This document shows positions 1-64,000 of a DNA stretch of 64,000 bases, one piece after another. Each line of letters starts with the position of its first letter. Within the stretch, counting starts at the first letter, position 1. Source of the stretch: Sphingobium sp. (lineage in GTDB: Bacteria > Pseudomonadota > Alphaproteobacteria > Sphingomonadales > Sphingomonadaceae). The position numbers and the translations under genes are program-made. The notes below the pieces were generated by a model, which saw only the letters and a list, made by a program, of their open reading frames with translations, was not told the DNA's origin and ran no database searches. The stretch covers positions 1-64,000 of the forward strand of contig JAHFPV010000003.1 of the NCBI GenBank assembly GCA_023266575.1, written 5' to 3'.

Positions 1-130
1 GTCGCTAGAAAAATCGTCGTCCTCGCCAATCGCCTCGTTGCCGAAAATCGAACTTGGTCCCCAATCCATGCTTGACCAACAAGACAGATGCTCGACTTCG
101 CTCGAAACGAACGGAGGTTGTGGTGAATGA
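1..130. other. Left-edge intergenic sequence, no gene seen
   Basis: No convincing coding frame was found here. Around 90-115 lies a short motif (cttcgctcgaaacgaacgga) that resembles the stretch near 27899-27920 (cttcgctcagggcgaacgga). It is probably a fragment of a dispersed intergenic repeat. The short open frames that cross this stretch have no ribosome binding site or recognisable protein features. Confidence 0.5.
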
Positions 131-171
131 AAAAAAAGGCCGGAGCAGGTTACCCCGCTCCGGCCTTTTTT
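131..171 (-). terminator. Rho-independent terminator of the MFS transporter gene
   Basis: A nine-base-pair GC stem (ggccggagc at 138-146 with gctccggcc at 157-165) encloses a 10-base loop. It is flanked by seven or more A on the left and six T on the right, so it can terminate in both directions. It sits 30 bases past the stop codon of the leftward transporter gene. Confidence 0.85.
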
Positions 172-200
172 CCGAAGTGCGACCCTCGGCTTTATTCCGC

Positions 201-1508
201 TTATTCCGCGACCGGCTGGTCGGGCAGCGCATGGGTCACTTTCGATCCCCATAGCGCGTAGAACAGGATGTAGAGTTCGCACGCTGCGGTCAGAAGGAAC
301 GACCATTGCAGGCCATATTCATCCGCCAGCTTGCCCTGCACCACCACCAGCGCGCCACCGGCGATCGCCATGATCAGCAGGCCGGATCCTTCCTCGGTCA
401 GCGGCCCAAGCCCCTTGATCCCCAGCGTGAAGATGGTGGGGAACATGATCGAGTGGAACAGCCCGACCAGGATCAGCGCCCACATTGCCATCGGCCCGGT
501 GGTGAACACCGTCACCAGCATGACGATGAACGCGCCGATCGAGAAGGCGGCCAGCACATGGCCTGCATCGAATTTCTGCATGATCGCAGAGCCGGCGAAG
601 CGGCCGACCATCATCCCGCCCCACAGGAGGCTGAGATAATTGCCCGCCTGCTCATGGGTCAGATTGGCGATGTCGGGCTGGCTGACGAAATTGACGAACA
701 GGTTGGCGACGCCGATTTCCGCGATCAGATAGATGAAGATCGCCGGGATGCCGAACACCAGATTGCGATGCGCCCAGAGCGAGTGCTTCTTGCGCTCTTC
801 CTTGCTGTGGCGCGATGTGGCGTTGCCCATGGCGGGCAGCGGGAAACGGGCGATGATGACGGCCAGCACCACCAAAATGACGGCAACGATGATATAGGGC
901 AGGATCACCGATTGCGCGTCGGCCAGACGTTCGGCTGGCGTGAGGACGACATCGCCCTGCGCCGTGCCGCCCTTTGATCGGCCCAGGATCAGATAGGCGC
1001 CGAACAAAGGCGCCAGCATCGTGCCCGCCGAATTCATCGCCTGCACCAGATTGAGGCGCGAAGAGGCAGTTTCGGGCTTGCCGACCACCGCGACATAGGG
1101 GTTGGCCGCGACCTGCAACAAAGTGATGCCACTGGCGATGACGAACAGCATGACCAAAGTCACGCCATAGGAGGGGATGGATGCCGCCAGCGTCATGCCC
1201 GCTGCGCCCGCCGCCATGATCAGCAGCCCGGTCACCATCGACTTCTGGTAGCCGACCCGCTCGATCAGCTTGGCCGACGGGATGGAGGCAAAGAAATAGG
1301 CGATGAACCAGACCGATTCTATCAGCGTCGTCTGGGTGTAGCTCAGGTCAAACACGCTGCGCAGATGCGGCAGCAGCGTGTTGTTGATGACCGTGATGAA
1401 GCCCCACATGAAAAACAGGCTGGCCAGCAGGCCAAGCGCCGGGCCGTAGCGCGTGCCGGGATTATGCGTCACCGTCGGCGCGGCGGTCGAGGAAACTGGT
1501 CCTGCCAT
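201..1508 (-). CDS. FucP-type sugar MFS transporter
   Basis: Predicted inner-membrane sugar:proton symporter of the FucP/GluP branch of the major facilitator superfamily, 435 residues with about 12 hydrophobic segments. Family-typical stretches are visible: FFMWGFITVINNTLLPHL in TM1, LQVAANPYVAVVG near residue 130, and a second-half LLWGGMMVGRFAGS. The gene diverges from an exported mutarotase and shares a locus with a lactonase, a fructokinase and a GH68 enzyme. Uptake of a hexose released from sucrose, such as fructose or glucose, is therefore the likely job; the substrate is inferred. The start gives a cytoplasmic N-terminus of about 25 residues before TM1. A strong terminator follows. Confidence 0.85.
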   Translation of the reverse strand: MAGPVSSTAAPTVTHNPGTRYGPALGLLASLFFMWGFITVINNTLLPHLRSVFDLSYTQTTLIESVWFIAYFFASIPSAKLIERVGYQKSMVTGLLIMAAGAAGMTLAASIPSYGVTLVMLFVIASGITLLQVAANPYVAVVGKPETASSRLNLVQAMNSAGTMLAPLFGAYLILGRSKGGTAQGDVVLTPAERLADAQSVILPYIIVAVILVVLAVIIARFPLPAMGNATSRHSKEERKKHSLWAHRNLVFGIPAIFIYLIAEIGVANLFVNFVSQPDIANLTHEQAGNYLSLLWGGMMVGRFAGSAIMQKFDAGHVLAAFSIGAFIVMLVTVFTTGPMAMWALILVGLFHSIMFPTIFTLGIKGLGPLTEEGSGLLIMAIAGGALVVVQGKLADEYGLQWSFLLTAACELYILFYALWGSKVTHALPDQPVAE

Positions 1509-1554
1509 TCATCCGTCTCCGTAAAATTCCAGTGCGGCACAGCCGCTTGAGGGG

Positions 1555-1584
1555 TTGCATCCGCTTATTTTGTCTGAGTATATT
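1555..1584 (+). promoter_or_regulatory. Possible sigma-70-type promoter of the mutarotase gene
   Basis: TTGCAT (1555-1560) and TATATT (1579-1584) are separated by 18 bases, about 45 bases upstream of the mutarotase start. The match is reasonable but was found by eye, and alphaproteobacterial promoters are loosely conserved. Confidence 0.35.
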
Positions 1585-1630
1585 CCCTGAAACGACCCGT
1601 CAATGGGTCACGGTCACCAGAGGAAGCCCC

Positions 1631-2779
1631 ATGCGCAACGTCGCTACGATCAAAACAACGCTGTCATACGCAGTTGCGCTGGCACTGACAAGCGTGTCCG
1701 CCTTCGCTGCCGAAGCCAGCCGCGCGCCCGCCGGCACGCTGGCGGACGGATCAGGGGTGGAGGTGATCAGCCTGACCAACAAGCAGGGCGTATCGGCGAA
1801 AATCCTGACCTATGGCGCGACGCTCCAGTCGCTGTCTGCGCCGGACAAGGATGGCAAGATCGCGGACGTGCTGCTCGGCTATGATGCCCTCAAAGACTAT
1901 GTCGATCATCCCAATTATTTCGGCGTGACCGTGGGCCGCTATGCCAATCGGATCGCGGGCGGTGCCTTCTCGCTCGACGGCAAAACCTATCAATTGCCGC
2001 TCAACGACAAGACCAACACGCTGCACGGCGGCGGCAAGGGGTTTGACAAGCAGGTCTGGAAAGTCGCGTCGGTCAAGAGCGGACCGGTCGCAACGCTGGT
2101 GCTGACGCTGACCAGCGCGGATGGCGATTCGGGTTATCCTGGCAAGCTGGACAGCAGCGTCACCTATACGCTGGACGAAGCGGGTAATCTCGGCATCACA
2201 TTCAACGCGAAAACCGACAAGCCCACGATCGTCAACATGACCAACCACGCGATCTTCAATCTGGCAGGCGAAGGATCGCCCGACGGTGCGCTCGGCCATC
2301 TGCTGACCATTCCTGCCAAGGCCTATACGCCGGTCGATGGCGCGCTGATCCCGACCGGCGAATTGAAGCCGGTCGACGGTGGCGTGTTTGATTTTCGCGC
2401 CCGCCGTCGCGTCGCTGACGGCATTCGCGACGGGCGCGATCCGCAGATCGTTGCCGGGCGCGGCTATGACCATAATTGGGCGCTGGACAAGGGCGTGACA
2501 AAGACGCCGGAATTGGCCGCGCGGCTGGAAGATCCGGCATCGGGCCGGGTGCTGGAGGTGCTGACGACCGAGCCGGGGGTGCAATTTTACGCGGGCAATT
2601 TCCTGGACGGCACGCTGGTCGGCAAGGGCGGGCATCTCTACCGTATGGGCGACGGCATCGCGCTGGAGCCGCAGAAATTCCCCGACGCGCCCAACAAGCC
2701 CCATTTCGTGTCGGCGCGGGTTGATCCGGGCAAGCCCTATCATCATGCGATGGTCTATCGCCTTTCGGTAAAGCGCTGA
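1631..2779 (+). CDS. Exported aldose 1-epimerase (galactose mutarotase)
   Basis: Interconverts alpha and beta anomers of aldoses, probably in the periplasm. It is 382 residues long. The chosen start follows aggaag at 1621-1626 and yields a clean signal peptide (MRNVATIKTTLSYAVALALT, cleavage after SAFA). GalM family signatures are present: NYFGVTVGRYANRIAGG, LHGGGKGFDK, VNMTNHAIFNLAGEG (catalytic His) and the late TTEPGVQFYAGNF (catalytic Glu). An in-frame upstream extension to 1532 exists but would bury the signal peptide. It sits 3 bases upstream of the lactonase, so they are probably one operon that feeds hexose to the transporter and oxidation route. Confidence 0.88.
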   Translation: MRNVATIKTTLSYAVALALTSVSAFAAEASRAPAGTLADGSGVEVISLTNKQGVSAKILTYGATLQSLSAPDKDGKIADVLLGYDALKDYVDHPNYFGVTVGRYANRIAGGAFSLDGKTYQLPLNDKTNTLHGGGKGFDKQVWKVASVKSGPVATLVLTLTSADGDSGYPGKLDSSVTYTLDEAGNLGITFNAKTDKPTIVNMTNHAIFNLAGEGSPDGALGHLLTIPAKAYTPVDGALIPTGELKPVDGGVFDFRARRRVADGIRDGRDPQIVAGRGYDHNWALDKGVTKTPELAARLEDPASGRVLEVLTTEPGVQFYAGNFLDGTLVGKGGHLYRMGDGIALEPQKFPDAPNKPHFVSARVDPGKPYHHAMVYRLSVKR

Positions 2780-2782
2780 CCC

Positions 2783-3637
2783 ATGGCACAATGGCGGATG
2801 ATCGAACGCGATGTGGCCGACACGCTGGGCGAAGGGACGCTTTGGTCGGCGCGCGACAATGCGGTCTATTGGGTCGATATCCTTGCGCCCGCGCTCAACC
2901 GCCTGTCGCTTGACGGCGGCGCGGTCGAACGCTGGGTGATGCCCGAACCGCTGGGCTGGGTGGCCGAGCGCGCGGGCGGCGGCTTTATCGGCGGCTTCAA
3001 GAGCGGTTTTGCCGCGGTCAGCCTGAACCCGTTGACCATCACGCCCATCGGCGACCCGGAACCTGACCTGTCCTATAACCGCATGAATGATGGCAAGGCC
3101 GATGCGAACGGATATATCTGGTGCGGCACGATGGACATGGAGGAAGAGCGCGACAGCGGATCGCTCTATCGCCTCGCCCCCGATTTGCGCTGGCAGCAAA
3201 TGGACAGCGGTTATCGCGTCACCAACGGCCCGGCCTTCTCGCCCTGCGGCAAATGGCTTTACCATAGCGATACGTCGCGTCGGGTCATGTATCGCTTCAC
3301 CCGGACGGCCGACGGGATCGCCGATCGCCAGCCCTTCATCCGTTTCACCGATGCGGACGGTTATCCCGACGGCATGACTGTGGACGCGGACGGGCATATC
3401 TGGGTCGCCCATTGGGGCGGCGGACGAATCAGCCGCTTTACGCCCGACGGCGCACTCGACCGCGCCATCGATCTGCCCGCGCGGCAGGTCACCAACATCA
3501 CCTTCGCCGGACCCGATCTGGACCGCATGTTCGTCAGCTCCGCGGCGATCGGCCTGGACGCGACGCCCTTTGACGGCGGCTTCTTCGAAGTCGATAGCGG
3601 CGTGTGCGGTATGCCGACCAACCTGTTTGCGGGCTGA
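2783..3637 (+). CDS. SMP-30/gluconolactonase/LRE family lactonase
   Basis: A predicted cytoplasmic, metal-dependent sugar lactonase of the SMP-30 (regucalcin) beta-propeller family, 284 residues, full length for the family. Metal-site landmarks are visible: Glu in LGEGTLW (about residue 14), Asn in YNRMNDGKADANGYIWCGTM (about 100-120), and Asp in YPDGMTVDADGHIW (about 193-206). It starts 3 bases after the mutarotase stop, so co-transcription is likely. The natural lactone could be glucono-, arabino- or another aldonolactone; the sequence alone does not decide. A hairpin with a T tract follows downstream. Confidence 0.85.
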   Translation: MAQWRMIERDVADTLGEGTLWSARDNAVYWVDILAPALNRLSLDGGAVERWVMPEPLGWVAERAGGGFIGGFKSGFAAVSLNPLTITPIGDPEPDLSYNRMNDGKADANGYIWCGTMDMEEERDSGSLYRLAPDLRWQQMDSGYRVTNGPAFSPCGKWLYHSDTSRRVMYRFTRTADGIADRQPFIRFTDADGYPDGMTVDADGHIWVAHWGGGRISRFTPDGALDRAIDLPARQVTNITFAGPDLDRMFVSSAAIGLDATPFDGGFFEVDSGVCGMPTNLFAG

Positions 3638-3749
3638 GGCGCGATCGACGCATGACTTGAAAAAAAAGGCGATTGAACTGGGCGCGGGAATCTGCTTAAT
3701 ATGCCTGGACAGCGTTGTCATGCCCTCTCCAATGCACACAACGCTGTAA

Positions 3750-3805
3750 TCCCGGACAGCCATGCGGCGAACTGCACGCGCCAAAGGCTGTCCGGGACGA
3801 TTTTT
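3750..3805 (+). terminator. Probable terminator after the lactonase gene
   Basis: A 12-base-pair inverted repeat (tcccggacagcc at 3750-3761, ggctgtccggga at 3786-3797) with a 24-base loop is followed by TTTTT at 3801. The long loop is less typical, and it lies between convergent genes, so it may serve either strand. Confidence 0.55.
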
Positions 3806-3824
3806 CCCTTCACATATGTCCGGC

Positions 3825-4733
3825 TCACTGTCGGTTTATCAGATCCATCGCCAGCGCGACCGCGCCCAGCGGCCCGGCCTGATCCCCCAGCACCGGCGTC
3901 CGAACGATCGTGGCAATGCTGCCGGCATCGACAAAGGGCAGGTAGCCGCCAAGCTGCGCGACCACCTTTGCCCGCACCCGGTCGAGCAGGTCGGCCCGGC
4001 CCATGCCCACGCCACCACCGATCAGCACTTGCCGTGCCGCCGTCGTCAGCAATATCGTGCCGACCAGTTGGGCGATGTCATGCGCCACATCGTCCCAGCG
4101 CGGATCGTCCGCCGCAATTCTGTCGCCCGGCACACCGAAGCGCGCCGCCAGCGCCGGGCCGCTCACCAGCCCCTCGATACAATCACCATGGAAGGGGCAG
4201 GCACCCGCGAAGCTGTCGCCCGGCGCCCGGCGGATCAGTATATGCCCCAGTTCCGGGTGCATCGCGCCATGCAGCGCTTTGCCATGCAGCGCAAAACCGC
4301 CGCCCAGGCCAGTGCCGATCGTCAAGTAGCATAAGCAATCGGACGGCGCGTCCGCTTCCGCGCCCGCCCCCCAGCGCGCCTCGGCCAGCGCCGCGCCGTT
4401 GACGTCGGTATCGATCGCCGCCGGGCAGGGCAGGGCAGCGATCAGCACGCCGTAAATATTCGCGCCGGTCCAGCCGGGTTTGGGGGTAGGCAACATATGG
4501 CCGAAATCGGCTGCGTTTCGGTCCAGCCGCAGCGGGCCAAACGACCCGATGCCCAGCGCCGCGAACGCCTCTTCCGCCTGCCAGCGGGTCAGCAGTTCCA
4601 CCCCCGCGCCCAGTGTTTCCGCCGGACTGGTGGTGGGGATCGTCACCCGATCGACAATCTCCCGCCCGCGCGCCCGCAGCACCACCATCTTGGTGCCGCC
4701 CAGCTCAACCCCGGCGACCAGCGGGCCGCTCAT
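3825..4733 (-). CDS. ROK-family sugar kinase, probable fructokinase
   Basis: Predicted to phosphorylate fructose to fructose 6-phosphate in the cytoplasm. It is 302 residues, full length for a ROK kinase. Visible motifs are the phosphate-binding VAGVELGGTKM near the N-terminus, IDTDVNGAALAEARWGAG, TIGTGLGGGF, and the zinc motif HPELGHILI followed by CPFHGDCIEG. The start at 4733 is fixed by a TCAT overlap on the plus strand: its ATG overlaps the stop of the upstream GH68 gene, so the two are translationally coupled. That pairing (sucrose cleavage followed by a kinase similar to Zymomonas-type Frk) is the main reason for calling fructokinase rather than glucokinase. Confidence 0.85.
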   Translation of the reverse strand: MSGPLVAGVELGGTKMVVLRARGREIVDRVTIPTTSPAETLGAGVELLTRWQAEEAFAALGIGSFGPLRLDRNAADFGHMLPTPKPGWTGANIYGVLIAALPCPAAIDTDVNGAALAEARWGAGAEADAPSDCLCYLTIGTGLGGGFALHGKALHGAMHPELGHILIRRAPGDSFAGACPFHGDCIEGLVSGPALAARFGVPGDRIAADDPRWDDVAHDIAQLVGTILLTTAARQVLIGGGVGMGRADLLDRVRAKVVAQLGGYLPFVDAGSIATIVRTPVLGDQAGPLGAVALAMDLINRQ

Positions 4734-5815
4734 GCCGCGACCCCTCCGCAATCCCCGTCCAGCCAGAGGCGCAGGAAGGGCGCAAAAGTGCCGCCAAAAC
4801 GGCGCGCCTTACCACCACCCCAATTGTCGATGAAGCTGGTAACGCTCAGGTCCGGCAATACCATCCAGCTATAGCTTTGCGCCGGGGCAGCGGCCGGATT
4901 GGCGAACAGCAGTCCGCTGCCGTTGACCGGTCGCCAGGGACCAGACACCGCCGGGGCTACCATCGCATAAAGACCGGTGGGACCGGTCGGGCCGTCAGAA
5001 TTGAACACATGGCGCTGGGTCGACCAGAAGAGATAATATTTTCCCTGATGAACGACCATATGCGGCCGTTCCAGTTCATTGTTCAGGCCATCAGCCGACA
5101 ACAGCGGCGGCGCGATCACCCAGTCATCCGGGGTCGCCGGATCAGCGCGCGCCATGCCGACCACGCCATTATAGGCGCTGGCCGATCCGGCCTGCGACGC
5201 GGCGAAGAAGAGATAGTGGCGGCCATCGGCGGGATCGCGGAAATAGGCGGGATCGCGGAACGCCTTGATCGTGCCGATGCCACCCCCCTCGCGGGTCGAC
5301 ATATAATGATCCGGGTCGATCGTGACGATCTCTCGCAAATCGTGCCAGTCCGTCAGCCCACCAGCCTCCGTAAGACGGGCGCGGGCGCTGAACATCCGCT
5401 GTTCAAAACTGGGTGCGGCTTCGCCCTTGCGACCCGCTGCGGTGAAATAAAGGATTATGTCGCCGCTGGCCTCATCCCATATCGCCGAACCGGACCATTC
5501 GCGGCTGCCAGGCGAAAACCCATCCGGCATCGCCACGCCGACATGCGACCAGCGCTCGTCCAGAAAATGGAACAGATGGATCCGCGCATGACCATGGCGC
5601 TCGTCCGGGTCGGGGAAATGCGGGGCGGCCAGCGCCATCCACAACTGCGCGCCGTCCGCCAGTGTGATCGGCGTCCCGTCACGCTGTTGCACCGGCCATG
5701 CATCCCAAATGTCGAGATTGTCGGCAACCGGACGGACATGATGCGCGCCGATCATCGGCGCGGTCGACGCGTTGGGCGCGATGGCGGCGACATGCGCTGC
5801 GGTCCAGCTGCTCAT
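4730..5815 (-). CDS. GH68 levansucrase/beta-fructofuranosidase-type enzyme
   Basis: A GH68 enzyme that cleaves sucrose and either hydrolyses it or transfers fructosyl units to make fructan, 361 residues. The five-bladed propeller catalytic triad is readable: nucleophile Asp in NLDIWDAWPVQ (about residue 36), transition-state stabiliser Asp in AFRDPAYF, and acid/base Glu in NNELERPHMV; EWSGSAIWDE is also conserved. No signal peptide is visible. Zymomonas levansucrase also lacks one and is exported unconventionally, so location is open. It is translationally coupled to the downstream ROK kinase. The promoter region carries a perfect LacI-type operator, so sugar-controlled repression is likely. 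Confidence 0.88.
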   Translation of the reverse strand: MSSWTAAHVAAIAPNASTAPMIGAHHVRPVADNLDIWDAWPVQQRDGTPITLADGAQLWMALAAPHFPDPDERHGHARIHLFHFLDERWSHVGVAMPDGFSPGSREWSGSAIWDEASGDIILYFTAAGRKGEAAPSFEQRMFSARARLTEAGGLTDWHDLREIVTIDPDHYMSTREGGGIGTIKAFRDPAYFRDPADGRHYLFFAASQAGSASAYNGVVGMARADPATPDDWVIAPPLLSADGLNNELERPHMVVHQGKYYLFWSTQRHVFNSDGPTGPTGLYAMVAPAVSGPWRPVNGSGLLFANPAAAPAQSYSWMVLPDLSVTSFIDNWGGGKARRFGGTFAPFLRLWLDGDCGGVAA

Positions 5816-5965
5816 TCTCTCAGGCTTCCTCTCAGGGCGAGAAGGAAGGCGCCCTCAAGCGTGCAGTCCTGCCGGCGCCTTCCTCCCCAATTCCAGCCAG
5901 ATGGGCACCTGACCGAAATGCTCTTTTGGACCCAAACCTGTCGGTGGTTTCGGGCCATGGAGGAT

Positions 5966-5994
5966 GCATATAGTGATTAGGCAAACGTTTGCAA
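5966..5994 (-). promoter_or_regulatory. Promoter with LacI/GalR-type operator upstream of the GH68 gene
   Basis: GCAAACGTTTGC at 5981-5992 is a perfect 12-base palindrome with the central CG typical of LacI/GalR-family operators. On the minus strand TTGCAA (5994-5989), a 16-base spacer and TATATG (5972-5967) form a plausible promoter whose -35 and spacer are covered by the palindrome, as expected for repression. It lies about 165 bases upstream of the GH68 start. No LacI-family gene is present in this window. Confidence 0.6.
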
Positions 5995-6014
5995 GAGGAA
6001 AATTGGTGCGTGGT

Positions 6015-6299
6015 TCAGGCACGCCTTCCCGGCATTCGCGTCGGTGGATCGCGACGGGTCCAGCGCGGGGCGACACGCACCGGTTTCCAGAGATCGGGTC
6101 CCAGCAGCAGCAGCGTCATCCCCAGGCTGGCGCTGAGAAAGGCACTGGCGGCGACCGTGAACTGCGCCAATGTGACGCCAACCGACCGGTCGACCAGCTG
6201 GTGCAGCAGCCGCCCCTGCGGGCCAAGGCTGGCGATCAGGCCAAGGCCAAGCAGGCGCAGGCCGATCCGCGCGGCGGGACGGGGATGCCAATGGGACAT
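6015..6299 (-). CDS. Small membrane protein, function unknown
   Basis: 94 residues from an ATG at 6299, with agagg about 13 bases upstream. A longer frame to 6440 has no better start. Two hydrophobic helices are evident (roughly residues 12-30 around GLRLLGLGLIASLG and 38-62 around VTLAQFTVAASAFLSASLGM), followed by a basic tail rich in Arg and Pro. I do not recognise a family. It ends just upstream of the GH68 operator region and points in the same direction, so it may be read through into that operon. Codon usage resembles its neighbours. Confidence 0.5.
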   Translation of the reverse strand: MSHWHPRPAARIGLRLLGLGLIASLGPQGRLLHQLVDRSVGVTLAQFTVAASAFLSASLGMTLLLLGPDLWKPVRVAPRWTRRDPPTRMPGRRA

Positions 6300-6530
6300 G
6301 AAAACCAGCCTCTGCAATGTCGAACAAGGAGGCATCTCATTTACCGATGACCGCATAGCAAAACGAGAGCGGGAACGGGCAGGCCGCGTTGAAATTGCGT
6401 AGGAATTGGTACGTATAGCCATGCTATGGCGCAAAATCATACGCAGATACTATGCCAAAGCGCCGTTCCTGCCGTGGAGATCGAATGTATTTCCATGTCA
6501 TGTCGGCGGTAACGGGTGGAACAAGGACAT

Positions 6531-8450
6531 ATGGCGATGCAATCGCAAGCGGACGGGATATTGGCCGAGGCGGCATCGGCCGAGCATAACGGACCGCAGG
6601 CTGGCCTGCCCACGCTGGCGCTGGGGGCGCTGGGCGTGGTGTTCGGCGATATCGGCACGTCGCCGCTCTATGCGCTCAAGGAAAGTTTTGTCGGCCATCA
6701 TCCGCTCGCCGTCGATCCGCTGCATATTTATGGCGTCTTGTCGCTGATCTTCTGGACCATGATGCTGGTCGTCACGGTCAAATATGTGTTCATCGTCATG
6801 CGTGCCGACAATCATGGCGAGGGTGGCAGCATGGCGTTGCTGGCGCTGATCGGGCGGCGCATGGGGGAGACGCGCTGGACGCCGGCGATCGCGATGCTGG
6901 GCGTGCTGGCGACCGCGCTCTTCTATGGCGACGCGATCATCACCCCCGCCATTTCGGTGCTGTCGGCGGTGGAAGGGTTGACCGTGGTGCAGGCCAGCCT
7001 GACGCCGCTGGTGCTGCCCATCGCCATCCTGATCCTGATCGGCCTGTTCCTGATCCAGCGCCACGGCACCGCGAAGGTCGGCGCGCTGTTTGGGCCCGTG
7101 ATGGTCGTCTATTTTCTGGTGCTGGCGGTGCTGGGCATCACCAATTTGTGGCGGCACCCGGAGATTATCGGGATCGTCAATCCGCTCTATGCCGTGCATT
7201 TTTTTACGCTCGATCCAAAGCTGGCTTTCCTGGCGCTCGGATCGGTAGTGCTGGCGGTGACCGGGGCCGAAGCGCTCTATGCCGATATGGGCCATTTCGG
7301 GCGCAAGGCGATCAGCCTGGCCTGGCTCTATGCTGCCCTCCCGTGCCTGCTGCTCAACTATATGGGGCAGGGGGCGCTGATGCTGGACGATCCGGCGACG
7401 GCGGCCAACCCCTTCTTCCTGATGGCGCCGGACTGGGCGCGGTTGCCGCTGGTGATCCTGGCTACGCTGGCGACGATCATCGCCAGCCAGGCGGTGATTT
7501 CCGGGGCATTTTCTGTGACGCAACAGGCGGTGCAGCTGGGTTTCCTGCCGCGTCTGCGTATCCTGCACACCAGCGCCAGCGCGGCGGGGCAAATCTACCT
7601 GCCGCTGGTCAACATTGTACTGCTGATCCTGGTCATCCTGCTGGTGCTGGGCTTTGGCAGCTCGACTAATCTGGCCGCCGCCTATGGTATCGCGGTGACC
7701 GGCACGATGGTCATCACCACCGCCATGATGGGGGTGCTGACGTTCGCAGTATGGCGTTGGCATCCCTTGCTCGCGGGCGGCCTCACCGGCCTGTTCCTGG
7801 TCATTGATGGCCTGTATTTCGCCTCCAACGCGACCAAGATTCCCGATGGCGGCTGGTTCCCGCTGCTGGTGGCGGCGGTGGCTTTCGTCATCCTGACCAC
7901 CTGGGCCACCGGGCGGCGGATCATGCGGGAACGGCTGCGCGACGGAGCGATGGAGCTGGATCTTTTCATCCGGTCGACGCGCAGTTCGCTGCCGCGGGTG
8001 CCGGGCACTGCGATCTTCCTGACATCCACGCCCGAAGGCGTGCCGCCGGCCCTGCTCCACAATGTGAAGCACAACCGCATCCTGCATGAACGCAACATCA
8101 TCCTGACAGTACGCACGCTTGGCGTGCCGCATCTGCCGCTCGATGGCCGGGTTCAGGTGGTGGATCATGGCGATGGCTTTTACCGCCTGATCCTGCGCCA
8201 TGGTTTCATGGAGGAGGTGGATATTCCCGCCTCGCTCAAGGCGGTCGGCGACTGTGGCGGGCCGATCCGGGTGGCGGACAGCAGCTATTTCCTCAGCCGC
8301 CAGACGCTGATCGCGTCGCAACGGCCCGGTATGGCGATCTGGCGGGAAAAACTGTTCGCCTGGATGATCCGCAATGCGGAAAGCCCGATGGATTTCTTCA
8401 AGCTGCCCACCAACCGCATCGTCGAACTGGGTTCGCAGGTGGAGATTTGA
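6531..8450 (+). CDS. kup: Kup/Trk-D low-affinity potassium uptake protein
   Basis: Inner-membrane K+/H+ symporter of the KUP/HAK/KT family, 639 residues. The signature [19 protein letters not shown] lies at about residues 36-54, followed by about 12 hydrophobic segments and a C-terminal cytoplasmic domain from about residue 455 ([16 protein letters not shown]). I chose ATG 6531 because aagga lies 4-8 bases before it; a GTG at 6516 in frame has nothing comparable. The gene stands alone on the plus strand. A small palindrome (ATAGC-CAT-GCTAT, 6415-6427) lies upstream and may be regulatory. Confidence 0.93.
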
Positions 8451-8502
8451 GATAGGGGCGCAACCCCCTTCCCTGCGCGCGGCTTCCTGCTAAAGCGCGC
8501 CC

Positions 8503-10368
8503 ATGCTCAATCTTAACGGTATCACCGTGCGCCTTGGTGGCCGCATCATCCTCGACCGCGCCAGCGCGGCGCTTCCCCCGCGCAGCCGGGTCGGCCTGAT
8601 CGGGCGCAACGGCGCGGGCAAGTCCACGCTGATGAAGGTCATGATCGGCCAGCTCGATCCTGACGATGGCAGTTGTGACATGCCACGCGACACGCGGCTG
8701 GGCTATATCGCGCAGGAAGCCCCCAGCGGCACGGCGACCCCGTTCGAGACAGTGCTGGAGGCGGACAAGGAACGCGCCGCGCTGATGGCGGAGGCGGAGC
8801 ATACCGAAGATCCCGATCGCCTTGGCCATATCTATGAGCGGCTGACAAGCATCGACGCCTATACCGCGCCCGCCCGCGCCGCGCGTATCCTGGTCGGCCT
8901 TGGCTTTGACGAGGAGATGCAGGGTCGCCCGCTCGACAGCTATTCGGGCGGATGGAAGATGCGCGTGGCGCTTGCCTCCCTGCTCTTCTCCAATCCTGAC
9001 CTGCTGCTGCTCGACGAACCCTCGAACCATCTCGACCTCGAAGCGACGATGTGGCTGGAAAATTTCCTCAAAGCCTATCGCGGCACGGTGGTCGTCATCA
9101 GCCATGAGCGCGACCTGCTCAACAATGTCGTCGATTACATCCTTCATCTTGAGGGTGGCAAGGTCACTCTCTATCCCGGCGGCTACGATGCGTTCGAGCG
9201 GCAGCGGGCCGAGCGCCTGGCCCAGCTTGAATCGGCACGGGTCAAGCAGCAGGCCGAGCGGGAGAAGTTGCAGGATTATGTCGCGCGCAACTCCGCCCGC
9301 GCCTCGACCGCCAAACAGGCCCAATCGCGCGCCAAGGCACTGGCGCGGATGCAGCCGATCGCGGCGGCTATCGAAGATCCCACGCTGGCGTTCAGCTTTC
9401 CCAGCCCGCCCGAACTGCGCCCGCCGCTCATCACCATGGACATGGCGGCGGTCGGCTATGGCGAAACGCCGATCCTGCGCCGGGTCAATCTGCGCATCGA
9501 CCCGGACGACCGGCTGGCGCTGCTGGGCCGTAATGGCAATGGCAAGACGACGCTGGCCCGCCTGATCGCGGCGCAACTCGCGCCGATGGAAGGGCAGATG
9601 CAAAGCTCGTCCAAGATGCAGGTCGGCTATTTCACCCAATATCAGGTGGAGGAACTGGACGTTACCGACACGCCGCTGGAACATATGACCCGCGTCATGA
9701 AGGGGGCGACCCCCGGCGCGGTGCGGGCGCAGCTGGGGAGGTTCGGCTTTTCGGGCGAGCGGGCGATCCAGAAGGTCGGCTCCATGTCGGGCGGCGAGCG
9801 GGCGCGGCTGGCGCTGGCGCTCATCACCCGCGATGCGCCGCATCTGCTGATCCTTGACGAACCGACCAACCATCTCGACGTCGACAGCCGCGAGGCGCTG
9901 GTGCAGGCGCTCAATGATTATAATGGCGCGGTGGTGATCGTCAGCCATGACCGGCACATGATCGAACTGGTCGCCGACCGGCTGGTGCTGGTCGATGGCG
10001 GCACCGCCCAGCCGTTCGACGGCAGCCTGGAAGATTATACCGACATCGTCCTGCGCAAGGCTGACGGCAATAGCAGCAGCGACGCGCCCAAGGTGGATCG
10101 CAAGGCCGACAAGAAGGCGGCGGCGGAATGGCGCGAAAAGCAGAAGGCGCTCAAAAACGCCGTGTCACGCGCCGAAAAGGAAATGGCGGCGCTGATCGCC
10201 GAGCGCAAACGGATCGACGCCGTGCTGTTCGATCCCAAGGCTGCGACCGGAGCCGAGGCGAAGATGACCACCAGCGAGTTGATGGTGAAGCGCGCGGCGG
10301 TGGAAAAGAAGCTGGAAGCCGCCGAAGAAGTGTGGATGGAAGCGGGCGCGGCGCTGGAGGCGGGCTGA
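8503..10368 (+). CDS. ABC-F family ATPase (translation factor type)
   Basis: A soluble twin-ATPase protein of the ABC-F family, 621 residues; such proteins act on the ribosome rather than in membrane transport. Both nucleotide-binding domains are intact: Walker A GRNGAGKSTL (about residue 34) and GRNGNGKTTL (about 342), signatures YSGGWKMR and MSGGERAR, and Walker B LLLLDEPSNHLDL and LLILDEPTNHLDV. The inter-domain linker (about 235-295) is basic and helical. The last 110 residues form a charged coiled coil with many Lys and Glu. The length and tail resemble the YheS/Uup-like branch; the exact subfamily is not assigned. It ends 4 bases from the convergent CHAT gene. Confidence 0.9.
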   Translation: MLNLNGITVRLGGRIILDRASAALPPRSRVGLIGRNGAGKSTLMKVMIGQLDPDDGSCDMPRDTRLGYIAQEAPSGTATPFETVLEADKERAALMAEAEHTEDPDRLGHIYERLTSIDAYTAPARAARILVGLGFDEEMQGRPLDSYSGGWKMRVALASLLFSNPDLLLLDEPSNHLDLEATMWLENFLKAYRGTVVVISHERDLLNNVVDYILHLEGGKVTLYPGGYDAFERQRAERLAQLESARVKQQAEREKLQDYVARNSARASTAKQAQSRAKALARMQPIAAAIEDPTLAFSFPSPPELRPPLITMDMAAVGYGETPILRRVNLRIDPDDRLALLGRNGNGKTTLARLIAAQLAPMEGQMQSSSKMQVGYFTQYQVEELDVTDTPLEHMTRVMKGATPGAVRAQLGRFGFSGERAIQKVGSMSGGERARLALALITRDAPHLLILDEPTNHLDVDSREALVQALNDYNGAVVIVSHDRHMIELVADRLVLVDGGTAQPFDGSLEDYTDIVLRKADGNSSSDAPKVDRKADKKAAAEWREKQKALKNAVSRAEKEMAALIAERKRIDAVLFDPKAATGAEAKMTTSELMVKRAAVEKKLEAAEEVWMEAGAALEAG

Positions 10369-10372
10369 GCCG

Positions 10373-13294
10373 TCAGCGCCCGACCAGAATGAACGGTGCC
10401 CAGATATAGGGTTGGGCCGCGTCGGATCGGTCTGATCGCATCAGTTTCAACATCGCCCTTTGCAGGGCAACCGCGCGCGGGGTTCCCCCATTGGCGGCTT
10501 TCACCGTCTCCAGCGTGACGAAGGCGCTGGCATCGTCGCGCACCGGCCAGTGCGACACCAGCAGCGATCCTGCTCCCGCATAGCGGAACGCCTGCGCCAG
10601 TCCCGAATAGGCCGGTGCCTGGGCGCTGTCGCCCGCCGCCGTGTTGCAGGCGGACAGGATCACCCAGTCCGCGCCGATCCGCATTGCCGCGACCTCCGAA
10701 GCGGTCAGCAACCCGTCGTCGCCGGTGCCGGGGGCGGGCGGGGACAGGACCAGCGCCGGTTCGGTCACCCCCTCCATCTGGCCGCTGACCAGCCCGTGGG
10801 TTGCAAACAGGATGACGGAATAGGGGGCCAGATCCTGTCCGCGCAGCGCCGCCTCGCTCGCCTGCGCGCCAACCAGCAGGGTGGCGCGGTCGGTGCCGAA
10901 GCGATCCGCCACGGCGCGCAGCTCGACCAGCGATCCGGGCAGCGGCGGCAATTCGGACAGCGCAGTTGCATCCGCCGTGCCACCGCGGAAATAATGGTTG
11001 GCGGCGAGCAGGATGGGCGTGGCTGGCTTGGTTGCGGCGGCAAAGGCGTCCGGCGCGCCGACGCCCAGAAAGCTCTGGTTGCGCATCGCGATCCGCTGCG
11101 GTGCCGCGGTGCTAGTAGCAAAGCCGGGCTGCACCTCGATCGCGAAGCGGCGAATCAGCCAGGACGTGTCCCGGCCCACCGCCACGACCGGCCGCTGCGG
11201 CAGCATCGCAAAGGGCAGCGAGGCGAAGGCACCGGTCGGTATGATACGCAACGCCTTGGCCTTACCCAGCCGGGCGAGGATCGTGGGCGTGAAAATCTGG
11301 GCATAGAGATTATGCGCCGCAGTCCGGTCGAAGCCGCTGGGGGTCATCGCGCCGCGCAGCCGGTCGATCAGCGCGACCATGGCGGCGCGCCCCAGCCCCG
11401 TGCGTTCGACGGTCGCGCCATCGGCATTGACCGCCAGCAGATAGACACCGTCAAAGGCCGGCATCACCGCCAGCAGCGCTTCATCCTGCGCCAATCCCGC
11501 GCGCAAGGTCGCAAGGTCGGGCCGCACGCCGCCGCGCGCCTCGACCCAGCGGGGATAGTCGCGGGCGATGGCGGCGCGTTCGGCCTCGGCGATGGTCTCC
11601 ACCGTGGCGCGAGCCACGCGCGCGGCCTCGACATCCTTGTCGGTCGCCAGTGCCTTCAGCAACGCGCTGTCCGCGCTGGCCAGCGCCTTCAGTCTGTCCT
11701 GCAAGGTGCGGACCTGCGCGGCGAGGGCGGGATCGGCGACGAGACGTTCCGCGACCAGCCGGTTGGCCTGGGCAATGCGCGACCCCGCCAGGATCGCCAT
11801 CGCGTCCAGCGCCAGCGCCGGGTCATGCGCCTGCACCGCGATCTTGAGGATGGTATCGAGCGCGGCGCGCTGATCTTCATTCAGGTCGCCATCATCGTCG
11901 AGCGACTGGCTTTCGCGCAGCAGTCCGGCCATTTGCCGCGCCGCCGCGACGGCATCGCCCCCCAGCGCCCAGGCCGCCAGCATCGCGGCATTGGCCAGCG
12001 CAAAGGCAGGCGCATTGTCGATCTGCCGGGTTTCGCGCAGATAATCGGCGGCGGCGACCCGTGCAGCATCCCCTTGCCCGGTGGCGATCAGCGCCGGGAT
12101 CAGCAGGGGATAGACACGCTGGCCCATGTCGCGATCGCTGGCCGTCGGGGTGCGGACGCGGGCCATGGCCGTGCGCGCGCGCTCGATCGCTTCGTCCGGC
12201 CGTCCTGAAGCCGCGCTGGCGAGTGCAGCGAAGGCCAGCGCGCGGGCGCTTTGCGGGCTATTCTCCCCCTCGACCGCCCGAAAGCCGCGCTCGGCCTCCA
12301 GAAACAGCGGTTCGGCGTCGCTATAGCGTTCCATCGGCAGCAGCACGCCGGCCATATTATAGAGGCCGAAATGGTAGAAGAGGCTCTTCGTCCCCATCGT
12401 CTCACGCTTGATGGCGATGGCGCGCTCCATATAATCCAGGCTCTCGGCCCGTCGCCCGGTCCGCGCCAGCAGCAGCCCCAGCATTTCCAGCGACCGATGA
12501 TAGCTGGGATGCTTGCGATCGACATGGTCGGTCGCGGTGTTGACCGCCAGCCGCGCATATTTTTCCGCCTCGACCAGCCGCGCCGCGCGATAGAGCATCT
12601 GCGCATAGGTGTAGGTAGAGGCAACCGTGTCGGGATGGTTGGGACCAAGGCTGGTGGTCCGCGCCTCCAGACTGGCGCGCTGGGCATCGACCGCCTCGCC
12701 ATTGCGCCCCAGCCGGGACAGCGCCTGCGCATGGGAAAAGGCGATGTTGGACTTGAGCATATAGTCCGCTTCGCTGAGCGCCTTTGGCCCGACACGGGCG
12801 AAATAGCCGTCGGCATAGGCGCTCGCCTGCGCCAGCGTCTCCGCCCCGGCGGCGACATCACCGATCATGGACTGGACATAGCCCTTGACCGACATGCCTT
12901 CCAGCCAGGGGATGGGATAGGCGTCGCGGAACGGCGCGATCAGCGCCAGCCCCTTGTCGACATTGGCCAGGGCGGAGGGGTTCTTGCCCTCAATCTGATC
13001 CATCGACCCCAGCTTGATCAGGCCGACGCCCGCCGTCGGGTGCGGATGGCCCGCGACCCTGACCTTCATCCCCGCGTCGCGCAGCGCGGCCCAGGCGTCG
13101 CGGGTCTTTTGCGACATCGACAGAGCGAAATCGTCATTCTCGAACAGCGTGGTCGCTTTTTGGTCGAGCGCGCGCAAATGAGCGTGGCGCGGATCGGCGG
13201 CACTGAAGCCCGCGACCGTCTCGGCGGCAGCAGGCAGCGACGGCACCGCCGCCAGCGCCAGCATCATGGCTATCCTGCCTGCCCAAAGCCCCAT
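10373..13294 (-). CDS. Exported TPR-CHAT domain protein
   Basis: A 973-residue protein with an N-terminal signal peptide (about residues 1-25, ending PAAAE). A long helical region of tetratricopeptide-like repeats follows (about 40-540). The C-terminal CHAT domain (about 690-970) is a caspase-like cysteine protease fold. The dyad is readable as His833 in FATHGLVSG and Cys883 in LSACNTAAG, spaced as in other CHAT domains, so peptidase activity is plausible. The signal peptide suggests a periplasmic or membrane-facing role, unlike cytoplasmic CHAT proteases of defence systems. Its substrate is unknown. It stands alone, 85 bases downstream of cysS on the same strand. Confidence 0.85.
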   Translation of the reverse strand: MGLWAGRIAMMLALAAVPSLPAAAETVAGFSAADPRHAHLRALDQKATTLFENDDFALSMSQKTRDAWAALRDAGMKVRVAGHPHPTAGVGLIKLGSMDQIEGKNPSALANVDKGLALIAPFRDAYPIPWLEGMSVKGYVQSMIGDVAAGAETLAQASAYADGYFARVGPKALSEADYMLKSNIAFSHAQALSRLGRNGEAVDAQRASLEARTTSLGPNHPDTVASTYTYAQMLYRAARLVEAEKYARLAVNTATDHVDRKHPSYHRSLEMLGLLLARTGRRAESLDYMERAIAIKRETMGTKSLFYHFGLYNMAGVLLPMERYSDAEPLFLEAERGFRAVEGENSPQSARALAFAALASAASGRPDEAIERARTAMARVRTPTASDRDMGQRVYPLLIPALIATGQGDAARVAAADYLRETRQIDNAPAFALANAAMLAAWALGGDAVAAARQMAGLLRESQSLDDDGDLNEDQRAALDTILKIAVQAHDPALALDAMAILAGSRIAQANRLVAERLVADPALAAQVRTLQDRLKALASADSALLKALATDKDVEAARVARATVETIAEAERAAIARDYPRWVEARGGVRPDLATLRAGLAQDEALLAVMPAFDGVYLLAVNADGATVERTGLGRAAMVALIDRLRGAMTPSGFDRTAAHNLYAQIFTPTILARLGKAKALRIIPTGAFASLPFAMLPQRPVVAVGRDTSWLIRRFAIEVQPGFATSTAAPQRIAMRNQSFLGVGAPDAFAAATKPATPILLAANHYFRGGTADATALSELPPLPGSLVELRAVADRFGTDRATLLVGAQASEAALRGQDLAPYSVILFATHGLVSGQMEGVTEPALVLSPPAPGTGDDGLLTASEVAAMRIGADWVILSACNTAAGDSAQAPAYSGLAQAFRYAGAGSLLVSHWPVRDDASAFVTLETVKAANGGTPRAVALQRAMLKLMRSDRSDAAQPYIWAPFILVGR

Positions 13295-13379
13295 CGCCCG
13301 TCCCCCGACTCTGCCCCTGCGACATGCTTTGCGGGCGCGGAGGCTTTGGCGTCAAGTTACAAGCGTGTGGGCCGGGATG

Positions 13380-14897
13380 TCACGCCAGGGTCAGACGCCA
13401 GTCCCAGCACAGGTGATCGCCGTCCATCACATCGACCCCGCGCGCGATCAGGGCGTCGCGTATCTCGTCCGACAGAGCGAAATCCTTGTCGGCGCGGGCG
13501 GCGTCGCGGCGTTCGAGTTCCGCGTCAATCTCCTCCGGCGTGATCAGCGCATCCTTGGGCTGGACGCGCAGGTCGGCGCGGGTGAGGGTCATGAGGTTGA
13601 GGCCCAGCGCCGCGTCGAAGGCCGCGATCAGGCAGAGTTTCTCATCCACCGGCACTTTCTTGAGCGCGATCGCCTCTTCCAGTAGCGGCAGTGCGCGCGG
13701 CGTCATCAGATCGTCGCTGATCGCTGCGTCAAATTGCTCCAGCAGCGGTGCCAGCTTGGGGTGCATATTGGCGCGCAGATAGTCGAGCCGGGGCGATTGC
13801 CACGTCACCCCTTCAGCGCGGGCCTTCAGACCCTCCACGCCCATGACCAGCCGCTTCAAACGGGTCAGCGCTGCGCCGACACCCTCCGCGCTGAATTCCA
13901 GTTCGCTGCGATAATGGGCGCCCAGGCACAGCAGGCGATAGGCCAGCGGATGCACGCCTGCGTCGATCAGGCTGAAGAGGGTGGTGAAACCGCCCTTCGA
14001 CTTGCTCATCTTGCCGCTGCGATCAACGAGGAAATTATTGTGCATCCACCAGCGCGCGCCGGTGAACCCGGCTTCCGCCGCATCGACATCCGGCCCGCAG
14101 CAGGCATGAAAGGCCTGATTTTGGGCAATCTCATTGGGATGATGGATTTCGCGATGGTCGATGCCACCGGTATGGATATCGAACGGGTGACCAAGGCGCG
14201 CTTGGCTCATCACCGAACATTCCAGATGCCAACCCGGCGCGCCCGGCCCCCAAGGGCTGTCCCATTCCATCTGCCGCTGTTCGCCGGGCGGAGACTTGCG
14301 CCAGATCGCGAAGTCGGACGGATTGCGCTTGCCCGCGACCGGATCGATCCGGGCGTGCGCAGCATCGTCCCGCCCACCGGCCAGCGCGCCATAATCGGGC
14401 ACGGTCGCGCTGTCGAAATAGAGCCCACTGTCTAGTTCGTAACAATGATCAGGAGCGATTTTCTCAGCAAATGCGATCATCTGCGGCACATAGTCGGTGG
14501 CGACCGTCCATTCGCTCGGCGCGAGGATGTTGAGGTCGGCGATATTCTGTTTGAACGCTTGCGTGTAATGGGCGGCAATGTCCCAGATGCTCTTGGCGCT
14601 GGCGCGCGCCGCCGCCTCCATCTTGTCATCACCAGCGTCCGCGTCGCTGGTCAGATGGCCGACATCGGTGATGTTGATGATATGGGTGACCGACAGCCCT
14701 TTCCACAGCAAGGTCCGCCGTAGCGTGTCGGTAAAGACATAGGCGCGCAAATTGCCCAGATGCGCATAATTATAGACGGTCGGGCCGCAGCTATAGACAC
14801 GCGCATGATTGTCCTCGATCGGCGCGAAGGCTTCGATCGTGCGGGTCAGGCTGTTGAACAGGCGCAGCGGCGCTGTGATATGCTGGTCATCGGACAT
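13380..14897 (-). CDS. cysS: Cysteinyl-tRNA synthetase
   Basis: Class I aminoacyl-tRNA synthetase that charges tRNA-Cys, cytoplasmic, 505 residues, slightly longer than the E. coli enzyme. The zinc ligand Cys and HIGH-like motif are in CGPTVYNYAHLGNLRAYV (about residues 32-49), WHLECSVM gives further metal ligands, and the KMSKS loop is KMSKSKGG (about 297). The C-terminus carries the helical DALR-like part. The start at 14897 gives the usual N-terminus, but no clear ribosome binding site precedes it. It lies divergent from the BI-1 family gene across a 292-base gap. Confidence 0.95.
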   Translation of the reverse strand: MSDDQHITAPLRLFNSLTRTIEAFAPIEDNHARVYSCGPTVYNYAHLGNLRAYVFTDTLRRTLLWKGLSVTHIINITDVGHLTSDADAGDDKMEAAARASAKSIWDIAAHYTQAFKQNIADLNILAPSEWTVATDYVPQMIAFAEKIAPDHCYELDSGLYFDSATVPDYGALAGGRDDAAHARIDPVAGKRNPSDFAIWRKSPPGEQRQMEWDSPWGPGAPGWHLECSVMSQARLGHPFDIHTGGIDHREIHHPNEIAQNQAFHACCGPDVDAAEAGFTGARWWMHNNFLVDRSGKMSKSKGGFTTLFSLIDAGVHPLAYRLLCLGAHYRSELEFSAEGVGAALTRLKRLVMGVEGLKARAEGVTWQSPRLDYLRANMHPKLAPLLEQFDAAISDDLMTPRALPLLEEAIALKKVPVDEKLCLIAAFDAALGLNLMTLTRADLRVQPKDALITPEEIDAELERRDAARADKDFALSDEIRDALIARGVDVMDGDHLCWDWRLTLA

Positions 14898-15189
14898 GGC
14901 GCAAAGCGATGGCGCGAAGCGGCGCAGGGGTCAATCCTCCCTGTGCGCCCACCCATTTGTAATAAAATGTTGCGTCGGGGTCCGCCCCTTGCACCTAAGC
15001 GTTCCTCCCCCAATATGATCGATGCGGGCCGGGCCCCTCTGACGCGCTGGACTTCCCCCCTTGTTCAGCCGTGATGTCGGACCGCATCGGGTGCGCCCGG
15101 TGCAGGTTTTGTGGCAATTTCCCCCTAAATGCCGCAGGAGACCGCACCGGGCCACTCGAACCACAATTTGATGGATGGAGTGACCCCAA
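14898..15189. other. Divergent intergenic region between cysS and the BI-1 gene
   Basis: A 292-base non-coding stretch between divergent genes. I see no T-box-like element, hairpin array or strong promoter hexamers. It must hold the promoters of both neighbours. Confidence 0.5.
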
Positions 15190-15900
15190 GTGAATAATCG
15201 CGTTCCTTTGCCGGGCTATGGTGCGAGCCGCACGGCGCAGACCGACGCCGGGCTGCGCGCGCACATGCTGGGCGTTTTCCGTAATATGGGCCTGGGTCTG
15301 GTGATCACCGGCTTGGTCGCGGCGTTTATCGGCAATACGCCGGTGCTGGCCGCCGCCATCTTCGGCACGCCGCTCAAATGGGTGGCGATCTTCGCGCCGC
15401 TGGCCTTTGTGTTCTTCTTCAGCTTCCGCATCGAAAAGATGACGACCGCTGGCGCGCGCATGGCCTTTTGGGCCTTCTCTGCCGTGATGGGCGTGTCGCT
15501 GGCCAGCATCTTCCTGGTGTTCACCGGCGGCAGCATCGCGCAGGCCTTTTTCTCGGCTGCCGTCATGTTCCTCGGCATGGCGCTGTGGGGCTATACCACG
15601 CAGCGTGACCTGACGAAGATGGGCAGCTTCCTGATCATGGGCCTCATTGGCATCATCGTCGCCAGCCTGATCAACATCTTCATCGGATCGTCGGCGATGG
15701 CGATGGTCATCTCGATCCTGGGCGTGGTGATCTTCACCGGCCTTACCGCCTGGGACACGCAGCGCATCAAGTCGGACTATTTTGCTTATGCGGGCCATGA
15801 AATGGCGGCGAAGATGCAGGTGATGGGCGCGCTGTCGCTGTACCTGAACTTCGTCAACCTGTTCCAGATGCTCGTCAGCCTGACCGGCGAGCGGGAGTAA
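15190..15900 (+). CDS. Bax inhibitor-1/YccA family membrane protein
   Basis: A seven-helix inner-membrane protein of the BI-1/TMBIM family (236 residues), related to E. coli YccA, which modulates FtsH, and to BsYetJ, a pH-gated calcium leak channel. The hydrophobic segments run regularly from residue 30 to 232. The conserved acidic C-terminal portion (TGLTAWDTQRIKSDY, about 183-197) is present, as in the family's di-aspartyl sensor region. The start is GTG with ggag about 10 bases upstream. The zinc-ribbon gene starts 4 bases after its stop and is probably co-transcribed. Confidence 0.9.
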   Translation: MNNRVPLPGYGASRTAQTDAGLRAHMLGVFRNMGLGLVITGLVAAFIGNTPVLAAAIFGTPLKWVAIFAPLAFVFFFSFRIEKMTTAGARMAFWAFSAVMGVSLASIFLVFTGGSIAQAFFSAAVMFLGMALWGYTTQRDLTKMGSFLIMGLIGIIVASLINIFIGSSAMAMVISILGVVIFTGLTAWDTQRIKSDYFAYAGHEMAAKMQVMGALSLYLNFVNLFQMLVSLTGERE

Positions 15901-15904
15901 GCGG

Positions 15905-16198
15905 ATGCGGGATCAAGCGGCCGTATCGGCCATGCTCTGCCCGGTCTGTCATGTCGGATTGGCAATGACGGACCGGCAGGGGGTAGAAATAGACTATTGC
16001 CCGCAATGCCGGGGCGTGTGGCTGGACCGGGGCGAACTGGACAAGATCATCGAGCGGGCAGCGGGCGACACGGTTGCGCCCGCCCGGCCAGCGCCCTTCG
16101 CCCAGCAAAGCTACCGCCCGGACCGCGACTATCGCGACGACGGGCGGGGCTACCCGAAAAAGCGCAAGAAGAGCTTTCTGGAAGAGCTGTTCGATTGA
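15905..16198 (+). CDS. Zinc-ribbon (TFIIB-type) domain protein
   Basis: A 97-residue protein with one four-cysteine zinc ribbon: LCPVCHVGL and YCPQCRGVWLDRGELDKI (about residues 11-50). This arrangement defines the zf-TFIIB domain family. A Pro/Arg/Tyr-rich linker and a basic C-terminal tail (KKRKKSFLEELFD) follow. Its role is not known; the fold suggests binding of a protein or nucleic acid partner. It follows the BI-1 gene by 4 bases and precedes a strong terminator, so the two form a closed two-gene unit. Confidence 0.85.
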   Translation: MRDQAAVSAMLCPVCHVGLAMTDRQGVEIDYCPQCRGVWLDRGELDKIIERAAGDTVAPARPAPFAQQSYRPDRDYRDDGRGYPKKRKKSFLEELFD

Positions 16199-16201
16199 TG
16201 G

Positions 16202-16233
16202 AAAGGCCGGTCCTGCGGGGCCGGCCTTTTCTG
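16202..16233 (+). terminator. Terminator after the zinc-ribbon gene
   Basis: Stem aaaggccgg (16202-16210) pairs with ccggccttt (16221-16229) around a 10-base loop and runs into a T tract. It lies directly after the stop codon at 16198. Confidence 0.8.
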
Positions 16234-16245
16234 TCCCCCCCCACC

Positions 16246-16326
16246 CGTCATCCCCGCGCAGGCGGGAATCCAACTCGCGTCAGTCGCCGGGCGGGAGATG
16301 GGTTCCCGCTTTCGCGGGAATGACGG
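16246..16326. repeat. Paired palindromic (REP/BIME-like) repeat
   Basis: ccgtcatccccgc (16246-16258) is nearly the inverse of gcgggaatgacgg (16314-16326). Each arm has its own small palindrome (gcgcaggcggg; ttcccgctttcgcgggaa). This is the paired-REP layout, placed between the convergent zinc-ribbon and polA genes. Confidence 0.65.
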
Positions 16327-16360
16327 AAATGGAAGTGTTGGTCGTCTCCGTTTCAGCCGA

Positions 16361-19141
16361 TCAATGCGCTGCGCCCCAACTCGGCCCCGTGCCGATCTCC
16401 ACGCCCAGCGGCACGCTCAGCTTCACGATCGGCTCGGCGGCGCTTTCCATCACGCTGCGGATCACCGCACTGGCCGCGTCCACGTCGCCCTCCGGCAGCT
16501 CGAACACCAGTTCGTCATGCACCTGCAACAGCATCTTGACGCCCGGCAGGCCCGCTGCCTCCAGCGCCGGTTCCATGCGCGCCATGGCTCGCTTGATGAT
16601 GTCGGCACTGGTCCCCTGGATCGGCGCGTTGATCGCGGCGCGTTCGGCGCCCTGCCGTTCGTGCTGGATCGATGCGCGGATGCGCGGGAACCAGGTCTTT
16701 CGCCCGAACAATGTCTCGGTATAGCCGCGTTCCCGCGCCTTCTCGATCGTCTCGTTGATGTAGATGCTGATGCCGGGGAAGCGTTCATAATATTTGGCGA
16801 TCATCTCCTGCGCCTCGTCCGCGCTGATCTCCAGCCGCCCGGCCAGCCCCCAGCGGGAGATGCCGTAGAGGATCGCGAAATTGATCGTCTTGGCCCGACC
16901 GCGCGTGTCGCGATTGACCTCACCGAACAGCTCTTTGGCGGTCGCGGCGTGAATATCCTCGCCCGCGGCGAACGCATCCTTCAGCGCAGGCACATCGGCC
17001 ATATGCGCGGCCAGCCGCAGCTCGATCTGGCTATAATCCGCCGCCAATATGACATTGCCGGGTTCGGCGACAAAGGCATGGCGGATCTGCCGGCCGACTT
17101 CGGTGCGGATCGGAATATTTTGCAGATTGGGATCGGTCGAGGAGAGCCGCCCGGTCTGCGCTCCGGTCAGCGAATAGCTGGTATGGACCCGGCCCGTATC
17201 CTTGTTGATCTGCGCCTGCAGCGCGTCGGTATAGGTGGACTTGAGTTTGGAAAGCTGCCGCCATTCCAATATTTTGCTGGCGATCGGCGCGCCCTGCGCG
17301 GCCAGTTGCTCAAGGATGGTGACGTCGGTGGAATAGGCACCTGACTTGCCTTTCTTGCCGCCCTTATAGCCCATCTTGTCGAACAGGATCGCGCCCAGTT
17401 GCTGGGTCGATCCGATCGCAAAGGGTTGCCCGGCCAGTTCGTGAATCTCCGTCTCCAGCGCCGCGATACCCGCCGTAAATTCGCCTGACAGCCGCGCCAG
17501 ATGCTCCCGGTCCACCTTAATCCCGCGATGCTCCATCCGCGCGATCACTGGCACCAGCGGGCGGTCGACCAGTTCGTAAACCCGGTTTGCGCCCTCATTG
17601 GCGACCCTTGTCTTAAACAGTTTCCAAAGACGCAGCGTGACGTCGGCATCCTCGGCAGCATAGGCCGTCGCCTTGTCCAGCGGCACTTCGCCGAATGTGA
17701 TCTGGCTCTTACCGGTGCCGACCACTTCCTTGAAGCTGATGCATTCATGGCCAAGATGCGTGCGCGCCGCTTCGTCCATGCCATGGCCCGACAGGCTCTG
17801 TCCGGCGTCCAGGTCGAAGCTCATGACGATGGTGTCGTCAAAGGGGGTGATGGCGATGTCGTGCCGCCGCAGGACGGTCATGTCATATTTCAGATTCTGC
17901 CCGACCTTCAGGACCGCATCATCCTCCAGCAGGGGTTTGAGCTTCGCCAGCACCGTCGCCAGCGGTAATTGCGCCGGCTTTTCGGCAAACATGTCGCGCC
18001 CGCCATGGCCGACCGGGATGTAGCAGGCCTTGTTGGGACCGGTGGCGAGGCTGACGCCCACCAGCTGGCAGGACACGCAATCGAGCATGTCGGTTTCGGT
18101 GTCGACCGCGACAATCCCCTCCGTCGTCGCCTGCGCGATCCAGCGGTCGAGCGCTTCCTCGCTCACCACCGTTTCGTAGAGGCTGCGGTCGATCGGCGGT
18201 TCCTGCGGCGCGACCGGGGTGGCGACCGGTTCGCCTGTCGCGGCGGCAGCGGTAGCAACCGCGACGGCAGCCGCGGGCGCGCCCAGTCGGTTGAGTAGCG
18301 TCTTGAAACCATGATGGGTCAGGAAATCCTGCAACGGTTCCTTGGGAATGCCCTTGAGCGCCAGATCCTCCAGCGGTTCGGGCAGCGCCATGCTGTCGTG
18401 CAGCGCCACCAGCCGCCGCGACAGCCGCGCCATGTCGGCATGGGCGATCAGATTTTCCTGCATCTTGGACTTCTTCATCGCGGGCGCGGCCTCCAGCGCC
18501 GCTTCCAGCCCGCCATATTCGACGATCAGCTTGGCCGCCGTCTTGGGACCGATGCCCGGCACGCCGGGCACATTGTCCACGCTGTCACCCATCAGCGCGA
18601 GGACGTCGCCCAGCAGTTGCGGCTCCACCCCGAATTTGCCGACGACATAATCTGCCCCGCGCCGTTCATTCTTCATAGTGTCATACATGTCGACGCCGGG
18701 CTGGATCAGCTGCATCAGATCCTTGTCCGAGCTGACGATGGTGACATGCCATCCCGCTGCAACGGCGGCCTTGGTGTAGCTGGCGATCAGGTCGTCCGCC
18801 TCATAGCCCGCCTCCTCGATACAGGGGAGGGAGAAGGCGCGGGTCGCGTCGCGGATCATGGGGAATTGCGGGACCAGATCTTCGGGCGCGGGCGGGCGGT
18901 TCGCCTTATACTGGTCGTACATGTCGTTGCGGAAGGTATGCGATCCCTTGTCCAGGATCACCGCCATATGGGTCGGGCCTTCCGCTTTGCCCAGTTCCTC
19001 GGCCAGCTTCCACAGCATCGTCGTATAGCCATAGACCGCGCCCACCGGCTGGCCATGCTGGTTGGTGAGCGGTGGGAGCTGGTGATAGGCGCGGAAAATA
19101 TAGCCGCTGCCATCGACGAGATAGAGGTGATTCTGGGTCAT
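16361..19141 (-). CDS. polA: DNA polymerase I
   Basis: Repair and Okazaki-fragment-processing polymerase, 926 residues from ATG 19141. Three domains are readable. The 5' nuclease spans about residues 1-290 (LYLVDGSGYIFRAYH, YEADDLIASY, SDKDLMQL). The 3'-5' exonuclease spans about 325-520, with VAVDTETDML keeping the catalytic DxE, so proofreading should be active. The family A polymerase spans about 545-926 (DYSQIELRLAAH, RAKTINFAILYGISRWG, LQVHDELVFELP). The open frame runs 185 codons further upstream over the neighbouring LytTR gene, but that part has no homology to polA. The ribosome binding site before 19141 is poor, so MLYPFP six codons earlier is an alternative start. Confidence 0.93.
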   Translation of the reverse strand: MTQNHLYLVDGSGYIFRAYHQLPPLTNQHGQPVGAVYGYTTMLWKLAEELGKAEGPTHMAVILDKGSHTFRNDMYDQYKANRPPAPEDLVPQFPMIRDATRAFSLPCIEEAGYEADDLIASYTKAAVAAGWHVTIVSSDKDLMQLIQPGVDMYDTMKNERRGADYVVGKFGVEPQLLGDVLALMGDSVDNVPGVPGIGPKTAAKLIVEYGGLEAALEAAPAMKKSKMQENLIAHADMARLSRRLVALHDSMALPEPLEDLALKGIPKEPLQDFLTHHGFKTLLNRLGAPAAAVAVATAAAATGEPVATPVAPQEPPIDRSLYETVVSEEALDRWIAQATTEGIVAVDTETDMLDCVSCQLVGVSLATGPNKACYIPVGHGGRDMFAEKPAQLPLATVLAKLKPLLEDDAVLKVGQNLKYDMTVLRRHDIAITPFDDTIVMSFDLDAGQSLSGHGMDEAARTHLGHECISFKEVVGTGKSQITFGEVPLDKATAYAAEDADVTLRLWKLFKTRVANEGANRVYELVDRPLVPVIARMEHRGIKVDREHLARLSGEFTAGIAALETEIHELAGQPFAIGSTQQLGAILFDKMGYKGGKKGKSGAYSTDVTILEQLAAQGAPIASKILEWRQLSKLKSTYTDALQAQINKDTGRVHTSYSLTGAQTGRLSSTDPNLQNIPIRTEVGRQIRHAFVAEPGNVILAADYSQIELRLAAHMADVPALKDAFAAGEDIHAATAKELFGEVNRDTRGRAKTINFAILYGISRWGLAGRLEISADEAQEMIAKYYERFPGISIYINETIEKARERGYTETLFGRKTWFPRIRASIQHERQGAERAAINAPIQGTSADIIKRAMARMEPALEAAGLPGVKMLLQVHDELVFELPEGDVDAASAVIRSVMESAAEPIVKLSVPLGVEIGTGPSWGAAH

Positions 19142-19239
19142 GGGGAAGGGATAGAGCATCGCGCAGAAAAGTGGGAACCGCTTTTCTGCTTCGGCGATGC
19201 GACCATAAAATTGCCGGTTATGCCGTCTCCCTTCAGTCG

Positions 19240-20034
19240 TCAGGCCGACAGAAAGCCCGACCGCTGGAGCCGATCGACCGAATCGCGCGCCACCGGCACG
19301 CGCAGGCCATTGTCTAGCCGAATTTCCCGGTTGCGCCCGCTGCCCAGCGTTTCCGCCACCGCGTCGCGCGCCACCCACCAGCTGCGATGGGTTTGCTCGC
19401 CCGGCGTCGCATCCATTTCCGCAATGGCGTCGCGCAGCCGGATCAGCAGCAATTCGCTCTGCCCCCGGCCATGGACGCGGACATAATGATCCTCGCTTTC
19501 CAGCGCGGCAATATCGCCGGTAAAGCGCGGGCTGAGCCGGGCGTAGAGGCGTGGACGGCTGGCAGCCGGGACGCAGCCCTGCGGAGGCGTCGCGGCCGGG
19601 ATGATGCGCCGGGACATGGTGCCATCGTAAAAGCGCAGCAGATGCGCGTCCGCCCGATCGGCCCAGGCGGCGACGACCATGATCAGCGCCGCGCACAGGG
19701 CGGTGAAGGGAAGCAGGCCGCTAAAGCCGCCCAGCTGGCGCACTTCCTCCATCCCTGCCCATTCCCACAAAAGCGCCATGGGAATGCTCGACAACATCAA
19801 TCCGCAAAAGACGATGGTGCCGTGCGGCAGCGCAGTCGCGCGGGCCAGCCAGCTCCAGAAGATCATCGTCGGCCGCACGACAATATAGGCACCCAGCAAC
19901 AACAGGCCCCAGCGCCCGGTGCGATGGACGAAGTCGCCGGCCAGATAGGTGCCGAACGGTCCCAGAAAGCCAGCGATCGCCGCGAGCGGCAGCATCGCCC
20001 ATAGTTCCAATATCGTCCGCCGCAGCCGTTTCAC
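19240..20034 (-). CDS. Membrane-anchored LytTR-type transcriptional regulator
   Basis: 264 residues from a GTG at 20034 preceded by gggaggga. Four hydrophobic segments fill residues about 10-135 (LPLAAIAGFLGPFGTYLAGD, WGLLLLGAYIVV, IVFCGLMLSSIPMALLWEW, LLPFTALCAALIMVVAAWA). A C-terminal LytTR DNA-binding domain follows at about 170-260 (ALESEDHYVRVHG, RLRDAIAEM, RSWWVARDAV, RLDNGLRVPVAR). No receiver domain is present, so the membrane part may sense the signal directly. It lies 98 bases upstream of polA on the same strand and is read divergently from the 30-residue membrane peptide. Targets are unknown. Confidence 0.85.
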   Translation of the reverse strand: MKRLRRTILELWAMLPLAAIAGFLGPFGTYLAGDFVHRTGRWGLLLLGAYIVVRPTMIFWSWLARATALPHGTIVFCGLMLSSIPMALLWEWAGMEEVRQLGGFSGLLPFTALCAALIMVVAAWADRADAHLLRFYDGTMSRRIIPAATPPQGCVPAASRPRLYARLSPRFTGDIAALESEDHYVRVHGRGQSELLLIRLRDAIAEMDATPGEQTHRSWWVARDAVAETLGSGRNREIRLDNGLRVPVARDSVDRLQRSGFLSA

Positions 20035-20216
20035 GGATCGTTCCCTCCCGTTCGCGAAGCGCGAACCGCCACTGTCGCGCTTTTCTGCGGATTTTGAAAG
20101 GGAATCGCTGCGTGACGCAATCGGGCTTGCGCGCAAATCGCCGGGGCGCAGGAGCCGTCGGGCAACAGGGTGTCGCCGGATGGTCCGGTTACCCACATTA
20201 TCAGAAGGATGGTTTC

Positions 20217-20309
20217 ATGACCCAGTATCTCAAGCCCGCCAATATGCTGATCGCTCTTGGCGTCGCCTTCCTTGGCCAGGTCGCGATGTTCGCGCTGGTT
20301 CTCAACTGA
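20217..20309 (+). CDS. 30-residue single-span membrane peptide
   Basis: A short reading frame with a strong ribosome binding site (agaagga at 20202-20208, 8 bases before the ATG). It encodes a 30-residue peptide: a polar start (MTQYLKPAN) and one hydrophobic helix (MLIALGVAFLGQVAMFALVL) ending in Asn. The properties match small bacterial inner-membrane proteins that regulate or stabilise a larger partner. It starts divergently from the LytTR regulator and is closed by a hairpin before the convergent beta-lactamase. Function and partner are unknown. Confidence 0.6.
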   Translation: MTQYLKPANMLIALGVAFLGQVAMFALVLN

Positions 20310-20321
20310 TGCGACAGGGCG

Positions 20322-20359
20322 GATAAGGGGCGGGCGTCATCCGACGCACGTCCCTTATC
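20322..20359. terminator. Hairpin between small peptide and beta-lactamase genes
   Basis: gataaggg (20322-20329) pairs with cccttatc (20352-20359), with an inner stem gcgtc/gacgc around a four-base loop. It lies between two convergent genes and can serve both. The T tract is short, so it may not be a classical intrinsic terminator. Confidence 0.5.
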
Positions 20360-21493
20360 TCATTTCGGCTCGTGGTTCGCCGCGACCGCCTTGGCCACCG
20401 CCTGCATCAGCGCCCAGCGTTCGGGGATGCCGACAGTCGTGCTGCCGATCATCACCGCCACCGCATAGCTGGTGCCATCGGGCGCGGTCATGATGCCGAT
20501 ATCATTGAAACCGGTGGAGCGTGGCGGCAGGTCCTGCCCGGTCCCGGTCTTGTGCAGATAGGACCAGCCCGGCGGCACCCCGCCCTTGATCCGTTGCGGC
20601 CCGGTCTTGGCTTCCGACATGATCGACAGCAACAGGCGCGATGAGGCGGATGACAGCATCTCGCCCTGTTTCAGTTTGGCCAGCGCCTGGACGATCGAGG
20701 CGGGGGCCGCGCCGTCGGGCGGGCTGGCGAGATAATTGTCCAGCGCCTTCACCCGCGCCGCCATCGGCAGTTTGGCGCGGGCGGCGTAGAAGTTGCGCCC
20801 GATCGCATAATCCTGCCGCCAGTCGAGACCCGCCGTCGCCGATTGCAGCAGCCGTTCGCCCGGACCAAAGCGAATGTCCCGGATCATCCGCCGCGCCAGA
20901 AAGCCGCGCACCGCGTCCGGCCCGCCAACTGCGCGCAGCAGCGTATCGTTGGCGGTATTGTCGCTCTGGGTCATGGCCCGGCGCATCAGGTCGGAGTAAC
21001 TGGTGGTCCAGCCACTGGTCCCCACCATCGCGGCGGTCGGCTGGTGGAACAGGGTCAGGTCGTTGCGGGTGATGGTGGTCGTGTCGGTCAGGCGCAGCTT
21101 GCCCCGGTCGACCGCGTCCAAGAAGGTCATCGCCACCCAGAGTTTCGACACGCTTTGCTGCGGGAACAGCGCATTGCCGTTCCAGGCGACGGTCCAGTCT
21201 GCGCCGACCCGTCGCACCGCAATGCCGACCTTGCCCCGGAAATTCTGGCCCAGATTACGCACAACGCTGACCAGCGCGGGGGAGGGCGTTTCGGTCTGGT
21301 CAATGTCACGATAGGGCAGCGGCGGATTGGCGACCTCACGGATCGGCCATGTATTGGTCGTGGGCTGCACCCGCTGCGGCGCGGCAGCGGCGGCCTGCGC
21401 CGGGCGCGGTTCGGGGGCGCTGACACAGGCGGACAGTGCCACCATCAACAGGACCAGGCGCGCGGAACCGCCCCGGCTATCATTCGATCTCAT
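20360..21493 (-). CDS. Class A beta-lactamase-like serine hydrolase
   Basis: An exported serine hydrolase of the class A beta-lactamase fold, 377 residues, longer than typical class A enzymes because of an about 80-residue N-terminal extension. The start at 21493 follows gggga and yields a signal sequence with a possible lipobox (VALSAC), so it may be a lipoprotein. Active-site motifs are S-x-x-K in QQSVSKLW, SDN in QSDNTAND, an ExxL omega-loop candidate (GERLLQ) and KTG in LHKTGTGQ. Beta-lactam hydrolysis is likely but unproven. It is transcribed towards the small membrane peptide, with a shared hairpin between. Confidence 0.8.
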   Translation of the reverse strand: MRSNDSRGGSARLVLLMVALSACVSAPEPRPAQAAAAAPQRVQPTTNTWPIREVANPPLPYRDIDQTETPSPALVSVVRNLGQNFRGKVGIAVRRVGADWTVAWNGNALFPQQSVSKLWVAMTFLDAVDRGKLRLTDTTTITRNDLTLFHQPTAAMVGTSGWTTSYSDLMRRAMTQSDNTANDTLLRAVGGPDAVRGFLARRMIRDIRFGPGERLLQSATAGLDWRQDYAIGRNFYAARAKLPMAARVKALDNYLASPPDGAAPASIVQALAKLKQGEMLSSASSRLLLSIMSEAKTGPQRIKGGVPPGWSYLHKTGTGQDLPPRSTGFNDIGIMTAPDGTSYAVAVMIGSTTVGIPERWALMQAVAKAVAANHEPK

Positions 21494-21663
21494 TCCATTC
21501 CCCGCACTCTGCAAGCGCCATTTAGGGGCAGCCACCCTATAAGCGGGCAAGGCTGATGCGACGAATGATTCCACAAATGCGATGTAAGGAGGCTGAACGG
21601 GCAACCGGGATAGAGCAACGTCCGCTCAGTTGCGGTTAAGCGGCGGAGCGGCAATAGAGCGGC

Positions 21664-22509
21664 ATGATGGATCAAGGCATGGACAGGCGGGCGCTGCTGG
21701 GCGGGGCGCTGGCAGCGGGCGGATTGATGTGGAGCGGGGCGGTGCAGGCTGCACCCTTTGCCTCGCGCCGGATCGCCATGACGGTGCGGGGTTCGGGCCG
21801 TGATGTATTGCTGATTCCCGGCCTTGCCAGCGGTCCGGGCATCTGGAACGGCGTGCTGGGCGCGCTGCCGGGCTATCGCTTCCATCTGGTGCAGGTGCGC
21901 GGCTTTGCCGTATTGGCGGCGGAGGGCAATGCCCGCGGCCCGCTGGTCCAGCCGCTGGCTGAAGAGATCGCTCGCTACATCACGGCGTCGGGCCTGAAGC
22001 GCCCGGCGATCGTCGGCCATTCGATGGGTGGCACGCTGGCGATGATGCTGGGGCTGAAGGGCGTGGCGGGCCGGGTGATGGTGATCGATATGCTGCCGGC
22101 CGGGGCAGCGATGGTCGGCGGTACGGCCAGTGGGCTGGGTTTTCTGGCCGATCAGCTGGGCGGTTATCTGACCGGGACAGTGGCGGGGCGGCGCTATCTG
22201 GCGCAGATGGTCGGGCAGGCGCCCGGTGCGAAGGGGAGCGACCCCGATGTCATCGCCAGCGCCTTGCGCGATCTGGCCAATATCGACCTTGGCCCGCAAC
22301 TTGCGCGGCTGAACGTCCCGCTGGAAGTGGTCTATGCTGTCGGCGCGGACCGGGAGCAGGCCGCCATCATCGCCAGCCGGTTCCGCGCCGCCTATGCCCC
22401 CAAGAAGGATGCGGTGCTGCGGGCGATTGGTCCCAGCGGCCATATGGTCATGGCCGATCAGCCCGCGCGCTTTCATGCGACACTCGGCACTTTCCTCAAG
22501 GATATTTGA
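21664..22509 (+). CDS. Exported alpha/beta hydrolase
   Basis: A 281-residue alpha/beta-hydrolase-fold enzyme. The N-terminus (DRRALLGGALAAGG, cleavage near AVQAAP) looks like a Tat or Sec signal peptide with an Arg pair. Nucleophile Ser lies in VGHSMGGTLA (about residue 121), Asp in VYAVGADREQ (about 226) and His in GPSGHMVMADQP (about 261), giving a complete triad. The oxyanion loop is LIPGLASGP. An esterase, lipase or lactonase-type activity is possible; the substrate cannot be read. Two adjacent ATGs (21664, 21667) are possible starts. The gene is monocistronic and followed by a terminator. Confidence 0.82.
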   Translation: MMDQGMDRRALLGGALAAGGLMWSGAVQAAPFASRRIAMTVRGSGRDVLLIPGLASGPGIWNGVLGALPGYRFHLVQVRGFAVLAAEGNARGPLVQPLAEEIARYITASGLKRPAIVGHSMGGTLAMMLGLKGVAGRVMVIDMLPAGAAMVGGTASGLGFLADQLGGYLTGTVAGRRYLAQMVGQAPGAKGSDPDVIASALRDLANIDLGPQLARLNVPLEVVYAVGADREQAAIIASRFRAAYAPKKDAVLRAIGPSGHMVMADQPARFHATLGTFLKDI

Positions 22510-22595
22510 CGCGCGTCAAAGCGGGTCGCGGCGGACCAGGCTAGAGCGGAGATACCGGAAGCGCTTTCAGCGCCTCCCTCCTCCACCTTCAGGCG

Positions 22596-22627
22596 CGGCG
22601 CTGACCCGGCGACCGCGCCGTTTTTTT
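22596..22627 (+). terminator. Terminator after the alpha/beta hydrolase
   Basis: Stem cggcgc (22596-22601) pairs with gcgccg (22615-22620), followed by seven T at 22621-22627. It overlaps the stop region of the convergent nadB gene. Confidence 0.6.
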
Positions 22628-24230
22628 ACGGCGCCAGTACCGTATCCACCGCAGCCTCCAGCGTTTCAGGATAGTCGAGCGTATAGTGCAATCCCCGGCT
22701 TTCCTTGCGATGGAGGGCAGACCGGACGATCAGCCGGGCGACCTCCAGCAGGTTGCGCAATTCGATCAGGTCCGGGGTCACGCGGAAATTGCCGTAATAA
22801 TCATCGACCTCCTGCGCCAGCAGGGCCACGCGGTGCTGGGCACGTTCCAGCCGCTTGGTGGTGCGGACGATGCCGACATAATCCCACATGAAGCGGCGGA
22901 TTTCCTTCCAGTTGTGCTGGACGATGACCTCTTCGTCGCTGTTGGTGACGCGGCTTTCGTCCCATGGCCGGATCGGCGGCGGGGCGGGCAATTCGTCCCA
23001 ATGGGCGCGGATGTGGCTGGCCGCGGCTTCCCCGAACACGAAACATTCGAGCAGCGAGTTGGACGCCAGACGGTTCGCGCCGTGCAGCCCGCTTTCGGTC
23101 ACTTCGCCTGCGGCATAAAGGCCGGGCAGGTCGGTGCGCCCGTCAAGGTCGATCACCACCCCGCCGCAGGTATAATGCTGCGCGGGGACGACCGGGATCG
23201 GCTCCTTGGTGATGTCGATATCCAGATCGAGCAGCCGGGCATAGATGGTCGGGAAGTGATGCTTCACAAATTCCGGCGGTTTGTGGCTGATGTCGAGATG
23301 GACATAATCGAGCCCCAGCCGCTTGATCTCATGGTCGATGGCGCGGGCCACCACGTCGCGCGGGGCCAGTTCCTCACGCGGGTCGAAGCGGGGCATGAAC
23401 CGCTCGCCACCGCCAGGCACGCCGGGGGGGAGTTTCAGGTGGCCGCCTTCGCCCCGCACCGCTTCGGTGATCAGGAAATTCTTGACCTCCAGATTATAGA
23501 GGCAGGTCGGGTGAAACTGGTTCATTTCCATGTTCGACACGCGGCACCCCGCGCGCCATGCCATGGCGATGCCATCACCGGTCGCGCCGCGCGGCGCGGT
23601 GGAGAAGAGATAGGTGCGGCCCGCGCCGCCGGTGCAGAGGATCGTCGCCTTGCCAAGCAGCGCGTCGACATGCTTGGTCTTTTTGTTGAAGGCATAGACG
23701 CCCCAGACATGCCCGTCGCCCGAATAGCGCTCGCCATGGCGGGAGGTGATGAGGTCGATGGCGATCAGATCCTCGACCAGGGTGATGTTGGGATTGGCGC
23801 GGGCGGCTTTCAGCAGCGCGACCTGCACCGCATGGCCGGTGGCGTCATCGACATGGACGATGCGGCGATGGCTATGCCCGCCCTCCCGCGTCAGGTGCCA
23901 GCGGTCGCCAAAATCCTCGCCAGCGTTGAACGGGACGCCGAGTTTGGCGAGGCGCTCGATCGCGGCGGGGGCTTCGGACACGACGAACTCGACCGTGGCA
24001 CGATCGTTCAGGCCCGCGCCTGCGACCATCGTATCTTCGACATGCGCCTCGAAACTGTCACCGGCGTCGAGTACCGCGGCAATGCCGCCCTGCGCCCAGT
24101 TGGTGGACCCGCCATCCAGCGCGCCCTTGGCCAGCACCAGCACCTTGCGATCCTGCGCGAGGTTGATGGCTGCGGTCAGGCCCGCTGCGCCGGAACCGAT
24201 GATGATGACGTTGTGGGTGGTGGTGGGCAT
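22626..24230 (-). CDS. nadB: L-aspartate oxidase
   Basis: FAD enzyme that oxidises L-aspartate to iminoaspartate, the first step of de novo NAD synthesis, cytoplasmic, 534 residues. The FAD-binding N-terminus is VIIIGSGAAGLTAAINLA (about residues 8-25). SGDGHV, TGGAGRTYLFST, FHPTCLY, RGEGG and HYTCGGVVIDLDGRTD (about 353-368) follow the succinate dehydrogenase/fumarate reductase flavoprotein pattern. Its ATG overlaps the stop of the upstream DUF559 gene by one base (TAATG), so translation is coupled. nadA and nadC are not in the window. Confidence 0.93.
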   Translation of the reverse strand: MPTTTHNVIIIGSGAAGLTAAINLAQDRKVLVLAKGALDGGSTNWAQGGIAAVLDAGDSFEAHVEDTMVAGAGLNDRATVEFVVSEAPAAIERLAKLGVPFNAGEDFGDRWHLTREGGHSHRRIVHVDDATGHAVQVALLKAARANPNITLVEDLIAIDLITSRHGERYSGDGHVWGVYAFNKKTKHVDALLGKATILCTGGAGRTYLFSTAPRGATGDGIAMAWRAGCRVSNMEMNQFHPTCLYNLEVKNFLITEAVRGEGGHLKLPPGVPGGGERFMPRFDPREELAPRDVVARAIDHEIKRLGLDYVHLDISHKPPEFVKHHFPTIYARLLDLDIDITKEPIPVVPAQHYTCGGVVIDLDGRTDLPGLYAAGEVTESGLHGANRLASNSLLECFVFGEAAASHIRAHWDELPAPPPIRPWDESRVTNSDEEVIVQHNWKEIRRFMWDYVGIVRTTKRLERAQHRVALLAQEVDDYYGNFRVTPDLIELRNLLEVARLIVRSALHRKESRGLHYTLDYPETLEAAVDTVLAP

Positions 24231-24682
24231 TATGCGATTGGCTCCCCTCCCGCTTGCGGGAGGGGCCGGGGGTGGGCCTTCGCAAGGGTGGTTTTGATAT
24301 GCGTTACGACGCCTTCAAGATTTTCCATCACATCGGCATTGGAAAAGCGCAAGATTTGATAGCCTTGGGTGCGACAGTAATCGTCTCGCCGCGCGTCATA
24401 TTCTGTGGTTTGGTTGTGGCTATCGCCATCCAGTTCAATGAGGAATTTCAATTCGCGGCATAGAAAGTCTGCGAAGTAGGGGCCGACCGGCATTTGGCGG
24501 CTGAATTTATGGCCGAGTTGTCGGTTGCGGATTTGCTGCCATAACAGGCGCTCGGGCGTCGGGGCAGTATTGCGCAGCGCTTTTGCGCGTGAGGTGTTGC
24601 GCGGTTTGAAAGCTGGCGCTGGCCCACCCCCTAGCCCCCTCCCGCTTGCGGGAGGGGGGACAGAAGGGGCTTGGTCATTCAC
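24230..24682 (-). CDS. DUF559 (Vsr-like endonuclease fold) protein
   Basis: A 150-residue DUF559 protein; the family is related in fold to very-short-patch-repair endonucleases. Core motifs are TPERLLWQQIRNRQLGHKF, GPYFADFLCRELKFLIELDG (with the D...ELDG catalytic-type acidic residues, about residues 85-100) and YQILRFSNADVMEN. The GTG start shares a 4-base overlap with the upstream ABC gene stop, and its own stop overlaps the nadB ATG, so it is locked into the operon. The first about 25 and last about 15 residues are not family core. They are translated from the two inverted palindromic repeats that bracket the gene (PPASGRGLGGG; PRPLPQAGGE). Biological role unknown. Confidence 0.82.
   Translation of the reverse strand: MNDQAPSVPPPASGRGLGGGPAPAFKPRNTSRAKALRNTAPTPERLLWQQIRNRQLGHKFSRQMPVGPYFADFLCRELKFLIELDGDSHNQTTEYDARRDDYCRTQGYQILRFSNADVMENLEGVVTHIKTTLAKAHPRPLPQAGGEPIA
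24244..24278. repeat. Palindromic repeat, left copy flanking DUF559
   Basis: cccctcccgc-tt-gcgggagggg (24244-24265) is a perfect 10-2-10 palindrome, followed by ccgggggtgggcc. It is the inverse of the copy at 24621-24658 and lies inside the 3' end of the DUF559 reading frame. Confidence 0.8.
24621..24658. repeat. Palindromic repeat, right copy flanking DUF559
   Basis: ggcccaccccctag (24621-24634) followed by an 11-2-11 perfect palindrome (24635-24658). In orientation it mirrors the left copy and lies inside the 5' end of the DUF559 reading frame. Confidence 0.8.
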
Positions 24683-25608
24683 TCGGCAGCCGCCGTCAGA
24701 TTGAGGAACACATCCTCCAGGTCCGGGTCGCGCGTCACCACGTCCACGATCGCCAGACCGCTGGCCTGCACGGCGCTCAGCACCTGGCCTGCATTGGCGC
24801 GGTCCTTGAGATAGGTGATGGTGAGCGTGCGGTCGCCCGATTGTTCGACCTTCTCGAAACAGGGGGCGTCCGGGGCCACCACGATGTCGCGGTCCACCGT
24901 TACCTGCACCACCTTTTCCAGCGCCATGTCGACCAGTTCGCGGGTCGGCTTGTCAGCGATCAAGCGGCCATGGTTGATGATGCCGATGCGGTCGCACAAT
25001 TCCTCGGCTTCTTCGAGATAATGCGTCGTCAGCACGATGGTGACGCCCAGTGCGTTCAATTCGCGGACATAGGCCCAGAGCTGCTGGCGCAATTGCACAT
25101 CGACGCCCGCGGTCGGTTCATCCAGCACCAGGATCGGGGGTGAGTGGACCATCGCCTTGGCCACCAGCAGGCGGCGCTTCATGCCGCCCGACAGCGTGCG
25201 GGCATAGGCGTGCGCCTTGTCCTCCAGATGGACGGCGCGCAGCAGTTCCATCGATCGGCGCTTGCCCTTGGGCACGCCATAATAGCCGGCCTGATTTTCC
25301 AGCGTCTCAAAAGGGGTAAAAAAGGGATCGAACACGATTTCCTGCGGCACGATGCCGATCGAGTTTTTCGCGTTGCGCGGATTGACGTCCGTGTCGAAGC
25401 CCCAGATGCGGGCCGTGCCCGACGTCTTGTTGACCATGCCCGCGAGGATATTGATCGTGGTCGACTTGCCCGCGCCATTCGGCCCCAGCAGCCCATAAAT
25501 CTGGCCGCGCGGGATCGACAGGCTGATCCCGTCGAGCGCGCGTTTGCCGCCCTTATAGACTTTGGTGAGGTTGGTGATCTCGATTGCGGGGGCGGGGGTG
25601 TCGGTCAT
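24679..25608 (-). CDS. ABC transporter ATP-binding protein (ABC-2/YadG type)
   Basis: A 309-residue single-domain ABC ATPase. Walker A is GPNGAGKSTT (about residue 42), the signature is TLSGGMKRRLLVA and Walker B is ILVLDEPTAGVD, with an H-loop in TTHYLEEAEELCDR. An about 80-residue C-terminal extension follows (KVVQVTVDRDIV onward), typical of DrrA/YadG-like exporters. ABC-2 ATPases normally pair with a membrane permease, but none is adjacent here. Its 3' end overlaps the DUF559 start by four bases. The substrate is unknown. The upstream neighbour is the unrelated purN, separated by a repeat-filled gap. Confidence 0.88.
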   Translation of the reverse strand: MTDTPAPAIEITNLTKVYKGGKRALDGISLSIPRGQIYGLLGPNGAGKSTTINILAGMVNKTSGTARIWGFDTDVNPRNAKNSIGIVPQEIVFDPFFTPFETLENQAGYYGVPKGKRRSMELLRAVHLEDKAHAYARTLSGGMKRRLLVAKAMVHSPPILVLDEPTAGVDVQLRQQLWAYVRELNALGVTIVLTTHYLEEAEELCDRIGIINHGRLIADKPTRELVDMALEKVVQVTVDRDIVVAPDAPCFEKVEQSGDRTLTITYLKDRANAGQVLSAVQASGLAIVDVVTRDPDLEDVFLNLTAAAE

Positions 25609-25679
25609 GGCTCCACTCTATGGGGATCGCAGGCGGGGAAGGGAAGGGGGCGAGACGTTGATGCCGTGAGGCTTCGACA

Positions 25680-25755
25680 CCCTCCCCCAGCTCCGACTAG
25701 GCAGCAAGCTGCCAAGTCTGCGCAACCCTCCCCCTCAAGGGAGAGGGATAAGTCG
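25680..25755. repeat. Composite palindromic repeat downstream of purN
   Basis: It contains the imperfect inverted repeat gactaggcagc-aa-gctgccaagtc (25695-25718), bordered by C/G-rich arms (ccctcccccag on the left, ccctccccctcaagggagaggg on the right). It fills the gap between purN and the ABC ATPase gene, resembles dispersed intergenic repeats rather than a gene, and may also act as a transcription stop. Confidence 0.6.
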
Positions 25756-26715
25756 TTAAAACTCGTCGGCAATATCCATGAGGCTGAGCAGCTTGCGCGG
25801 GGCGACCTGCCGCCAGCTGTCATGCAGGCGTTGCGCGATATGGTCCCAGTCGGTGTCGCCAAGATCCAGGCGGATGCCGACCCAGTCATTACCGAAATAG
25901 GCGGGGCGGTAATAGCGGTTCGGGTCGGCTTCGATCAGGCTGGCCTGTTCTTCGGGCGCAGTGGTTTTCACCAGCACCGCGACGATGCCGTCGCCATGAT
26001 GGTCGCGGGTGAAGTAGGCGAATTTCTTGCCCTTGACGATGCCGAAGCAGGGCATTCCGTGCGAGACGATTTCGTCCGCTTGCGGCAGGGCCAGCGCGCT
26101 TTCGCGGACCTTGTTCAGCAGCCAGTCGGGCTGGCGTTCGCGGGTGACGAAGTCGGCGAGGGTGCGGGAATAAAGCTGATGCTCGGCGATCAGGATGCGG
26201 GCGGCGAGGCTGCTTTCGGTGTCGTCCGGCAGGATCGCCACCGGGGTCTGGCCCAGTACCGGGCCGTCATCCAGTTCTGCCGTTACGATATGGACCGAGC
26301 AACCGGCATGGCTGTCGCCCGCGTCGATGGCGCGCTGGTGAGTGTCCAGCCCCTTATATTTGGGCAGCAGGCTGGGATGGATGTTGAGCATCCGGCCTTC
26401 CCAACCCGCCACGAATTCGGGCGACAGGAGGCGCATATAGCCCGCCAGCGCCACATATTGCGCGCCCGCCGCGCGCAGCTGCGCGTCGATGATCTTGTCG
26501 AAGTCGGCACGCTTTAGGCCTTTATGGCTCTGGCCGAAGGTGGGGATGCCCTCGGCTGCGGCCAGCGTCAGGCCGGCAGCATCGGGATCGTTGGCGGCGA
26601 CCAGCACGATCTCATAGGGGCAGTCGTCCGCCTTCGCTGCATAAAGCAGGGCCGCCATGTTGGAGCCGCGACCGGAGATCAGGACGCCGACTTTTGCCTT
26701 TTGCATATCCGACAT
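25756..26715 (-). CDS. purN: PurN formyltransferase fused to a MmcQ/YjbR-like domain
   Basis: Residues about 5-195 are phosphoribosylglycinamide formyltransferase: VGVLISGRGSNMAALL at the N-terminus, the catalytic stretch MLNIHPSLLPKYKGLDTH, and HIVTAELDDGPVLGQ. It transfers a formyl group from 10-formyl-THF in purine synthesis. Typical PurN is about 200 residues; this one is 319. The extra C-terminal part (about 205-319: EIVSHGMPCFGIVKGKKFAYF, RPAYFGNDWVGIRLD, DWDHIAQRLHDSWRQVAPRK) matches the MmcQ/YjbR (DUF419) family, a small fold thought to bind DNA. No stop or frameshift separates the parts. It is co-directional with purM, 45 bases downstream, with a palindromic repeat between. Confidence 0.88.
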   Translation of the reverse strand: MSDMQKAKVGVLISGRGSNMAALLYAAKADDCPYEIVLVAANDPDAAGLTLAAAEGIPTFGQSHKGLKRADFDKIIDAQLRAAGAQYVALAGYMRLLSPEFVAGWEGRMLNIHPSLLPKYKGLDTHQRAIDAGDSHAGCSVHIVTAELDDGPVLGQTPVAILPDDTESSLAARILIAEHQLYSRTLADFVTRERQPDWLLNKVRESALALPQADEIVSHGMPCFGIVKGKKFAYFTRDHHGDGIVAVLVKTTAPEEQASLIEADPNRYYRPAYFGNDWVGIRLDLGDTDWDHIAQRLHDSWRQVAPRKLLSLMDIADEF

Positions 26716-26727
26716 GCCCTCCCCTGA

Positions 26728-26749
26728 CCCCTCCCGCAGGCGGGAGGGG
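26728..26749. repeat. Palindromic repeat between purM and purN
   Basis: cccctcccgc-ag-gcgggagggg, a perfect 10-2-10 palindrome of the same family as the copies around DUF559. Its G-rich flank on the minus strand (ggggagggc directly before the ATG at 26715) can act as the ribosome binding site of purN. Confidence 0.75.
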
Positions 26750-26760
26750 GATTTGGTTGC

Positions 26761-27855
26761 TTATCCCAGATGCGTCGCGCGCCAATCGGCCTTGGCGCTC
26801 CATGTCTCGGTCGAGCCGCGCACGGTGCAGCCCTTTTCGCCCGCCTGGACTTCGCCGATGCGGTGGACGGTTTCGCCCGCTGCTTCCAGCGCCGTTGTGA
26901 CGCCCGCAACATGGCCTTCATCAACGCTAAGCACCATGCCGATGCCGCAGTTGAAGGTGCGCGCCATTTCGCCCGGTTCGATATGACCCTGCGCCTGGAG
27001 GAAGGCCATCAGGCGTGGCTGATCCCATGCATCGGCATCGACCATCGCATGGCAGCCATCGGGCAGGACGCGGGGGATATTTTCCAGCAGGCCGCCGCCG
27101 GTAATGTGCGCCAGCGCATTGACCATCCCTGCGCGCACCAATGGCAGCAAGCTTTTCACGTAGATTTTCGTGGGCGCCATCAGCGCGTCGATCAGTAGCA
27201 CGTCCTGATCGAAGATCGCGGGGCGATCAAGCTTCCAGCCCTTGTCGGCAGCGAGGCGGCGGACCAGCGAGAAGCCGTTGGAATGGACCCCGGACGAGGA
27301 CAGGCCCAGCAACACGTCGCCGACCTTCACGCGATTGCCGGTCAACGCCTTGTGCCGTTCGACCGCGCCGACGCAGAAGCCCGCCAGATCATAGTCGCCC
27401 GGCCCGTACATGCCTGGCATTTCAGCGGTTTCGCCGCCGATCAGCGCGCAACCGGCGATGCGGCAGCCTTCCGCGATCCCGGCGATGACGCGCTCGGCGA
27501 CGCCGCTCTCCAGCTTGCCGGTGGCATAATAGTCGAGGAAGAAAAGCGGCTCGGCCCCCTGCACGATCAGATCGTTGGCGCACATGGCGACCAGGTCGAT
27601 GCCGACGCCGTCATGGCGATCATGGTCGATCGCCAGCTTCAGCTTGGTGCCGACGCCGTCATTGGCCGCGACCAGCAATGGATCGTCATAGCCAGCGGCC
27701 TTGAGGTCGAAAAAGCCGCCAAAGCCGCCCAGTTCAGCGTCGGCACCGGGGCGACGGGTCGCCTTGGCAAGCGGCGCAATGGCGCGGACAAGGGCGTTGC
27801 CAGCGGCGATGTCGACGCCAGCCTTGGCGTAGCTGTAGGATTCGTTCTCACTCAT
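26761..27855 (-). CDS. purM: Phosphoribosylformylglycinamidine cyclo-ligase
   Basis: AIR synthetase, an ATP-dependent step of purine synthesis, cytoplasmic, 364 residues. Landmarks are [12 protein letters not shown] near the N-terminus, [10 protein letters not shown], the family stretch [27 protein letters not shown] (about residues 80-110), [11 protein letters not shown] and [14 protein letters not shown]. The frame stays open far upstream, but the conserved protein starts at ATG 27855 ([13 protein letters not shown]). No strong ribosome binding site is seen. It is followed by purN on the same strand and diverges from the DUF2066 operon over a 75-base gap. Confidence 0.93.
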
Positions 27856-27892
27856 GGGGGAGCGCCCTAGAGCAAAGGTGGGCAAAACGGAA

Positions 27893-27921
27893 CCTTCGAC
27901 TTCGCTCAGGGCGAACGGAGT
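27893..27921. repeat. Short dispersed repeat in the purM/DUF2066 divergent region
   Basis: The stretch cttcgactt-cgctcagggcgaacgga resembles the fragment near 90-115 of this window. It occupies much of the narrow gap that must contain both divergent promoters. Confidence 0.4.
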
Positions 27922-27930
27922 GTGTCCGTG

Positions 27931-29262
27931 ATGCGTTGGCGCTTGGCATCCTGGGCAAATCTCGCCAAAAGGGCGCGCGTGAGCCTGAGCCAGACCCTTA
28001 ACCGCCTGCCGTTCCAGTCCGGCGCCATCCTGCGCGCCGTGTCGCGCCCGGTCCAGATCCTTCTCGCCATCGCGATCGGCCTGGTTGCCGCCGCGCTGTT
28101 TGCGCAGATGGAGGGGGAGCGGGGCGTGCCGCCGATCGCCAGTGGCGGCGATTTCGAGGTGCGCGGGGTCAAGGTCGACGTCGTGGCCAAGGATGCCGAC
28201 AGCGCGCGCTATGCCGGGTGGCGAATGGCGCAGCGGCAGGCGTGGCGGATGCTGTGGACGCGCACCCATGGCGGCGGCGGCGCGCCTGCCCTGTCCGATT
28301 CGCAGATCGAGGCGATGGTGTCGGGCATCGAGATTGATTTTGAGCAGGCGGGGCCGACCCGTTATGTCGCGACATTGGGCATATTGTTCGACCGGGCGCG
28401 CACCGGGCAATTGCTGGGCGTGTCTGGCAATGTCATGCGGTCGCCGCCCCTGCTGGTGATCCCGGTATTGTGGGATGGCGGATCGGCCGTGTCCTATGAA
28501 CGCACCAATGAATGGCAGAAGGCCTGGGCGCGCTATCGTACCGGCGACAGCGCGATCGACTATGTGCGCGTCGCGGGATCGGTGGCGGACCCCATATTGC
28601 TGAACGCCGGGCAGACCGGGCGGCGCGGGCGGCTGTGGTGGCGGGTGCTGCTCGATCAATATGGCGCGGCCGACGTGGTGATCCCGATCGCGCGGCTGGA
28701 GCGGGCCTATCCCGGCGGGCCGGTGACCGGCACCTTCACCGCGCGCTACGGCCCGGACAACAGCCTGATCGGCAGCGTGACGCTGCGCGCGTCGAACGCC
28801 AGCGGCATTGCGCAGATGCTGGACGAGGGTGCGCGGCGGATTGACGAGCTGTATATTCGTGCGCTCAACGATGGCCGCCTGCGGCCCGACCCGTCGCTGA
28901 TCATCGAAGAGCCGGTCGATCCCGATGCGCTGGCGATCGAGAATGCAGCCGACGCGGTTGTTGAAACGACCGATCTGCCGACGGCGACGGCCACCACCGG
29001 CACCACCAGCTTTGCGATCCAGTTCGATACGCCCGATGTCGGGTCGATCGGGGCTGGCGAATCGGCGGTGCGGGCGATCCCCGGCGTACGGTCGGCATCG
29101 ACCAGCAGCCTGGCGCTGGGCGGCACATCGGTGATGCAGGTCAGCTTTGACGGCACGGTCGATATGCTGCGCAACGGATTGCAGGCGCGCGGCTATAATG
29201 TTGCGGTGTCCGGCACGACCCTGCGCATCACGCGCAGGCAGGCACCGCAGCCTCCACAATGA
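27931..29262 (+). CDS. DUF2066 domain protein, membrane-anchored
   Basis: A 443-residue protein with one N-terminal hydrophobic segment ([20 protein letters not shown], about residues 35-54) and a large extracytoplasmic part. The DUF2066 region covers about 60-300 ([49 protein letters not shown]). The last about 90 residues carry a small ferredoxin-like fold ([34 protein letters not shown]) similar to heavy-metal-associated or ACT-like modules. Function unknown. The start is uncertain: ATG 27931, or GTG at 27922 or 27979. Its stop overlaps the hdaA ATG (ATGA, 29259-29262), so it leads the hdaA-ppk-ppx operon. Confidence 0.75.
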
Positions 29263-29897
29263 GCCAGATCAGCCTGCCTTTCGACTGGCATGGCGCGGCC
29301 AGCGGCGGGGATTTTCTGGTCAGCGACGCCAATGCCCAGGCCGTCGCCCATCTGGAACGCTGGCGCGACTGGCCCCTGTCGGTCAGTGTGCTGACCGGGC
29401 CGCCGCTGTCGGGTCGATCGACGCTGGCACGCCATTTCGCGCAGATGAGCGGCGGCAGTGTGATCGACGATGCGCAAGGGCAGGACGAACATGGCCTGTT
29501 CCATGCCTGGAACGAGGCGCAGACCAGTCACCGCCCCCTGCTGATGATCGGCCATGCGCCGCCCGCCAGCTGGACCGTGGCGCTGCCCGACCTGCGATCG
29601 CGGCTGGCCGCCGTGCCGCATGTCGCGATTGCCGAGCCGGACGAGGCGCTGGCGCGCGCGCTGATCGAACACCAGCTGGGCGCGGCGGGGGCACGCTTTG
29701 CCGCCGATTTGCCCGACTGGCTTCTCCGCCGGATCGAGCGCAGCTATGGCGCAATCGCGGCGGTGACGCACTTGCTCGACCGGGCGGCGCTGTCATCTGG
29801 CCGTAAGATTTCCGTCGCAATGGCAAAAGACTGCCTGCAAGGCGCTGGCTTTCTGCCTATAATAGCGTCCAACCCTTCCCTCGATCCGTGCGAGTGA
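29259..29897 (+). CDS. hdaA: HdaA-like DnaA regulatory AAA+ protein
   Basis: A DnaA-related AAA+ protein without the DNA-binding domain, 212 residues. It is expected to work with the beta clamp in regulatory inactivation of DnaA. The N-terminus carries a clamp-binding type motif, QISLPF (residues 3-8). The Walker A position reads GPPLSGRST, with Arg replacing the usual Lys; Walker B is SVIDDAQ. A sensor/lid region follows ([22 protein letters not shown]). It overlaps DUF2066 by four bases upstream and ppk by 10 bases downstream, so all three are coupled. Whether ATP is still hydrolysed with the Arg is uncertain. Confidence 0.82.
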
Positions 29898-32041
29898 CCC
29901 CAGTGGCCGAAGCCGATCCCGCGACCAGCCTGACCCTGCCCATGGGGCGTTATTTCAACCGCGAGCTGTCCTGGCTGGCGTTCAACCAGCGCGTGCTGGA
30001 AGAGGCGATGAACCGCGCCCATCCGCTGCTGGAGCGGCTGCGTTTCCTGTCGATTTCGGGGGCCAATCTGGACGAATTCTTCTCCGTCCGGGTGGCGGGC
30101 CTCAAAGGCCAGCAATTGCAGGATGTCGACATGTGTTCGGCCGACGGGCTGACCGCCGGGCAGCAATTGACCGCCATTGCGGCGGAAACCGACCGGCTGA
30201 TGCTGGCGCAGCAAAAGGTTTGGGGCATCGTCCATGGCGAGCTGGCGCAGGTGGGGATCGAGGTGGTCGGCCCGTCCAGCCCGATCGACCCGCTGAGCGA
30301 AGCCTGGCTGCGCGACCATTTCCTCAATCAGATTTTCCCGATCCTGACGCCCCAGGCGCTCGATCCCGCGCATCCCTTCCCCTTCATCCCCAATGAAGGC
30401 CTGTCGATCGTGTTCGACCTGCAACGCCTGTCGGACAAGCAGCCGATCCGTGAGCTGGTGATGATCCCCGCCTCGCTGGCCCGCTTTGTCCGTATTCCCG
30501 GCGAACCGGCGCGCTATATGGCGCTGGAGGCGGTGATCCGGCGTTTTTCGGGCGATCTCTTCCCCGGTTACAAGGTGCGCGAAAGCGGCGTGTTCCGCAT
30601 CATCCGCGACAGCGATATCGAGATTGAGGAAGAGGCCGAGGATCTGGTCCGCCACTATCGCAGCGCGATCAAGCGCCGCCGCCGGGGCCGCGTCATCCGC
30701 ATGGAGATAGAGGAGCGCATCCCCGAACCGGTCGAGGAGATGTTGCAGGACATGCTCCAAGGCCATGAAGCGGTGGTGGTCGAGGTGGAGGGGTTCATCG
30801 GCATCGGCGACCTGTCCGGCATCGTGGACGAGGACCGCCCTGACCTGAAGTTCGAGCCTTATGTCCCGCGCTTTCCCGAACGTATCCGTGAATATGGCGG
30901 CGATTGTTTCGCCGCGATCCGGGCCAAGGATATTGTCGTCCATCACCCCTATGAGGCGTTTGACGTCGTCGTCGCCTTCCTAAAGCAGGCGGCGGTCGAT
31001 CCCGATGTCGTGGCGATCAAGCAGACGCTCTATCGCGCGGGCAAGCAGTCGGCGATCATCCGCGCGCTGATCGACGCGGCGGAGGCTGGCAAGTCGGTGA
31101 CTGCCGTGGTCGAGCTGAAGGCGCGGTTTGACGAAGAACAGAATCTGATGTGGGCCGACGCGCTGGAGCGGGCGGGGGTCCAGGTCGTCTATGGCTTTAT
31201 CGACTGGAAAACCCACGCGAAAGTGTCGATGGTCATCCGGCGCGAGGGCGACCAGTTCCGCAGCTACTGCCATTTTGGCACCGGCAATTATCACCCGGTC
31301 ACCGCCCGCATCTATACCGATCTCAGCTTCTTCACTGCCGATCCGGCCTATAGCCGCGATGCGGCGGCGCTGTTCAACTACATCACCGGCTATGTGGAAC
31401 CGCAGGGGCTGGAAAAGCTGGTCATGTCGCCGCGCAGCCTGCGCGATCATCTGTGCGCGATGGTGGACAAGGAGATCGACCATGTCCGCGCCGGTCGCCC
31501 CGGCACCATCTGGGCCAAGATGAACAGCCTGGTCGATCCGGCGCTGATCGAAAAACTCTATGCCGCCAGCAATGCGGGCGTGCAGATCGACCTGATCGTG
31601 CGGGGTATCTGCTGCCTGCGGCCGGGCGTGCCGGGCATGTCGGAGAATATCCGGGTCAAATCTGTGGTCGGCCGCTTTCTGGAACATAGCCGCATCACCG
31701 TGTTCGGCAATGGCAAGGCGCTGCCCAATAATGGCGCGAAAGTCTATATCAGCTCGGCCGACTGGATGCCGCGCAACTTCGACCGGCGGGTCGAATTTCT
31801 GGCGCCGATCGAGAATCCGACCGTGCATGACCAGATATTGGACCAGGTGATGGTCGCCAATCTGATCGATAGCGAACAAAGCTGGACGCTGGACAGTACG
31901 GGCCATTACACCAGGCTCGATCCGGGCGACAAGCCGTTCAACCTGCACCGTTATTTCATGACCAACCCGTCGCTGTCGGGGCGCGGCGCGGCGCTGGACA
32001 ATGAAGCGGTGCCGACGTTGCGCCTGCGCGGGCGGACCTGA
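29888..32041 (+). CDS. ppk: Polyphosphate kinase 1
   Basis: Reversibly makes inorganic polyphosphate from ATP, 717 residues, full length. The N-terminal part (RYFNRELSWLAFNQRVLEEA, LSISGANLDEFFSVRVAGLK) and the two phospholipase-D-like C-terminal domains are intact. The autophosphorylated His is in WKTHAKVSMVIRRE (about residue 442), HFGTGNYHP follows, and the second conserved His is in GRFLEHSRITVFGN (about 600). The start is GTG 29888, inside the hdaA tail. ppx follows after 5 bases, so synthesis and degradation of polyphosphate share one message. Confidence 0.95.
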   Translation: MRVTPVAEADPATSLTLPMGRYFNRELSWLAFNQRVLEEAMNRAHPLLERLRFLSISGANLDEFFSVRVAGLKGQQLQDVDMCSADGLTAGQQLTAIAAETDRLMLAQQKVWGIVHGELAQVGIEVVGPSSPIDPLSEAWLRDHFLNQIFPILTPQALDPAHPFPFIPNEGLSIVFDLQRLSDKQPIRELVMIPASLARFVRIPGEPARYMALEAVIRRFSGDLFPGYKVRESGVFRIIRDSDIEIEEEAEDLVRHYRSAIKRRRRGRVIRMEIEERIPEPVEEMLQDMLQGHEAVVVEVEGFIGIGDLSGIVDEDRPDLKFEPYVPRFPERIREYGGDCFAAIRAKDIVVHHPYEAFDVVVAFLKQAAVDPDVVAIKQTLYRAGKQSAIIRALIDAAEAGKSVTAVVELKARFDEEQNLMWADALERAGVQVVYGFIDWKTHAKVSMVIRREGDQFRSYCHFGTGNYHPVTARIYTDLSFFTADPAYSRDAAALFNYITGYVEPQGLEKLVMSPRSLRDHLCAMVDKEIDHVRAGRPGTIWAKMNSLVDPALIEKLYAASNAGVQIDLIVRGICCLRPGVPGMSENIRVKSVVGRFLEHSRITVFGNGKALPNNGAKVYISSADWMPRNFDRRVEFLAPIENPTVHDQILDQVMVANLIDSEQSWTLDSTGHYTRLDPGDKPFNLHRYFMTNPSLSGRGAALDNEAVPTLRLRGRT

Positions 32042-32046
32042 CCCCC

Positions 32047-33570
32047 ATGAATTCGATGCTCAGCCGGGTCCGCGATGTTGCGCATAATATGGCGACATCG
32101 CCCCAGCCGACGACCGGTCGCACCGCGATCATCGACATCGGCTCCAACAGCGTGCGTCTGGTGGTTTATGACGGGCCGCGCCGTATTCCGTTCATCCTTT
32201 TCAATGAAAAGGTGATGGCAGGGCTGGGCGCGGCGCTGGCGCGGACCGGGCGGATCGAGCCGGAGGCGATGGAGCGGGGACTGCGCGCAGCCGAGCGCTT
32301 TGCCCATCTCTGCCGGCAGATGAAGGTTGCCGACATACGCTGCGTCGCGACGGCTGCGGTGCGCGACGCGACCAACGGCCCGGAATTCATCGCCCGTGCT
32401 GCCGCCATGGGTTTGACCGTGGAATTGCTGTCGGGTCGGCAGGAGGCGGTCGGCGCGGCGATGGGCGTGCTGTCGGGCATCCCCCATGCGGACGGCATTG
32501 TCGGCGATCTGGGCGGCGGCAGTCTGGAACTGGCGCGGATCAGGGACGGGCAGGTGCATGAAACCATATCCCTGCCGCTGGGCGTGCTGCGCCTGCCGCA
32601 GATACGGGCCAAGGGGCCAAGGCTGCTGGAACGGCAGGTGACCAAGATGCTGGTCAAGGCAGGCTGGCGGCAGGAGCCTGACCTGCCCTTCTATATGGTC
32701 GGCGGGTCGTGGCGGGCGCTGGCGCGGTTCGACATGCAACTGACCCAGTTTCCGCTGCCGGTGGTGCATCAATATGACATGCCTGCCACCCGCGCCGAAC
32801 AGCTGATCCGCATCGTGTCCCATGTCGATCGCGCCCGGTTGAAAGATATTCCGGGCATGAGCGGATCGCGCGTGCCGACGCTGACCGATGCGGCGGCGTT
32901 GCTGTCGGTGGTGGTGCGCCAGCTGCGATCGAGCCGCCTGATCGTGTCGGCCTATGGCCTGCGCGAAGGATTGCTGTTCGAAGGGCTGCCGCCGGAAATT
33001 CGCGCGCATGATCCGTTGCTGGTTGCCGCCGAAGCGGAGGGCGAGGCGCAGTCGCGTTTTCGCGGCCATGGCGACCGGATCGAGCGCTGGATCGCGCCGC
33101 TATTTGCTGACGATACTGCCGCCGCCCGTCGCATCCGCCGCGCCGCCTGCCTGCTGGCCGATGTCGGCTGGCGCGCCAATCCCGATTTCCGGGCCGAACG
33201 CGGGATGGAAATTGCGCTTCATAGCAATTGGGTAGGCATCACTGCGGCGGAGCGGGCGATGCTGGGGCAGGCGCTGTTCAGTCATTTCGGCGGTGGTACG
33301 GCGATTGCGCCGGGGCTGGAGCGGCTCGCCAGTCCCGACGCGCTGCGCCGGGCGATGCTCTGGGGGCTGGCGATCCGGCTCGCCCAACGCCTGTCGGGCG
33401 GGGTTGAACGACCGCTGACCCATACGCGGCTGGCGTTGCGAGACGGGCTGCTCCTGCTGGAACTCGACAGCGACGATGTAGCGCTGGGCGGCGAAGTGGT
33501 CGAACGGCGGTTGCGGCATCTGGCGCAGACGCTGGGGGTCAAATATCGGTTGGTGCGGGGTGAGGGGTAG
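32047..33570 (+). CDS. ppx: Ppx/GppA phosphatase (exopolyphosphatase)
   Basis: Hydrolyses terminal phosphate from polyphosphate, or pppGpp in some family members, cytoplasmic, 507 residues. Actin-like ASKHA landmarks are TAIIDIGSNSVRLVVYD (about residues 24-40), VATAAVRDATNG and VGDLGGGSLELARI (about 153-166). The C-terminal half (about 330-507) has an HD-like helical domain (RIRRAACLLADVGWRANP, FSHFGGG). Its position 5 bases after ppk favours exopolyphosphatase over guanosine-pentaphosphatase. It is the last gene of the DUF2066-hdaA-ppk-ppx operon. Confidence 0.92.
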   Translation: MNSMLSRVRDVAHNMATSPQPTTGRTAIIDIGSNSVRLVVYDGPRRIPFILFNEKVMAGLGAALARTGRIEPEAMERGLRAAERFAHLCRQMKVADIRCVATAAVRDATNGPEFIARAAAMGLTVELLSGRQEAVGAAMGVLSGIPHADGIVGDLGGGSLELARIRDGQVHETISLPLGVLRLPQIRAKGPRLLERQVTKMLVKAGWRQEPDLPFYMVGGSWRALARFDMQLTQFPLPVVHQYDMPATRAEQLIRIVSHVDRARLKDIPGMSGSRVPTLTDAAALLSVVVRQLRSSRLIVSAYGLREGLLFEGLPPEIRAHDPLLVAAEAEGEAQSRFRGHGDRIERWIAPLFADDTAAARRIRRAACLLADVGWRANPDFRAERGMEIALHSNWVGITAAERAMLGQALFSHFGGGTAIAPGLERLASPDALRRAMLWGLAIRLAQRLSGGVERPLTHTRLALRDGLLLLELDSDDVALGGEVVERRLRHLAQTLGVKYRLVRGEG

Positions 33571-33589
33571 GAAACTGAAGCGATGGATG

Positions 33590-33712
33590 CCATATTCCAA
33601 TATGCCGTCATCGCGGACTTGATCCTCGATCCAATATACCTGACTTTGATCGTGCTCTTTCACCGTTGAGCCAATGGATGCCGGGTCAAGCCCGGCATGA
33701 CGGAAGAGGGTG
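33590..33712. repeat. Palindromic repeat region after ppx
   Basis: The clearest element is atgccggg-tcaag-cccggcat (33678-33698), an 8-5-8 palindrome followed by gacgg. Partial copies of the same words (gccgtcatcgcgg, gatcctcgatcc) lie to its left. This is a common kind of dispersed intergenic repeat; no gene is seen in the 200-base gap. Confidence 0.6.
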
Positions 33713-33769
33713 AAGCAATCCGGCACCCTCCACCTTCCCCTGCCGCGTAATTGTGGCTAAGCCCCGGCG

Positions 33770-34441
33770 ATGACATCTTCTCCCGCGCCGCTCAGCCGCT
33801 CGCTCTTTGGCTTTTCGATCTTTTATGGCGGCATGGTCTGCATCGCAGGCGTGCTGGGCAACAAGCAGGTGACGCTGGGGCCGGTGTCGGCGATCGGGCC
33901 TGCACTCGGCCTTGGCCCGCTGGCGGTGGAAGCGGGGATTTTCGCTTTCCTGCTGCTGGTGACGATTTCCAGTGCGGTCGCGGAATTGCATGGCCGCGCG
34001 GTCGCCAACCGGCTGGTGCAGATCGGTTTCCTGCCATTGATCGCCTCGATCCTGCTGTCGGTCCTAGTGCTGGCCGCGCCTGCCGCGGGGGACATGGACC
34101 CGGCGCGGGCGCAGGCCTTTGCCATGATGATGGGCGGCACGCCGCGCATCTGGGCGGGCGGGATCATCGCCTATGGCGTGTCGCAGACGTTGAACGTCAC
34201 CCTGTTCGCCATGCTCAAGGGGCGGGAGGGTAGCCGCCTGTTATGGCTGCGCGCGGCAGTGGCCAGCATCTTGTCGCAGATCGCCGATACGCTGCTGTTC
34301 GTGACCATCGCCTTTTACGGGGTATTCCCGATCGGCGAATTGCTGCTGGGGCAGATGCTGGCCAAGGTCGTGCTATCCGCGCTGCTGGTGCCACCGGTCA
34401 TCTATCTGCTGGTAGGGCTGGGGCGGCGGCTCGATCGCTAG
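33770..34441 (+). CDS. yhhQ: Queuosine precursor transporter, YhhQ family
   Basis: Inner-membrane protein of the YhhQ/VUT-1 family (DUF165), which imports queuosine precursors such as preQ0 or preQ1. It has 223 residues and about six hydrophobic segments. Family motifs are FYGGMVCIAGVLGNKQV near the N-terminus, SAVAELHGR (usually DxxxExyG-like) and SQIADTLLFVTIAFYG (about residues 165-180). It is a single gene behind a repeat region. No preQ1 riboswitch could be recognised upstream. Confidence 0.85.
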   Translation: MTSSPAPLSRSLFGFSIFYGGMVCIAGVLGNKQVTLGPVSAIGPALGLGPLAVEAGIFAFLLLVTISSAVAELHGRAVANRLVQIGFLPLIASILLSVLVLAAPAAGDMDPARAQAFAMMMGGTPRIWAGGIIAYGVSQTLNVTLFAMLKGREGSRLLWLRAAVASILSQIADTLLFVTIAFYGVFPIGELLLGQMLAKVVLSALLVPPVIYLLVGLGRRLDR

Positions 34442-34500
34442 AACTGGATAAGAGAAGTTCGACAGTGAACACGACATATGTGGCGAATTGCGCGGATGTG

Positions 34501-34518
34501 ATTAGTTAGCCAACTAAT
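34501..34518. promoter_or_regulatory. Small AT-rich inverted repeat between yhhQ and argB
   Basis: attagtt-agcc-aactaat (7-4-7, perfect) lies in an otherwise featureless 215-base gap. It may be an operator or weak hairpin; nothing further supports a role. Confidence 0.35.
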
Positions 34519-34657
34519 CGAATTTCTGTTGCGGGACGGGCGGTGTGGTCCGGCAAGGAGGTGGCCGGTGCGTTGCGGGTTTGTTGCGCTTGCCTGTTGC
34601 GCGCTATCCAGACCTGGAAACTTGCCCAACCCGTCCTTTGCCCCTATGCGCCCGCGC

Positions 34658-35563
34658 ATGACCAGTTCGCATGATCCCGTCCCGGCGCTGCTCGCCAAGG
34701 CTGAAACCCTCGTCGAGGCGCTGCCCTATATGCAGCGCTATGCAGGCAAGACGTTCGTGGTGAAATATGGCGGCCATGCGATGGGCGACCCGGAAGCGGC
34801 GCGCGATTTTGCCGAGGATGTCGTGCTGATGAAGGCGGTCGGCATCAATGTCGTGGTCGTCCATGGCGGGGGGCCGCAGATCGGCGCGATGCTGAAAAAG
34901 CTGGGCGTCGAGTCGGAATTTATCGGCGGACTGCGCGTGACCGATGCGGAAACCGCCAAGATCGCCGAAATGGTGTTGGCGGGATCGATCAACAAGGAAA
35001 TCGTCGGCTGGATCGCCGGGGCTGGTGGCCGGGCGGTCGGCATTTCGGGCAAGGATGGCGGGCTGGTCATCTGCGAAAAGGTGCTGGGCAAGCGCGAGGC
35101 GGACCCCAATTCGGGGATCGAGCGCAATGTCGATCTGGGCTTTGTCGGCGATCCGGTGAAGGTCGACCGGCGCATTCTCGACACGCTGACGCAGGATGGC
35201 ATCATTCCTGTGGTCGCGCCGGTGGGCATCGGCGCGGACGGCCATACCTACAACGTCAATGCCGACACGATGGCAGGCGCGATCGCCGCTGAACTCGGCG
35301 CGTCGCGCTTTTTCCTGCTGACCGATGTGGCGGGGGTGCTGGACAAGGACAAGAATTTGCTCACGGACCTGGACCCGGCAGCCATCGAGGTGCTGCAACA
35401 GGATGGCACGATCAGCGGCGGCATGATCCCGAAGCTGGAAACCTGCGTCAAGGCGGTCGAGGGCGGGGTGGACGCCGCCGTCATCCTAGACGGGCGGGTG
35501 CCGCACGCGATGCTGCTGGAAATCTTCACCAAGCGCGGAGCGGGCACGTTGATCCGCAAATAG
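34658..35563 (+). CDS. argB: Acetylglutamate kinase
   Basis: Phosphorylates N-acetylglutamate in arginine synthesis, cytoplasmic. It has 301 residues from ATG 34658 ([20 protein letters not shown]). A further ATG at 34646 and an open frame to 34529 exist, but family proteins start here. Motifs are [14 protein letters not shown] (about residues 28-41), [25 protein letters not shown] and [16 protein letters not shown]. The N-terminal helix is of the type found in arginine-inhibited hexameric enzymes. The HNH-like gene follows 7 bases later. Confidence 0.95.
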
Positions 35564-35570
35564 AGCATAT

Positions 35571-35912
35571 ATGGCCCGCAAACATTCCAAACATGGTCGC
35601 CATGATGACGTGCATCTGGACGAGGATGAGGCTCCGGCGGTGGTGCCGCCTTGCTGGCTGTGCGGCCGACCCACGGGCGAGACGATCATCTGGCATCATC
35701 CTGTGCCAAAGAGCCGGGGCGGGCGCGATGTCGTGCCGATGCATCCCATCTGCCAGCAGATGCTGATCAAGAATTTCACCAATTCGCAATTGCAGCGTCA
35801 CGGCATGGATGCCACCGGCCTGCTGGCTGACCCCGCCGTGCGCAAATTTGTCGACTGGGTCGCGAACAAGGCGCCCGATTTCACCGCGACCATGACCAAG
35901 AAGCAGCGCTGA
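35571..35912 (+). CDS. HNH-fold small protein
   Basis: A 113-residue protein with an HNH-type zinc-binding nuclease signature: PPCWLCGRP (about residues 27-35), TIIWHHPVPKSRGGRDVV (about 39-56) and MHPICQQMLIKNFTN (about 58-72). The N-terminus is charged and likely flexible. It is one of the very short stand-alone HNH proteins whose role is unknown. It begins 7 bases after argB and is probably co-transcribed, so it looks like a housekeeping partner rather than a restriction nuclease. There is no methyltransferase nearby. Confidence 0.75.
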   Translation: MARKHSKHGRHDDVHLDEDEAPAVVPPCWLCGRPTGETIIWHHPVPKSRGGRDVVPMHPICQQMLIKNFTNSQLQRHGMDATGLLADPAVRKFVDWVANKAPDFTATMTKKQR

Positions 35913-35990
35913 GCGTTCGTCTTGTCCGCCCCTGACGCTGACGGCGTCATGTTATATGTCACAACGATCCCCCATTTGGAGAGCCGATCC

Positions 35991-36554
35991 ATGTCGCTGA
36001 CCCATCTTCTCGTCCCGACTTTCGTGCAGATGCTCAAGGGTCTGTCCGCCTGGCTGGCGAAGGCGCAGGCTACTGGCGGCGATGATGCCGATGCGCTGCT
36101 GTCCGCGCGGTTGGCACCCGACATGTTCCCGTTATCAACGCAGATCCGCTTTGCCTGCGTGCAGGCGCAGGAAGCGGTCTATCGGCTAAAGGGGGAGGAT
36201 TTTCCGGCCGCGCTCGGCGGACTGCTCGACGAAGGGCGCAATGGGGCGGAGCATCCCGGTTCGATCGCGGATGCACAGGGCCGGATCGCGCAAACCGTGG
36301 CGTTGCTGGAGGCGCTCGGTCCCGATGCGCTGGATGCTGCCGCTGGCACGATGATCGCCCATGCCCTGCCCAATGGGATGATTTTGGACCTGACCGCGGA
36401 GCAATATGCGCGGGACTGGAGCCTGTCCCAATTCTATTTCCACCTGATGAGCGCCTATGCGATCCTGCGGGGCAATGGCGTGGAATTGGGGAAAGCGGAC
36501 TATGTCGCGCACATGTTCCCCTATATCCGGCCGGGGACGATGCCGACGGGCTGA
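35991..36554 (+). CDS. DUF1993 family protein
   Basis: 187 residues from ATG 35991, preceded by ggaga. An in-frame upstream ATG (35922) lacks a ribosome binding site. It matches DUF1993: SLTHLLVPTFVQMLKGLSAW at the N-terminus, ADALLSARLAPDMFPL, QIRFACVQAQEAVYRL and SQFYFHLMSAYAILRGNGVELGKADY at the C-terminus. This is an all-helical fold of the DinB-like superfamily. Its function is unknown. The 3' end overlaps the convergent STAS-like gene by 34 bases. Confidence 0.85.
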   Translation: MSLTHLLVPTFVQMLKGLSAWLAKAQATGGDDADALLSARLAPDMFPLSTQIRFACVQAQEAVYRLKGEDFPAALGGLLDEGRNGAEHPGSIADAQGRIAQTVALLEALGPDALDAAAGTMIAHALPNGMILDLTAEQYARDWSLSQFYFHLMSAYAILRGNGVELGKADYVAHMFPYIRPGTMPTG

Positions 36555-36931
36555 TCGGGAATCACGGGGGCGAGCAGCCATTGCATGGCTTCCGGCTCGG
36601 TATCGAAGCAGGCCAGTTCGTCGCGATTGAGGATGCGTCGGGCCTGCATCCAGGCCAGCGAACTGCCCGTGACCATGGCGAGCTTGCGGCTTCTGATGTC
36701 GCCTTCGCCCAGCACCTGCTGGAAGGCGGCGACGGATTCCTGCGATTGCAGGCTGCAACCGGCAATGTCGCATAGCGTGATATGCTGGTTGCGCGCGCAG
36801 CCAAGCCGGGCGATGACCGGATAACGCGCTGCGCCGAACGCCCGGATCGTTTCGATGTCGAAAAAACCCGTCAGGGTCATGCGGATCAGGTCATGGGCCG
36901 GTTCGGCCTCGATTGTGTAGCTGCCTCTCAT
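36521..36931 (-). CDS. STAS/SpoIIAA-like hypothetical protein
   Basis: 136 residues from ATG 36931; a GTG two codons upstream and an open frame to 37033 are alternatives. The alternating strands and helices (YTIEAEPAHDLIRMTLTGFF, ETIRAFGAARYPVIARLG, QHITLCDIAG, RKLAMVTGSSLAWMQARR, FDTEPEAMQWLL) resemble SpoIIAA/STAS-like proteins that bind lipid or regulatory partners. The assignment rests on pattern only. Its 3' end overlaps the convergent DUF1993 gene, so both stop codons lie inside the other gene. Confidence 0.6.
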   Translation of the reverse strand: MRGSYTIEAEPAHDLIRMTLTGFFDIETIRAFGAARYPVIARLGCARNQHITLCDIAGCSLQSQESVAAFQQVLGEGDIRSRKLAMVTGSSLAWMQARRILNRDELACFDTEPEAMQWLLAPVIPDQPVGIVPGRI

Positions 36932-37031
36932 CCGCACACCATGCAGGAAAAAGCTTTCCGAAAGCTTGCGGCGATGCTTGTCCCCCGGCCATCGGACGGG
37001 GTAGAGAGAGGCAACGTTTTTCGGAGACCTC

Positions 37032-37322
37032 ATGGCCTACGCGCTTTATCAGATCATCGTCATCCTGCTCGACGTGCTGTGGTGGATCATCATCATCCAG
37101 GCGGTGATGAGCTGGCTGATTGCCTTCAACATCGTCAATATGGGCAGCGATTTCGTTCGCACCGTCATGACCGCGCTCGACCGGATGACCGCGCCCATCT
37201 ATAATCCCATCCGCAAGATCATGCCCGATCTGGGCGCGCTGGACCTGACGCCGATGGTCGTGTTGCTGGCGATCCTGATCATCCGTCAGGCGGTATTGCC
37301 CCCCTTATTCGGGCTGGTGTGA
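37032..37322 (+). CDS. yggT: YggT family membrane protein
   Basis: A 96-residue inner-membrane protein with two hydrophobic hairpin helices (about residues 6-30 and 72-95) joined by the family stretch DRMTAPIYNPIRKIMPDLGALDLTP (about 54-78). YggT proteins are linked to osmotic response and cell-envelope organisation, but the mechanism is not established. cggaga lies about 5 bases before the ATG. Its stop overlaps the start of the DUF167 gene (GTGTGA), a pairing conserved widely in proteobacteria. Confidence 0.88.
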   Translation: MAYALYQIIVILLDVLWWIIIIQAVMSWLIAFNIVNMGSDFVRTVMTALDRMTAPIYNPIRKIMPDLGALDLTPMVVLLAILIIRQAVLPPLFGLV

Positions 37323-37636
37323 CCGTCTGGGTTCAGGCGGGCGACGACCTGATCCTGGCTGTCCGGTTGACGCCGGGCGCGGCCAAGGAGATGGTCGGCG
37401 GCGTCTGGACCGATGAGAAGGGCGCGCAATGGCTGTCCGCGCGGGTGCGGGCGGTGCCGGAAAAGGGCCGGGCCAATGATGCGCTTGTCGCGCTGCTCGG
37501 CAAATATCTGGATTGGCCCAAGGGGGCGATTTCACTGGAATCGGGGGACAGCAACCGGCTAAAGCGGCTGCGCATCCGGGGCGGCGCACAGCCGCGCCTG
37601 ATCAGCATCATCGAACAACAGGTTGACGTGACATGA
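37319..37636 (+). CDS. yggU: DUF167 (YggU) family protein
   Basis: A 105-residue DUF167 protein: [17 protein letters not shown] near the N-terminus, then [49 protein letters not shown]. The function is unknown. It starts with GTG inside the yggT stop, and its stop overlaps the folD start (ATGA), so yggT-yggU-folD is one translationally coupled unit. Confidence 0.88.
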
Positions 37637-38526
37637 CCATCGGCAAGATCATCGACGGCAAAGCTTTCGCGGCAGGGCTGCGCGACAAAGTGGCCGAGGG
37701 CGTCGCCGCTTTCGTGGCGCAGGCGGGGCGCAAGCCGGGGCTGGCGGTGGTGCTGGTGGGCGAAGATCCGGCGAGCGCCGTCTATGTCCGCAACAAGGGC
37801 AAGATGACGGTCGCGACCGGCATGGAAAGTTATGAGTTCAAGCGCCCGGCCAGCATCGGCGCGGACGATCTGCTCGACCTGATCGAGGAGCTGAACCATG
37901 ACGACCGGGTCGATGGCATTTTGGTCCAGCTGCCGCTGCCCGCCCATATCGACGAAAGCGCCGTTCTGGCCGCGATCGACCCGGCCAAGGATGTCGATGG
38001 CTTCCATGTCGTCAATGCGGGCAGACTGGCGACGGGGCAGGAGGCGCTGGTGCCCTGCACGCCGCTGGGTTGCATCATGCTGCTGAAGGATGAGCTGGGC
38101 GACCTCAGCGGTCTGGAAGCCGTGGTGGTGGGCCGGTCCAACATCGTGGGCAAGCCGATGGCGCAGCTGCTGCTGGCGGAAAGCTGCACCGTGACGATCG
38201 CCCATAGCCGCACCCGCGACATTGCCAGCATCGTCCATCGCGCCGACATCGTCGTTGCCGCCGTCGGGCGTGCCGAAATGGTCAAGGGCGAATGGATCAA
38301 GCCGGGCGCAACGGTGATCGACGTCGGCATCAACCGGGTGGCCGATACCGAAGATGGCAAGAGCCGGATCGTGGGTGACGTCGCCACCGCCGAGGCGCTG
38401 GCCCATGTCCGCGCCATAACGCCCGTGCCGGGCGGGGTCGGGCCGATGACGATCGCGGTGCTGCTGCGCAATACGCTGGTCGCGGCTCATGCCCGCGCGG
38501 GGCTGGCCAAGCCAGACGGGCTGTGA
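37633..38526 (+). CDS. folD: Methylenetetrahydrofolate dehydrogenase/cyclohydrolase
   Basis: Bifunctional enzyme that converts 5,10-methylene-THF to 10-formyl-THF, supplying formyl units for purN and initiator tRNA, cytoplasmic, 297 residues. Motifs are [20 protein letters not shown] with the catalytic Tyr and Lys (about residues 38-57), [23 protein letters not shown] and the NADP-binding [17 protein letters not shown] (about 163-179). Near the end lies [17 protein letters not shown]. It is overlapped at both ends by neighbours (ATGA; GTGA). Confidence 0.95.
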
Positions 38527-39170
38527 GGGTGCGGCTGGCGTTGCTGGTGGCGCTGGGCGCGGCGGCATTGGTCGCCGCGAAGCCGCCGCTGCGTTTCCAG
38601 CCTGATCCCAGCTCCGTCATCGCCGCCGAAATCGCGTTCAGCCGGTTGGCGCAGGAAAAGGGGCAATGGACTGCCTTTCGCGCCACCGCCGCTGACGATG
38701 CGGTGATGTTCGTGCCGCAGCGGGTGCTGGCGAAGGACTGGCTGAAAGGCCGTGCCGACCCGGTGGCACCGGTCAAATGGTCGCCGTCGATCGTCTATGT
38801 CTCGTGCGACGGCGATCTGGCCGCCAGCACCGGCAACTGGACGCGACCGGACGGGGCGGTGGGTTATTTCACCACGATCTGGCGGCGCGACAAGAAGGGC
38901 GCGTGGAAGTGGATCGCCGACCATGGCGATACGCTGGCCAAGGCGCGCGATGTGCCGGAATTTCTGAGCGGGAAGGTGGCGACCTGCAAGCGGGCTGAGC
39001 GTCCCGATGGCCCGCCGCCTGGCAAGGACGCACCGCCGCCTCCGCCTGACGACAGCCTGCTCTGGTCGGCGCAGGTCGCGACCGATGGCAGCCGCCGCGT
39101 GACCGTGCAGATGTGGAATGGCAGCGGCTATGATATTGTGATCGACGACAGGGTAGGGGCGGCATCATGA
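38523..39170 (+). CDS. Exported NTF2-like (DUF4440-type) hypothetical protein
   Basis: 215 residues with a signal peptide ([19 protein letters not shown]). The middle part (about 30-150) has the pattern of an NTF2/DUF4440 cone fold: [68 protein letters not shown] Pro-rich linker ([14 protein letters not shown]) leads to a short C-terminal beta segment. Function unknown. It is coupled to folD upstream (GTG in the folD stop) and to marC downstream (ATGA overlap). Confidence 0.7.
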
Positions 39171-39787
39171 TCGAATTGTTCATTTCCGCCTTCGTCACCC
39201 TGTTCGTGGTGATCGATCCGCCCGGCTGCGCGCCCATCTATGCCAGCCTGACCGGCGGGGCCAGTCCGGCGCAGCGCAAGGCGATGGCGATCCGCGCGGT
39301 CGGGATTGCCGCCGCGATCCTGCTGGTGTTCGCCCTGTGGGGCAAGCAGTTGCTGGGCGTGCTGGGGATCGCACTCGACAGTTTCCGCATTGCGGGCGGC
39401 ATCATGCTGTTCATGATCGCGATGGACATGGTGTTTGAAAAGCGCACCCAGCGGCGCGAGGACCGGGCGCAGAAGATCAGCGCCGAAGAGCCGCATGTCG
39501 AGGATGTGTCGGTATTCCCGATGGCGATGCCGATGATCGCCGGGCCGGGATCGATCGCGACCGTCATGCTGCTGATGTCGCGCGCGGACGGCATGGGCGA
39601 ACGGATGGTGGTGCTGGGCGCGGTCGTCGTGACGCTGCTGCTGATGCTGGGATCGCTGCTGGCGGCGGGGCCGCTGATGGCGCTGCTGGGCCACAAGATC
39701 GAGGCGGTGATTACGCGGCTGCTGGGGGTGCTGTTGGCGGCGCTGGCGGCGCAGTTTGTGATCGACGGGTTGAAGGCGAGTTTTTAA
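39167..39787 (+). CDS. MarC family inner-membrane protein
   Basis: 206 residues with six hydrophobic segments, MarC/YchE family: FISAFVTLFVVIDPPGCAPIYASL at the N-terminus, AGGIMLFMIAMDMVFEKRT (about residues 75-93), FPMAMPMIAGPGSIATVMLL (about 113-132). MarC was once linked to multiple antibiotic resistance, but that role was not supported later; the function is open. It ends the yggT-yggU-folD-NTF2-marC run and is followed by two hairpins. Confidence 0.87.
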   Translation: MIELFISAFVTLFVVIDPPGCAPIYASLTGGASPAQRKAMAIRAVGIAAAILLVFALWGKQLLGVLGIALDSFRIAGGIMLFMIAMDMVFEKRTQRREDRAQKISAEEPHVEDVSVFPMAMPMIAGPGSIATVMLLMSRADGMGERMVVLGAVVVTLLLMLGSLLAAGPLMALLGHKIEAVITRLLGVLLAALAAQFVIDGLKASF

Positions 39788-39793
39788 GGATAG

Positions 39794-39849
39794 GGGGTGG
39801 GGCACGCCCCCACCCCAACCCTTCAAACGAGTCACGTGCCTCGTTTGAA
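39794..39849. terminator. Double hairpin between convergent marC and ompA-like genes
   Basis: The first hairpin is ggggtgggg/ccccacccc (39794-39802, 39808-39816, 5-base loop). The second is ttcaaacgag/ctcgtttgaa (39822-39831, 39840-39849, 8-base loop). Both stems are perfect. They lie between convergent genes; a long T tract is missing, so they may be dispersed repeats that also block transcription. Confidence 0.5.
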
Positions 39850-39875
39850 CCTGAAGGGGAGGGGCTTATTGGGAC

Positions 39876-40556
39876 TTAACCCCGCACGTCGGCTTCGGTG
39901 ACCGGCGAGATCTTGATTTCGACGCGGCGGTTGGCGGCCTTGCCTTCTTCGGTGGCGTTGGACGCGATCGGCTGGGTTTCGCCATAGCCGCGGGTGCCGA
40001 TGCGGGCGGACTGGACGCCGCGACCGATCAGATAGTCGGCGACGGAGCGGGCGCGCCGTTCCGACAGGGTCTGGTTATAGGCGTCCGCGCCGTCGCTGTC
40101 GGTGTGGCCCAGCACGTCGATATAGGTTTTGGGATATTGCGCCAGCACCGCCGCGACATCGTTCAGCGTCGGCTGGAACTGGGGCTGCACATCGGCGCGA
40201 TCATAACCAAAGGTGATGCCGGACGGCATCCGCAGCAGCAGATTGTCGCCATCGCGAATCACGTCAACGCCGGTGCCGGCGGTTTCCTCGCGCAGTTTGC
40301 GTTCCTGAGCGTCCATATAGGCACCGATGCCCGCGCCCGCGACCGCGCCGATGCCTGCGCCCAGGATCTTTTCGGTCCGGTCGTTGCGGCCGCCGACCAG
40401 ATCACCCAGCAGGTAACCGCCCAACGCGCCGCCAATGCCGCCGATCGCCGCCTTCGATATGGAGCGCTGACCCGTGGTCGGATCGGTGGTGCAGGCGGTG
40501 GTGGCCAGCATGGCGGCCAGACCTGCGGCGCCGATGATGCGGTGAGGAATATTCAT
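39876..40556 (-). CDS. OmpA-family lipoprotein with glycine zipper (YiaD-like)
   Basis: 226 residues from ATG 40556, with cagga just upstream. An N-terminal export signal ends near ATTAC, a possible lipoprotein cleavage site (Cys about residue 22). A glycine-zipper region follows (AIGGIGGALGGYLLGD and GAGIGAVAGAGIGAYM, about residues 37-80). The C-terminal OmpA domain (about 110-222) binds peptidoglycan: VLGHTDSDGADAYNQTLSERRARSV carries the conserved Asp and Arg-type residues. It probably tethers the outer membrane to the cell wall. It is monocistronic. Confidence 0.88.
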   Translation of the reverse strand: MNIPHRIIGAAGLAAMLATTACTTDPTTGQRSISKAAIGGIGGALGGYLLGDLVGGRNDRTEKILGAGIGAVAGAGIGAYMDAQERKLREETAGTGVDVIRDGDNLLLRMPSGITFGYDRADVQPQFQPTLNDVAAVLAQYPKTYIDVLGHTDSDGADAYNQTLSERRARSVADYLIGRGVQSARIGTRGYGETQPIASNATEEGKAANRRVEIKISPVTEADVRG

Positions 40557-40708
40557 GATCCTGTTCCCTTGTCTTTTTGCGTCCGTGTGAGACGAATAGC
40601 CCACCAAATGGTCGAACGGTGCGTTTGTTCCACAAGCGAACTGAACCGGTGATGATGGGGATGTTGTGAAATTGAAAGAATAGCGGCTATAGGAGGTCGC
40701 TGACCGCC

Positions 40709-42043
40709 ATGGCCACGATCCCCCTTCCCAATCCGACGCCCTTTCCCTGGGCCGATCTTTTCATCATCCTTGCGCTGGTGGCGCTGAACGGCGTCTTTGC
40801 GATGTCGGAACTCGCCATCGTGTCGGCGCGCAAGCCGCGCTTGCAGGGGCTGGAGAAGGCGGGGCGCAAGGGGGCGACGACCGCGCTGAAGCTGGCCAGC
40901 GATCCGGGCAAATTTCTGTCGACCGTGCAGATCGGCATCACCCTGATTGGCATCATCGCGGGCGCCTATTCAGGCGCGAGCCTGGGCGGGCCGGTGGGCG
41001 AGCGGCTCCATGCGCTGGCCCAGAGCGTGGGTTTGGGCCTGTCGGTCAATGCGTCGGAAAATCTGGGCTTTGCACTGGTCATCGGCTTTACCACCTATGC
41101 GTCGCTGATCATCGGCGAACTGGTGCCCAAGCAATTTGCGTTGCGCGCGCCCGAACCGATCGCGGTGATCATGGCCGGACCAATGCTGTGGCTGTCCAAG
41201 GCGACTGCGCCGATCGTGTGGGTGCTGGACGGGTCGAGCGCGCTGATTTTCAAGCTGCTGCGGATGAACCGCGAATCGGAGCATCATGTGACGGCGGAGG
41301 AGCTGCACCTGATCGTTGCCGAAGCCAGCAAGTCGGGCGTGATCGAGGAAAGCGAGCGGGCGATCATTTCGGGCGTCGTGCGGCTGGCCGACCGGCCGGT
41401 GCGCGAGGTGATGACGCAGCGGATGGATGTCGACTGGATCGACATTGGCGCGGACGATGCGACGATTCGCGCGCGGCTGCTGGAAACGCCCCATACCCGC
41501 CTGCCGGTGGGGCGCGGGTCAGTGGAGGATATTATCGGCATCGTCCAGGCGCGCGATATCATGAGCGCGCTGTTCCGGGGCGAAACGCTGAACGTCGGCG
41601 CGCTGATGCGCAAGGCGGAGGTGGTGCCGGACCAGGTCGACGCGATGGACGCGCTGGAAGTGCTGCGCCGGTCGGACGTGCCGATGGTGATGGTCCATGA
41701 CGAATATGGCCATTTTGAAGGGATCGTGACCCCTGCAGACCTGCTGTCCGCGATTGCGGGCCATTTCGCGTCGGACCGCGACGCCTATGACGAACCCGAC
41801 ATGGTCGAGCGCGAGGATGGCAGCCTGCTGGTGTCGGGGCAGATGCCGATCGACCAGCTGGCCGAGCGGATCGGCATCGACCTGTCGGAGGACCGCGATT
41901 ATGCGACCGTGGCAGGCCATGCGCTGTGGCTGCTCAAGCGCCTGCCCGAAGTCGGCGATTATGTGGACGATCAGGGCTTCCGCTTCGAGATTGTCGATAT
42001 GGACGGGCGCAAGATCGACAAGGTGCTGGTCGCGGCGCGCTGA
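40709..42043 (+). CDS. CNNM/CBS/CorC-HlyC domain membrane protein (hemolysin C family)
   Basis: 444 residues. The N-terminal CNNM (DUF21) transmembrane domain covers about residues 10-200 (LFIILALVALNGVFAMSELAIVSARKPRL, LIGELVPKQFALRAPE). Two CBS domains follow at about 220-340 (VREVMTQRMDVDWID, LPVGRGSVEDIIGIVQ, VPMVMVHDEYGHFEGIVTPADLL). The C-terminal CorC_HlyC domain (about 358-440) includes VAGHALWLLKRLPEVGD. Proteins of this design are linked to magnesium or cobalt efflux; the hemolysin label is historical. It stands alone on the plus strand. Confidence 0.9.
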   Translation: MATIPLPNPTPFPWADLFIILALVALNGVFAMSELAIVSARKPRLQGLEKAGRKGATTALKLASDPGKFLSTVQIGITLIGIIAGAYSGASLGGPVGERLHALAQSVGLGLSVNASENLGFALVIGFTTYASLIIGELVPKQFALRAPEPIAVIMAGPMLWLSKATAPIVWVLDGSSALIFKLLRMNRESEHHVTAEELHLIVAEASKSGVIEESERAIISGVVRLADRPVREVMTQRMDVDWIDIGADDATIRARLLETPHTRLPVGRGSVEDIIGIVQARDIMSALFRGETLNVGALMRKAEVVPDQVDAMDALEVLRRSDVPMVMVHDEYGHFEGIVTPADLLSAIAGHFASDRDAYDEPDMVEREDGSLLVSGQMPIDQLAERIGIDLSEDRDYATVAGHALWLLKRLPEVGDYVDDQGFRFEIVDMDGRKIDKVLVAAR

Positions 42044-42096
42044 CGGGCGGCGTCGCTTTTAATTGCTACGCGGCGGCGGGTGGAGTGGCCATCGCT

Positions 42097-42621
42097 TCAG
42101 GACTGCGGGGTGACCAGCGGTGGCTGCAGTGAGTAATGCGCGTGTACCAAACGCCAATCGCGCCTGCTTGTCCGCACATAGACCTGACTTTCGCGGCCGC
42201 CGCGCGTGTGAAGTTCCTTACCGTTCGTCATGACGCCGTCGAAATCCCACATGAATTCCACGATCACCGTGTTTCCAAAAACCTGTATTGCGGGGCTGGC
42301 GACCAAGCGCAGGTCTCTTGTGATAAATTTATCACGGAAAAAGGAATGGACTGTCCTGTTGATCGCGGGCCAACCCTTATGAATGCCGGAGGTGTTGATG
42401 AAGGTGATGTCGTCGCTGTCATTCCAGAGCATTTTAGCCGCTTCAACGTCGCCGCTGTTGATGGATGCAATATAGCGGTCGATCTGGTGCGCGACTGCCA
42501 CCTGAGCCTTCGTCGCTGGCTCGGCCGGCATATTGGCTGACATGCCTTGCGCGACAGCCTGGCCGACAGGCGGGACAGCGACGCATAGGAGGGCTGACAT
42601 GATCCTCAAGCGAACATCCAT
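42097..42621 (-). CDS. Exported SnoaL/NTF2-like protein
   Basis: 174 residues with a signal peptide (MDVRLRIMSALLCVAVPPVG, cleavage near AVAQ). The mature part is a single SnoaL_3/NTF2-like domain: HQIDRYIASINSGDVEAAKMLWN, ITFINTSGIHKGWPAI, VIVEFMWDFDGVMTNG, VYVRTSRRDWRLVHAHYS. This alpha-beta cone fold may bind a small molecule or be enzymatic; no catalytic set is evident. ATG 42621 and a GTG two codons earlier are possible starts, with ggag upstream. It is isolated between the CBS protein and the cytochrome c gene. Confidence 0.8.
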   Translation of the reverse strand: MDVRLRIMSALLCVAVPPVGQAVAQGMSANMPAEPATKAQVAVAHQIDRYIASINSGDVEAAKMLWNDSDDITFINTSGIHKGWPAINRTVHSFFRDKFITRDLRLVASPAIQVFGNTVIVEFMWDFDGVMTNGKELHTRGGRESQVYVRTSRRDWRLVHAHYSLQPPLVTPQS

Positions 42622-42681
42622 CGTCACACTCCATGCTCGGCGCAACATAACGCTACAATATAGCGCGGCATCCTGCCGCAT

Positions 42682-42818
42682 GGTCGCGGTGACACCTAGA
42701 TGACAGAATTATGCTGCCTGGCATGATGGCCAGGCTGCTGAGGCCGGTTGGCATGGCCTTTCTTGCCCTCCCGCCGTCCCAGCGGAACGGCACGGATGCT
42801 TTCATCGCCCAAACGACG
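42682..42818. other. Intergenic sequence upstream of the SnoaL-like gene
   Basis: Non-coding. No repeat or strong promoter was recognised beyond the hairpins that follow at 42819-42900. Confidence 0.4.
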
Positions 42819-42847
42819 AAGGGCGCAGCAACCGTGCTGCGCCCTTT
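42819..42847 (-). terminator. Terminator after the cytochrome c gene
   Basis: aagggcgcagca (42819-42830) and tgctgcgccctt (42835-42846) form a perfect 12-base-pair stem with a four-base loop. It lies about 70 bases beyond the cytochrome c stop on the minus strand. The following minus-strand sequence is only moderately T-rich. Confidence 0.65.
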
Positions 42848-42851
42848 GTCA

Positions 42852-42900
42852 ATTTGAAATTCGCTCCCGACCTTGCCGAAAAATGTGGCGAATTTCAAAT
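42852..42900. repeat. 13-base inverted repeat beyond the cytochrome c gene
   Basis: atttgaaattcgc (42852-42864) and gcgaatttcaaat (42888-42900) are perfect inverse copies separated by 23 bases. Unlike the GC-rich repeats elsewhere in the window it is AT-rich. Confidence 0.6.
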
Positions 42901-42918
42901 CCACCACATTAGCGATGC

Positions 42919-43539
42919 TTATTCGCTGGCGTTGGCGGCGTTCGCTGCCGGGGCTTCCGCGGCATTGGCGGCGTTGCCCGCTTCGGCGGCGTTGGCACCT
43001 TCGGCAGCCGGGGCTGCGTCGGCGGCGGGCAGCGGCAGGTTGGACCCCTGCGTATTCAGCCAGGCGATCAGGTTGGCGCGATCGACCGGGTTGCCAAGGC
43101 CAGCAAAGGTCATCTTGGTGCCGGGCGCATATTCACGCGGGCTTTTCAGCCACTTGTCCAGCGCCTCGAACGTCCAGTTGCCCGGCACGGACTTGAGCGC
43201 TTCGGAATAAGCAAAGCCTGCGACATGGCCATGCGCCTTGCCCACGGCGCCATACAGGTTGGGACCAATGCCATTGGCACCGCCCGATGTGACGGTGTGG
43301 CAGGCGGCGCATTTGGCAAACACCTTCTCGCCCGCTGCAACGTCCGCGCTGGCGAGCAGGGTGTTGAGACCGGGACCGGCAGCAGCGCCTTCGCCTTCGG
43401 CTTCGACGCCTTCGATCGCATAGCCCATGGTTTCGGGCCGTTCGTCATGGAAGAATTTGGAACTGACGATCGCGCCGCCGAGCGCAATAATGCCCGCGAA
43501 CAGCGCCCAGCCCGCTACGGTATTGAAACGATCGCCCAT
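42919..43539 (-). CDS. Membrane-anchored class I cytochrome c
   Basis: 206 residues. An uncleaved N-terminal anchor (VAGWALFAGIIALGGAIVSS, about residues 7-26) is followed by a flexible Glu/Gly/Ala linker. One cytochrome c domain follows (about 65-165), with heme attachment in KCAACHTV and the distal Met in PGTKMTFAGLGNP. This matches the CycM/c552 type that carries electrons from the bc1 complex to terminal oxidase on the periplasmic side. The last about 40 residues are an Ala/Asn/Glu low-complexity tail (AEAGNAANAAEAPAANAANA). Start 43539 is chosen over ATG 43560; both lack a strong ribosome binding site. Confidence 0.87.
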   Translation of the reverse strand: MGDRFNTVAGWALFAGIIALGGAIVSSKFFHDERPETMGYAIEGVEAEGEGAAAGPGLNTLLASADVAAGEKVFAKCAACHTVTSGGANGIGPNLYGAVGKAHGHVAGFAYSEALKSVPGNWTFEALDKWLKSPREYAPGTKMTFAGLGNPVDRANLIAWLNTQGSNLPLPAADAAPAAEGANAAEAGNAANAAEAPAANAANASE

Positions 43540-43724
43540 TTCGCTCGATTTCCCTTGCATTTCTGTTCGGGCGGCTGTCTTGGCGCCCCCTCTTGGCCGT
43601 TGCCATAATGGCGGACACGCGAACGTGCAACCCGGCTTGACGCCACAAATGCGCGAGCCGGCCAGCTTGCCGTCCTGCCGATGCTTGCGTGGCCCCGCGC
43701 AACTGCCTAAGCGCGCAGCCATCC

Positions 43725-44615
43725 ATGGAAAACTATCCCGCCCCCGCGCGCGCCATTGTCGCGCAACTGGCTGAAAAAGCCGCTACAGACCCGGCCCGTG
43801 CCGTCGCCTATCAGGGCGCGCCGGGGGCCAATTCGCATCTGGCGGCGCTGGGTTACGCGCCCGATTGCGTGCCTTTGCCCTGTTTCGCGTTCGAGGATGC
43901 GATCGATGCGGTGCGCAATGGACAGGCTGCCCGCGCGATCATCCCGATCGAAAACAGCCTGCACGGGCGGGTCGCGGACATGCATTTCCTGCTGCCCGAA
44001 TCGGGCCTGTCCATCGTCGACGAATATTTCCTGCGGATTCGCCATTGTTTGATGGCGCCGGACACGACGCCGGTGAAAAGCGCGATCAGCCATCCCCAGG
44101 CGCTGGGCCAGTGCCGCCATTATCTGCGCGAACGGGGCATCCAGCCGGTCGCCTATGCCGATACGGCGGGCGCAGCGGCGCTGGTCGCGGAAAACCGCCT
44201 GCCCGGCGAAGGGGCGATCGCGCCCTATCTGGCGGCGGAACTCTATGGCCTGCGCCTGATCGCCGAGAATATCGAGGATAGCGACGACAATATGACGCGC
44301 TTCCTGGTGCTGGCGCGGCAACCGAAAATGCCGGTCCCCAATGTCGGGCCGGTGATGACCACGTTCCTGTTCGAGGTGAAGAATGTCCCCGCCGCGCTCT
44401 ACAAGGCGATGGGCGGCTTTGCGACCAACGGCGTCAACATGACCAAGCTGGAAAGCTATCAGCGCGGGGCGAGCTTCGCGGCCACCGAATTTTTCTGCGA
44501 TATTGAGGGGATGCCGGGCGATCCGGCGGTCGACCGGGCGCTGGCGGAACTGGAGTTCCACACCAAATGGGTGCGGATGCTGGGCAGCTATCGGCAGGCG
44601 CGGCCACGCACCTAA
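43725..44615 (+). CDS. pheA: Prephenate dehydratase
   Basis: Converts prephenate to phenylpyruvate in phenylalanine synthesis, 296 residues. It is a monofunctional enzyme without a chorismate mutase domain. The catalytic domain covers about residues 27-200 (RAVAYQGAPGANSHLAAL, AIIPIENSLHGRVADMHFLL, SHPQALGQCRHYL, IENIEDSDDNMTRFLVL as the conserved TRF-containing end). A C-terminal ACT domain (about 217-290; MTTFLFEVKNVPAALYKAMGGF, NMTKLESYQ) confers Phe feedback inhibition. ATG 43725 gives the usual N-terminus. It diverges from the cytochrome c gene. Confidence 0.94.
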   Translation: MENYPAPARAIVAQLAEKAATDPARAVAYQGAPGANSHLAALGYAPDCVPLPCFAFEDAIDAVRNGQAARAIIPIENSLHGRVADMHFLLPESGLSIVDEYFLRIRHCLMAPDTTPVKSAISHPQALGQCRHYLRERGIQPVAYADTAGAAALVAENRLPGEGAIAPYLAAELYGLRLIAENIEDSDDNMTRFLVLARQPKMPVPNVGPVMTTFLFEVKNVPAALYKAMGGFATNGVNMTKLESYQRGASFAATEFFCDIEGMPGDPAVDRALAELEFHTKWVRMLGSYRQARPRT

Positions 44616-44665
44616 AGCGGACACGTACGCTTTCGCGCGGGCATAATCCTGCGTATAGGCGCTGG

Positions 44666-45397
44666 ATGGTCGCAGCTATTCTCTGGTCCGCTTTGGCGAT
44701 GAGTGCCATTGTCGGCATACGCTATCTGCTGGCGAGCGGCGGCTTTGCGCTGGCGACGCGGGTGCGGCAGCCGGGCCTGTATCAGGGGCTGGAGCGGCAG
44801 ATGCGGCGCGAGATTGGCTGGTCTTTGCTGTCCGCGCTGATTTACGGCATCCCCGCCGGGATCGTCGCATGGGGATGGCAGGCGCGGGGGTGGACGCGCA
44901 TCTATACCGATGTCGCGGCGTTGCCGCTCTGGTATCTGCCCATATCGGTGCTGCTCTATCTCGCCGCGCATGACACATGGTTTTACTGGACCCATCGCTG
45001 GATGCACCGGCCCAAGCCCTTTCGCATTGCCCATGCCGTGCATCATGCCAGCCGCCCGCCGACCGCCTGGGCAGCGATGAGCTTTCATCCGTGGGAAGCG
45101 CTGACCGGGGCGGTGGTGATCCCGGCGCTGGTGTTCATGATCCCCATCCATGTCGGCGCGCTGGCCGTGGTGCTGACGATCATGACGATCATGGGGGTCA
45201 GCAATCATATGGGGTGGGAGATGTTTCCGCGCTGGATGGTGCGCGGGCCGCTGGGTGGCTGGCTGATTACCGCGACCCATCATCAGCGGCATCACGACCT
45301 GTATAGCTGCAATTACGGCCTTTATTTCCGGGTCTGGGACCGATTGTGCGGCACTGACCGGGGGCTTGGCGATTTTACCGCGAAGGCGCGCGCGTGA
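44666..45397 (+). CDS. Sterol desaturase/fatty acid hydroxylase superfamily protein
   Basis: A 243-residue integral membrane di-iron hydroxylase. About four hydrophobic segments are seen. The His clusters are AAHDTWFYWTHRWMHR (about residues 105-120), HAVHHASRPPTAWAAMSFHP (about 128-147) and ATHHQRHHDLYSCNYG (about 206-221), giving the eight-His metal site typical of the family. It probably hydroxylates a membrane lipid or carotenoid-like hydrocarbon; the substrate is not readable. ATG 44666 is chosen as the first start giving a normal N-terminal helix. The next gene starts inside its stop (GTGA). Confidence 0.85.
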   Translation: MVAAILWSALAMSAIVGIRYLLASGGFALATRVRQPGLYQGLERQMRREIGWSLLSALIYGIPAGIVAWGWQARGWTRIYTDVAALPLWYLPISVLLYLAAHDTWFYWTHRWMHRPKPFRIAHAVHHASRPPTAWAAMSFHPWEALTGAVVIPALVFMIPIHVGALAVVLTIMTIMGVSNHMGWEMFPRWMVRGPLGGWLITATHHQRHHDLYSCNYGLYFRVWDRLCGTDRGLGDFTAKARA

Positions 45398-45831
45398 CGG
45401 GTCGGTTGTGGGGATTGTGCGCGCTGGTCCCGGTGCTGCTGGGTGCGGCCCCGATCGGCCAGCCGCAACCGCTCAGCATGGCGCTGGAGGGACTACGGTC
45501 GACCAAGGGGCAGATATTGGTGTGTGTAACGCGGGTGCCGCGCTATTTCCCCGACTGCAGCCATGATCCCGACAAGCGGCATTTCGCTGTGCCGGCGAAG
45601 GGCGGGGCGGTGACGATCGGCGCTGTGACGCCAGGCAATTATGCCATTGCGATCGTCCATGACGAAAATGGCAATGGCAAGCTGGATACGTTTGCGGGCA
45701 TCCCGCGCGAAGGGGTCGGCTTTTCGCGCAATCCGGTGCTGCGCTTTGGCGCGCCCAGTTTCCGGTCGGCCAGTTTTGCGGTCGCAGGCGCGCCGGTGGA
45801 GCAGGACATCCGCCTCAAATATTTCCTGTAG
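45394..45831 (+). CDS. DUF2141 domain exported protein
   Basis: 145 residues with a signal peptide (LWGLCALVPVLLGAAPIG). The DUF2141 domain covers the rest: LRSTKGQILVCVTRVPRYFPDC, TIGAVTPGNYAIAIVHDENGNGKLDTFAGIPREGVGFSRNP. DENGNGKLDT resembles a calcium-binding dockerin/EF-like loop, and the fold is probably a small beta-sandwich. Function unknown. It is translationally coupled to the fatty acid hydroxylase (GTG in its stop), so it may act on the same lipid or envelope process. Confidence 0.82.
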   Translation: MTGRLWGLCALVPVLLGAAPIGQPQPLSMALEGLRSTKGQILVCVTRVPRYFPDCSHDPDKRHFAVPAKGGAVTIGAVTPGNYAIAIVHDENGNGKLDTFAGIPREGVGFSRNPVLRFGAPSFRSASFAVAGAPVEQDIRLKYFL

Positions 45832-45903
45832 GAATGCCAGGCGGAACCTGTAACCGTCGTGAAACATTCTTGGGCCGACCGACATTGGCTGAACAGGGGC
45901 CTT

Positions 45904-46746
45904 ATGAACCAGCTTTCCCGCATTCTTCTCCTCACCCTTCCCTTCATGGTGGCCGCGCCCGCGCTGGCGCAGGAGGCACAGGATCGCAGCAGCCTGACCA
46001 TCGGGGTGGGGGTCGCGTCGGTCCCGACTTATGAAGGGTCGGACGATTCGCGGCTGATTGTCGGTCCGCAGTTGCGCGGCAAGGTGAAGGACCATGCCTT
46101 CTTCACCCGCGGACCGATGTTGTTTTTCGACGCTATTCCCAACCGGGATGATAGCGGCATCGACTTTCAGGCCGGCCCGGCCGTGGGGGTCAGGCTGGAC
46201 CGAACCAGCCGCAAGCAGATCAAGGACAATGCGGTAGAGGCGCTGGGCAAGCGGGACACTGCAATCGAGGTCGGCGGCTATGTCGGCATCGGCAAGACCG
46301 GGATCATCACCAGCGCCTATGACAATCTGAGCGCGCGGGTCGCCGTGACCAAGGATGTCGCGGGCGCGCATGAAAGCTATATCGTCACCCCCGCGATCGA
46401 ATATTTCACACCGCTGTCGATCCGCAGCTTTGCGGGGATCGGCGTGTCGGCGGACTATGTCGGCAAGAAATTCGGCCGCTATTATTCCGATATTGATGCA
46501 GCCGGTTCGCTGGCGAGCGGACTGCCGGTCTATACGCGCGGCGGTGCCGATTCCGGGTTCCGGCGGGTGAACGCCAATCTGACCGGCGGCTATTCGCTGT
46601 CGGGCGACATTCGCAAGGGCTGGGTGATCGTCGGCGCGCTTGGCTATTCGAGGATGCTGGGTCGTTATGCCGATTCGCCGGTGGTGTCGATTGCCGGGTC
46701 GAAGGACCAGTTTCTGGGCGCGATAGGGATCGGCTATACCTTCTGA
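45904..46746 (+). CDS. MipA/OmpV family outer-membrane protein
   Basis: 280 residues with a clear signal peptide (LLLTLPFMVAAPALAQ) and a beta-barrel pattern ending in the outer-membrane signature Phe (GAIGIGYTF). MipA/OmpV features are LTIGVGVASVPTYEGSDD, FDAIPNRDD, DFQAGPAVGVRLDR and SRMLGRYADSPVV. MipA in E. coli scaffolds a murein synthase and hydrolase; the role here is inferred only by family. Start 45904 follows aggggc. A strong terminator follows. Confidence 0.87.
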   Translation: MNQLSRILLLTLPFMVAAPALAQEAQDRSSLTIGVGVASVPTYEGSDDSRLIVGPQLRGKVKDHAFFTRGPMLFFDAIPNRDDSGIDFQAGPAVGVRLDRTSRKQIKDNAVEALGKRDTAIEVGGYVGIGKTGIITSAYDNLSARVAVTKDVAGAHESYIVTPAIEYFTPLSIRSFAGIGVSADYVGKKFGRYYSDIDAAGSLASGLPVYTRGGADSGFRRVNANLTGGYSLSGDIRKGWVIVGALGYSRMLGRYADSPVVSIAGSKDQFLGAIGIGYTF

Positions 46747-46756
46747 GACGTTTTTG

Positions 46757-46782
46757 AAAAATGCGCGAAAGAGCGCATTTTT
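46757..46782 (+). terminator. Terminator after the MipA gene
   Basis: aaaaatgcgc (46757-46766) pairs with gcgcattttt (46773-46782) around a six-base loop; five T close the stem. It begins 10 bases after the stop. Confidence 0.85.
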
Positions 46783-46793
46783 GTTGCCGCACC

Positions 46794-46859
46794 GGCCCGC
46801 TCCCCCACCCGGCCACCCATAGAATACTGGCGTTGGGCGTCCGGGCGGGGGAGCGGGCC
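46794..46859. repeat. Long GC-rich inverted repeat upstream of cnoX
   Basis: A 19-base arm (46794-46812, beginning ggcccgctccccc) and its inverse (46841-46859, ending gggggagcgggcc) differ at one position and enclose 28 bases. It directly follows a terminator and precedes the cnoX promoter region. It may be a dispersed repeat or a structured RNA. Confidence 0.65.
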
Positions 46860-46965
46860 AGTTTCTTGCAGCGCGCGTATCTCCTGCCTTGCGCGGGGAG
46901 GGTGACGCTCCCCATATTGCGGGCTATGGAGGCGGCGACATACCGCAGTGGCAGGAGATGAAAGC

Positions 46966-47877
46966 GTGGCGACCCTGGGAATGAGCGAGGCCGACAAGCT
47001 GGCCGTGGAGGCGTTTCGCCGCGATGTGGTGGACCCTTCGCGCACGCAGTTGGTGATCGTGGATTTCTGGGCCGAATGGTGCGGCCCGTGCAAGCAGCTG
47101 ACGCCGATCATCGAGAAGGTGTGCGCCGATTATGCGGCCAAGGGCGTCAAGCTGGTCAAGGTCAATGTCGACGAAAATGGCTTCATCGCCAGCCAGTTCC
47201 GGGTCCAGTCGATCCCGACCGTCTATGCCGTGTTTCAGGGTCAGCCGGTCGCCGACCTTTCGCAGGCGCGGACCGAAGGGCAGCTCAAGCAATATCTCGA
47301 CCAGTTGCTCGGCCAGTTGCCGATCGAATCGGACGAAAAGGCGCAGGAACTGGAAATCGCGCCGCTGATCGCGATGGGTGAGGAAACGCTGGCGGCGGGC
47401 GATGCCGAGCGCGCCCTGTCGATCTTCACCCAGATTGCCGAGATGGTGCCTGACCATGCCGATGTGGCGTCGGGTCAGGCCCGCGCGCTGGTGGCGCTGG
47501 GGCAGCTGGACGAGGCGGAGACGGTGCTGGACGCGCTGCCCGCTGATGTGGCCAAGGATCAGGCGGTGGATCGCGCGCGTGCGGCGATTGCGCTGGCGCG
47601 TGATGCCAAGCCGGTGGCGGACCTTTCCGGGCTGGAGGCGAAGGTTGCGGCGGACCCCGACGATCATGAGGCGCGGTTCGAGCTGGCGGGCGGGCTGATG
47701 GCCAATGGCGACCGTGAGGGCGCGGCAGAGGCGCTGCTGGAGATCGTCCGGCGCGACCGGGCGTGGAATGACAGCGCGGCGCGGACGCAATTGCTGACCC
47801 TGTTCGAGGCGGTCGGGCTGGAAGATCCCTGGGTATCGGCGCAGCGTCGCAAGCTGTCGCAGATCTTGTTCGCCTGA
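46966..47877 (+). CDS. cnoX: Chaperedoxin, thioredoxin-TPR fusion (CnoX type)
   Basis: 303 residues. The N-terminal thioredoxin domain (about 10-118) keeps the active site FWAEWCGPCKQLTP; E. coli CnoX lacks one of these cysteines, so this protein is probably redox-active. The C-terminal part (about 125-300) has TPR-like helices (IAMGEETLAAGDAERALSIFTQ, EARFELAGGLMANGDREGAAEALL). The family protects and hands over oxidation-prone proteins to GroEL. The start is uncertain: GTG 46966 with agga about 10 bases before, GTG 46948 or ATG 46981. It leads cnoX-LON-trm112. Confidence 0.88.
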   Translation: MATLGMSEADKLAVEAFRRDVVDPSRTQLVIVDFWAEWCGPCKQLTPIIEKVCADYAAKGVKLVKVNVDENGFIASQFRVQSIPTVYAVFQGQPVADLSQARTEGQLKQYLDQLLGQLPIESDEKAQELEIAPLIAMGEETLAAGDAERALSIFTQIAEMVPDHADVASGQARALVALGQLDEAETVLDALPADVAKDQAVDRARAAIALARDAKPVADLSGLEAKVAADPDDHEARFELAGGLMANGDREGAAEALLEIVRRDRAWNDSAARTQLLTLFEAVGLEDPWVSAQRRKLSQILFA

Positions 47878-47888
47878 CGGCCGGGCCG

Positions 47889-48503
47889 GTGCCACTCGCC
47901 CGCGTCTCGATATTCCCGCTGTCTGGCGCTTTGCTGTTGCCGGGCATGGATTTGCCGCTGCATATTTTCGAGCCGCGGTATCGCGCGCTGATCCATGATG
48001 CGATGGCGCGCGACCGGCGGATCGGGATGATCCAGCCGCGTGGAGAAGGCCCGGTGCCGCCTTTGTTCGACATGGGGTGCCTGGGCCATGTCAGCCATAT
48101 CGAGGCGCTGGACGACGGGCGGTTCAACATCATCCTGACCGGGCTGGCCCGGTTCAAAGTGGTGCGCGAATTGCCGGTGACGACCCAGTTTCGCCAGATC
48201 GAGGCGGACGTGATGCAGGCACCGCAGGAGGATGAGGTGCTGCACGCGGTCGAGCGCGCGGCGCTGGAGCAGGAATCGCGCCGCTTTGCCGATGCGCTGG
48301 GCTATGTCGTGGACTGGACCGCAGTGTCGCGGCTCGATGATATGGCGCTGGTCAACGGCATTGCCCAGATCGCGCCGTTCGATGCCGCGGCCAAGCAGAC
48401 GCTGCTGGAGGCCGATACGCTGGGCGAGCGGTCGGAGCTGATCATCCAGCTGATGCAGATTTTCGGTCGGATCGAGCGCGATGGCGGCGCGACGATGCAA
48501 TGA
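47889..48503 (+). CDS. LON N-terminal substrate-binding domain protein
   Basis: 204 residues that form only the N-terminal LON (PUA-like) substrate-binding domain: [34 protein letters not shown] (about residues 6-39), [38 protein letters not shown] and [11 protein letters not shown]. No ATPase or protease part follows. Stand-alone LON-domain proteins are widespread, but their role is not established; substrate recruitment is a guess. The start is GTG 47889, 11 bases after cnoX, and the end overlaps the trm112 start (ATGA). Confidence 0.88.
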
Positions 48504-48688
48504 CTGACGCAGGTGCGGGCGCGCAGGTCGATCCCTGGTTGCTGGCCAAGCTGGTCTGCCCGGTGACGCGCACGCCGCTGCGCTGGGATGGCGCGCGCGG
48601 GGCGCTGGTCTCCGATGCGGCGGGGTTGGCCTATCCGGTGCGTGATGGGGTGCCGGTGCTGCTGGTGCGTGAAGCCAGCCCTATTTGA
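48500..48688 (+). CDS. Trm112 family protein
   Basis: 62 residues of the Trm112/UPF0434 (YcaR) type: [19 protein letters not shown] at the N-terminus and [17 protein letters not shown] at the C-terminus. In eukaryotes and some bacteria Trm112 activates methyltransferases that modify tRNA, rRNA or release factors. Only one of the usual zinc cysteines is present (LVCPV), so it is of the bacterial metal-poor type. Its start overlaps the LON gene, and its 3' end overlaps the convergent ridA by 8 bases. Confidence 0.87.
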
Positions 48689-49112
48689 ACGCGGCGATAC
48701 ATTCCACTTCCAGCGGTGCGCCCAGCGCCAGCCCGTCCGCGCCGAATGCGCTGCGGGCGGGCAGGCGTTTGCCCTTGAAATAGGGCAGATAGGCCGCGTT
48801 GAAGCGGGGCCAGTCGGCCATATCGTCCAGCATCACCGTGCATTTGACGACATGGCCAAAGTCGAGGCCATTGTCGGCCAATATCCTGCCGATCGAATCC
48901 ATGGCCTGCCGGACAGCCGCGTCAAAGCCGTCGCTATGCGGGTCCATGCCCTGGGGCACCTGTCCGATCTGGCCGGACATATAGAGTATGTCGCCGACGC
49001 GGACGGCCGGGGAGAAGGGCAGGGTGGCGGGCATCGCCTGCGGCGCGGGCGCGGGTTGGGCGAGCGCTGGCACAGATGCCAGCATCAGGGCAGCAAGGAT
49101 CAGGCGGCGCAT
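48681..49112 (-). CDS. RidA family protein with signal peptide
   Basis: 143 residues. The first about 19 form a Sec signal peptide ([18 protein letters not shown]), unusual for RidA, which is normally cytoplasmic. The rest is a full RidA/YjgF domain ([67 protein letters not shown]). The conserved Arg (in PARSAFG) and late Glu (LEVECIAAF) needed for imine deamination are present. ggaga lies 8 bases before the ATG, itself 16 bases after the upstream PLP enzyme gene. It may clear reactive enamines or imines made by that enzyme in the periplasm. Confidence 0.86.
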
Positions 49113-49128
49113 CTTTATCTCCGGTCAG

Positions 49129-50406
49129 TCAGGCGCGGGGCAGGGCGGCGAGCAGGCGGTCCACATCTGTGCCATCGTTGAACACAGATGGCGAGACGCG
49201 CAGATGATGGTCATGCAGCGATACGCGCACGCCCGCTTTGGCCAGCGGGTCAGCCAGGCGGGCTTTGGCGTTCGGCAGCAGGGCGGTGAGCAGCGGCGCG
49301 GTGGTGCCGGGCGGGGTGATGATCGCATAGCCTTTGGCGCGCAGGCCTTCGCGCAAGGGGTCGATCAACCCTTGTGCGTGGGTCTGGATCGCTGCCACGG
49401 TCAGGCCGCTGATATAGTCGAGCGAATGGTCGATCGCCGCGACAATTGCCTGGGCATAGGTGCCGGTCGCGAAATGGCCAAGTGAGCCGGGGCGGACGGC
49501 GTAGCTGACCGGGGCGTCGCCGGGTGGGTCGAGCGGGTAGGCGTGGGTCTGCGGCGGCGACAGGGCGATGCCGGGCGGCGCGCCCGGCGCGGCAAAGCCA
49601 TAATAGCCATATTCGGTGCGTGGCAGTTGGTCCCACACGCCGCGCCGGGCGTAGAGAAAGCCAAGGCCGAAATCGCCCATCAGCCATTTATAGGTGGCGC
49701 AGGCGGCAAAATCGACGCCGCTGGCGTGGAGATCGACCGGGACGGGCCCGGCGGCATGGATGATGTCGGCATAGACCAGCGCGCCTGCACTGTGGGCCAT
49801 GTCGCACACAGCCTTCAGGTCATGCTGAAAGCCATTATAGGTGGACACAGCTGAAAGGCTGACCAGTGTCGTGCCCGGCGTGATGGCGCGGGCCATATCC
49901 TCCAGCTCGATCCGGCCGTCGCGTGCCTGCACCCAGGCGACATCGACGCCCTGTTTGCCCATTTCCAGATACATGGGAAAGGCGGCATAGAAATGCAGCG
50001 TGTCGGTGACGATGCGGGCCTTGTTCGCGGGGAAACCAAGCGCGCGTAGCACGGCCTGTTCGCCCATGGTGGTGGACTGGACCCAGGTGATTTCGTCCGC
50101 ATCGGCGTTTATGAGGCGCGCAAATTTGGCGATGACCCCGGCGCGATCGACCGGTTTGCGCGCTAATGCAGCGGGATCGAGCGTGCGGGCGGCGACATAA
50201 GCATCCATCGCGGCGCGCGCGCCCAGACTCACGGGATGGGTCGATGCGCTGTCGAGATAGGCGACCGGGGTGGCGGCGAAGCTGGCCTTGTCCGGCAACG
50301 ATGATGTGCGCTGTGTGGGCGCTGGCGATGCAGACGCCATGGCCGTAGCCCCGACCGCGCCCAGCATCAGCGTGCGGCGGGACAGGCTGTCGGTTGGTCG
50401 CGTCAT
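49129..50406 (-). CDS. Tat-exported class V PLP enzyme (isopenicillin-N-epimerase-like)
   Basis: 425 residues. A twin-arginine signal (SLSRRTLMLGAVGATAMASA, about residues 7-26) indicates folded export to the periplasm with cofactor. The rest is a class V aminotransferase fold: YLDSASTHPVSLGARAAMDAY, TWVQSTTMGEQAVLRALGF, VSLSAVSTYNGFQHD, VYADIIHAAGPVPVDL, and the PLP Lys in CATYKWLMGDFGLGFLY (about residue 241). The nearest known parallel is PvdN of Pseudomonas, a periplasmic PLP enzyme. gaagggg precedes the ATG. It lies just behind a terminator after the TonB receptor and 16 bases before ridA. The reaction is unknown. Confidence 0.85.
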   Translation of the reverse strand: MTRPTDSLSRRTLMLGAVGATAMASASPAPTQRTSSLPDKASFAATPVAYLDSASTHPVSLGARAAMDAYVAARTLDPAALARKPVDRAGVIAKFARLINADADEITWVQSTTMGEQAVLRALGFPANKARIVTDTLHFYAAFPMYLEMGKQGVDVAWVQARDGRIELEDMARAITPGTTLVSLSAVSTYNGFQHDLKAVCDMAHSAGALVYADIIHAAGPVPVDLHASGVDFAACATYKWLMGDFGLGFLYARRGVWDQLPRTEYGYYGFAAPGAPPGIALSPPQTHAYPLDPPGDAPVSYAVRPGSLGHFATGTYAQAIVAAIDHSLDYISGLTVAAIQTHAQGLIDPLREGLRAKGYAIITPPGTTAPLLTALLPNAKARLADPLAKAGVRVSLHDHHLRVSPSVFNDGTDVDRLLAALPRA

Positions 50407-50423
50407 ACAGACCCCTTCATAGC

Positions 50424-50455
50424 AAAAGGGCCGGTTCGTTTCCGAACCGGCCCTT
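50424..50455 (-). terminator. Terminator/attenuator between the TonB receptor and PLP enzyme
   Basis: aagggccggttcg (50426-50438) and cgaaccggccctt (50443-50455) form a 13-base-pair perfect stem with a four-base loop, followed on the minus strand by TTTT. It lies between the receptor stop (50471) and the PLP enzyme start (50406), so partial read-through would set their expression ratio. Confidence 0.8.
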
Positions 50456-50470
50456 CCTTCGTGACGACAA

Positions 50471-53083
50471 TCAGAATTTGAAGTCGATACGGGCGTAATA
50501 ATAGCCCCCCGATGTGCCATAGGCGCCATGGCCGTAGGGGCTGTTATAGGAGCCAGCACCATTCTGGTAGGGCGACACGCCGGGGTTTACGACCACGCCC
50601 GTGCCGGACACCAGCTTGGGGACTTCGGGGATCTTGTCGAACAGATTGTTCGCACCGATCGAGAAGGTGACATTGTCGGTGAAATCATAGCCGACTTCCA
50701 GATCGGTGATGATCGCCCGTTTCACCACGCCGTTGAAGTAGAGCTGGTTGGCATTGACGCCGTTCACCAGCGCGCCGTCGGCGATCAGGAAACCGCCATC
50801 GGGGATGACGCCGCTGCCGACGCCCGGACGGACCAGCACGCTGGTCTTGGCATAAAGGGTTTCGCGCAGGTTGACGGTCAGCTTGTCCGCCTTGAGCAGG
50901 GCACCGAAGCCGACCTTATATTTCGGCGTCGTATCCTCGATATTGCTTTCCGACGCGGCGTTGAACAGCGGGTAGCCTACCTTGTTCTTGGTGATCTTGG
51001 TCTTGTTGTAATTACCGTTCAGCGACAGGTTGAGCGTGCCGAAGTCGAGCGCCACCGGATAGCTGGCGGAGAAGTCGATGCCCTTGGTCTCTGTGTCGAT
51101 GCCGTTGGTGAAGCTTTGCACGCCGACCTGTTGCAGGGCGGTATCAAGGACGATCCCGGCGGCGGCCAGTGCGCTGAAGATCGCCGCTGCGCCAGGCTGG
51201 ATCACGCCGCCCTGGACGGCGTTACGCGATGCGGTGGCGGCGATGCGGTCCTTGATCTTGATAAGATAGGCATCGACCGTGATCGCCAGCTTTGGCACGG
51301 GGCGCAGTACGACGCCTGCCGAGAAGTTTTTCGATTTTTCCGGGCCAAGCGAGTCGAATCCGAGCAGTGCAGCAGCGGGCGTACCAGCGGGAAGCTGGGC
51401 GACGGCGCTGGTCGGTCCGACGTTGATGGTCGAATATTTCTGTTCGGCCAGAGTCGGGGCGCGGAAGCCGGTGCTGGCGGTGGCGCGAACGGCGAAGGCA
51501 TCCGAAATATCGTAGCGGGTCGTGATCTTGCCGATCAAAGTGTCGCCGAAATCGGTATAATCTTCGTAGCGACCGGCCAGATCGACCGTCCAGCCTTCGA
51601 CCGGATTGGCGATGAAGTTCAGGTAACCGGCGCGTGAGCTGCGCTTGAACCGCCCGGCATCGGTCGCCTTGTAGCCGGGGAAGGACTGAACCCCGGTCTT
51701 GTAGGTCGAATAGAAATCGCCCTGGACGATTTCATAGGTGTCCTTGCGATATTCGCCGCCGAAGGCGAAAGTCAGCGGGGTAGCCATGCCGAGGTCAAAT
51801 TCCTTGCGGATGTCGGCGGTCACCGTGGTCTGGCTCAGGCGGAAGCCGCCATCATAGGCCTTGTCGGGCGTGTTGGGGACGCCGACGCCCAGAAGCGATG
51901 CGGCAAAGCTTTCCTGCCACACTTCGCGATGGGCGGACTTTTCGGTCCAGATGTCGTTCTTCTGATTGCCGTAAGTGGTGCTGAGGTCATAGTTCCAGCC
52001 TGCCGCTTCGCCGCGCGCACCGACAGTGAAGCTATATTCATCCTCGATCACATGCTGGAGCGGAACCATGCCGTTGATGCCGGTGTCGCTGTAGCAGATA
52101 TTGGGGTTATAGGCCGCGGGCGTGACACCGCCGCCCAGATTGCCGGTTTCGTAGCAGATGCGCTTGGGATGACGGTAGCCCTGCTTGGCCCAGCCTTCGC
52201 GGCGGGCGAGGCTGCCAAAGCTGTACACTTCGACACCGCCAAAATCATATCCGGCATTGTAGAAGAGCAGATTGAGTTCGGTCTTGGGCTGGCCACCGTT
52301 GATCCCGGCCAGCGCGTCGCCTGTCAGGTTCGACCATTGAGCAGGGGCATTGGGCTGGAGCGTGCCATCCGGCTTTGTGACCTGCACCTGCCCTTCGCCC
52401 AACGTCGTATAATCCTGACGGCGGTGGAACAGGGACAGGTTGATATAGCCGTCCTCACCCAGTTTGATGCCATAATTGCCGGAGATGGAGAACAGCTCGC
52501 CTTCGCTGTCATAATATTGACCGCCGGTCAGCTTGATCGAGCCGCCCTCTGGATCATCCTTGAGGATGAAGTTGATGACGCCTGCAATCGCATCGGTGCC
52601 GTACACAGCGGCAGCACCTTCCTGCAACACTTCGACGCGCGCTACCGAATCAGGCGGAATCAGGTCGATGCTGGGCGCCGCCGAGCCAGAGAAGGCACCG
52701 AGCACCTGAAGGATGCCGTTGCCGTGGCGGCGCTTGCCGTTGACCAGCACCAGCGTGTGGTTGGGGCTGAGGCCGCGCAGGCGAGCCGACAGCGAGAAGC
52801 TGGAAAGGTCGGTGCCCTGCGTCTGCGCGGTGAAGCTGGGGACGATCTGGGTCAGCACCTGGTTGAGGTTCGGCTGGCCGACATGGGTGAGCGCATCCTG
52901 GCTCAGCACGGTGACCGGTGCGGCGCTTTCGGTCGCCTGCATCCCGACCGCGCGCGTGCCAGTGACGATGATCGCCGTGCCGTCGTCAACCTGGGGTTCC
53001 TGCGGCGCGTCCTGCGCGATGGCGCAGGCGGACCAGGACGATGCGAGGATCAGTGAGAGTTTAAGCGCCGACAACCGTGTCAT
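50471..53083 (-). CDS. TonB-dependent outer-membrane receptor
   Basis: 870 residues. A signal peptide (LSLILASSWSACAIAQ) and a TonB-box-like stretch (TAIIVTGTRA, about residues 36-45) lead the protein. A plug domain follows (about 55-175; SARLRGLSPNHTLVLVNGKRRHG, PPDSVARVEVLQEGAAAVYGTDAIAGVINFIL), then a 22-strand-type barrel ending in the terminal Phe motif (YYYARIDFKF). The plug resembles sphingomonad receptors for organic compounds rather than classic siderophore receptors; the ligand is unknown. It heads a transcription unit with the Tat-exported PLP enzyme and the exported RidA. Confidence 0.92.
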   Translation of the reverse strand: MTRLSALKLSLILASSWSACAIAQDAPQEPQVDDGTAIIVTGTRAVGMQATESAAPVTVLSQDALTHVGQPNLNQVLTQIVPSFTAQTQGTDLSSFSLSARLRGLSPNHTLVLVNGKRRHGNGILQVLGAFSGSAAPSIDLIPPDSVARVEVLQEGAAAVYGTDAIAGVINFILKDDPEGGSIKLTGGQYYDSEGELFSISGNYGIKLGEDGYINLSLFHRRQDYTTLGEGQVQVTKPDGTLQPNAPAQWSNLTGDALAGINGGQPKTELNLLFYNAGYDFGGVEVYSFGSLARREGWAKQGYRHPKRICYETGNLGGGVTPAAYNPNICYSDTGINGMVPLQHVIEDEYSFTVGARGEAAGWNYDLSTTYGNQKNDIWTEKSAHREVWQESFAASLLGVGVPNTPDKAYDGGFRLSQTTVTADIRKEFDLGMATPLTFAFGGEYRKDTYEIVQGDFYSTYKTGVQSFPGYKATDAGRFKRSSRAGYLNFIANPVEGWTVDLAGRYEDYTDFGDTLIGKITTRYDISDAFAVRATASTGFRAPTLAEQKYSTINVGPTSAVAQLPAGTPAAALLGFDSLGPEKSKNFSAGVVLRPVPKLAITVDAYLIKIKDRIAATASRNAVQGGVIQPGAAAIFSALAAAGIVLDTALQQVGVQSFTNGIDTETKGIDFSASYPVALDFGTLNLSLNGNYNKTKITKNKVGYPLFNAASESNIEDTTPKYKVGFGALLKADKLTVNLRETLYAKTSVLVRPGVGSGVIPDGGFLIADGALVNGVNANQLYFNGVVKRAIITDLEVGYDFTDNVTFSIGANNLFDKIPEVPKLVSGTGVVVNPGVSPYQNGAGSYNSPYGHGAYGTSGGYYYARIDFKF

Positions 53084-53163
53084 TCATGCCCCCTGTTTAG
53101 CTTTATCGATGACAGGGGGAATGACGAATGCGCGGCACCAATCCTCTATTGCGCTGCACAAAA

Positions 53164-53209
53164 ATTATAGTTTTGTGAATTGTTTCCAGATCGTTTCCAT
53201 CCGGGAAAC
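53164..53209 (-). promoter_or_regulatory. TonB receptor promoter with GTTTCC half-site array
   Basis: A perfect TATAAT lies on the minus strand at 53169-53164, about 80 bases upstream of the receptor start, with no good -35. Where the -35 should be, three hexamers occur at 11-base spacing: GTTTCC (53182-53187), GTTTCC (53193-53198) and GGAAAC (53204-53209). The last two form a 6-5-6 inverted repeat. This suggests an activator- or repressor-controlled promoter. Confidence 0.5.
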
Positions 53210-53273
53210 ACGCTGTTTATGATCTATCGCAGCGCAAGAAACGGATTTTGCAGCTGCGCCAATGGGTGCCGGA

Positions 53274-53900
53274 TCAGGATGCCATGGCCGCGTCGATCAG
53301 CGCCTTGGCTTCCGCCCCTTCCCAATCCATCGCGCCGATGACGCGGACCATTTCCTTGCCCTGCGCATCATAGAGGACGGTGGTGGGCAGCAGGCCGGTG
53401 GCATAGTCGAAGCCGAAATGATTGTCGGGGTCGGCCCAGCCTTTGAGGTGGGGCAGGGGGTGTTTGGCGAAGAAGGGTTTGACCGCCTTCGCGCCCTGCG
53501 TGTCCTGCGAAATGGTCAGCACCGCCAGCCCCTTGGGACCGTAGCGTTCCGCAATCCGATCGAGCGTGGGCATTTCCGCGACGCAGGGCGTACACCATGT
53601 CGCCCACAGATTGACGAGCAGCGGGCGGCCGGCAAAATCCTGCAAGGTCGCCTCCCCCCCGTCGGGATTTTGGAAGGCGAAGGTCGGGGCGGGGGTGCCA
53701 GCCTTGCTGCGGTCCAGCCGGTAGCTGAACTCGCCGTCTCCCTTTGTCGCATTGCCCGATGCGGGAACCTCACCGCTCATGCTTGCATTGGCTTGCCCAG
53801 CGGGCGGCGATTGCCTATCGCAGGCCGCCAATCCGGCGGTCAGGAGCAGTAACATCAGCGCGCGCGAAACAGGTTCCAAGGGGGAAGGCTCCAACAGCAT
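53274..53900 (-). CDS. tlpA: TlpA/ResA-type thiol-disulfide lipoprotein
   Basis: 208 residues. The N-terminus has a lipoprotein signal ([12 protein letters not shown]; lipidated Cys about residue 27). A linker of about 45 residues and a TlpA-like thioredoxin domain follow (about 78-205), with active site [15 protein letters not shown] and cis-Pro region GLLPTTVLY. Predicted to reduce disulfides in the periplasm, for example during cytochrome c maturation. ATG 53900 is chosen because it supplies the positively charged n-region; ATG 53855 would start directly at the hydrophobic core. Its start codon overlaps that of the divergent argH. Confidence 0.86.
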
Positions 53901-55266
53901 GTGGGGTGGCCGGTTTGCGGCCGGCCCCGCTTCGATCATGCGCGGGATAAATGCCTCCATCCCGTTCGACAAGCGATTGTGGAAGCAGGACATCGCAGGA
54001 TCGAAGGCGCATGTCGCGATGCTGGCGAAACAGGGCATAATCGAGGGTGAGGATGCGCAGGCGATTACCGAGGGCTTGAACCGGATCGCGGCGGAATATG
54101 AAGCCGATGGCGTGCCGGTGGACCTGGACCTGGAAGATATCCACATGGTCACCGAATCGCGGCTGGCGCAGCTGATCGGGCCGAGCGCCGGGCGGCTGCA
54201 CACCGCGCGCAGCCGCAACGATCAGGTGGCGACCGATTTCCGCCTGTGGGTGCGCGACGCGATTGACGAGGTGCAGGCGGGGCTGATCGGCCTGCAACGC
54301 GCTTTGCTGGCGCGGGCAGACGAGAATGCCGACGCGGTGATGCCGGGCTTCACCCATTTGCAGTCGGCGCAGCCGGTAACGCTGGGGCATCATCTGATGG
54401 CCTATTATGAAATGGTGCGGCGCGACCGCAGCCGCTTTGCCGACGCGCGGGCGCGGGCCGATGAATGTCCTCTCGGTGCAGCGGCGCTGGCGGGGACGGG
54501 CTTTCCGATCGACCGGCACGCGACGGCGGCGGCTCTGGGCTTTGCCAAGCCGACAGACAACAGCCTGGACAGCGTGTCTGACCGCGACTTCGCGCTCGAT
54601 TATCTGATGGCGGCGACGCAGGCGTCCTTGCACCTGTCGCGGCTGGCCGAGGAGTTCATCATCTGGGCCAGCCAGCCCTTTGGTTTTGTCAAACTGCCCG
54701 ACGCCTATTCGACCGGCAGCTCGATCATGCCGCAGAAGCGCAATCCCGATGCGGCCGAGCTGGTGCGCGGCCATGCCGGGCGGATCATGGGCTGCATGAC
54801 GGCTTTGTGCGTGACGATGAAGGGGCTGCCGCTCGCTTATTCCAAGGATATGCAGGACGACAAGCCACCAGTGTTCGAGGCGCACGACTTGCTCGCTCTG
54901 TCGATCGCGGCGATGACCGGCATGATCGAGACGGTGACGTTCCGCACCGACCGGATGCGCGGACTGGCCGAAAGCGGCTTTGCCACCGCGACCGATCTGG
55001 CCGACTGGCTGGTGCGTGAAGGGGGCATTCCGTTCCGTGAGGCGCATCATATCACGGGGCGCGCGGTGGCGGCGGCGGAGGCGGCGGGCGTGCCGCTCGA
55101 CCAGTTGCCGATCGCGACCCTCAAGGAGATTGACGCGCGGATCGACGATCGCATCTATGCGGTGCTGACGGTCGATGCCTCGGTCGCCAGCCGGATGAGC
55201 CATGGCGGCACTGCGCCGGCGCAGGTGCGGGCGCGGATCGCGCAGGCGCAGGAGGAATTGGGATGA
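53899..55266 (+). CDS. argH: Argininosuccinate lyase
   Basis: Last step of arginine synthesis, splitting argininosuccinate into arginine and fumarate, 455 residues. Motifs are [10 protein letters not shown] at the start, [13 protein letters not shown] (about residues 109-121), [18 protein letters not shown] with catalytic His, and the fumarase/aspartase signature [12 protein letters not shown] (about 274-285). The frame is open upstream to 53752, but MWGG is the family start and gggaagg lies about 10 bases before it. The lptM-like gene overlaps its stop (ATGA). Confidence 0.95.
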
Positions 55267-55523
55267 GACACATTCGGACGATCGTGGGGCTGGCCTGCGC
55301 GGCGCTGGCGCTGGCATCCTGTGGCGGGCGGCAACCGTTGAAGCCCTTGGCGGGGCAGGAATTGCCTGCGGTGCCGGTGGGTGCGACGACCGCGCCGACG
55401 GGCGCGCAGCTGATGACGCCATCGACCCAGGCGCGGCCGCAGCGCAACGTGGAATTGCTGACCCAGTCGGAAAAGCGGCAGGCGGACGAGTTCGACCTGC
55501 CGCCCGAAAAGCAGCCCCAATAA
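55263..55523 (+). CDS. LptM-like small lipoprotein
   Basis: 86 residues. The signal peptide ends in a lipobox (ALALASC, Cys about residue 20). It is followed by [15 protein letters not shown], similar to the C-G-x-x-G-P-L pattern of LptM (YifL), a lipoprotein that helps oxidise and mature the LptD outer-membrane LPS translocon. The rest is a disordered Pro/Gln/Thr-rich tail. Location between argH and lysA matches lptM position in many proteobacteria. It is coupled to argH by a 4-base overlap; lysA starts 18 bases after the stop. Confidence 0.72.
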
Positions 55524-55541
55524 GAGACTAAGGACGCGATT

Positions 55542-56807
55542 TTGGACCATTTCGACTATGTGGACGGTGCCATGCAGGTGGAGCAGGTGCCGATGGCGGC
55601 GATTGCCGATGCGGTCGGCACGCCGGTCTATGTCTATTCGACCGCGACGCTGACGCGCCATGTCAGCGTGTTTCGTGACGCGCTTTCGACCCTCGACAAT
55701 CCGCTGATCGCCTTTGCGGTCAAGGCGAACCCGAATGCGGCGGTGCTGGCGACGCTGGCGAAACTGGGCCTGGGCGCGGACGTGGTGTCGGGCGGCGAAT
55801 TGCTGCGCGCGATCGCTGCGGGGATACCGGCCGACCGCATCGTCTTTTCGGGCGTGGGCAAGACGGCTGAGGAAATGCGGTTGGCGCTGGACCATGGCAT
55901 TTTCCAGTTCAATCTGGAAAGCGAACCGGAAGCGGAAATGCTGTCCGAAGTCGCGCTGTCGATGGGCAAGCGCGCGCCGGTGGCTTACCGGATCAACCCG
56001 GATGTGGACGCTGGCACTCATGCCAAGATTTCCACCGGCAAGTCGGAAAACAAATTCGGCATCCCCTATGACCGCGCGCTGGAAAGCTATGCCGCCGCGC
56101 GCGACCTGCCGGGGCTGGATGTGCAGGGTGTCGCGGTTCATATCGGTAGCCAGCTGACCGATCTCGCGCCGCTGGAGGCGGCCTTTACCAAGGTCGGCGC
56201 GCTGGTCGCGGCGTTGCGGGAGGCTGGGCATGATATTCGCACCGCCGATCTGGGCGGTGGCCTGGGTGTTCCCTATGACCCCGCTTTGCCGGTGCCGCCA
56301 AGCCCGGCGGCCTACGGCGAAATGGTGTGCCGGGTGACGCAGGGCTGGCCGGTGCGGCTGATGTTCGAGCCGGGCCGGGTGATCGTGGGCAATGCGGGCG
56401 CGCTGCTGTCGCGCGTGGTGCGGGTGAAGCAGGGCGCGCAGGCTCCGTTCGTCATTGTCGATGCGGCGATGAACGACCTGCTGCGCCCCAGCCTCTATGA
56501 CGCCTGGCATGATATTCGCGCGGTGATCCCGGTGGGGCAGCGCGCGGCGGCCAATGTGGTGGGTCCGGTGTGCGAGACCGGCGATACTTTCGCCATGGGC
56601 CGTGACATGGATGTGGTGGCGGCGGGCGATCTGGTCGCCTTCATGACTGCGGGCGCTTATGGCGCGACTATGGCGGGGACATATAATAGCCGCCCGTTGA
56701 CCCCTGAAGTGCTGGTGTCGGGCGACAAATGGGCGGTGGTGCGCGCGCGTCCGCCGATCGAGGCGCTGATCGCGGGCGACAGCATCCCCGACTGGCTGGC
56801 CGACTGA
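55542..56807 (+). CDS. lysA: Diaminopimelate decarboxylase
   Basis: PLP enzyme that forms L-lysine from meso-diaminopimelate, 421 residues. A fold-III alanine-racemase-type barrel is readable: the PLP Lys in LIAFAVKANPNAAVLATL (about residue 58), GADVVSGGELLRA, HIGSQLTDLAPL, and the PLP-phosphate loop DLGGGLGVPYD. The C-terminal domain has VCETGDTFAMGRDM and GAYGATMAGTYNSRP. The start is TTG 55542 with aagga about 9 bases upstream. A GTG six codons later is an alternative. Its stop overlaps the next start (TGATG). Confidence 0.94.
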   Translation: MDHFDYVDGAMQVEQVPMAAIADAVGTPVYVYSTATLTRHVSVFRDALSTLDNPLIAFAVKANPNAAVLATLAKLGLGADVVSGGELLRAIAAGIPADRIVFSGVGKTAEEMRLALDHGIFQFNLESEPEAEMLSEVALSMGKRAPVAYRINPDVDAGTHAKISTGKSENKFGIPYDRALESYAAARDLPGLDVQGVAVHIGSQLTDLAPLEAAFTKVGALVAALREAGHDIRTADLGGGLGVPYDPALPVPPSPAAYGEMVCRVTQGWPVRLMFEPGRVIVGNAGALLSRVVRVKQGAQAPFVIVDAAMNDLLRPSLYDAWHDIRAVIPVGQRAAANVVGPVCETGDTFAMGRDMDVVAAGDLVAFMTAGAYGATMAGTYNSRPLTPEVLVSGDKWAVVRARPPIEALIAGDSIPDWLAD

Positions 56808-57577
56808 TGCACAGCCTGCCCGTCTTTCTGCGCCTGACGGGCAGGCCGGTGATCCTGACCGGGGATGGCGAGGCGGCGGACGCCAAGCGCCGCCTGCTTG
56901 AGCGGGCGGGCGCAGTCATCGTGGGCGAGGAGGACAAGCGCGCGCGGATTGCTATCGTGTCCGACGGGGACGTGGCGACGGCGGAGCGGCTGCGGGCGCG
57001 GGGCGTGCTGGTCAATGCGACCGACAATCCCGACCTGTGCGATTTTACCCTGCCAGCCATCGTCGATCGTGACCCGGTGCTGATCGCTATCGGGACGGGC
57101 GGCGCATCGGCGGGACTGGCCAAGGCGTTGCGGCAAAGGCTGGAGGCGCTGTTACCTGCCCGGCTCGGTGAATTGGCGCAGGCGCTGTTTGCCGCGCGCG
57201 GGGCGATCAAGGCGCGCTGGGCGGACGCGGGGGCGCGGCGACGGGGGATTGACGCGGGGCTGGCGCCGGGCGGGACGATCGACCCGCTGCGCGCTGATGC
57301 GGTGGATGCGCTGGCTGGCTGGCTGGCGGCTGACGGACAGGTGGAAGGTTCGCGGCTGGTCGCGATTGCGTTGCTGTCGGGCGATCCCGACGATCTGACT
57401 TTGCGCGCGGCGCGGCTGCTGGGGGAGGCGGATCGCATCTATCACCCGGCGTCGGTGCCAGCGGTGATCCTCGACCGGGCGCGGGCTGATGCCGCGCGGA
57501 TCGTCGCGGATGTGCCGCCTGATGATCCGTGCGAGGGGCTGTCGCTCTGGGTGACGTTGGACGGGTCGATGGCCTGA
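56807..57577 (+). CDS. Siroheme synthase N-domain protein with truncated methyltransferase remnant
   Basis: 256 residues. The first about 115 match the NAD-binding precorrin-2 dehydrogenase part of CysG/Met8 (FLRLTGRPVILTGDGEAADAK, VNATDNPDLCDFTLPAIVDR, IGTGGASAGLAKALRQRLE). A CysG-type dimerisation segment follows (about 115-150). From about residue 190 the protein resembles only the first about 60 residues of a uroporphyrinogen-III methyltransferase (SGDPDDLTLRAARLLGEADRIYH) and then stops, so the SAM enzyme is incomplete. It likely oxidises precorrin-2 and perhaps chelates iron for siroheme. It is coupled to lysA by one base. Confidence 0.8.
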   Translation: MHSLPVFLRLTGRPVILTGDGEAADAKRRLLERAGAVIVGEEDKRARIAIVSDGDVATAERLRARGVLVNATDNPDLCDFTLPAIVDRDPVLIAIGTGGASAGLAKALRQRLEALLPARLGELAQALFAARGAIKARWADAGARRRGIDAGLAPGGTIDPLRADAVDALAGWLAADGQVEGSRLVAIALLSGDPDDLTLRAARLLGEADRIYHPASVPAVILDRARADAARIVADVPPDDPCEGLSLWVTLDGSMA

Positions 57578-57588
57578 CGGTGGGTGAT

Positions 57589-58212
57589 TCAGCCCTGCTG
57601 CGCGCTCAGTCGTTCGACTTCATCATGCAGCGCCTGGATGGACGAGACCAGGCGGGCGCGGTCGGCCTGGAGTTCGCGCAGGGTTTCGCGGGTTTCGCCC
57701 AGTTCCACGGCGCGGCGCGCAATGCGGGCGTCGAGTTCGGCATTGTGGCGGGTGAGCGTACCCAGCGTTTCGGCGCGCTGGCAAAGATGGCGCATACGGG
57801 CGTCCAGCACGTCGAAATCAAAGGGTTTGACGACATGGTCATCGGCCCCGGCATCCAGCGCCTCCACCGTCGACTGGCTGTCGAGCCGCCCGGTGAGCAT
57901 GACGAAACAGGCGGATAGGGCCAGGTTCGCGGCGCGGATTTTCTTCATCGTCGCGACGGCGGGCAGCATCGTCAGCCCCATGTCGATCAGAATGATGTCG
58001 GCGGGGCGCGTCACCAGCAGGTTGACCGCGACAAAGCCGTTTTCCGCCAGCGCGACATCATAGTTGAGGTGCGACAGGCGGCGGGCGACGACGGCGCGCG
58101 CGGTGGGATTTTCATCGATCAGCAGCACGCGCAGGCGGCGTTGGGGGCGGGCGATCTCGCTCATGTCCTGATCTTCAGGCCGACGGCTGCGATTGCGCTT
58201 GAAGATCTGCAT
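57589..58212 (-). CDS. Response regulator with receiver domain and coiled coil
   Basis: 207 residues from ATG 58212, preceded by a near-ideal ggtggag. The receiver domain (about 26-145) keeps the acidic pocket (LLIDENP), phosphoacceptor Asp (ADIILIDMGL) and Lys (DDHVVKPFDFDVLD). The last about 55 residues are a coiled coil (RAVELGETRETLRELQADRARL). There is no DNA-binding or enzyme domain, so output must be by protein contact. It is divergent from the peptide/cupin module across a 149-base gap with an AT palindrome. No partner kinase is in the window. Confidence 0.85.
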   Translation of the reverse strand: MQIFKRNRSRRPEDQDMSEIARPQRRLRVLLIDENPTARAVVARRLSHLNYDVALAENGFVAVNLLVTRPADIILIDMGLTMLPAVATMKKIRAANLALSACFVMLTGRLDSQSTVEALDAGADDHVVKPFDFDVLDARMRHLCQRAETLGTLTRHNAELDARIARRAVELGETRETLRELQADRARLVSSIQALHDEVERLSAQQG

Positions 58213-58285
58213 GGCTCCACCCTTTTGCTGCGCTCCAAAGGATAGGATTGCCGCGCAAAGAAATGGTTAACGGAGGGTAGCCACG

Positions 58286-58301
58286 ATTAAATTCATTTAA
58301 T
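58286..58301. promoter_or_regulatory. AT-rich palindrome in the divergent region
   Basis: ATTAAAT-TC-ATTTAAT is a perfect 7-2-7 palindrome and stands out in GC-rich sequence. It lies about 60 bases upstream of the 46-residue peptide gene and about 75 bases upstream of the response regulator, so it could be an operator for either. Confidence 0.45.
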
Positions 58302-58361
58302 TGGTTCGATGCGCGCGTGCGCCATAGCCTCCCCTTTGCGACCCACAGAAGGAGGATGCTT

Positions 58362-58502
58362 ATGCCACAGACCGTGCCGCAACTGGCCATTGACGACATT
58401 GTCGACCTGCCCGCCGGGGCCAGCCTGTTCGGGTTGCAGGATGGCGATGTGCTGGACATCAGCCTGATGGATATTGTGATCGCGATCATCGACCAGCCGT
58501 GA
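58362..58502 (+). CDS. 46-residue acidic peptide, possible precursor or partner peptide
   Basis: 46 residues from ATG 58362, with an ideal ribosome binding site (aaggagg ending 6 bases before). The peptide has eight Asp and no Lys, Arg, Cys or His; hydrophobic runs end in MDIVIAIIDQP. The N-terminal half (MPQTVPQLAIDDIVDLPAG) has leader-like character. It is not recognised as any family. Its stop overlaps the GTG of the next gene (GTGA), so both are made together. A modified-peptide precursor, a structural subunit or an inhibitor are all possible. Confidence 0.62.
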   Translation: MPQTVPQLAIDDIVDLPAGASLFGLQDGDVLDISLMDIVIAIIDQP

Positions 58503-59323
58503 CGCCAGGGGCGTTGGGGGCGGCGCTGGGGCAGGCGGTGGCGGCGGCCCAGGATGCGCCGTTCGGCCGGGCACTGGCGCTGATCCGGCCATTTCTGCAC
58601 GATATAGGCTGGTTTACCGATCTGCTGGCACAGGGCTGCGCGGCGATGACCGCCGATCCCATGCACCTGCCCGGCTTTCGCGCGAGCCGCAGCGGTGCGG
58701 CCCGGCATCTGGTGCTGGCGCGAACCGAGCGGATCTGGCTGTCGGCGACGGTGATCGACCCGGTCAAGCAAGCGGGTTCGCGGGTGCATTTTTCCGGTCG
58801 CCATATGCTCTGCCGCCCGCTTAATCGCGCGCTGCGGGGTGAGGGGTTCCGGCTGGAGGGAGAGCGGGCGGTGCCGACCGGGCCGCGTCATTGCGCGGTG
58901 GGCGATGTGCTGGAACTGGACGAGCGGCGTGAGACGCTGCGCATCCTGCCGGACGACGCGCCGCTGATGCTGTTGCGGGCGCAGATTGCGGGGCGAGGCC
59001 CGGTCTGTTCGCGCATATATGAGTCCGCAACCGGCGCGCTGGTGGCGCGGGCGGAGGCGGATGAGGGCCATGCCCGCGCGCTGATGCTGCTGTCGCTGCT
59101 GCGAGTGCAGGGGCGTAGCGATGCGGCGGCGCAGTTTGTTCAGGCGCTCGACACGCCGCTTGCCCCGCAGCGCTGGGCGGTGATGCGCGAATATCTGGCG
59201 CTCGATACGGCAAGCGCTTTGCCTGCGTTGCGCGCGATGGCGCAGGCGGAAAGCGACGCGGCGGTGCGGGCGCTGGCGGCGCGGACGCTGGCGCAGATCG
59301 GGGCTGTGCCATGCCCCGCCTGA
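58499..59323 (+). CDS. Unknown protein, cupin-like core with helical C-terminus (first paralog)
   Basis: 274 residues, not recognised. Residues about 60-165 alternate in beta-strand pattern (RHLVLARTERIWLSATVIDP, RVHFSGRHMLCRPLN, HCAVGDVLELDERRETLRIL), consistent with a cupin-type barrel. From about 185 it is Ala/Leu-rich and helical (HARALMLLSLLRVQGRSDAA, DAAVRALAARTLAQIG), like HEAT or Armadillo repeats. The next protein has the same order of parts, so the two look like diverged paralogs. The GTG start sits in the stop of the 46-residue peptide, and the end overlaps the next start by 13 bases. Confidence 0.75.
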   Translation: MTPGALGAALGQAVAAAQDAPFGRALALIRPFLHDIGWFTDLLAQGCAAMTADPMHLPGFRASRSGAARHLVLARTERIWLSATVIDPVKQAGSRVHFSGRHMLCRPLNRALRGEGFRLEGERAVPTGPRHCAVGDVLELDERRETLRILPDDAPLMLLRAQIAGRGPVCSRIYESATGALVARAEADEGHARALMLLSLLRVQGRSDAAAQFVQALDTPLAPQRWAVMREYLALDTASALPALRAMAQAESDAAVRALAARTLAQIGAVPCPA

Positions 59324-60210
59324 TCGAACCGGCACCGGATGACAATGTCATCGACCTCGATGCGCTGGTCGACTGGTGCGAGAGTGCGGCCTTCGATCCC
59401 GGCTGCGAGGAAGGGCTGGCCGCTGCCGCGCCGATGCTGCGGGCGTTGGGACGCAACCGCGATTTCCTGGCAGACTTCGCCATCGCCGAACTCAAGACGC
59501 GCTGCGCGGGTCAGCGGCAGGCCAATCCCTATTCGGCGCAGGTCATGCTGCTTCGCCCTCCCAGGGGCAAATATGTGCTGCGTGCCGCCTTCTGGCCCGC
59601 CGAGCGCGACCATGTGGTGCGGATGAGTGGTCCTGCCCCCTTCCTCTATCATGTGCCGCATGATCATGGTTTTGACTTTCTGACCATCGGCTATCTGGGA
59701 CCGGGCTATGGCTCGGACTATTATGCCTATGACGGCGATGTCGCGGGCGCGGCGGGAGAGGTGGTGGCGCTACGTTTCGTGGAGCGAAGCCATTTGTCGC
59801 AGGGGCGGATGCTGCTCTACCGCGCCAATCGCGACATTCATGCGCAAGTGCCGCCCGATTCCCTGTCGGTCTCGCTCAACATATTGGCCAGCGCGCCCGA
59901 TCAGGGCTGGCGGCGGCAATATCGGTTCGACACTGTTCGCAGCACGATCGCCGAATGTATGACCGTGGCCAGCGCGCAATTGCTGCTGGAACTGGCGGTG
60001 GGGTGCGGCAGCGGCAATGCGATCGACCTGGCCCAGGATTTCGTCGCGCGCCATCCTGCCGACGCGATGCGGCGGACGGCGTGGGATGCGATCGGCACCG
60101 GGCTGACCGGCGTGGCGCGACTGGCGCATTGGGAATCGGGTGCGCGCAGCAGCAGCCCGCTGATCCGGTTCGCCAGTGAAGCGGCGCTGCAATCTGTCCA
60201 CAATGGATAG
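59311..60210 (+). CDS. Unknown cupin-like protein with helical C-terminus (second paralog)
   Basis: 299 residues, not recognised by family name. The N-terminus is acidic and helical (DNVIDLDALVDWCESAAFD). The middle (about 85-200) is a beta-rich core with a metal-site-like stretch FLYHVPHDHGFDFLTIGYLG (about 111-130), whose two His (HxH in PHDHG) resemble cupin motif 1. SQGRMLLYRANRDIHAQ could supply further ligands. The C-terminus (about 215-299) is helical (FVARHPADAMRRTAWDAIGTG), matching its upstream paralog. This copy has the clearer candidate metal site, so it may be the active partner. Confidence 0.75.
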   Translation: MPRLIEPAPDDNVIDLDALVDWCESAAFDPGCEEGLAAAAPMLRALGRNRDFLADFAIAELKTRCAGQRQANPYSAQVMLLRPPRGKYVLRAAFWPAERDHVVRMSGPAPFLYHVPHDHGFDFLTIGYLGPGYGSDYYAYDGDVAGAAGEVVALRFVERSHLSQGRMLLYRANRDIHAQVPPDSLSVSLNILASAPDQGWRRQYRFDTVRSTIAECMTVASAQLLLELAVGCGSGNAIDLAQDFVARHPADAMRRTAWDAIGTGLTGVARLAHWESGARSSSPLIRFASEAALQSVHNG

Positions 60211-60276
60211 GGATTGGCTTGTCTTTGCGCTGTGTCGGCGTTCGGATGCAGCGGGTCAGTTATTGGTGGATGACGG

Positions 60277-60873
60277 GTGGGCAGGCGGGTCGATTGTCAC
60301 GGATTGGGCAGTGATTTCGCACCGCTGGCACGGGCGCTGAGCGCGCGCGGCTTCGATCTGGCGATGCAGGGGGCGGGCGGCGATCCGCCACGGGTCAGCA
60401 TCAGCGATGCGACGATCCTCTGGCAGGGCGTGGACGATCCCGCCGCCCGCGCCCGCGCGCTGGAGGGGGGCGCGCAGGATGTTGTCGGCCCGTGGATGCA
60501 TGAGGGGGAAGCAGTGGCGCGGATCATCCGGCTGGCCCGCGACGACCAGCCCCGCTTGCGGGTGGGCGACCTGCTGATCCATCTGGTCGACCGGCAAGTC
60601 GAACGGGCGGGCCGGGCGATCCCGCTGTTGGCGCGCGAATATGCGCTGCTGCTGCATCTGGCGCGGCAGCCGGGGGAGGCGGTCAGCCGCGACGCGCTAT
60701 TACGCGCGGTATGGCGGCTGGAATTTGATCCCGGCACAAACAGTGTCGAGGTGCATATGTCGCGTCTGCGCGCCAAGATCGACCGGGGGCATGACTGGCC
60801 GCTGCTGCGGACGGTCAGGGGGCGGGGCTATGCGCTTTGCCCGGCTGGTGGTGGCGCGCCGTCCGGGGCGTAG
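60277..60873 (+). CDS. OmpR-type winged-helix regulator with degenerate receiver
   Basis: 198 residues. The C-terminal part (about 98-192) is an OmpR/PhoB winged helix: LLAREYALLLHLARQPGEAVSRD, LLRAVW, SVEVHMSRLRAKID, LRTVRGRGYAL. The N-terminal about 95 residues follow a receiver pattern only loosely (ILWQGVDDPAARARALEGGAQDVVGPW); the acidic pocket and phosphoacceptor context are not recognisable. It probably does not work by phosphorylation. The start is GTG 60277, because a stop lies two codons upstream in frame. It follows the paired cupin-like genes by 66 bases, and its end overlaps the convergent tetR by 46 bases. Confidence 0.82.
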   Translation: MGRRVDCHGLGSDFAPLARALSARGFDLAMQGAGGDPPRVSISDATILWQGVDDPAARARALEGGAQDVVGPWMHEGEAVARIIRLARDDQPRLRVGDLLIHLVDRQVERAGRAIPLLAREYALLLHLARQPGEAVSRDALLRAVWRLEFDPGTNSVEVHMSRLRAKIDRGHDWPLLRTVRGRGYALCPAGGGAPSGA

Positions 60874-61499
60874 GCGCGCAGGAACAGATCGACCGCCAGC
60901 ATGACATCTGCGTGCATCGCATCCGGCAATGGCTGGGCAATCTGTCCGAGCATTAATTGCTGATGACTGCCTGCCATGGTCAGGGCCATCAGCGTGCGCG
61001 CAGCGTCGGCTGGATCAGCCTGTCTGAGCTGGCCGCGATCCATCGCGCCTTGAATGAAGTCAGCGAGCAGGGCGCGTGTGTGTCGCGGCGCAAGCTCGAA
61101 GAAAATCCGGCTGAGTTCGGGAAATCGCGCGCCCTCTGCATAGATCAGCCGGTGCAAGGCGATGGCTTGTGCGGAGCAGACCTTGTCGAGCAGACTGCGG
61201 CAGGCGCGCAGCAGCGTTGGCTCCAGCAGGCCGCACGGATCGAGGATTTGCGAGAGTTGCACGCGATAGGCAGTGGCCACCCGATCAAGGACGGCAGAAA
61301 ATAGCTCTTCCTTTGACGGGAAGTGATTCCACAGCGTCCCCTTGGACCCGCCCAGCGCCGCTGCGATGCCCGACATGGTCGTCCCGGCATAGCCATGTTC
61401 CAGGAAATATCCTTCTGCAACCATAAGGATAGCGTCACGCCGGTCCAGTCGACGCGCTTCCCTTCGGCTGGGGGGAGAGGATGTATCCAGACATGTCAT
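60828..61499 (-). CDS. TetR family repressor
   Basis: 223 residues. The N-terminal helix-turn-helix (about 25-65) reads AILMVAEGYFLEHGYAGTTM, GSKGTLWNHFPSKEELFSAV. The C-terminal ligand-binding helical domain resembles the AcrR-type group (RFPELSRIFFELAPRHTRALLADF). It diverges from an outer-membrane efflux factor, and two copies of one operator-like sequence lie between them, so it very probably represses both. Its predicted promoter places the transcript start within a few bases of ATG 61499, so the message may be nearly leaderless, which fits the absence of a ribosome binding site. Confidence 0.88.
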   Translation of the reverse strand: MTCLDTSSPPSRREARRLDRRDAILMVAEGYFLEHGYAGTTMSGIAAALGGSKGTLWNHFPSKEELFSAVLDRVATAYRVQLSQILDPCGLLEPTLLRACRSLLDKVCSAQAIALHRLIYAEGARFPELSRIFFELAPRHTRALLADFIQGAMDRGQLRQADPADAARTLMALTMAGSHQQLMLGQIAQPLPDAMHADVMLAVDLFLRAYAPDGAPPPAGQSA

Positions 61500-61500
61500 T

Positions 61501-61585
61501 AAACCGTACCATAGAGTATGGTAATTTTGTTGACAAGGCCTCGCAACGGCGGCAATGGCAGTTTTCATACTGGATGGTACGGTTT
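61501..61585. promoter_or_regulatory. Two inverted TetR-type operators and tetR promoter
   Basis: Box A (61501-61522, plus) and box B (61585-61564, minus) share 18 of 22 bases; both begin AAACCGTACCAT and continue AGTATG. Box A contains the dyad TACCATA-GAG-TATGGTA (61507-61523). On the minus strand TTGTCA (61536-61531), 17 bases and TATGGT (61513-61508) form a tetR promoter that box A covers. Box B overlaps the approach to the efflux gene start at 61589. TTGACA at 61530-61535 may be its -35. Confidence 0.7.
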
Positions 61586-61588
61586 GTC

Positions 61589-63103
61589 ATGTCGGTGAGT
61601 CGCCTGTTTCCCCCCCAACGCTTACTGGTTCCGGTGAGCGCCCTGACGCTGCTGTCGGCGTGCGCGGCTGTGCCTGATCTTGGTCCCGCGCCTGCGATCC
61701 GCACGGCGCAGAGCGTTGCGGCGCAGGACAGTCTGCGCGCGCCCGACGCGGCCTGGCCGGGCGAGGGCTGGTGGACCGCCTATGGCGACCCGCAATTGAC
61801 CGCGCTGATAGAGGAAGGGCTGGCCAACGCGCCCGACATGGCGATTGCCGCCGCCCGCTTCGCGCAAGCGCAGGGCATGGCGCAACAGGCGGGCGCTGCG
61901 CTGCTGCCGTCGGTCGATCTGGACGCCAAGACGGGGACCACCAAGCAAAGCTACACTATGGGGCAACCCAAGGAATTTATTCCGCAGGGCTGGCTCGGCA
62001 CTGGTCAGGTGGCGCTCAATCTGGGCTTCGACCTTGATCTGTGGGGCCGGAACAAGGCCGCGCTGGCCGCCGCCACGTCGCAGGCGCGCGCGGCGCAGTT
62101 GGATGCGCAGCAGGCGCGGCTGGCGCTGACCACGGGGATTGCCGACGCCTATGCCGATCTGGCGCGGCTGTATGACGAAGCCGAATTGCAACAACGCACG
62201 CTCGATATCCGGGTTGCCAGCCAGAAGCTGGTCGCCGATCGCAGCCGCAATGGCCTTGAAACGCGCGGCAATCTGCGCCAGTCGGACGCGACCGTTGCGG
62301 CGGCGCGGGCGCAGCTGGCGGGCGCGCGAATGGCGATTGCGCTGCGCCAGCATCAGATTGCCGCGCTGGTCGGGGCCGGGCCGGATCGTGGCCTGGCGAT
62401 CACCCGCCCGCCCAAGGGCCGCTTGATGCCGGTCGGCCTGCCCGCCGATGTCACCACCAATCTGGTCGCCCGCCGCCCGGACATTGCCGCCGCGCTGGCC
62501 CGGACGGAAGCCGCAGCTAAACAGGTCAAGGTCGCCCGCGCCGATTTCTACCCGGCGGTGCGGCTGAGCGCGCTGATCGGGGTCCAGTCGCTGGGTTACA
62601 ACACTATGTTTAACGGCACCGGCGTCAACGGATCGGCCAAACCCTTCTATAACAGCCTGTTCGACAAGGATTCGCTGTTCGGCAGCGCCGGTCCTGCGAT
62701 CAGCCTGCCGATATTCCATGGCGGCGCGTTGCAGGGACAGTATCGCGGCGCGCGCGCCAGCTATGACGAGGCGGTGGCCAATTATGACAAGAGTGTGCTG
62801 GCCGCCTATCGCGACGTCGCCGATGCGCTGACCAGCCGCTGCACGCTCGACGATCGGCTGGTGGACGCCCGCGCGGCGCTGGCGGCGTCGCAGGACGCCT
62901 ATGGCATTGCGCGCAAACGCTATGATGGTGGTCTGTCCACCTATCTCGACGTGCTGAATGTCGAGGATCAGCTGATCGCTGCGCGCCGGTCCGTTTCCGC
63001 GCTGGAGGCCAGCGCCTTTTCGCTCGATATTGCCCTGATCCGTGCGCTGGGTGGCGGTTTCGTCGCCAGCGCCACCCTGCCCAAGGACGCTGCGCATGGC
63101 TGA
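61589..63103 (+). CDS. Outer-membrane efflux factor, NodT/TolC family
   Basis: 504 residues. A lipoprotein-type signal ends in LTLLSAC (Cys about residue 24). The two repeated outer-membrane efflux domains of the TolC/OprM/NodT class follow: WWTAYGDPQLTALIEEGL, IAAARFAQAQGMAQQAGAALLPSV, GFDLDLWGRNKAALAAATSQA, RRPDIAAALARTEAAAKQVKVARADFYP and YRDVADALTSRCTLDDRL. It forms the outer-membrane channel of a drug-type efflux system. Start 61589 is chosen because it gives the signal peptide. The adaptor gene starts inside its 3' end (8-base overlap). Confidence 0.9.
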   Translation: MSVSRLFPPQRLLVPVSALTLLSACAAVPDLGPAPAIRTAQSVAAQDSLRAPDAAWPGEGWWTAYGDPQLTALIEEGLANAPDMAIAAARFAQAQGMAQQAGAALLPSVDLDAKTGTTKQSYTMGQPKEFIPQGWLGTGQVALNLGFDLDLWGRNKAALAAATSQARAAQLDAQQARLALTTGIADAYADLARLYDEAELQQRTLDIRVASQKLVADRSRNGLETRGNLRQSDATVAAARAQLAGARMAIALRQHQIAALVGAGPDRGLAITRPPKGRLMPVGLPADVTTNLVARRPDIAAALARTEAAAKQVKVARADFYPAVRLSALIGVQSLGYNTMFNGTGVNGSAKPFYNSLFDKDSLFGSAGPAISLPIFHGGALQGQYRGARASYDEAVANYDKSVLAAYRDVADALTSRCTLDDRLVDARAALAASQDAYGIARKRYDGGLSTYLDVLNVEDQLIAARRSVSALEASAFSLDIALIRALGGGFVASATLPKDAAHG

Positions 63104-64000
63104 TGCCGCCCCCGAATTATCCGACACGCAACAGGCGGATCGCGCGACCGCGCGCAAGACCTGGCTGACCCGGCTGGCGTTGGCGGTGATCGTGCTGGGG
63201 CTGCTGTGGGCGGCATGGTATCTGCTGATCGGGCGCAACCATGTCAGCACGGACAATGCCTATGTGAACGCGGAAATGGCGCAGGTGACGCCGCTGATCT
63301 CCGCGCAGGTGACGCAGGTGCTGGTCAGCGATACCCAGGCGGTGAAGCGTGGTGACGTGCTGGTGCGGCTCGACCCGACCAATGCGCGCATCGCCATTGC
63401 CCAGGCACAGGCCGATCTGGCCGAAGCGCGCCGGAAATTTCGCCAGAGCAGCGCGACCAGCAATGCGCTGGAAGCGCAGGTCGATGCACGCGGCGCGGAC
63501 ATTGCACAGGCGCGCGCCCAGCTGGCGACGGCACAGGCCAATGTCGACAAGGCGCGGATCGACCTGCAACGGCGCGAGGCGCTGGTGGGCGAAGGCGCGG
63601 TGTCGGGCGATGAAGTGACCAGCGCGCGCACCGCCTATGCCGCCGCGCGCGCCGCGCTGGACCTTGCCCGCGCGGGCGTCACCACGGCGCAGGCGACGCG
63701 CAGCGCGGCGAGCGGGCAGCTGGCCGCCAATGATGCGCTGGTCAGCGGATCGAGCGTTGATACCGATCCGGGCGTGATGGTGGCGCAGGCCAAGCTGGAC
63801 GCGGCCAAGCTGGACCTGGACCGCACGGTGATCCGCGCGCCGATCGACGGTGTCATCACCAAGCGGCAGGTGCAGGTCGGCCAGCGCGTCGCGCAGGGCA
63901 GCCCGATCATGACGATCGTGCCGCTGGCGCAGGCCTATGTCGACGCCAATTTCAAGGAACGCCAGCTGCGCCAGGTGAAGGTGGGGATGCCTGCCACGGT
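63096..64000 (+). CDS. EmrA/HlyD-type efflux adaptor (3' end outside window)
   Basis: The visible part has 301 residues with no stop before the window end. An N-terminal cytoplasmic stretch is followed by one membrane anchor (LALAVIVLGLLWAAWYLLI, about residues 28-46). A lipoyl half follows (HVSTDNAYVNAEMAQVTPLI, VLVRLDPTNARIAIAQAQAD), then a long alpha-helical hairpin (about 100-215) and the second lipoyl half (LDLDRTVIRAPIDGVITKRQV, VGQRVAQGSPIMTIVP). This is the EmrA pattern, so an EmrB-type MFS pump probably follows beyond the window. ATG 63096 lies within the end of the outer-membrane factor gene. Confidence 0.9.
   Translation, partial: MADAAPELSDTQQADRATARKTWLTRLALAVIVLGLLWAAWYLLIGRNHVSTDNAYVNAEMAQVTPLISAQVTQVLVSDTQAVKRGDVLVRLDPTNARIAIAQAQADLAEARRKFRQSSATSNALEAQVDARGADIAQARAQLATAQANVDKARIDLQRREALVGEGAVSGDEVTSARTAYAAARAALDLARAGVTTAQATRSAASGQLAANDALVSGSSVDTDPGVMVAQAKLDAAKLDLDRTVIRAPIDGVITKRQVQVGQRVAQGSPIMTIVPLAQAYVDANFKERQLRQVKVGMPAT

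Follow-up and report, generated by a model that had tools for sequence, protein, structure and literature searches.

The cysteine/thiol dioxygenases, among them CDO and the 3-mercaptopropionate and mercaptosuccinate dioxygenases (CDO_I, PF05995), combine N-terminal helices with a cupin barrel and carry an HDH motif plus a third His. ADO and the plant cysteine oxidases (PCOs) oxidise the N-terminal Cys of proteins and are not known to possess a HEAT domain or a dead partner. They also do without the Ser-His-Tyr (SHY) triad, in place of which they have a hydrophobic-Asp-hydrophobic arrangement (PMC8503633). A comparable gene layout is found in the RiPP systems formed by an MNIO (DUF692) enzyme and its partner (bufferins, methanobactins, and pearlins), where a small precursor, an iron oxidative enzyme, and a dedicated partner occur together (PMC12452194). 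Cupin-fold proteins of RiPP clusters also include the cupin-like/JmjC hydroxylases PbsQ and BpmG, the first of which hydroxylates an Orn residue of its precursor; both are JmjC-related tailoring enzymes of larger clusters, and the accessible part of the source mentions neither a thiol-dioxygenase-like pair nor a HEAT domain (PMC12257519).

The stretch of Sphingobium sp. DNA analyzed in this work (64,000 nucleotides, hereafter the window) contained at positions 58362-60210 three overlapping reading frames, all on the + strand, which encode a small peptide and two larger proteins, P2 and P3. These and the adjacent features were as follows:

57589-58212, - strand: divergent response regulator with a coiled-coil-like tail, upstream of the cassette (Response_reg, E 1.7e-17)
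58286..58301: perfect palindrome ATTAAATTCATTTAAT, likely operator or promoter element of the cassette; no second exact copy in the genome (3.62 Mb, 26 contigs)
58362..58502, + strand: peptide gene (ATG at 58362, stop ending at 58502, 46 aa), putative precursor or substrate
58499..59323, + strand: P2 (GTG start, 274 aa), thiol-dioxygenase-like cupin with HEAT-like C-terminus, putative pseudoenzyme partner
59311..60210, + strand: P3 (ATG start, 299 aa), putative metal-dependent modifying enzyme with a 3-His site (H117, H119, H177) and a HEAT-like C-terminus
60277..60873, + strand: OmpR-type winged-helix regulator (Trans_reg_C, E 1.5e-21), probable cassette regulator

The gene structure of the original prediction held when the frames were rechecked: the peptide has 46 residues, eight of them Asp, and is devoid of Lys, Arg, His, and Cys, a good ribosome binding site (AAGGAGG) lies directly 5' of its ATG, and the overlaps amount to 4 bases between the peptide gene and P2 and 13 bases between P2 and P3. 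Peptide, P2, and P3 are conserved together as one gene unit, and in the window their genes overlap. A cupin-fold protein is present as in the PbsQ and BpmG clusters, and the layout is like that of the MNIO-partner systems, whose enzymes belong to a different family with mostly Cys targets, whereas P3 and its partner P2 are paralogs of one cupin family. On this comparison the cassette appears MNIO-like in layout and ADO/PCO-like in fold, and we would file it under neither.

Structure prediction and search, proposed earlier as a check, gave for P2 a model (pLDDT 90.9) whose cupin fold came nearest to that of cysteine/thiol dioxygenases and was followed by HEAT-like helices at the C-terminus; residues 1-186 aligned with these enzymes over the N-terminal helices and the cupin barrel. 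The AF2 model of P3 was of low confidence (pLDDT 43.6). At the profile level P2 and P3 aligned end to end (hhalign, 267 columns, E 7.6e-7, probability 91.7), so the description of both as diverged paralogs was correct. P3 aligned over 163 columns (hhalign probability 70.7, E 3.8e-5) with a profile (A5) of only seven thiol dioxygenases, two PF05995 genome searches having yielded too few for a deep alignment. H117-D118-H119 fell on the invariant HDH of these enzymes and H177 on their third His. The three histidines were invariant in the P3 family (profile A1 alignment), and among 96 distinct P3 relatives both HxH (94 HDH, 2 HNH) and [DN]xHxQ occurred in all. On sequence grounds, P3 is a homologue of P2 with three conserved histidines of predicted metal type. 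In the same profile alignment Gln77 fell on a Gln of 3-mercaptopropionate-type enzymes, and the invariant R91 and R171 could be substrate-carboxylate Arg residues. The positions of the SHY triad, which is the catalytic triad of small-molecule (cysteine and 3-mercaptopropionate) thiol dioxygenases, read Ser188-Asn190-Leu192 in P3, with His and Tyr replaced; the break is similar to that of ADO and PCOs and not the same, because Ser-Asn-Leu stands where they have hydrophobic-Asp-hydrophobic.

No conserved His was found in the P2 family alignment, so the 3-His site is absent from P2, and the P2 profile (A2) gave no sequence-level signal against A5. The CDO-type cupin fold of the thiol dioxygenase superfamily was seen in the predicted structure of P2, and its 3-His metal site in P3 and not in P2. 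This agreed with the earlier description of a cupin pair tightly linked to the peptide in which only the second copy keeps an HxH site, now placed at H117/H119. The C-termini, described before as helical and repeat-like, are HEAT-like: HEAT_2 was matched at E <= 1 in 17/22 P2-family members (best 6e-9) and 5/24 P3-family members (best 9e-4), with E 0.013 for P2 of the window itself. In the same 24 and 22 members there was no Pfam match to CDO_I or PCO_ADO at E <= 1, nor did DUF692 or DUF2063 match in either family. Separately, A3 and A4 were built from 16/17 sequences, L007 being omitted as a near-copy of L006. As compared to cysteine/thiol dioxygenases, P2 and P3 thus add a C-terminal HEAT-like domain and a dead paralog and lack a CDO_I match, P3 has Asn190 and Leu192 for the triad His and Tyr, and the linked peptide is mostly without Cys. 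In one locus outside the family (L116), the P2 and P3 homologues were short (239 and 234 aa), and that of P3 covered no more than the first 220 of the 299 profile positions, which may mean that it lacks the HEAT-like domain.

P3 matches were obtained in 76 of 199 sampled Sphingomonadaceae genomes, two of them (G030, G112) weak and failing the P3 profile, and P2 matches in 67. With profile A1, 5/385 class-sample and 15/398 phylum-sample genomes were positive, of which one and two, respectively, lay outside the family; a pattern-limited search found no P3 relatives in viral contigs. A contig scan found 16 Sphingobium loci, which could overlap in species with the family sample, and the peptide was present in 16/16. 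Two versions of the cassette occurred in three genomes (L079/L080, L086/L087, L088/L089), and L087, L089 (judged by third positions), and L096 were AT-rich copies that look acquired.

For the census, 101 locus groups were considered, nine of which did not count as intact and were excluded: Sph4 (peptide present but flank short), G073 (broken P3, peptide recognised by eye), G515 (P2 missed by profile, peptide doubtful), G030 and G112 (no P3 by profile), and as fragments G191, G180, and two pieces of G176 (peptide present in G176 and G191). Using a profile of 35 seeds run on small ORFs 5' of P3, the peptide was found upstream of the pair in 83 of the 92 intact loci (E < 1e-3), a count that is partly by construction since the seeds came from loci beside pairs; the 83 include 49 of the 58 loci that had supplied no seed. 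As a control, the remaining 10,999 small ORFs of these loci gave a single match at E < 0.01, itself located just before a P3 remnant. As for the nine intact loci below the threshold, in G132 and G065 the peptide is clear and lies within an over-long ORF, the peptides of G044 and G087b scored weakly (E 0.025 and 0.074), G027b, G155, G845, and G686 have a short hydrophobic-ended peptide recognised by eye only, and G162 has a disrupted pair with no profile-matched peptide. In the reverse search, a peptide profile (A6) built from 29 peptides beside pairs, and hence also partly circular, matched 55 of 149 family genomes (G000-G148, as inferred from the listing). In each of the 55 the best match lay 865-1314 bp before the P3 start on the same contig, and comparison of the listings showed them to be the P3-positive genomes up to G148 minus G030 and G112; three further matches (E 0.002-0.009) lay elsewhere, in long frames. 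Both outcomes that had been named as telling against the original prediction failed to appear: the peptide gene was conserved beside homologous pairs in census and reverse search, and the larger proteins have a metal-type cupin core instead of belonging to an unrelated family without one.

The peptide of the window reads MPQTVPQLAIDDIVDLPAGASLFGLQDGDVLDISLMDIVIAIIDQP. Its N-terminus is leader-like (LAIDDIVDLPAGASLFG), and its C-terminus is a hydrophobic strand with the conserved Asp37 just before it. A set of 87 distinct peptides (script-trimmed, 36-78 aa as trimmed) had a mean net charge of -5.6 and a conserved N-terminal segment, (I/L)D(I/L)xxLPDLxTxxGxFGS. The column of Gly24 was Gly in 81/87 and that of Asp37 acidic in most (70 Asp and 6 Glu of 87); the Leu of LPDL was kept in 78/86, and the Phe, Pro, and Gly of LPDLxTxxGxFGS were also among the best conserved columns. 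Cys appeared in 13 of the 87 peptides and was absent from 74; oxidation of cysteine is impossible in the window peptide, which has none. The N-terminal motif was the best conserved part across clades, and the C-terminal part was more diverged, yet conserved within Sphingobium; mean distances were 0.60 and 0.76 for the N- and C-terminal halves, respectively, vs. 0.53 for P3. Values of dN/dS between the window peptide and its Sphingobium relatives (L015 omitted for its other length) ranged from 0.11 to 0.41 in 13/15 comparisons, the others being 0.52 and 1.14. This indicated that the peptide is under purifying selection and hence more than a chance ORF. No second copy was found in its own genome, where the sole other profile match (E 0.9) lay in a long frame. 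The peptide of L090 (-1378 to -1217 from P3) differs from the others in having a leader-like stretch DLTLDEADVVSAG together with a hydrophobic end of 19 residues.

Upstream of the cassette, the palindrome had two other genomic sites, each with 2 mismatches, and the reversed control pattern 2 per strand. Of 83 distinct loci, 41 had a TTTAATT element 50-105 bp 5' of the peptide start, against an average of 0.25 over 20 shuffles; in the window this element takes the form of the perfect palindrome. It also preceded the peptide in some loci without a downstream regulator. The winged-helix regulator showed no receiver-domain match in Pfam. A homologue lay on the same strand 27-437 bp 3' of P3 in 38/115 locus rows (repeats included) and matched once elsewhere within the 1,269 kb of compared loci; it is likely that this regulator counts as part of the cassette. 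In L081 and L084 it was reduced to little beyond the winged helix.

A block of argH, lipoprotein, lysA, and siroheme-synthase-like genes, named from their sequences, recurred nearby (lysA in 12/24 loci compared and 24/54 wide rows). In 42/84 locus rows, two related 4HBT thioesterase genes, always as a tandem pair, lay divergently upstream, 1.2-3.5 kb before P3 on the opposite strand (L078, L083, L085, L086, L091, L092, L096, L117-L125, and others), mostly apart from lysA (both in 4/54 wide rows). Homologues of the thioesterase were present in 102/149 family genomes (42/55 with the cassette and 60/94 without it) and were not found in the own genome of the window; we therefore take the pair as a common landmark, and its candidacy as a part of the cassette was set aside. 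We read the lysA block and the 4HBT pair as landmarks of the usual places of the cassette. Three loci outside the family (L114-L116) had different neighbours. Inspection by eye showed no exporter, protease, or RRE, either in the recurrent ORF clusters of 24 loci or next to the cassette in the individual loci inspected, an efflux-pump-like gene upstream in L116 being the exception among the latter.

None of Pfam, NCBIfam, PADLOC, and PHROGs names the peptide, P2, or P3 above cut-off; other database matches were HEAT repeats in the C-termini, chance matches, and ordinary domains of the two flanking regulators. Sequence searches of the PDB returned helical-repeat and chance matches only, and none for P2 alone, a viral fold library gave generic cupins, and a mirror-tree comparison was uninformative. 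The peptide-P2-P3 layout was not found in titles and abstract openings by a full-text literature search that was thin on subscription journals. These data suggest that the cassette is a bacterial system, hitherto undescribed, whose proteins chemically modify their own small peptide. If the peptide is indeed the substrate, this would be a tractable peptide-modifying system of environmental bacteria, widespread in the sampled Sphingomonadaceae and still without a name.

As in RiPP systems, where a small precursor gene is dedicated to the adjacent enzymes, the small gene was dedicated to the pair in both census and reverse search, and we interpret peptide, P2, and P3 as a RiPP-like peptide-modification cassette, with a probability of about 0.6. 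The simplest account is most likely one active and one dead thiol-dioxygenase-like protein acting on their own small peptide. P3 would be a mononuclear, probably iron, oxygenase or another metal enzyme, whose target on the peptide is probably the C-terminal hydrophobic segment or the conserved Asp before it. P2, as the dead copy, may with the HEAT domains bind (I/L)D(I/L)xxLPDLxTxxGxFGS and present the peptide. Control of expression would fall to the winged-helix protein together with the palindrome upstream. Probably the product either acts intracellularly or is released through a general export pathway, because no recurrent exporter or protease gene was seen beside the cassette. What we infer is that the peptide is modified, by what type of reaction, and what becomes of the product; from the original idea of a metal-dependent pair that hydroxylates or oxidises the peptide, the metal-type cupin core with a site in one copy stood, and hydroxylation itself would be a reaction proposed from sequence. 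At somewhat less than even odds, the cassette represents a new RiPP-like class with a thiol-dioxygenase-fold enzyme and an obligate dead HEAT-fused paralog, in which a novel iron/oxygen chemistry is directed at an aliphatic or aspartyl segment lacking cysteine and yields a product in many Sphingomonadaceae. If the peptide is the substrate, a fold known for thiol oxidation would, partnered by a dead paralog, carry out another kind of chemistry on a peptide that has no cysteine. The locus would also illustrate cleanly how an enzyme and its pseudoenzyme copy remain tied to a single small peptide.

Other explanations were weighed against this one. The peptide could instead, as the original prediction had also considered, be a structural subunit, or else an activating one, that serves a P2-P3 enzyme acting on another substrate, its hydrophobic C-terminal strand pairing with a cupin barrel or the HEAT surface. 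The single copy per pair, with no second one in the own genome, the lack of a recurrent exporter or protease among the loci inspected, the conservation of the strand within Sphingobium, and the 74/87 peptides without Cys would all suit a subunit; nevertheless, we give this role no more than about a quarter of the probability, as peptide sequence and length vary between clades more than P3 does and the short conserved N-terminal motif is more precursor-like. The probability is smaller still for a metal, oxygen, or redox sensing module in which P3 binds the metal and the P2-P3 pair and peptide signal through the winged-helix regulator. ADO is described as an oxygen sensor (PMC8503633), and the regulator stood directly 3' in 38/115 locus rows, with hardly any occurrence elsewhere in the compared loci, but the other 77 rows were without it and most of them still had peptide, P2, and P3.

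A toxin-antitoxin or bacteriocin-like unit, with a toxic hydrophobic peptide that the pair neutralises or activates, seems very improbable: the short peptide with its hydrophobic end, the two cassettes in each of three genomes, and the acquired-looking AT-rich copies point that way, whereas the peptide is acidic, neither PADLOC nor PHROGs gave a match, the pattern-limited search found no P3 relative in viral contigs, and the chromosomal place is conserved in many loci (lysA nearby in 12/24). Coincidence, with an artefactual small ORF that happens to precede two ordinary enzymes, has in its favor only the absence of annotation and is given a negligible chance; a chance ORF was ruled out by census, reverse search, and dN/dS. 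Hydroxylases of the 2-oxoglutarate cupin type (AspH/JmjC) have the metal site HxD/E...H, and this identity was ruled out for P3 by HxH...H in 96/96 relatives. A free cysteine dioxygenase was likewise ruled out, as P3 has lost the triad His and Tyr and the own genome encodes a separate canonical thiol dioxygenase of the 3-mercaptopropionate type (L170; G000:C14, about 58286). The latter matched 6xb9 at 2e-79 (phmmer) and was adjoined by transporter- and rhodanese-like genes.
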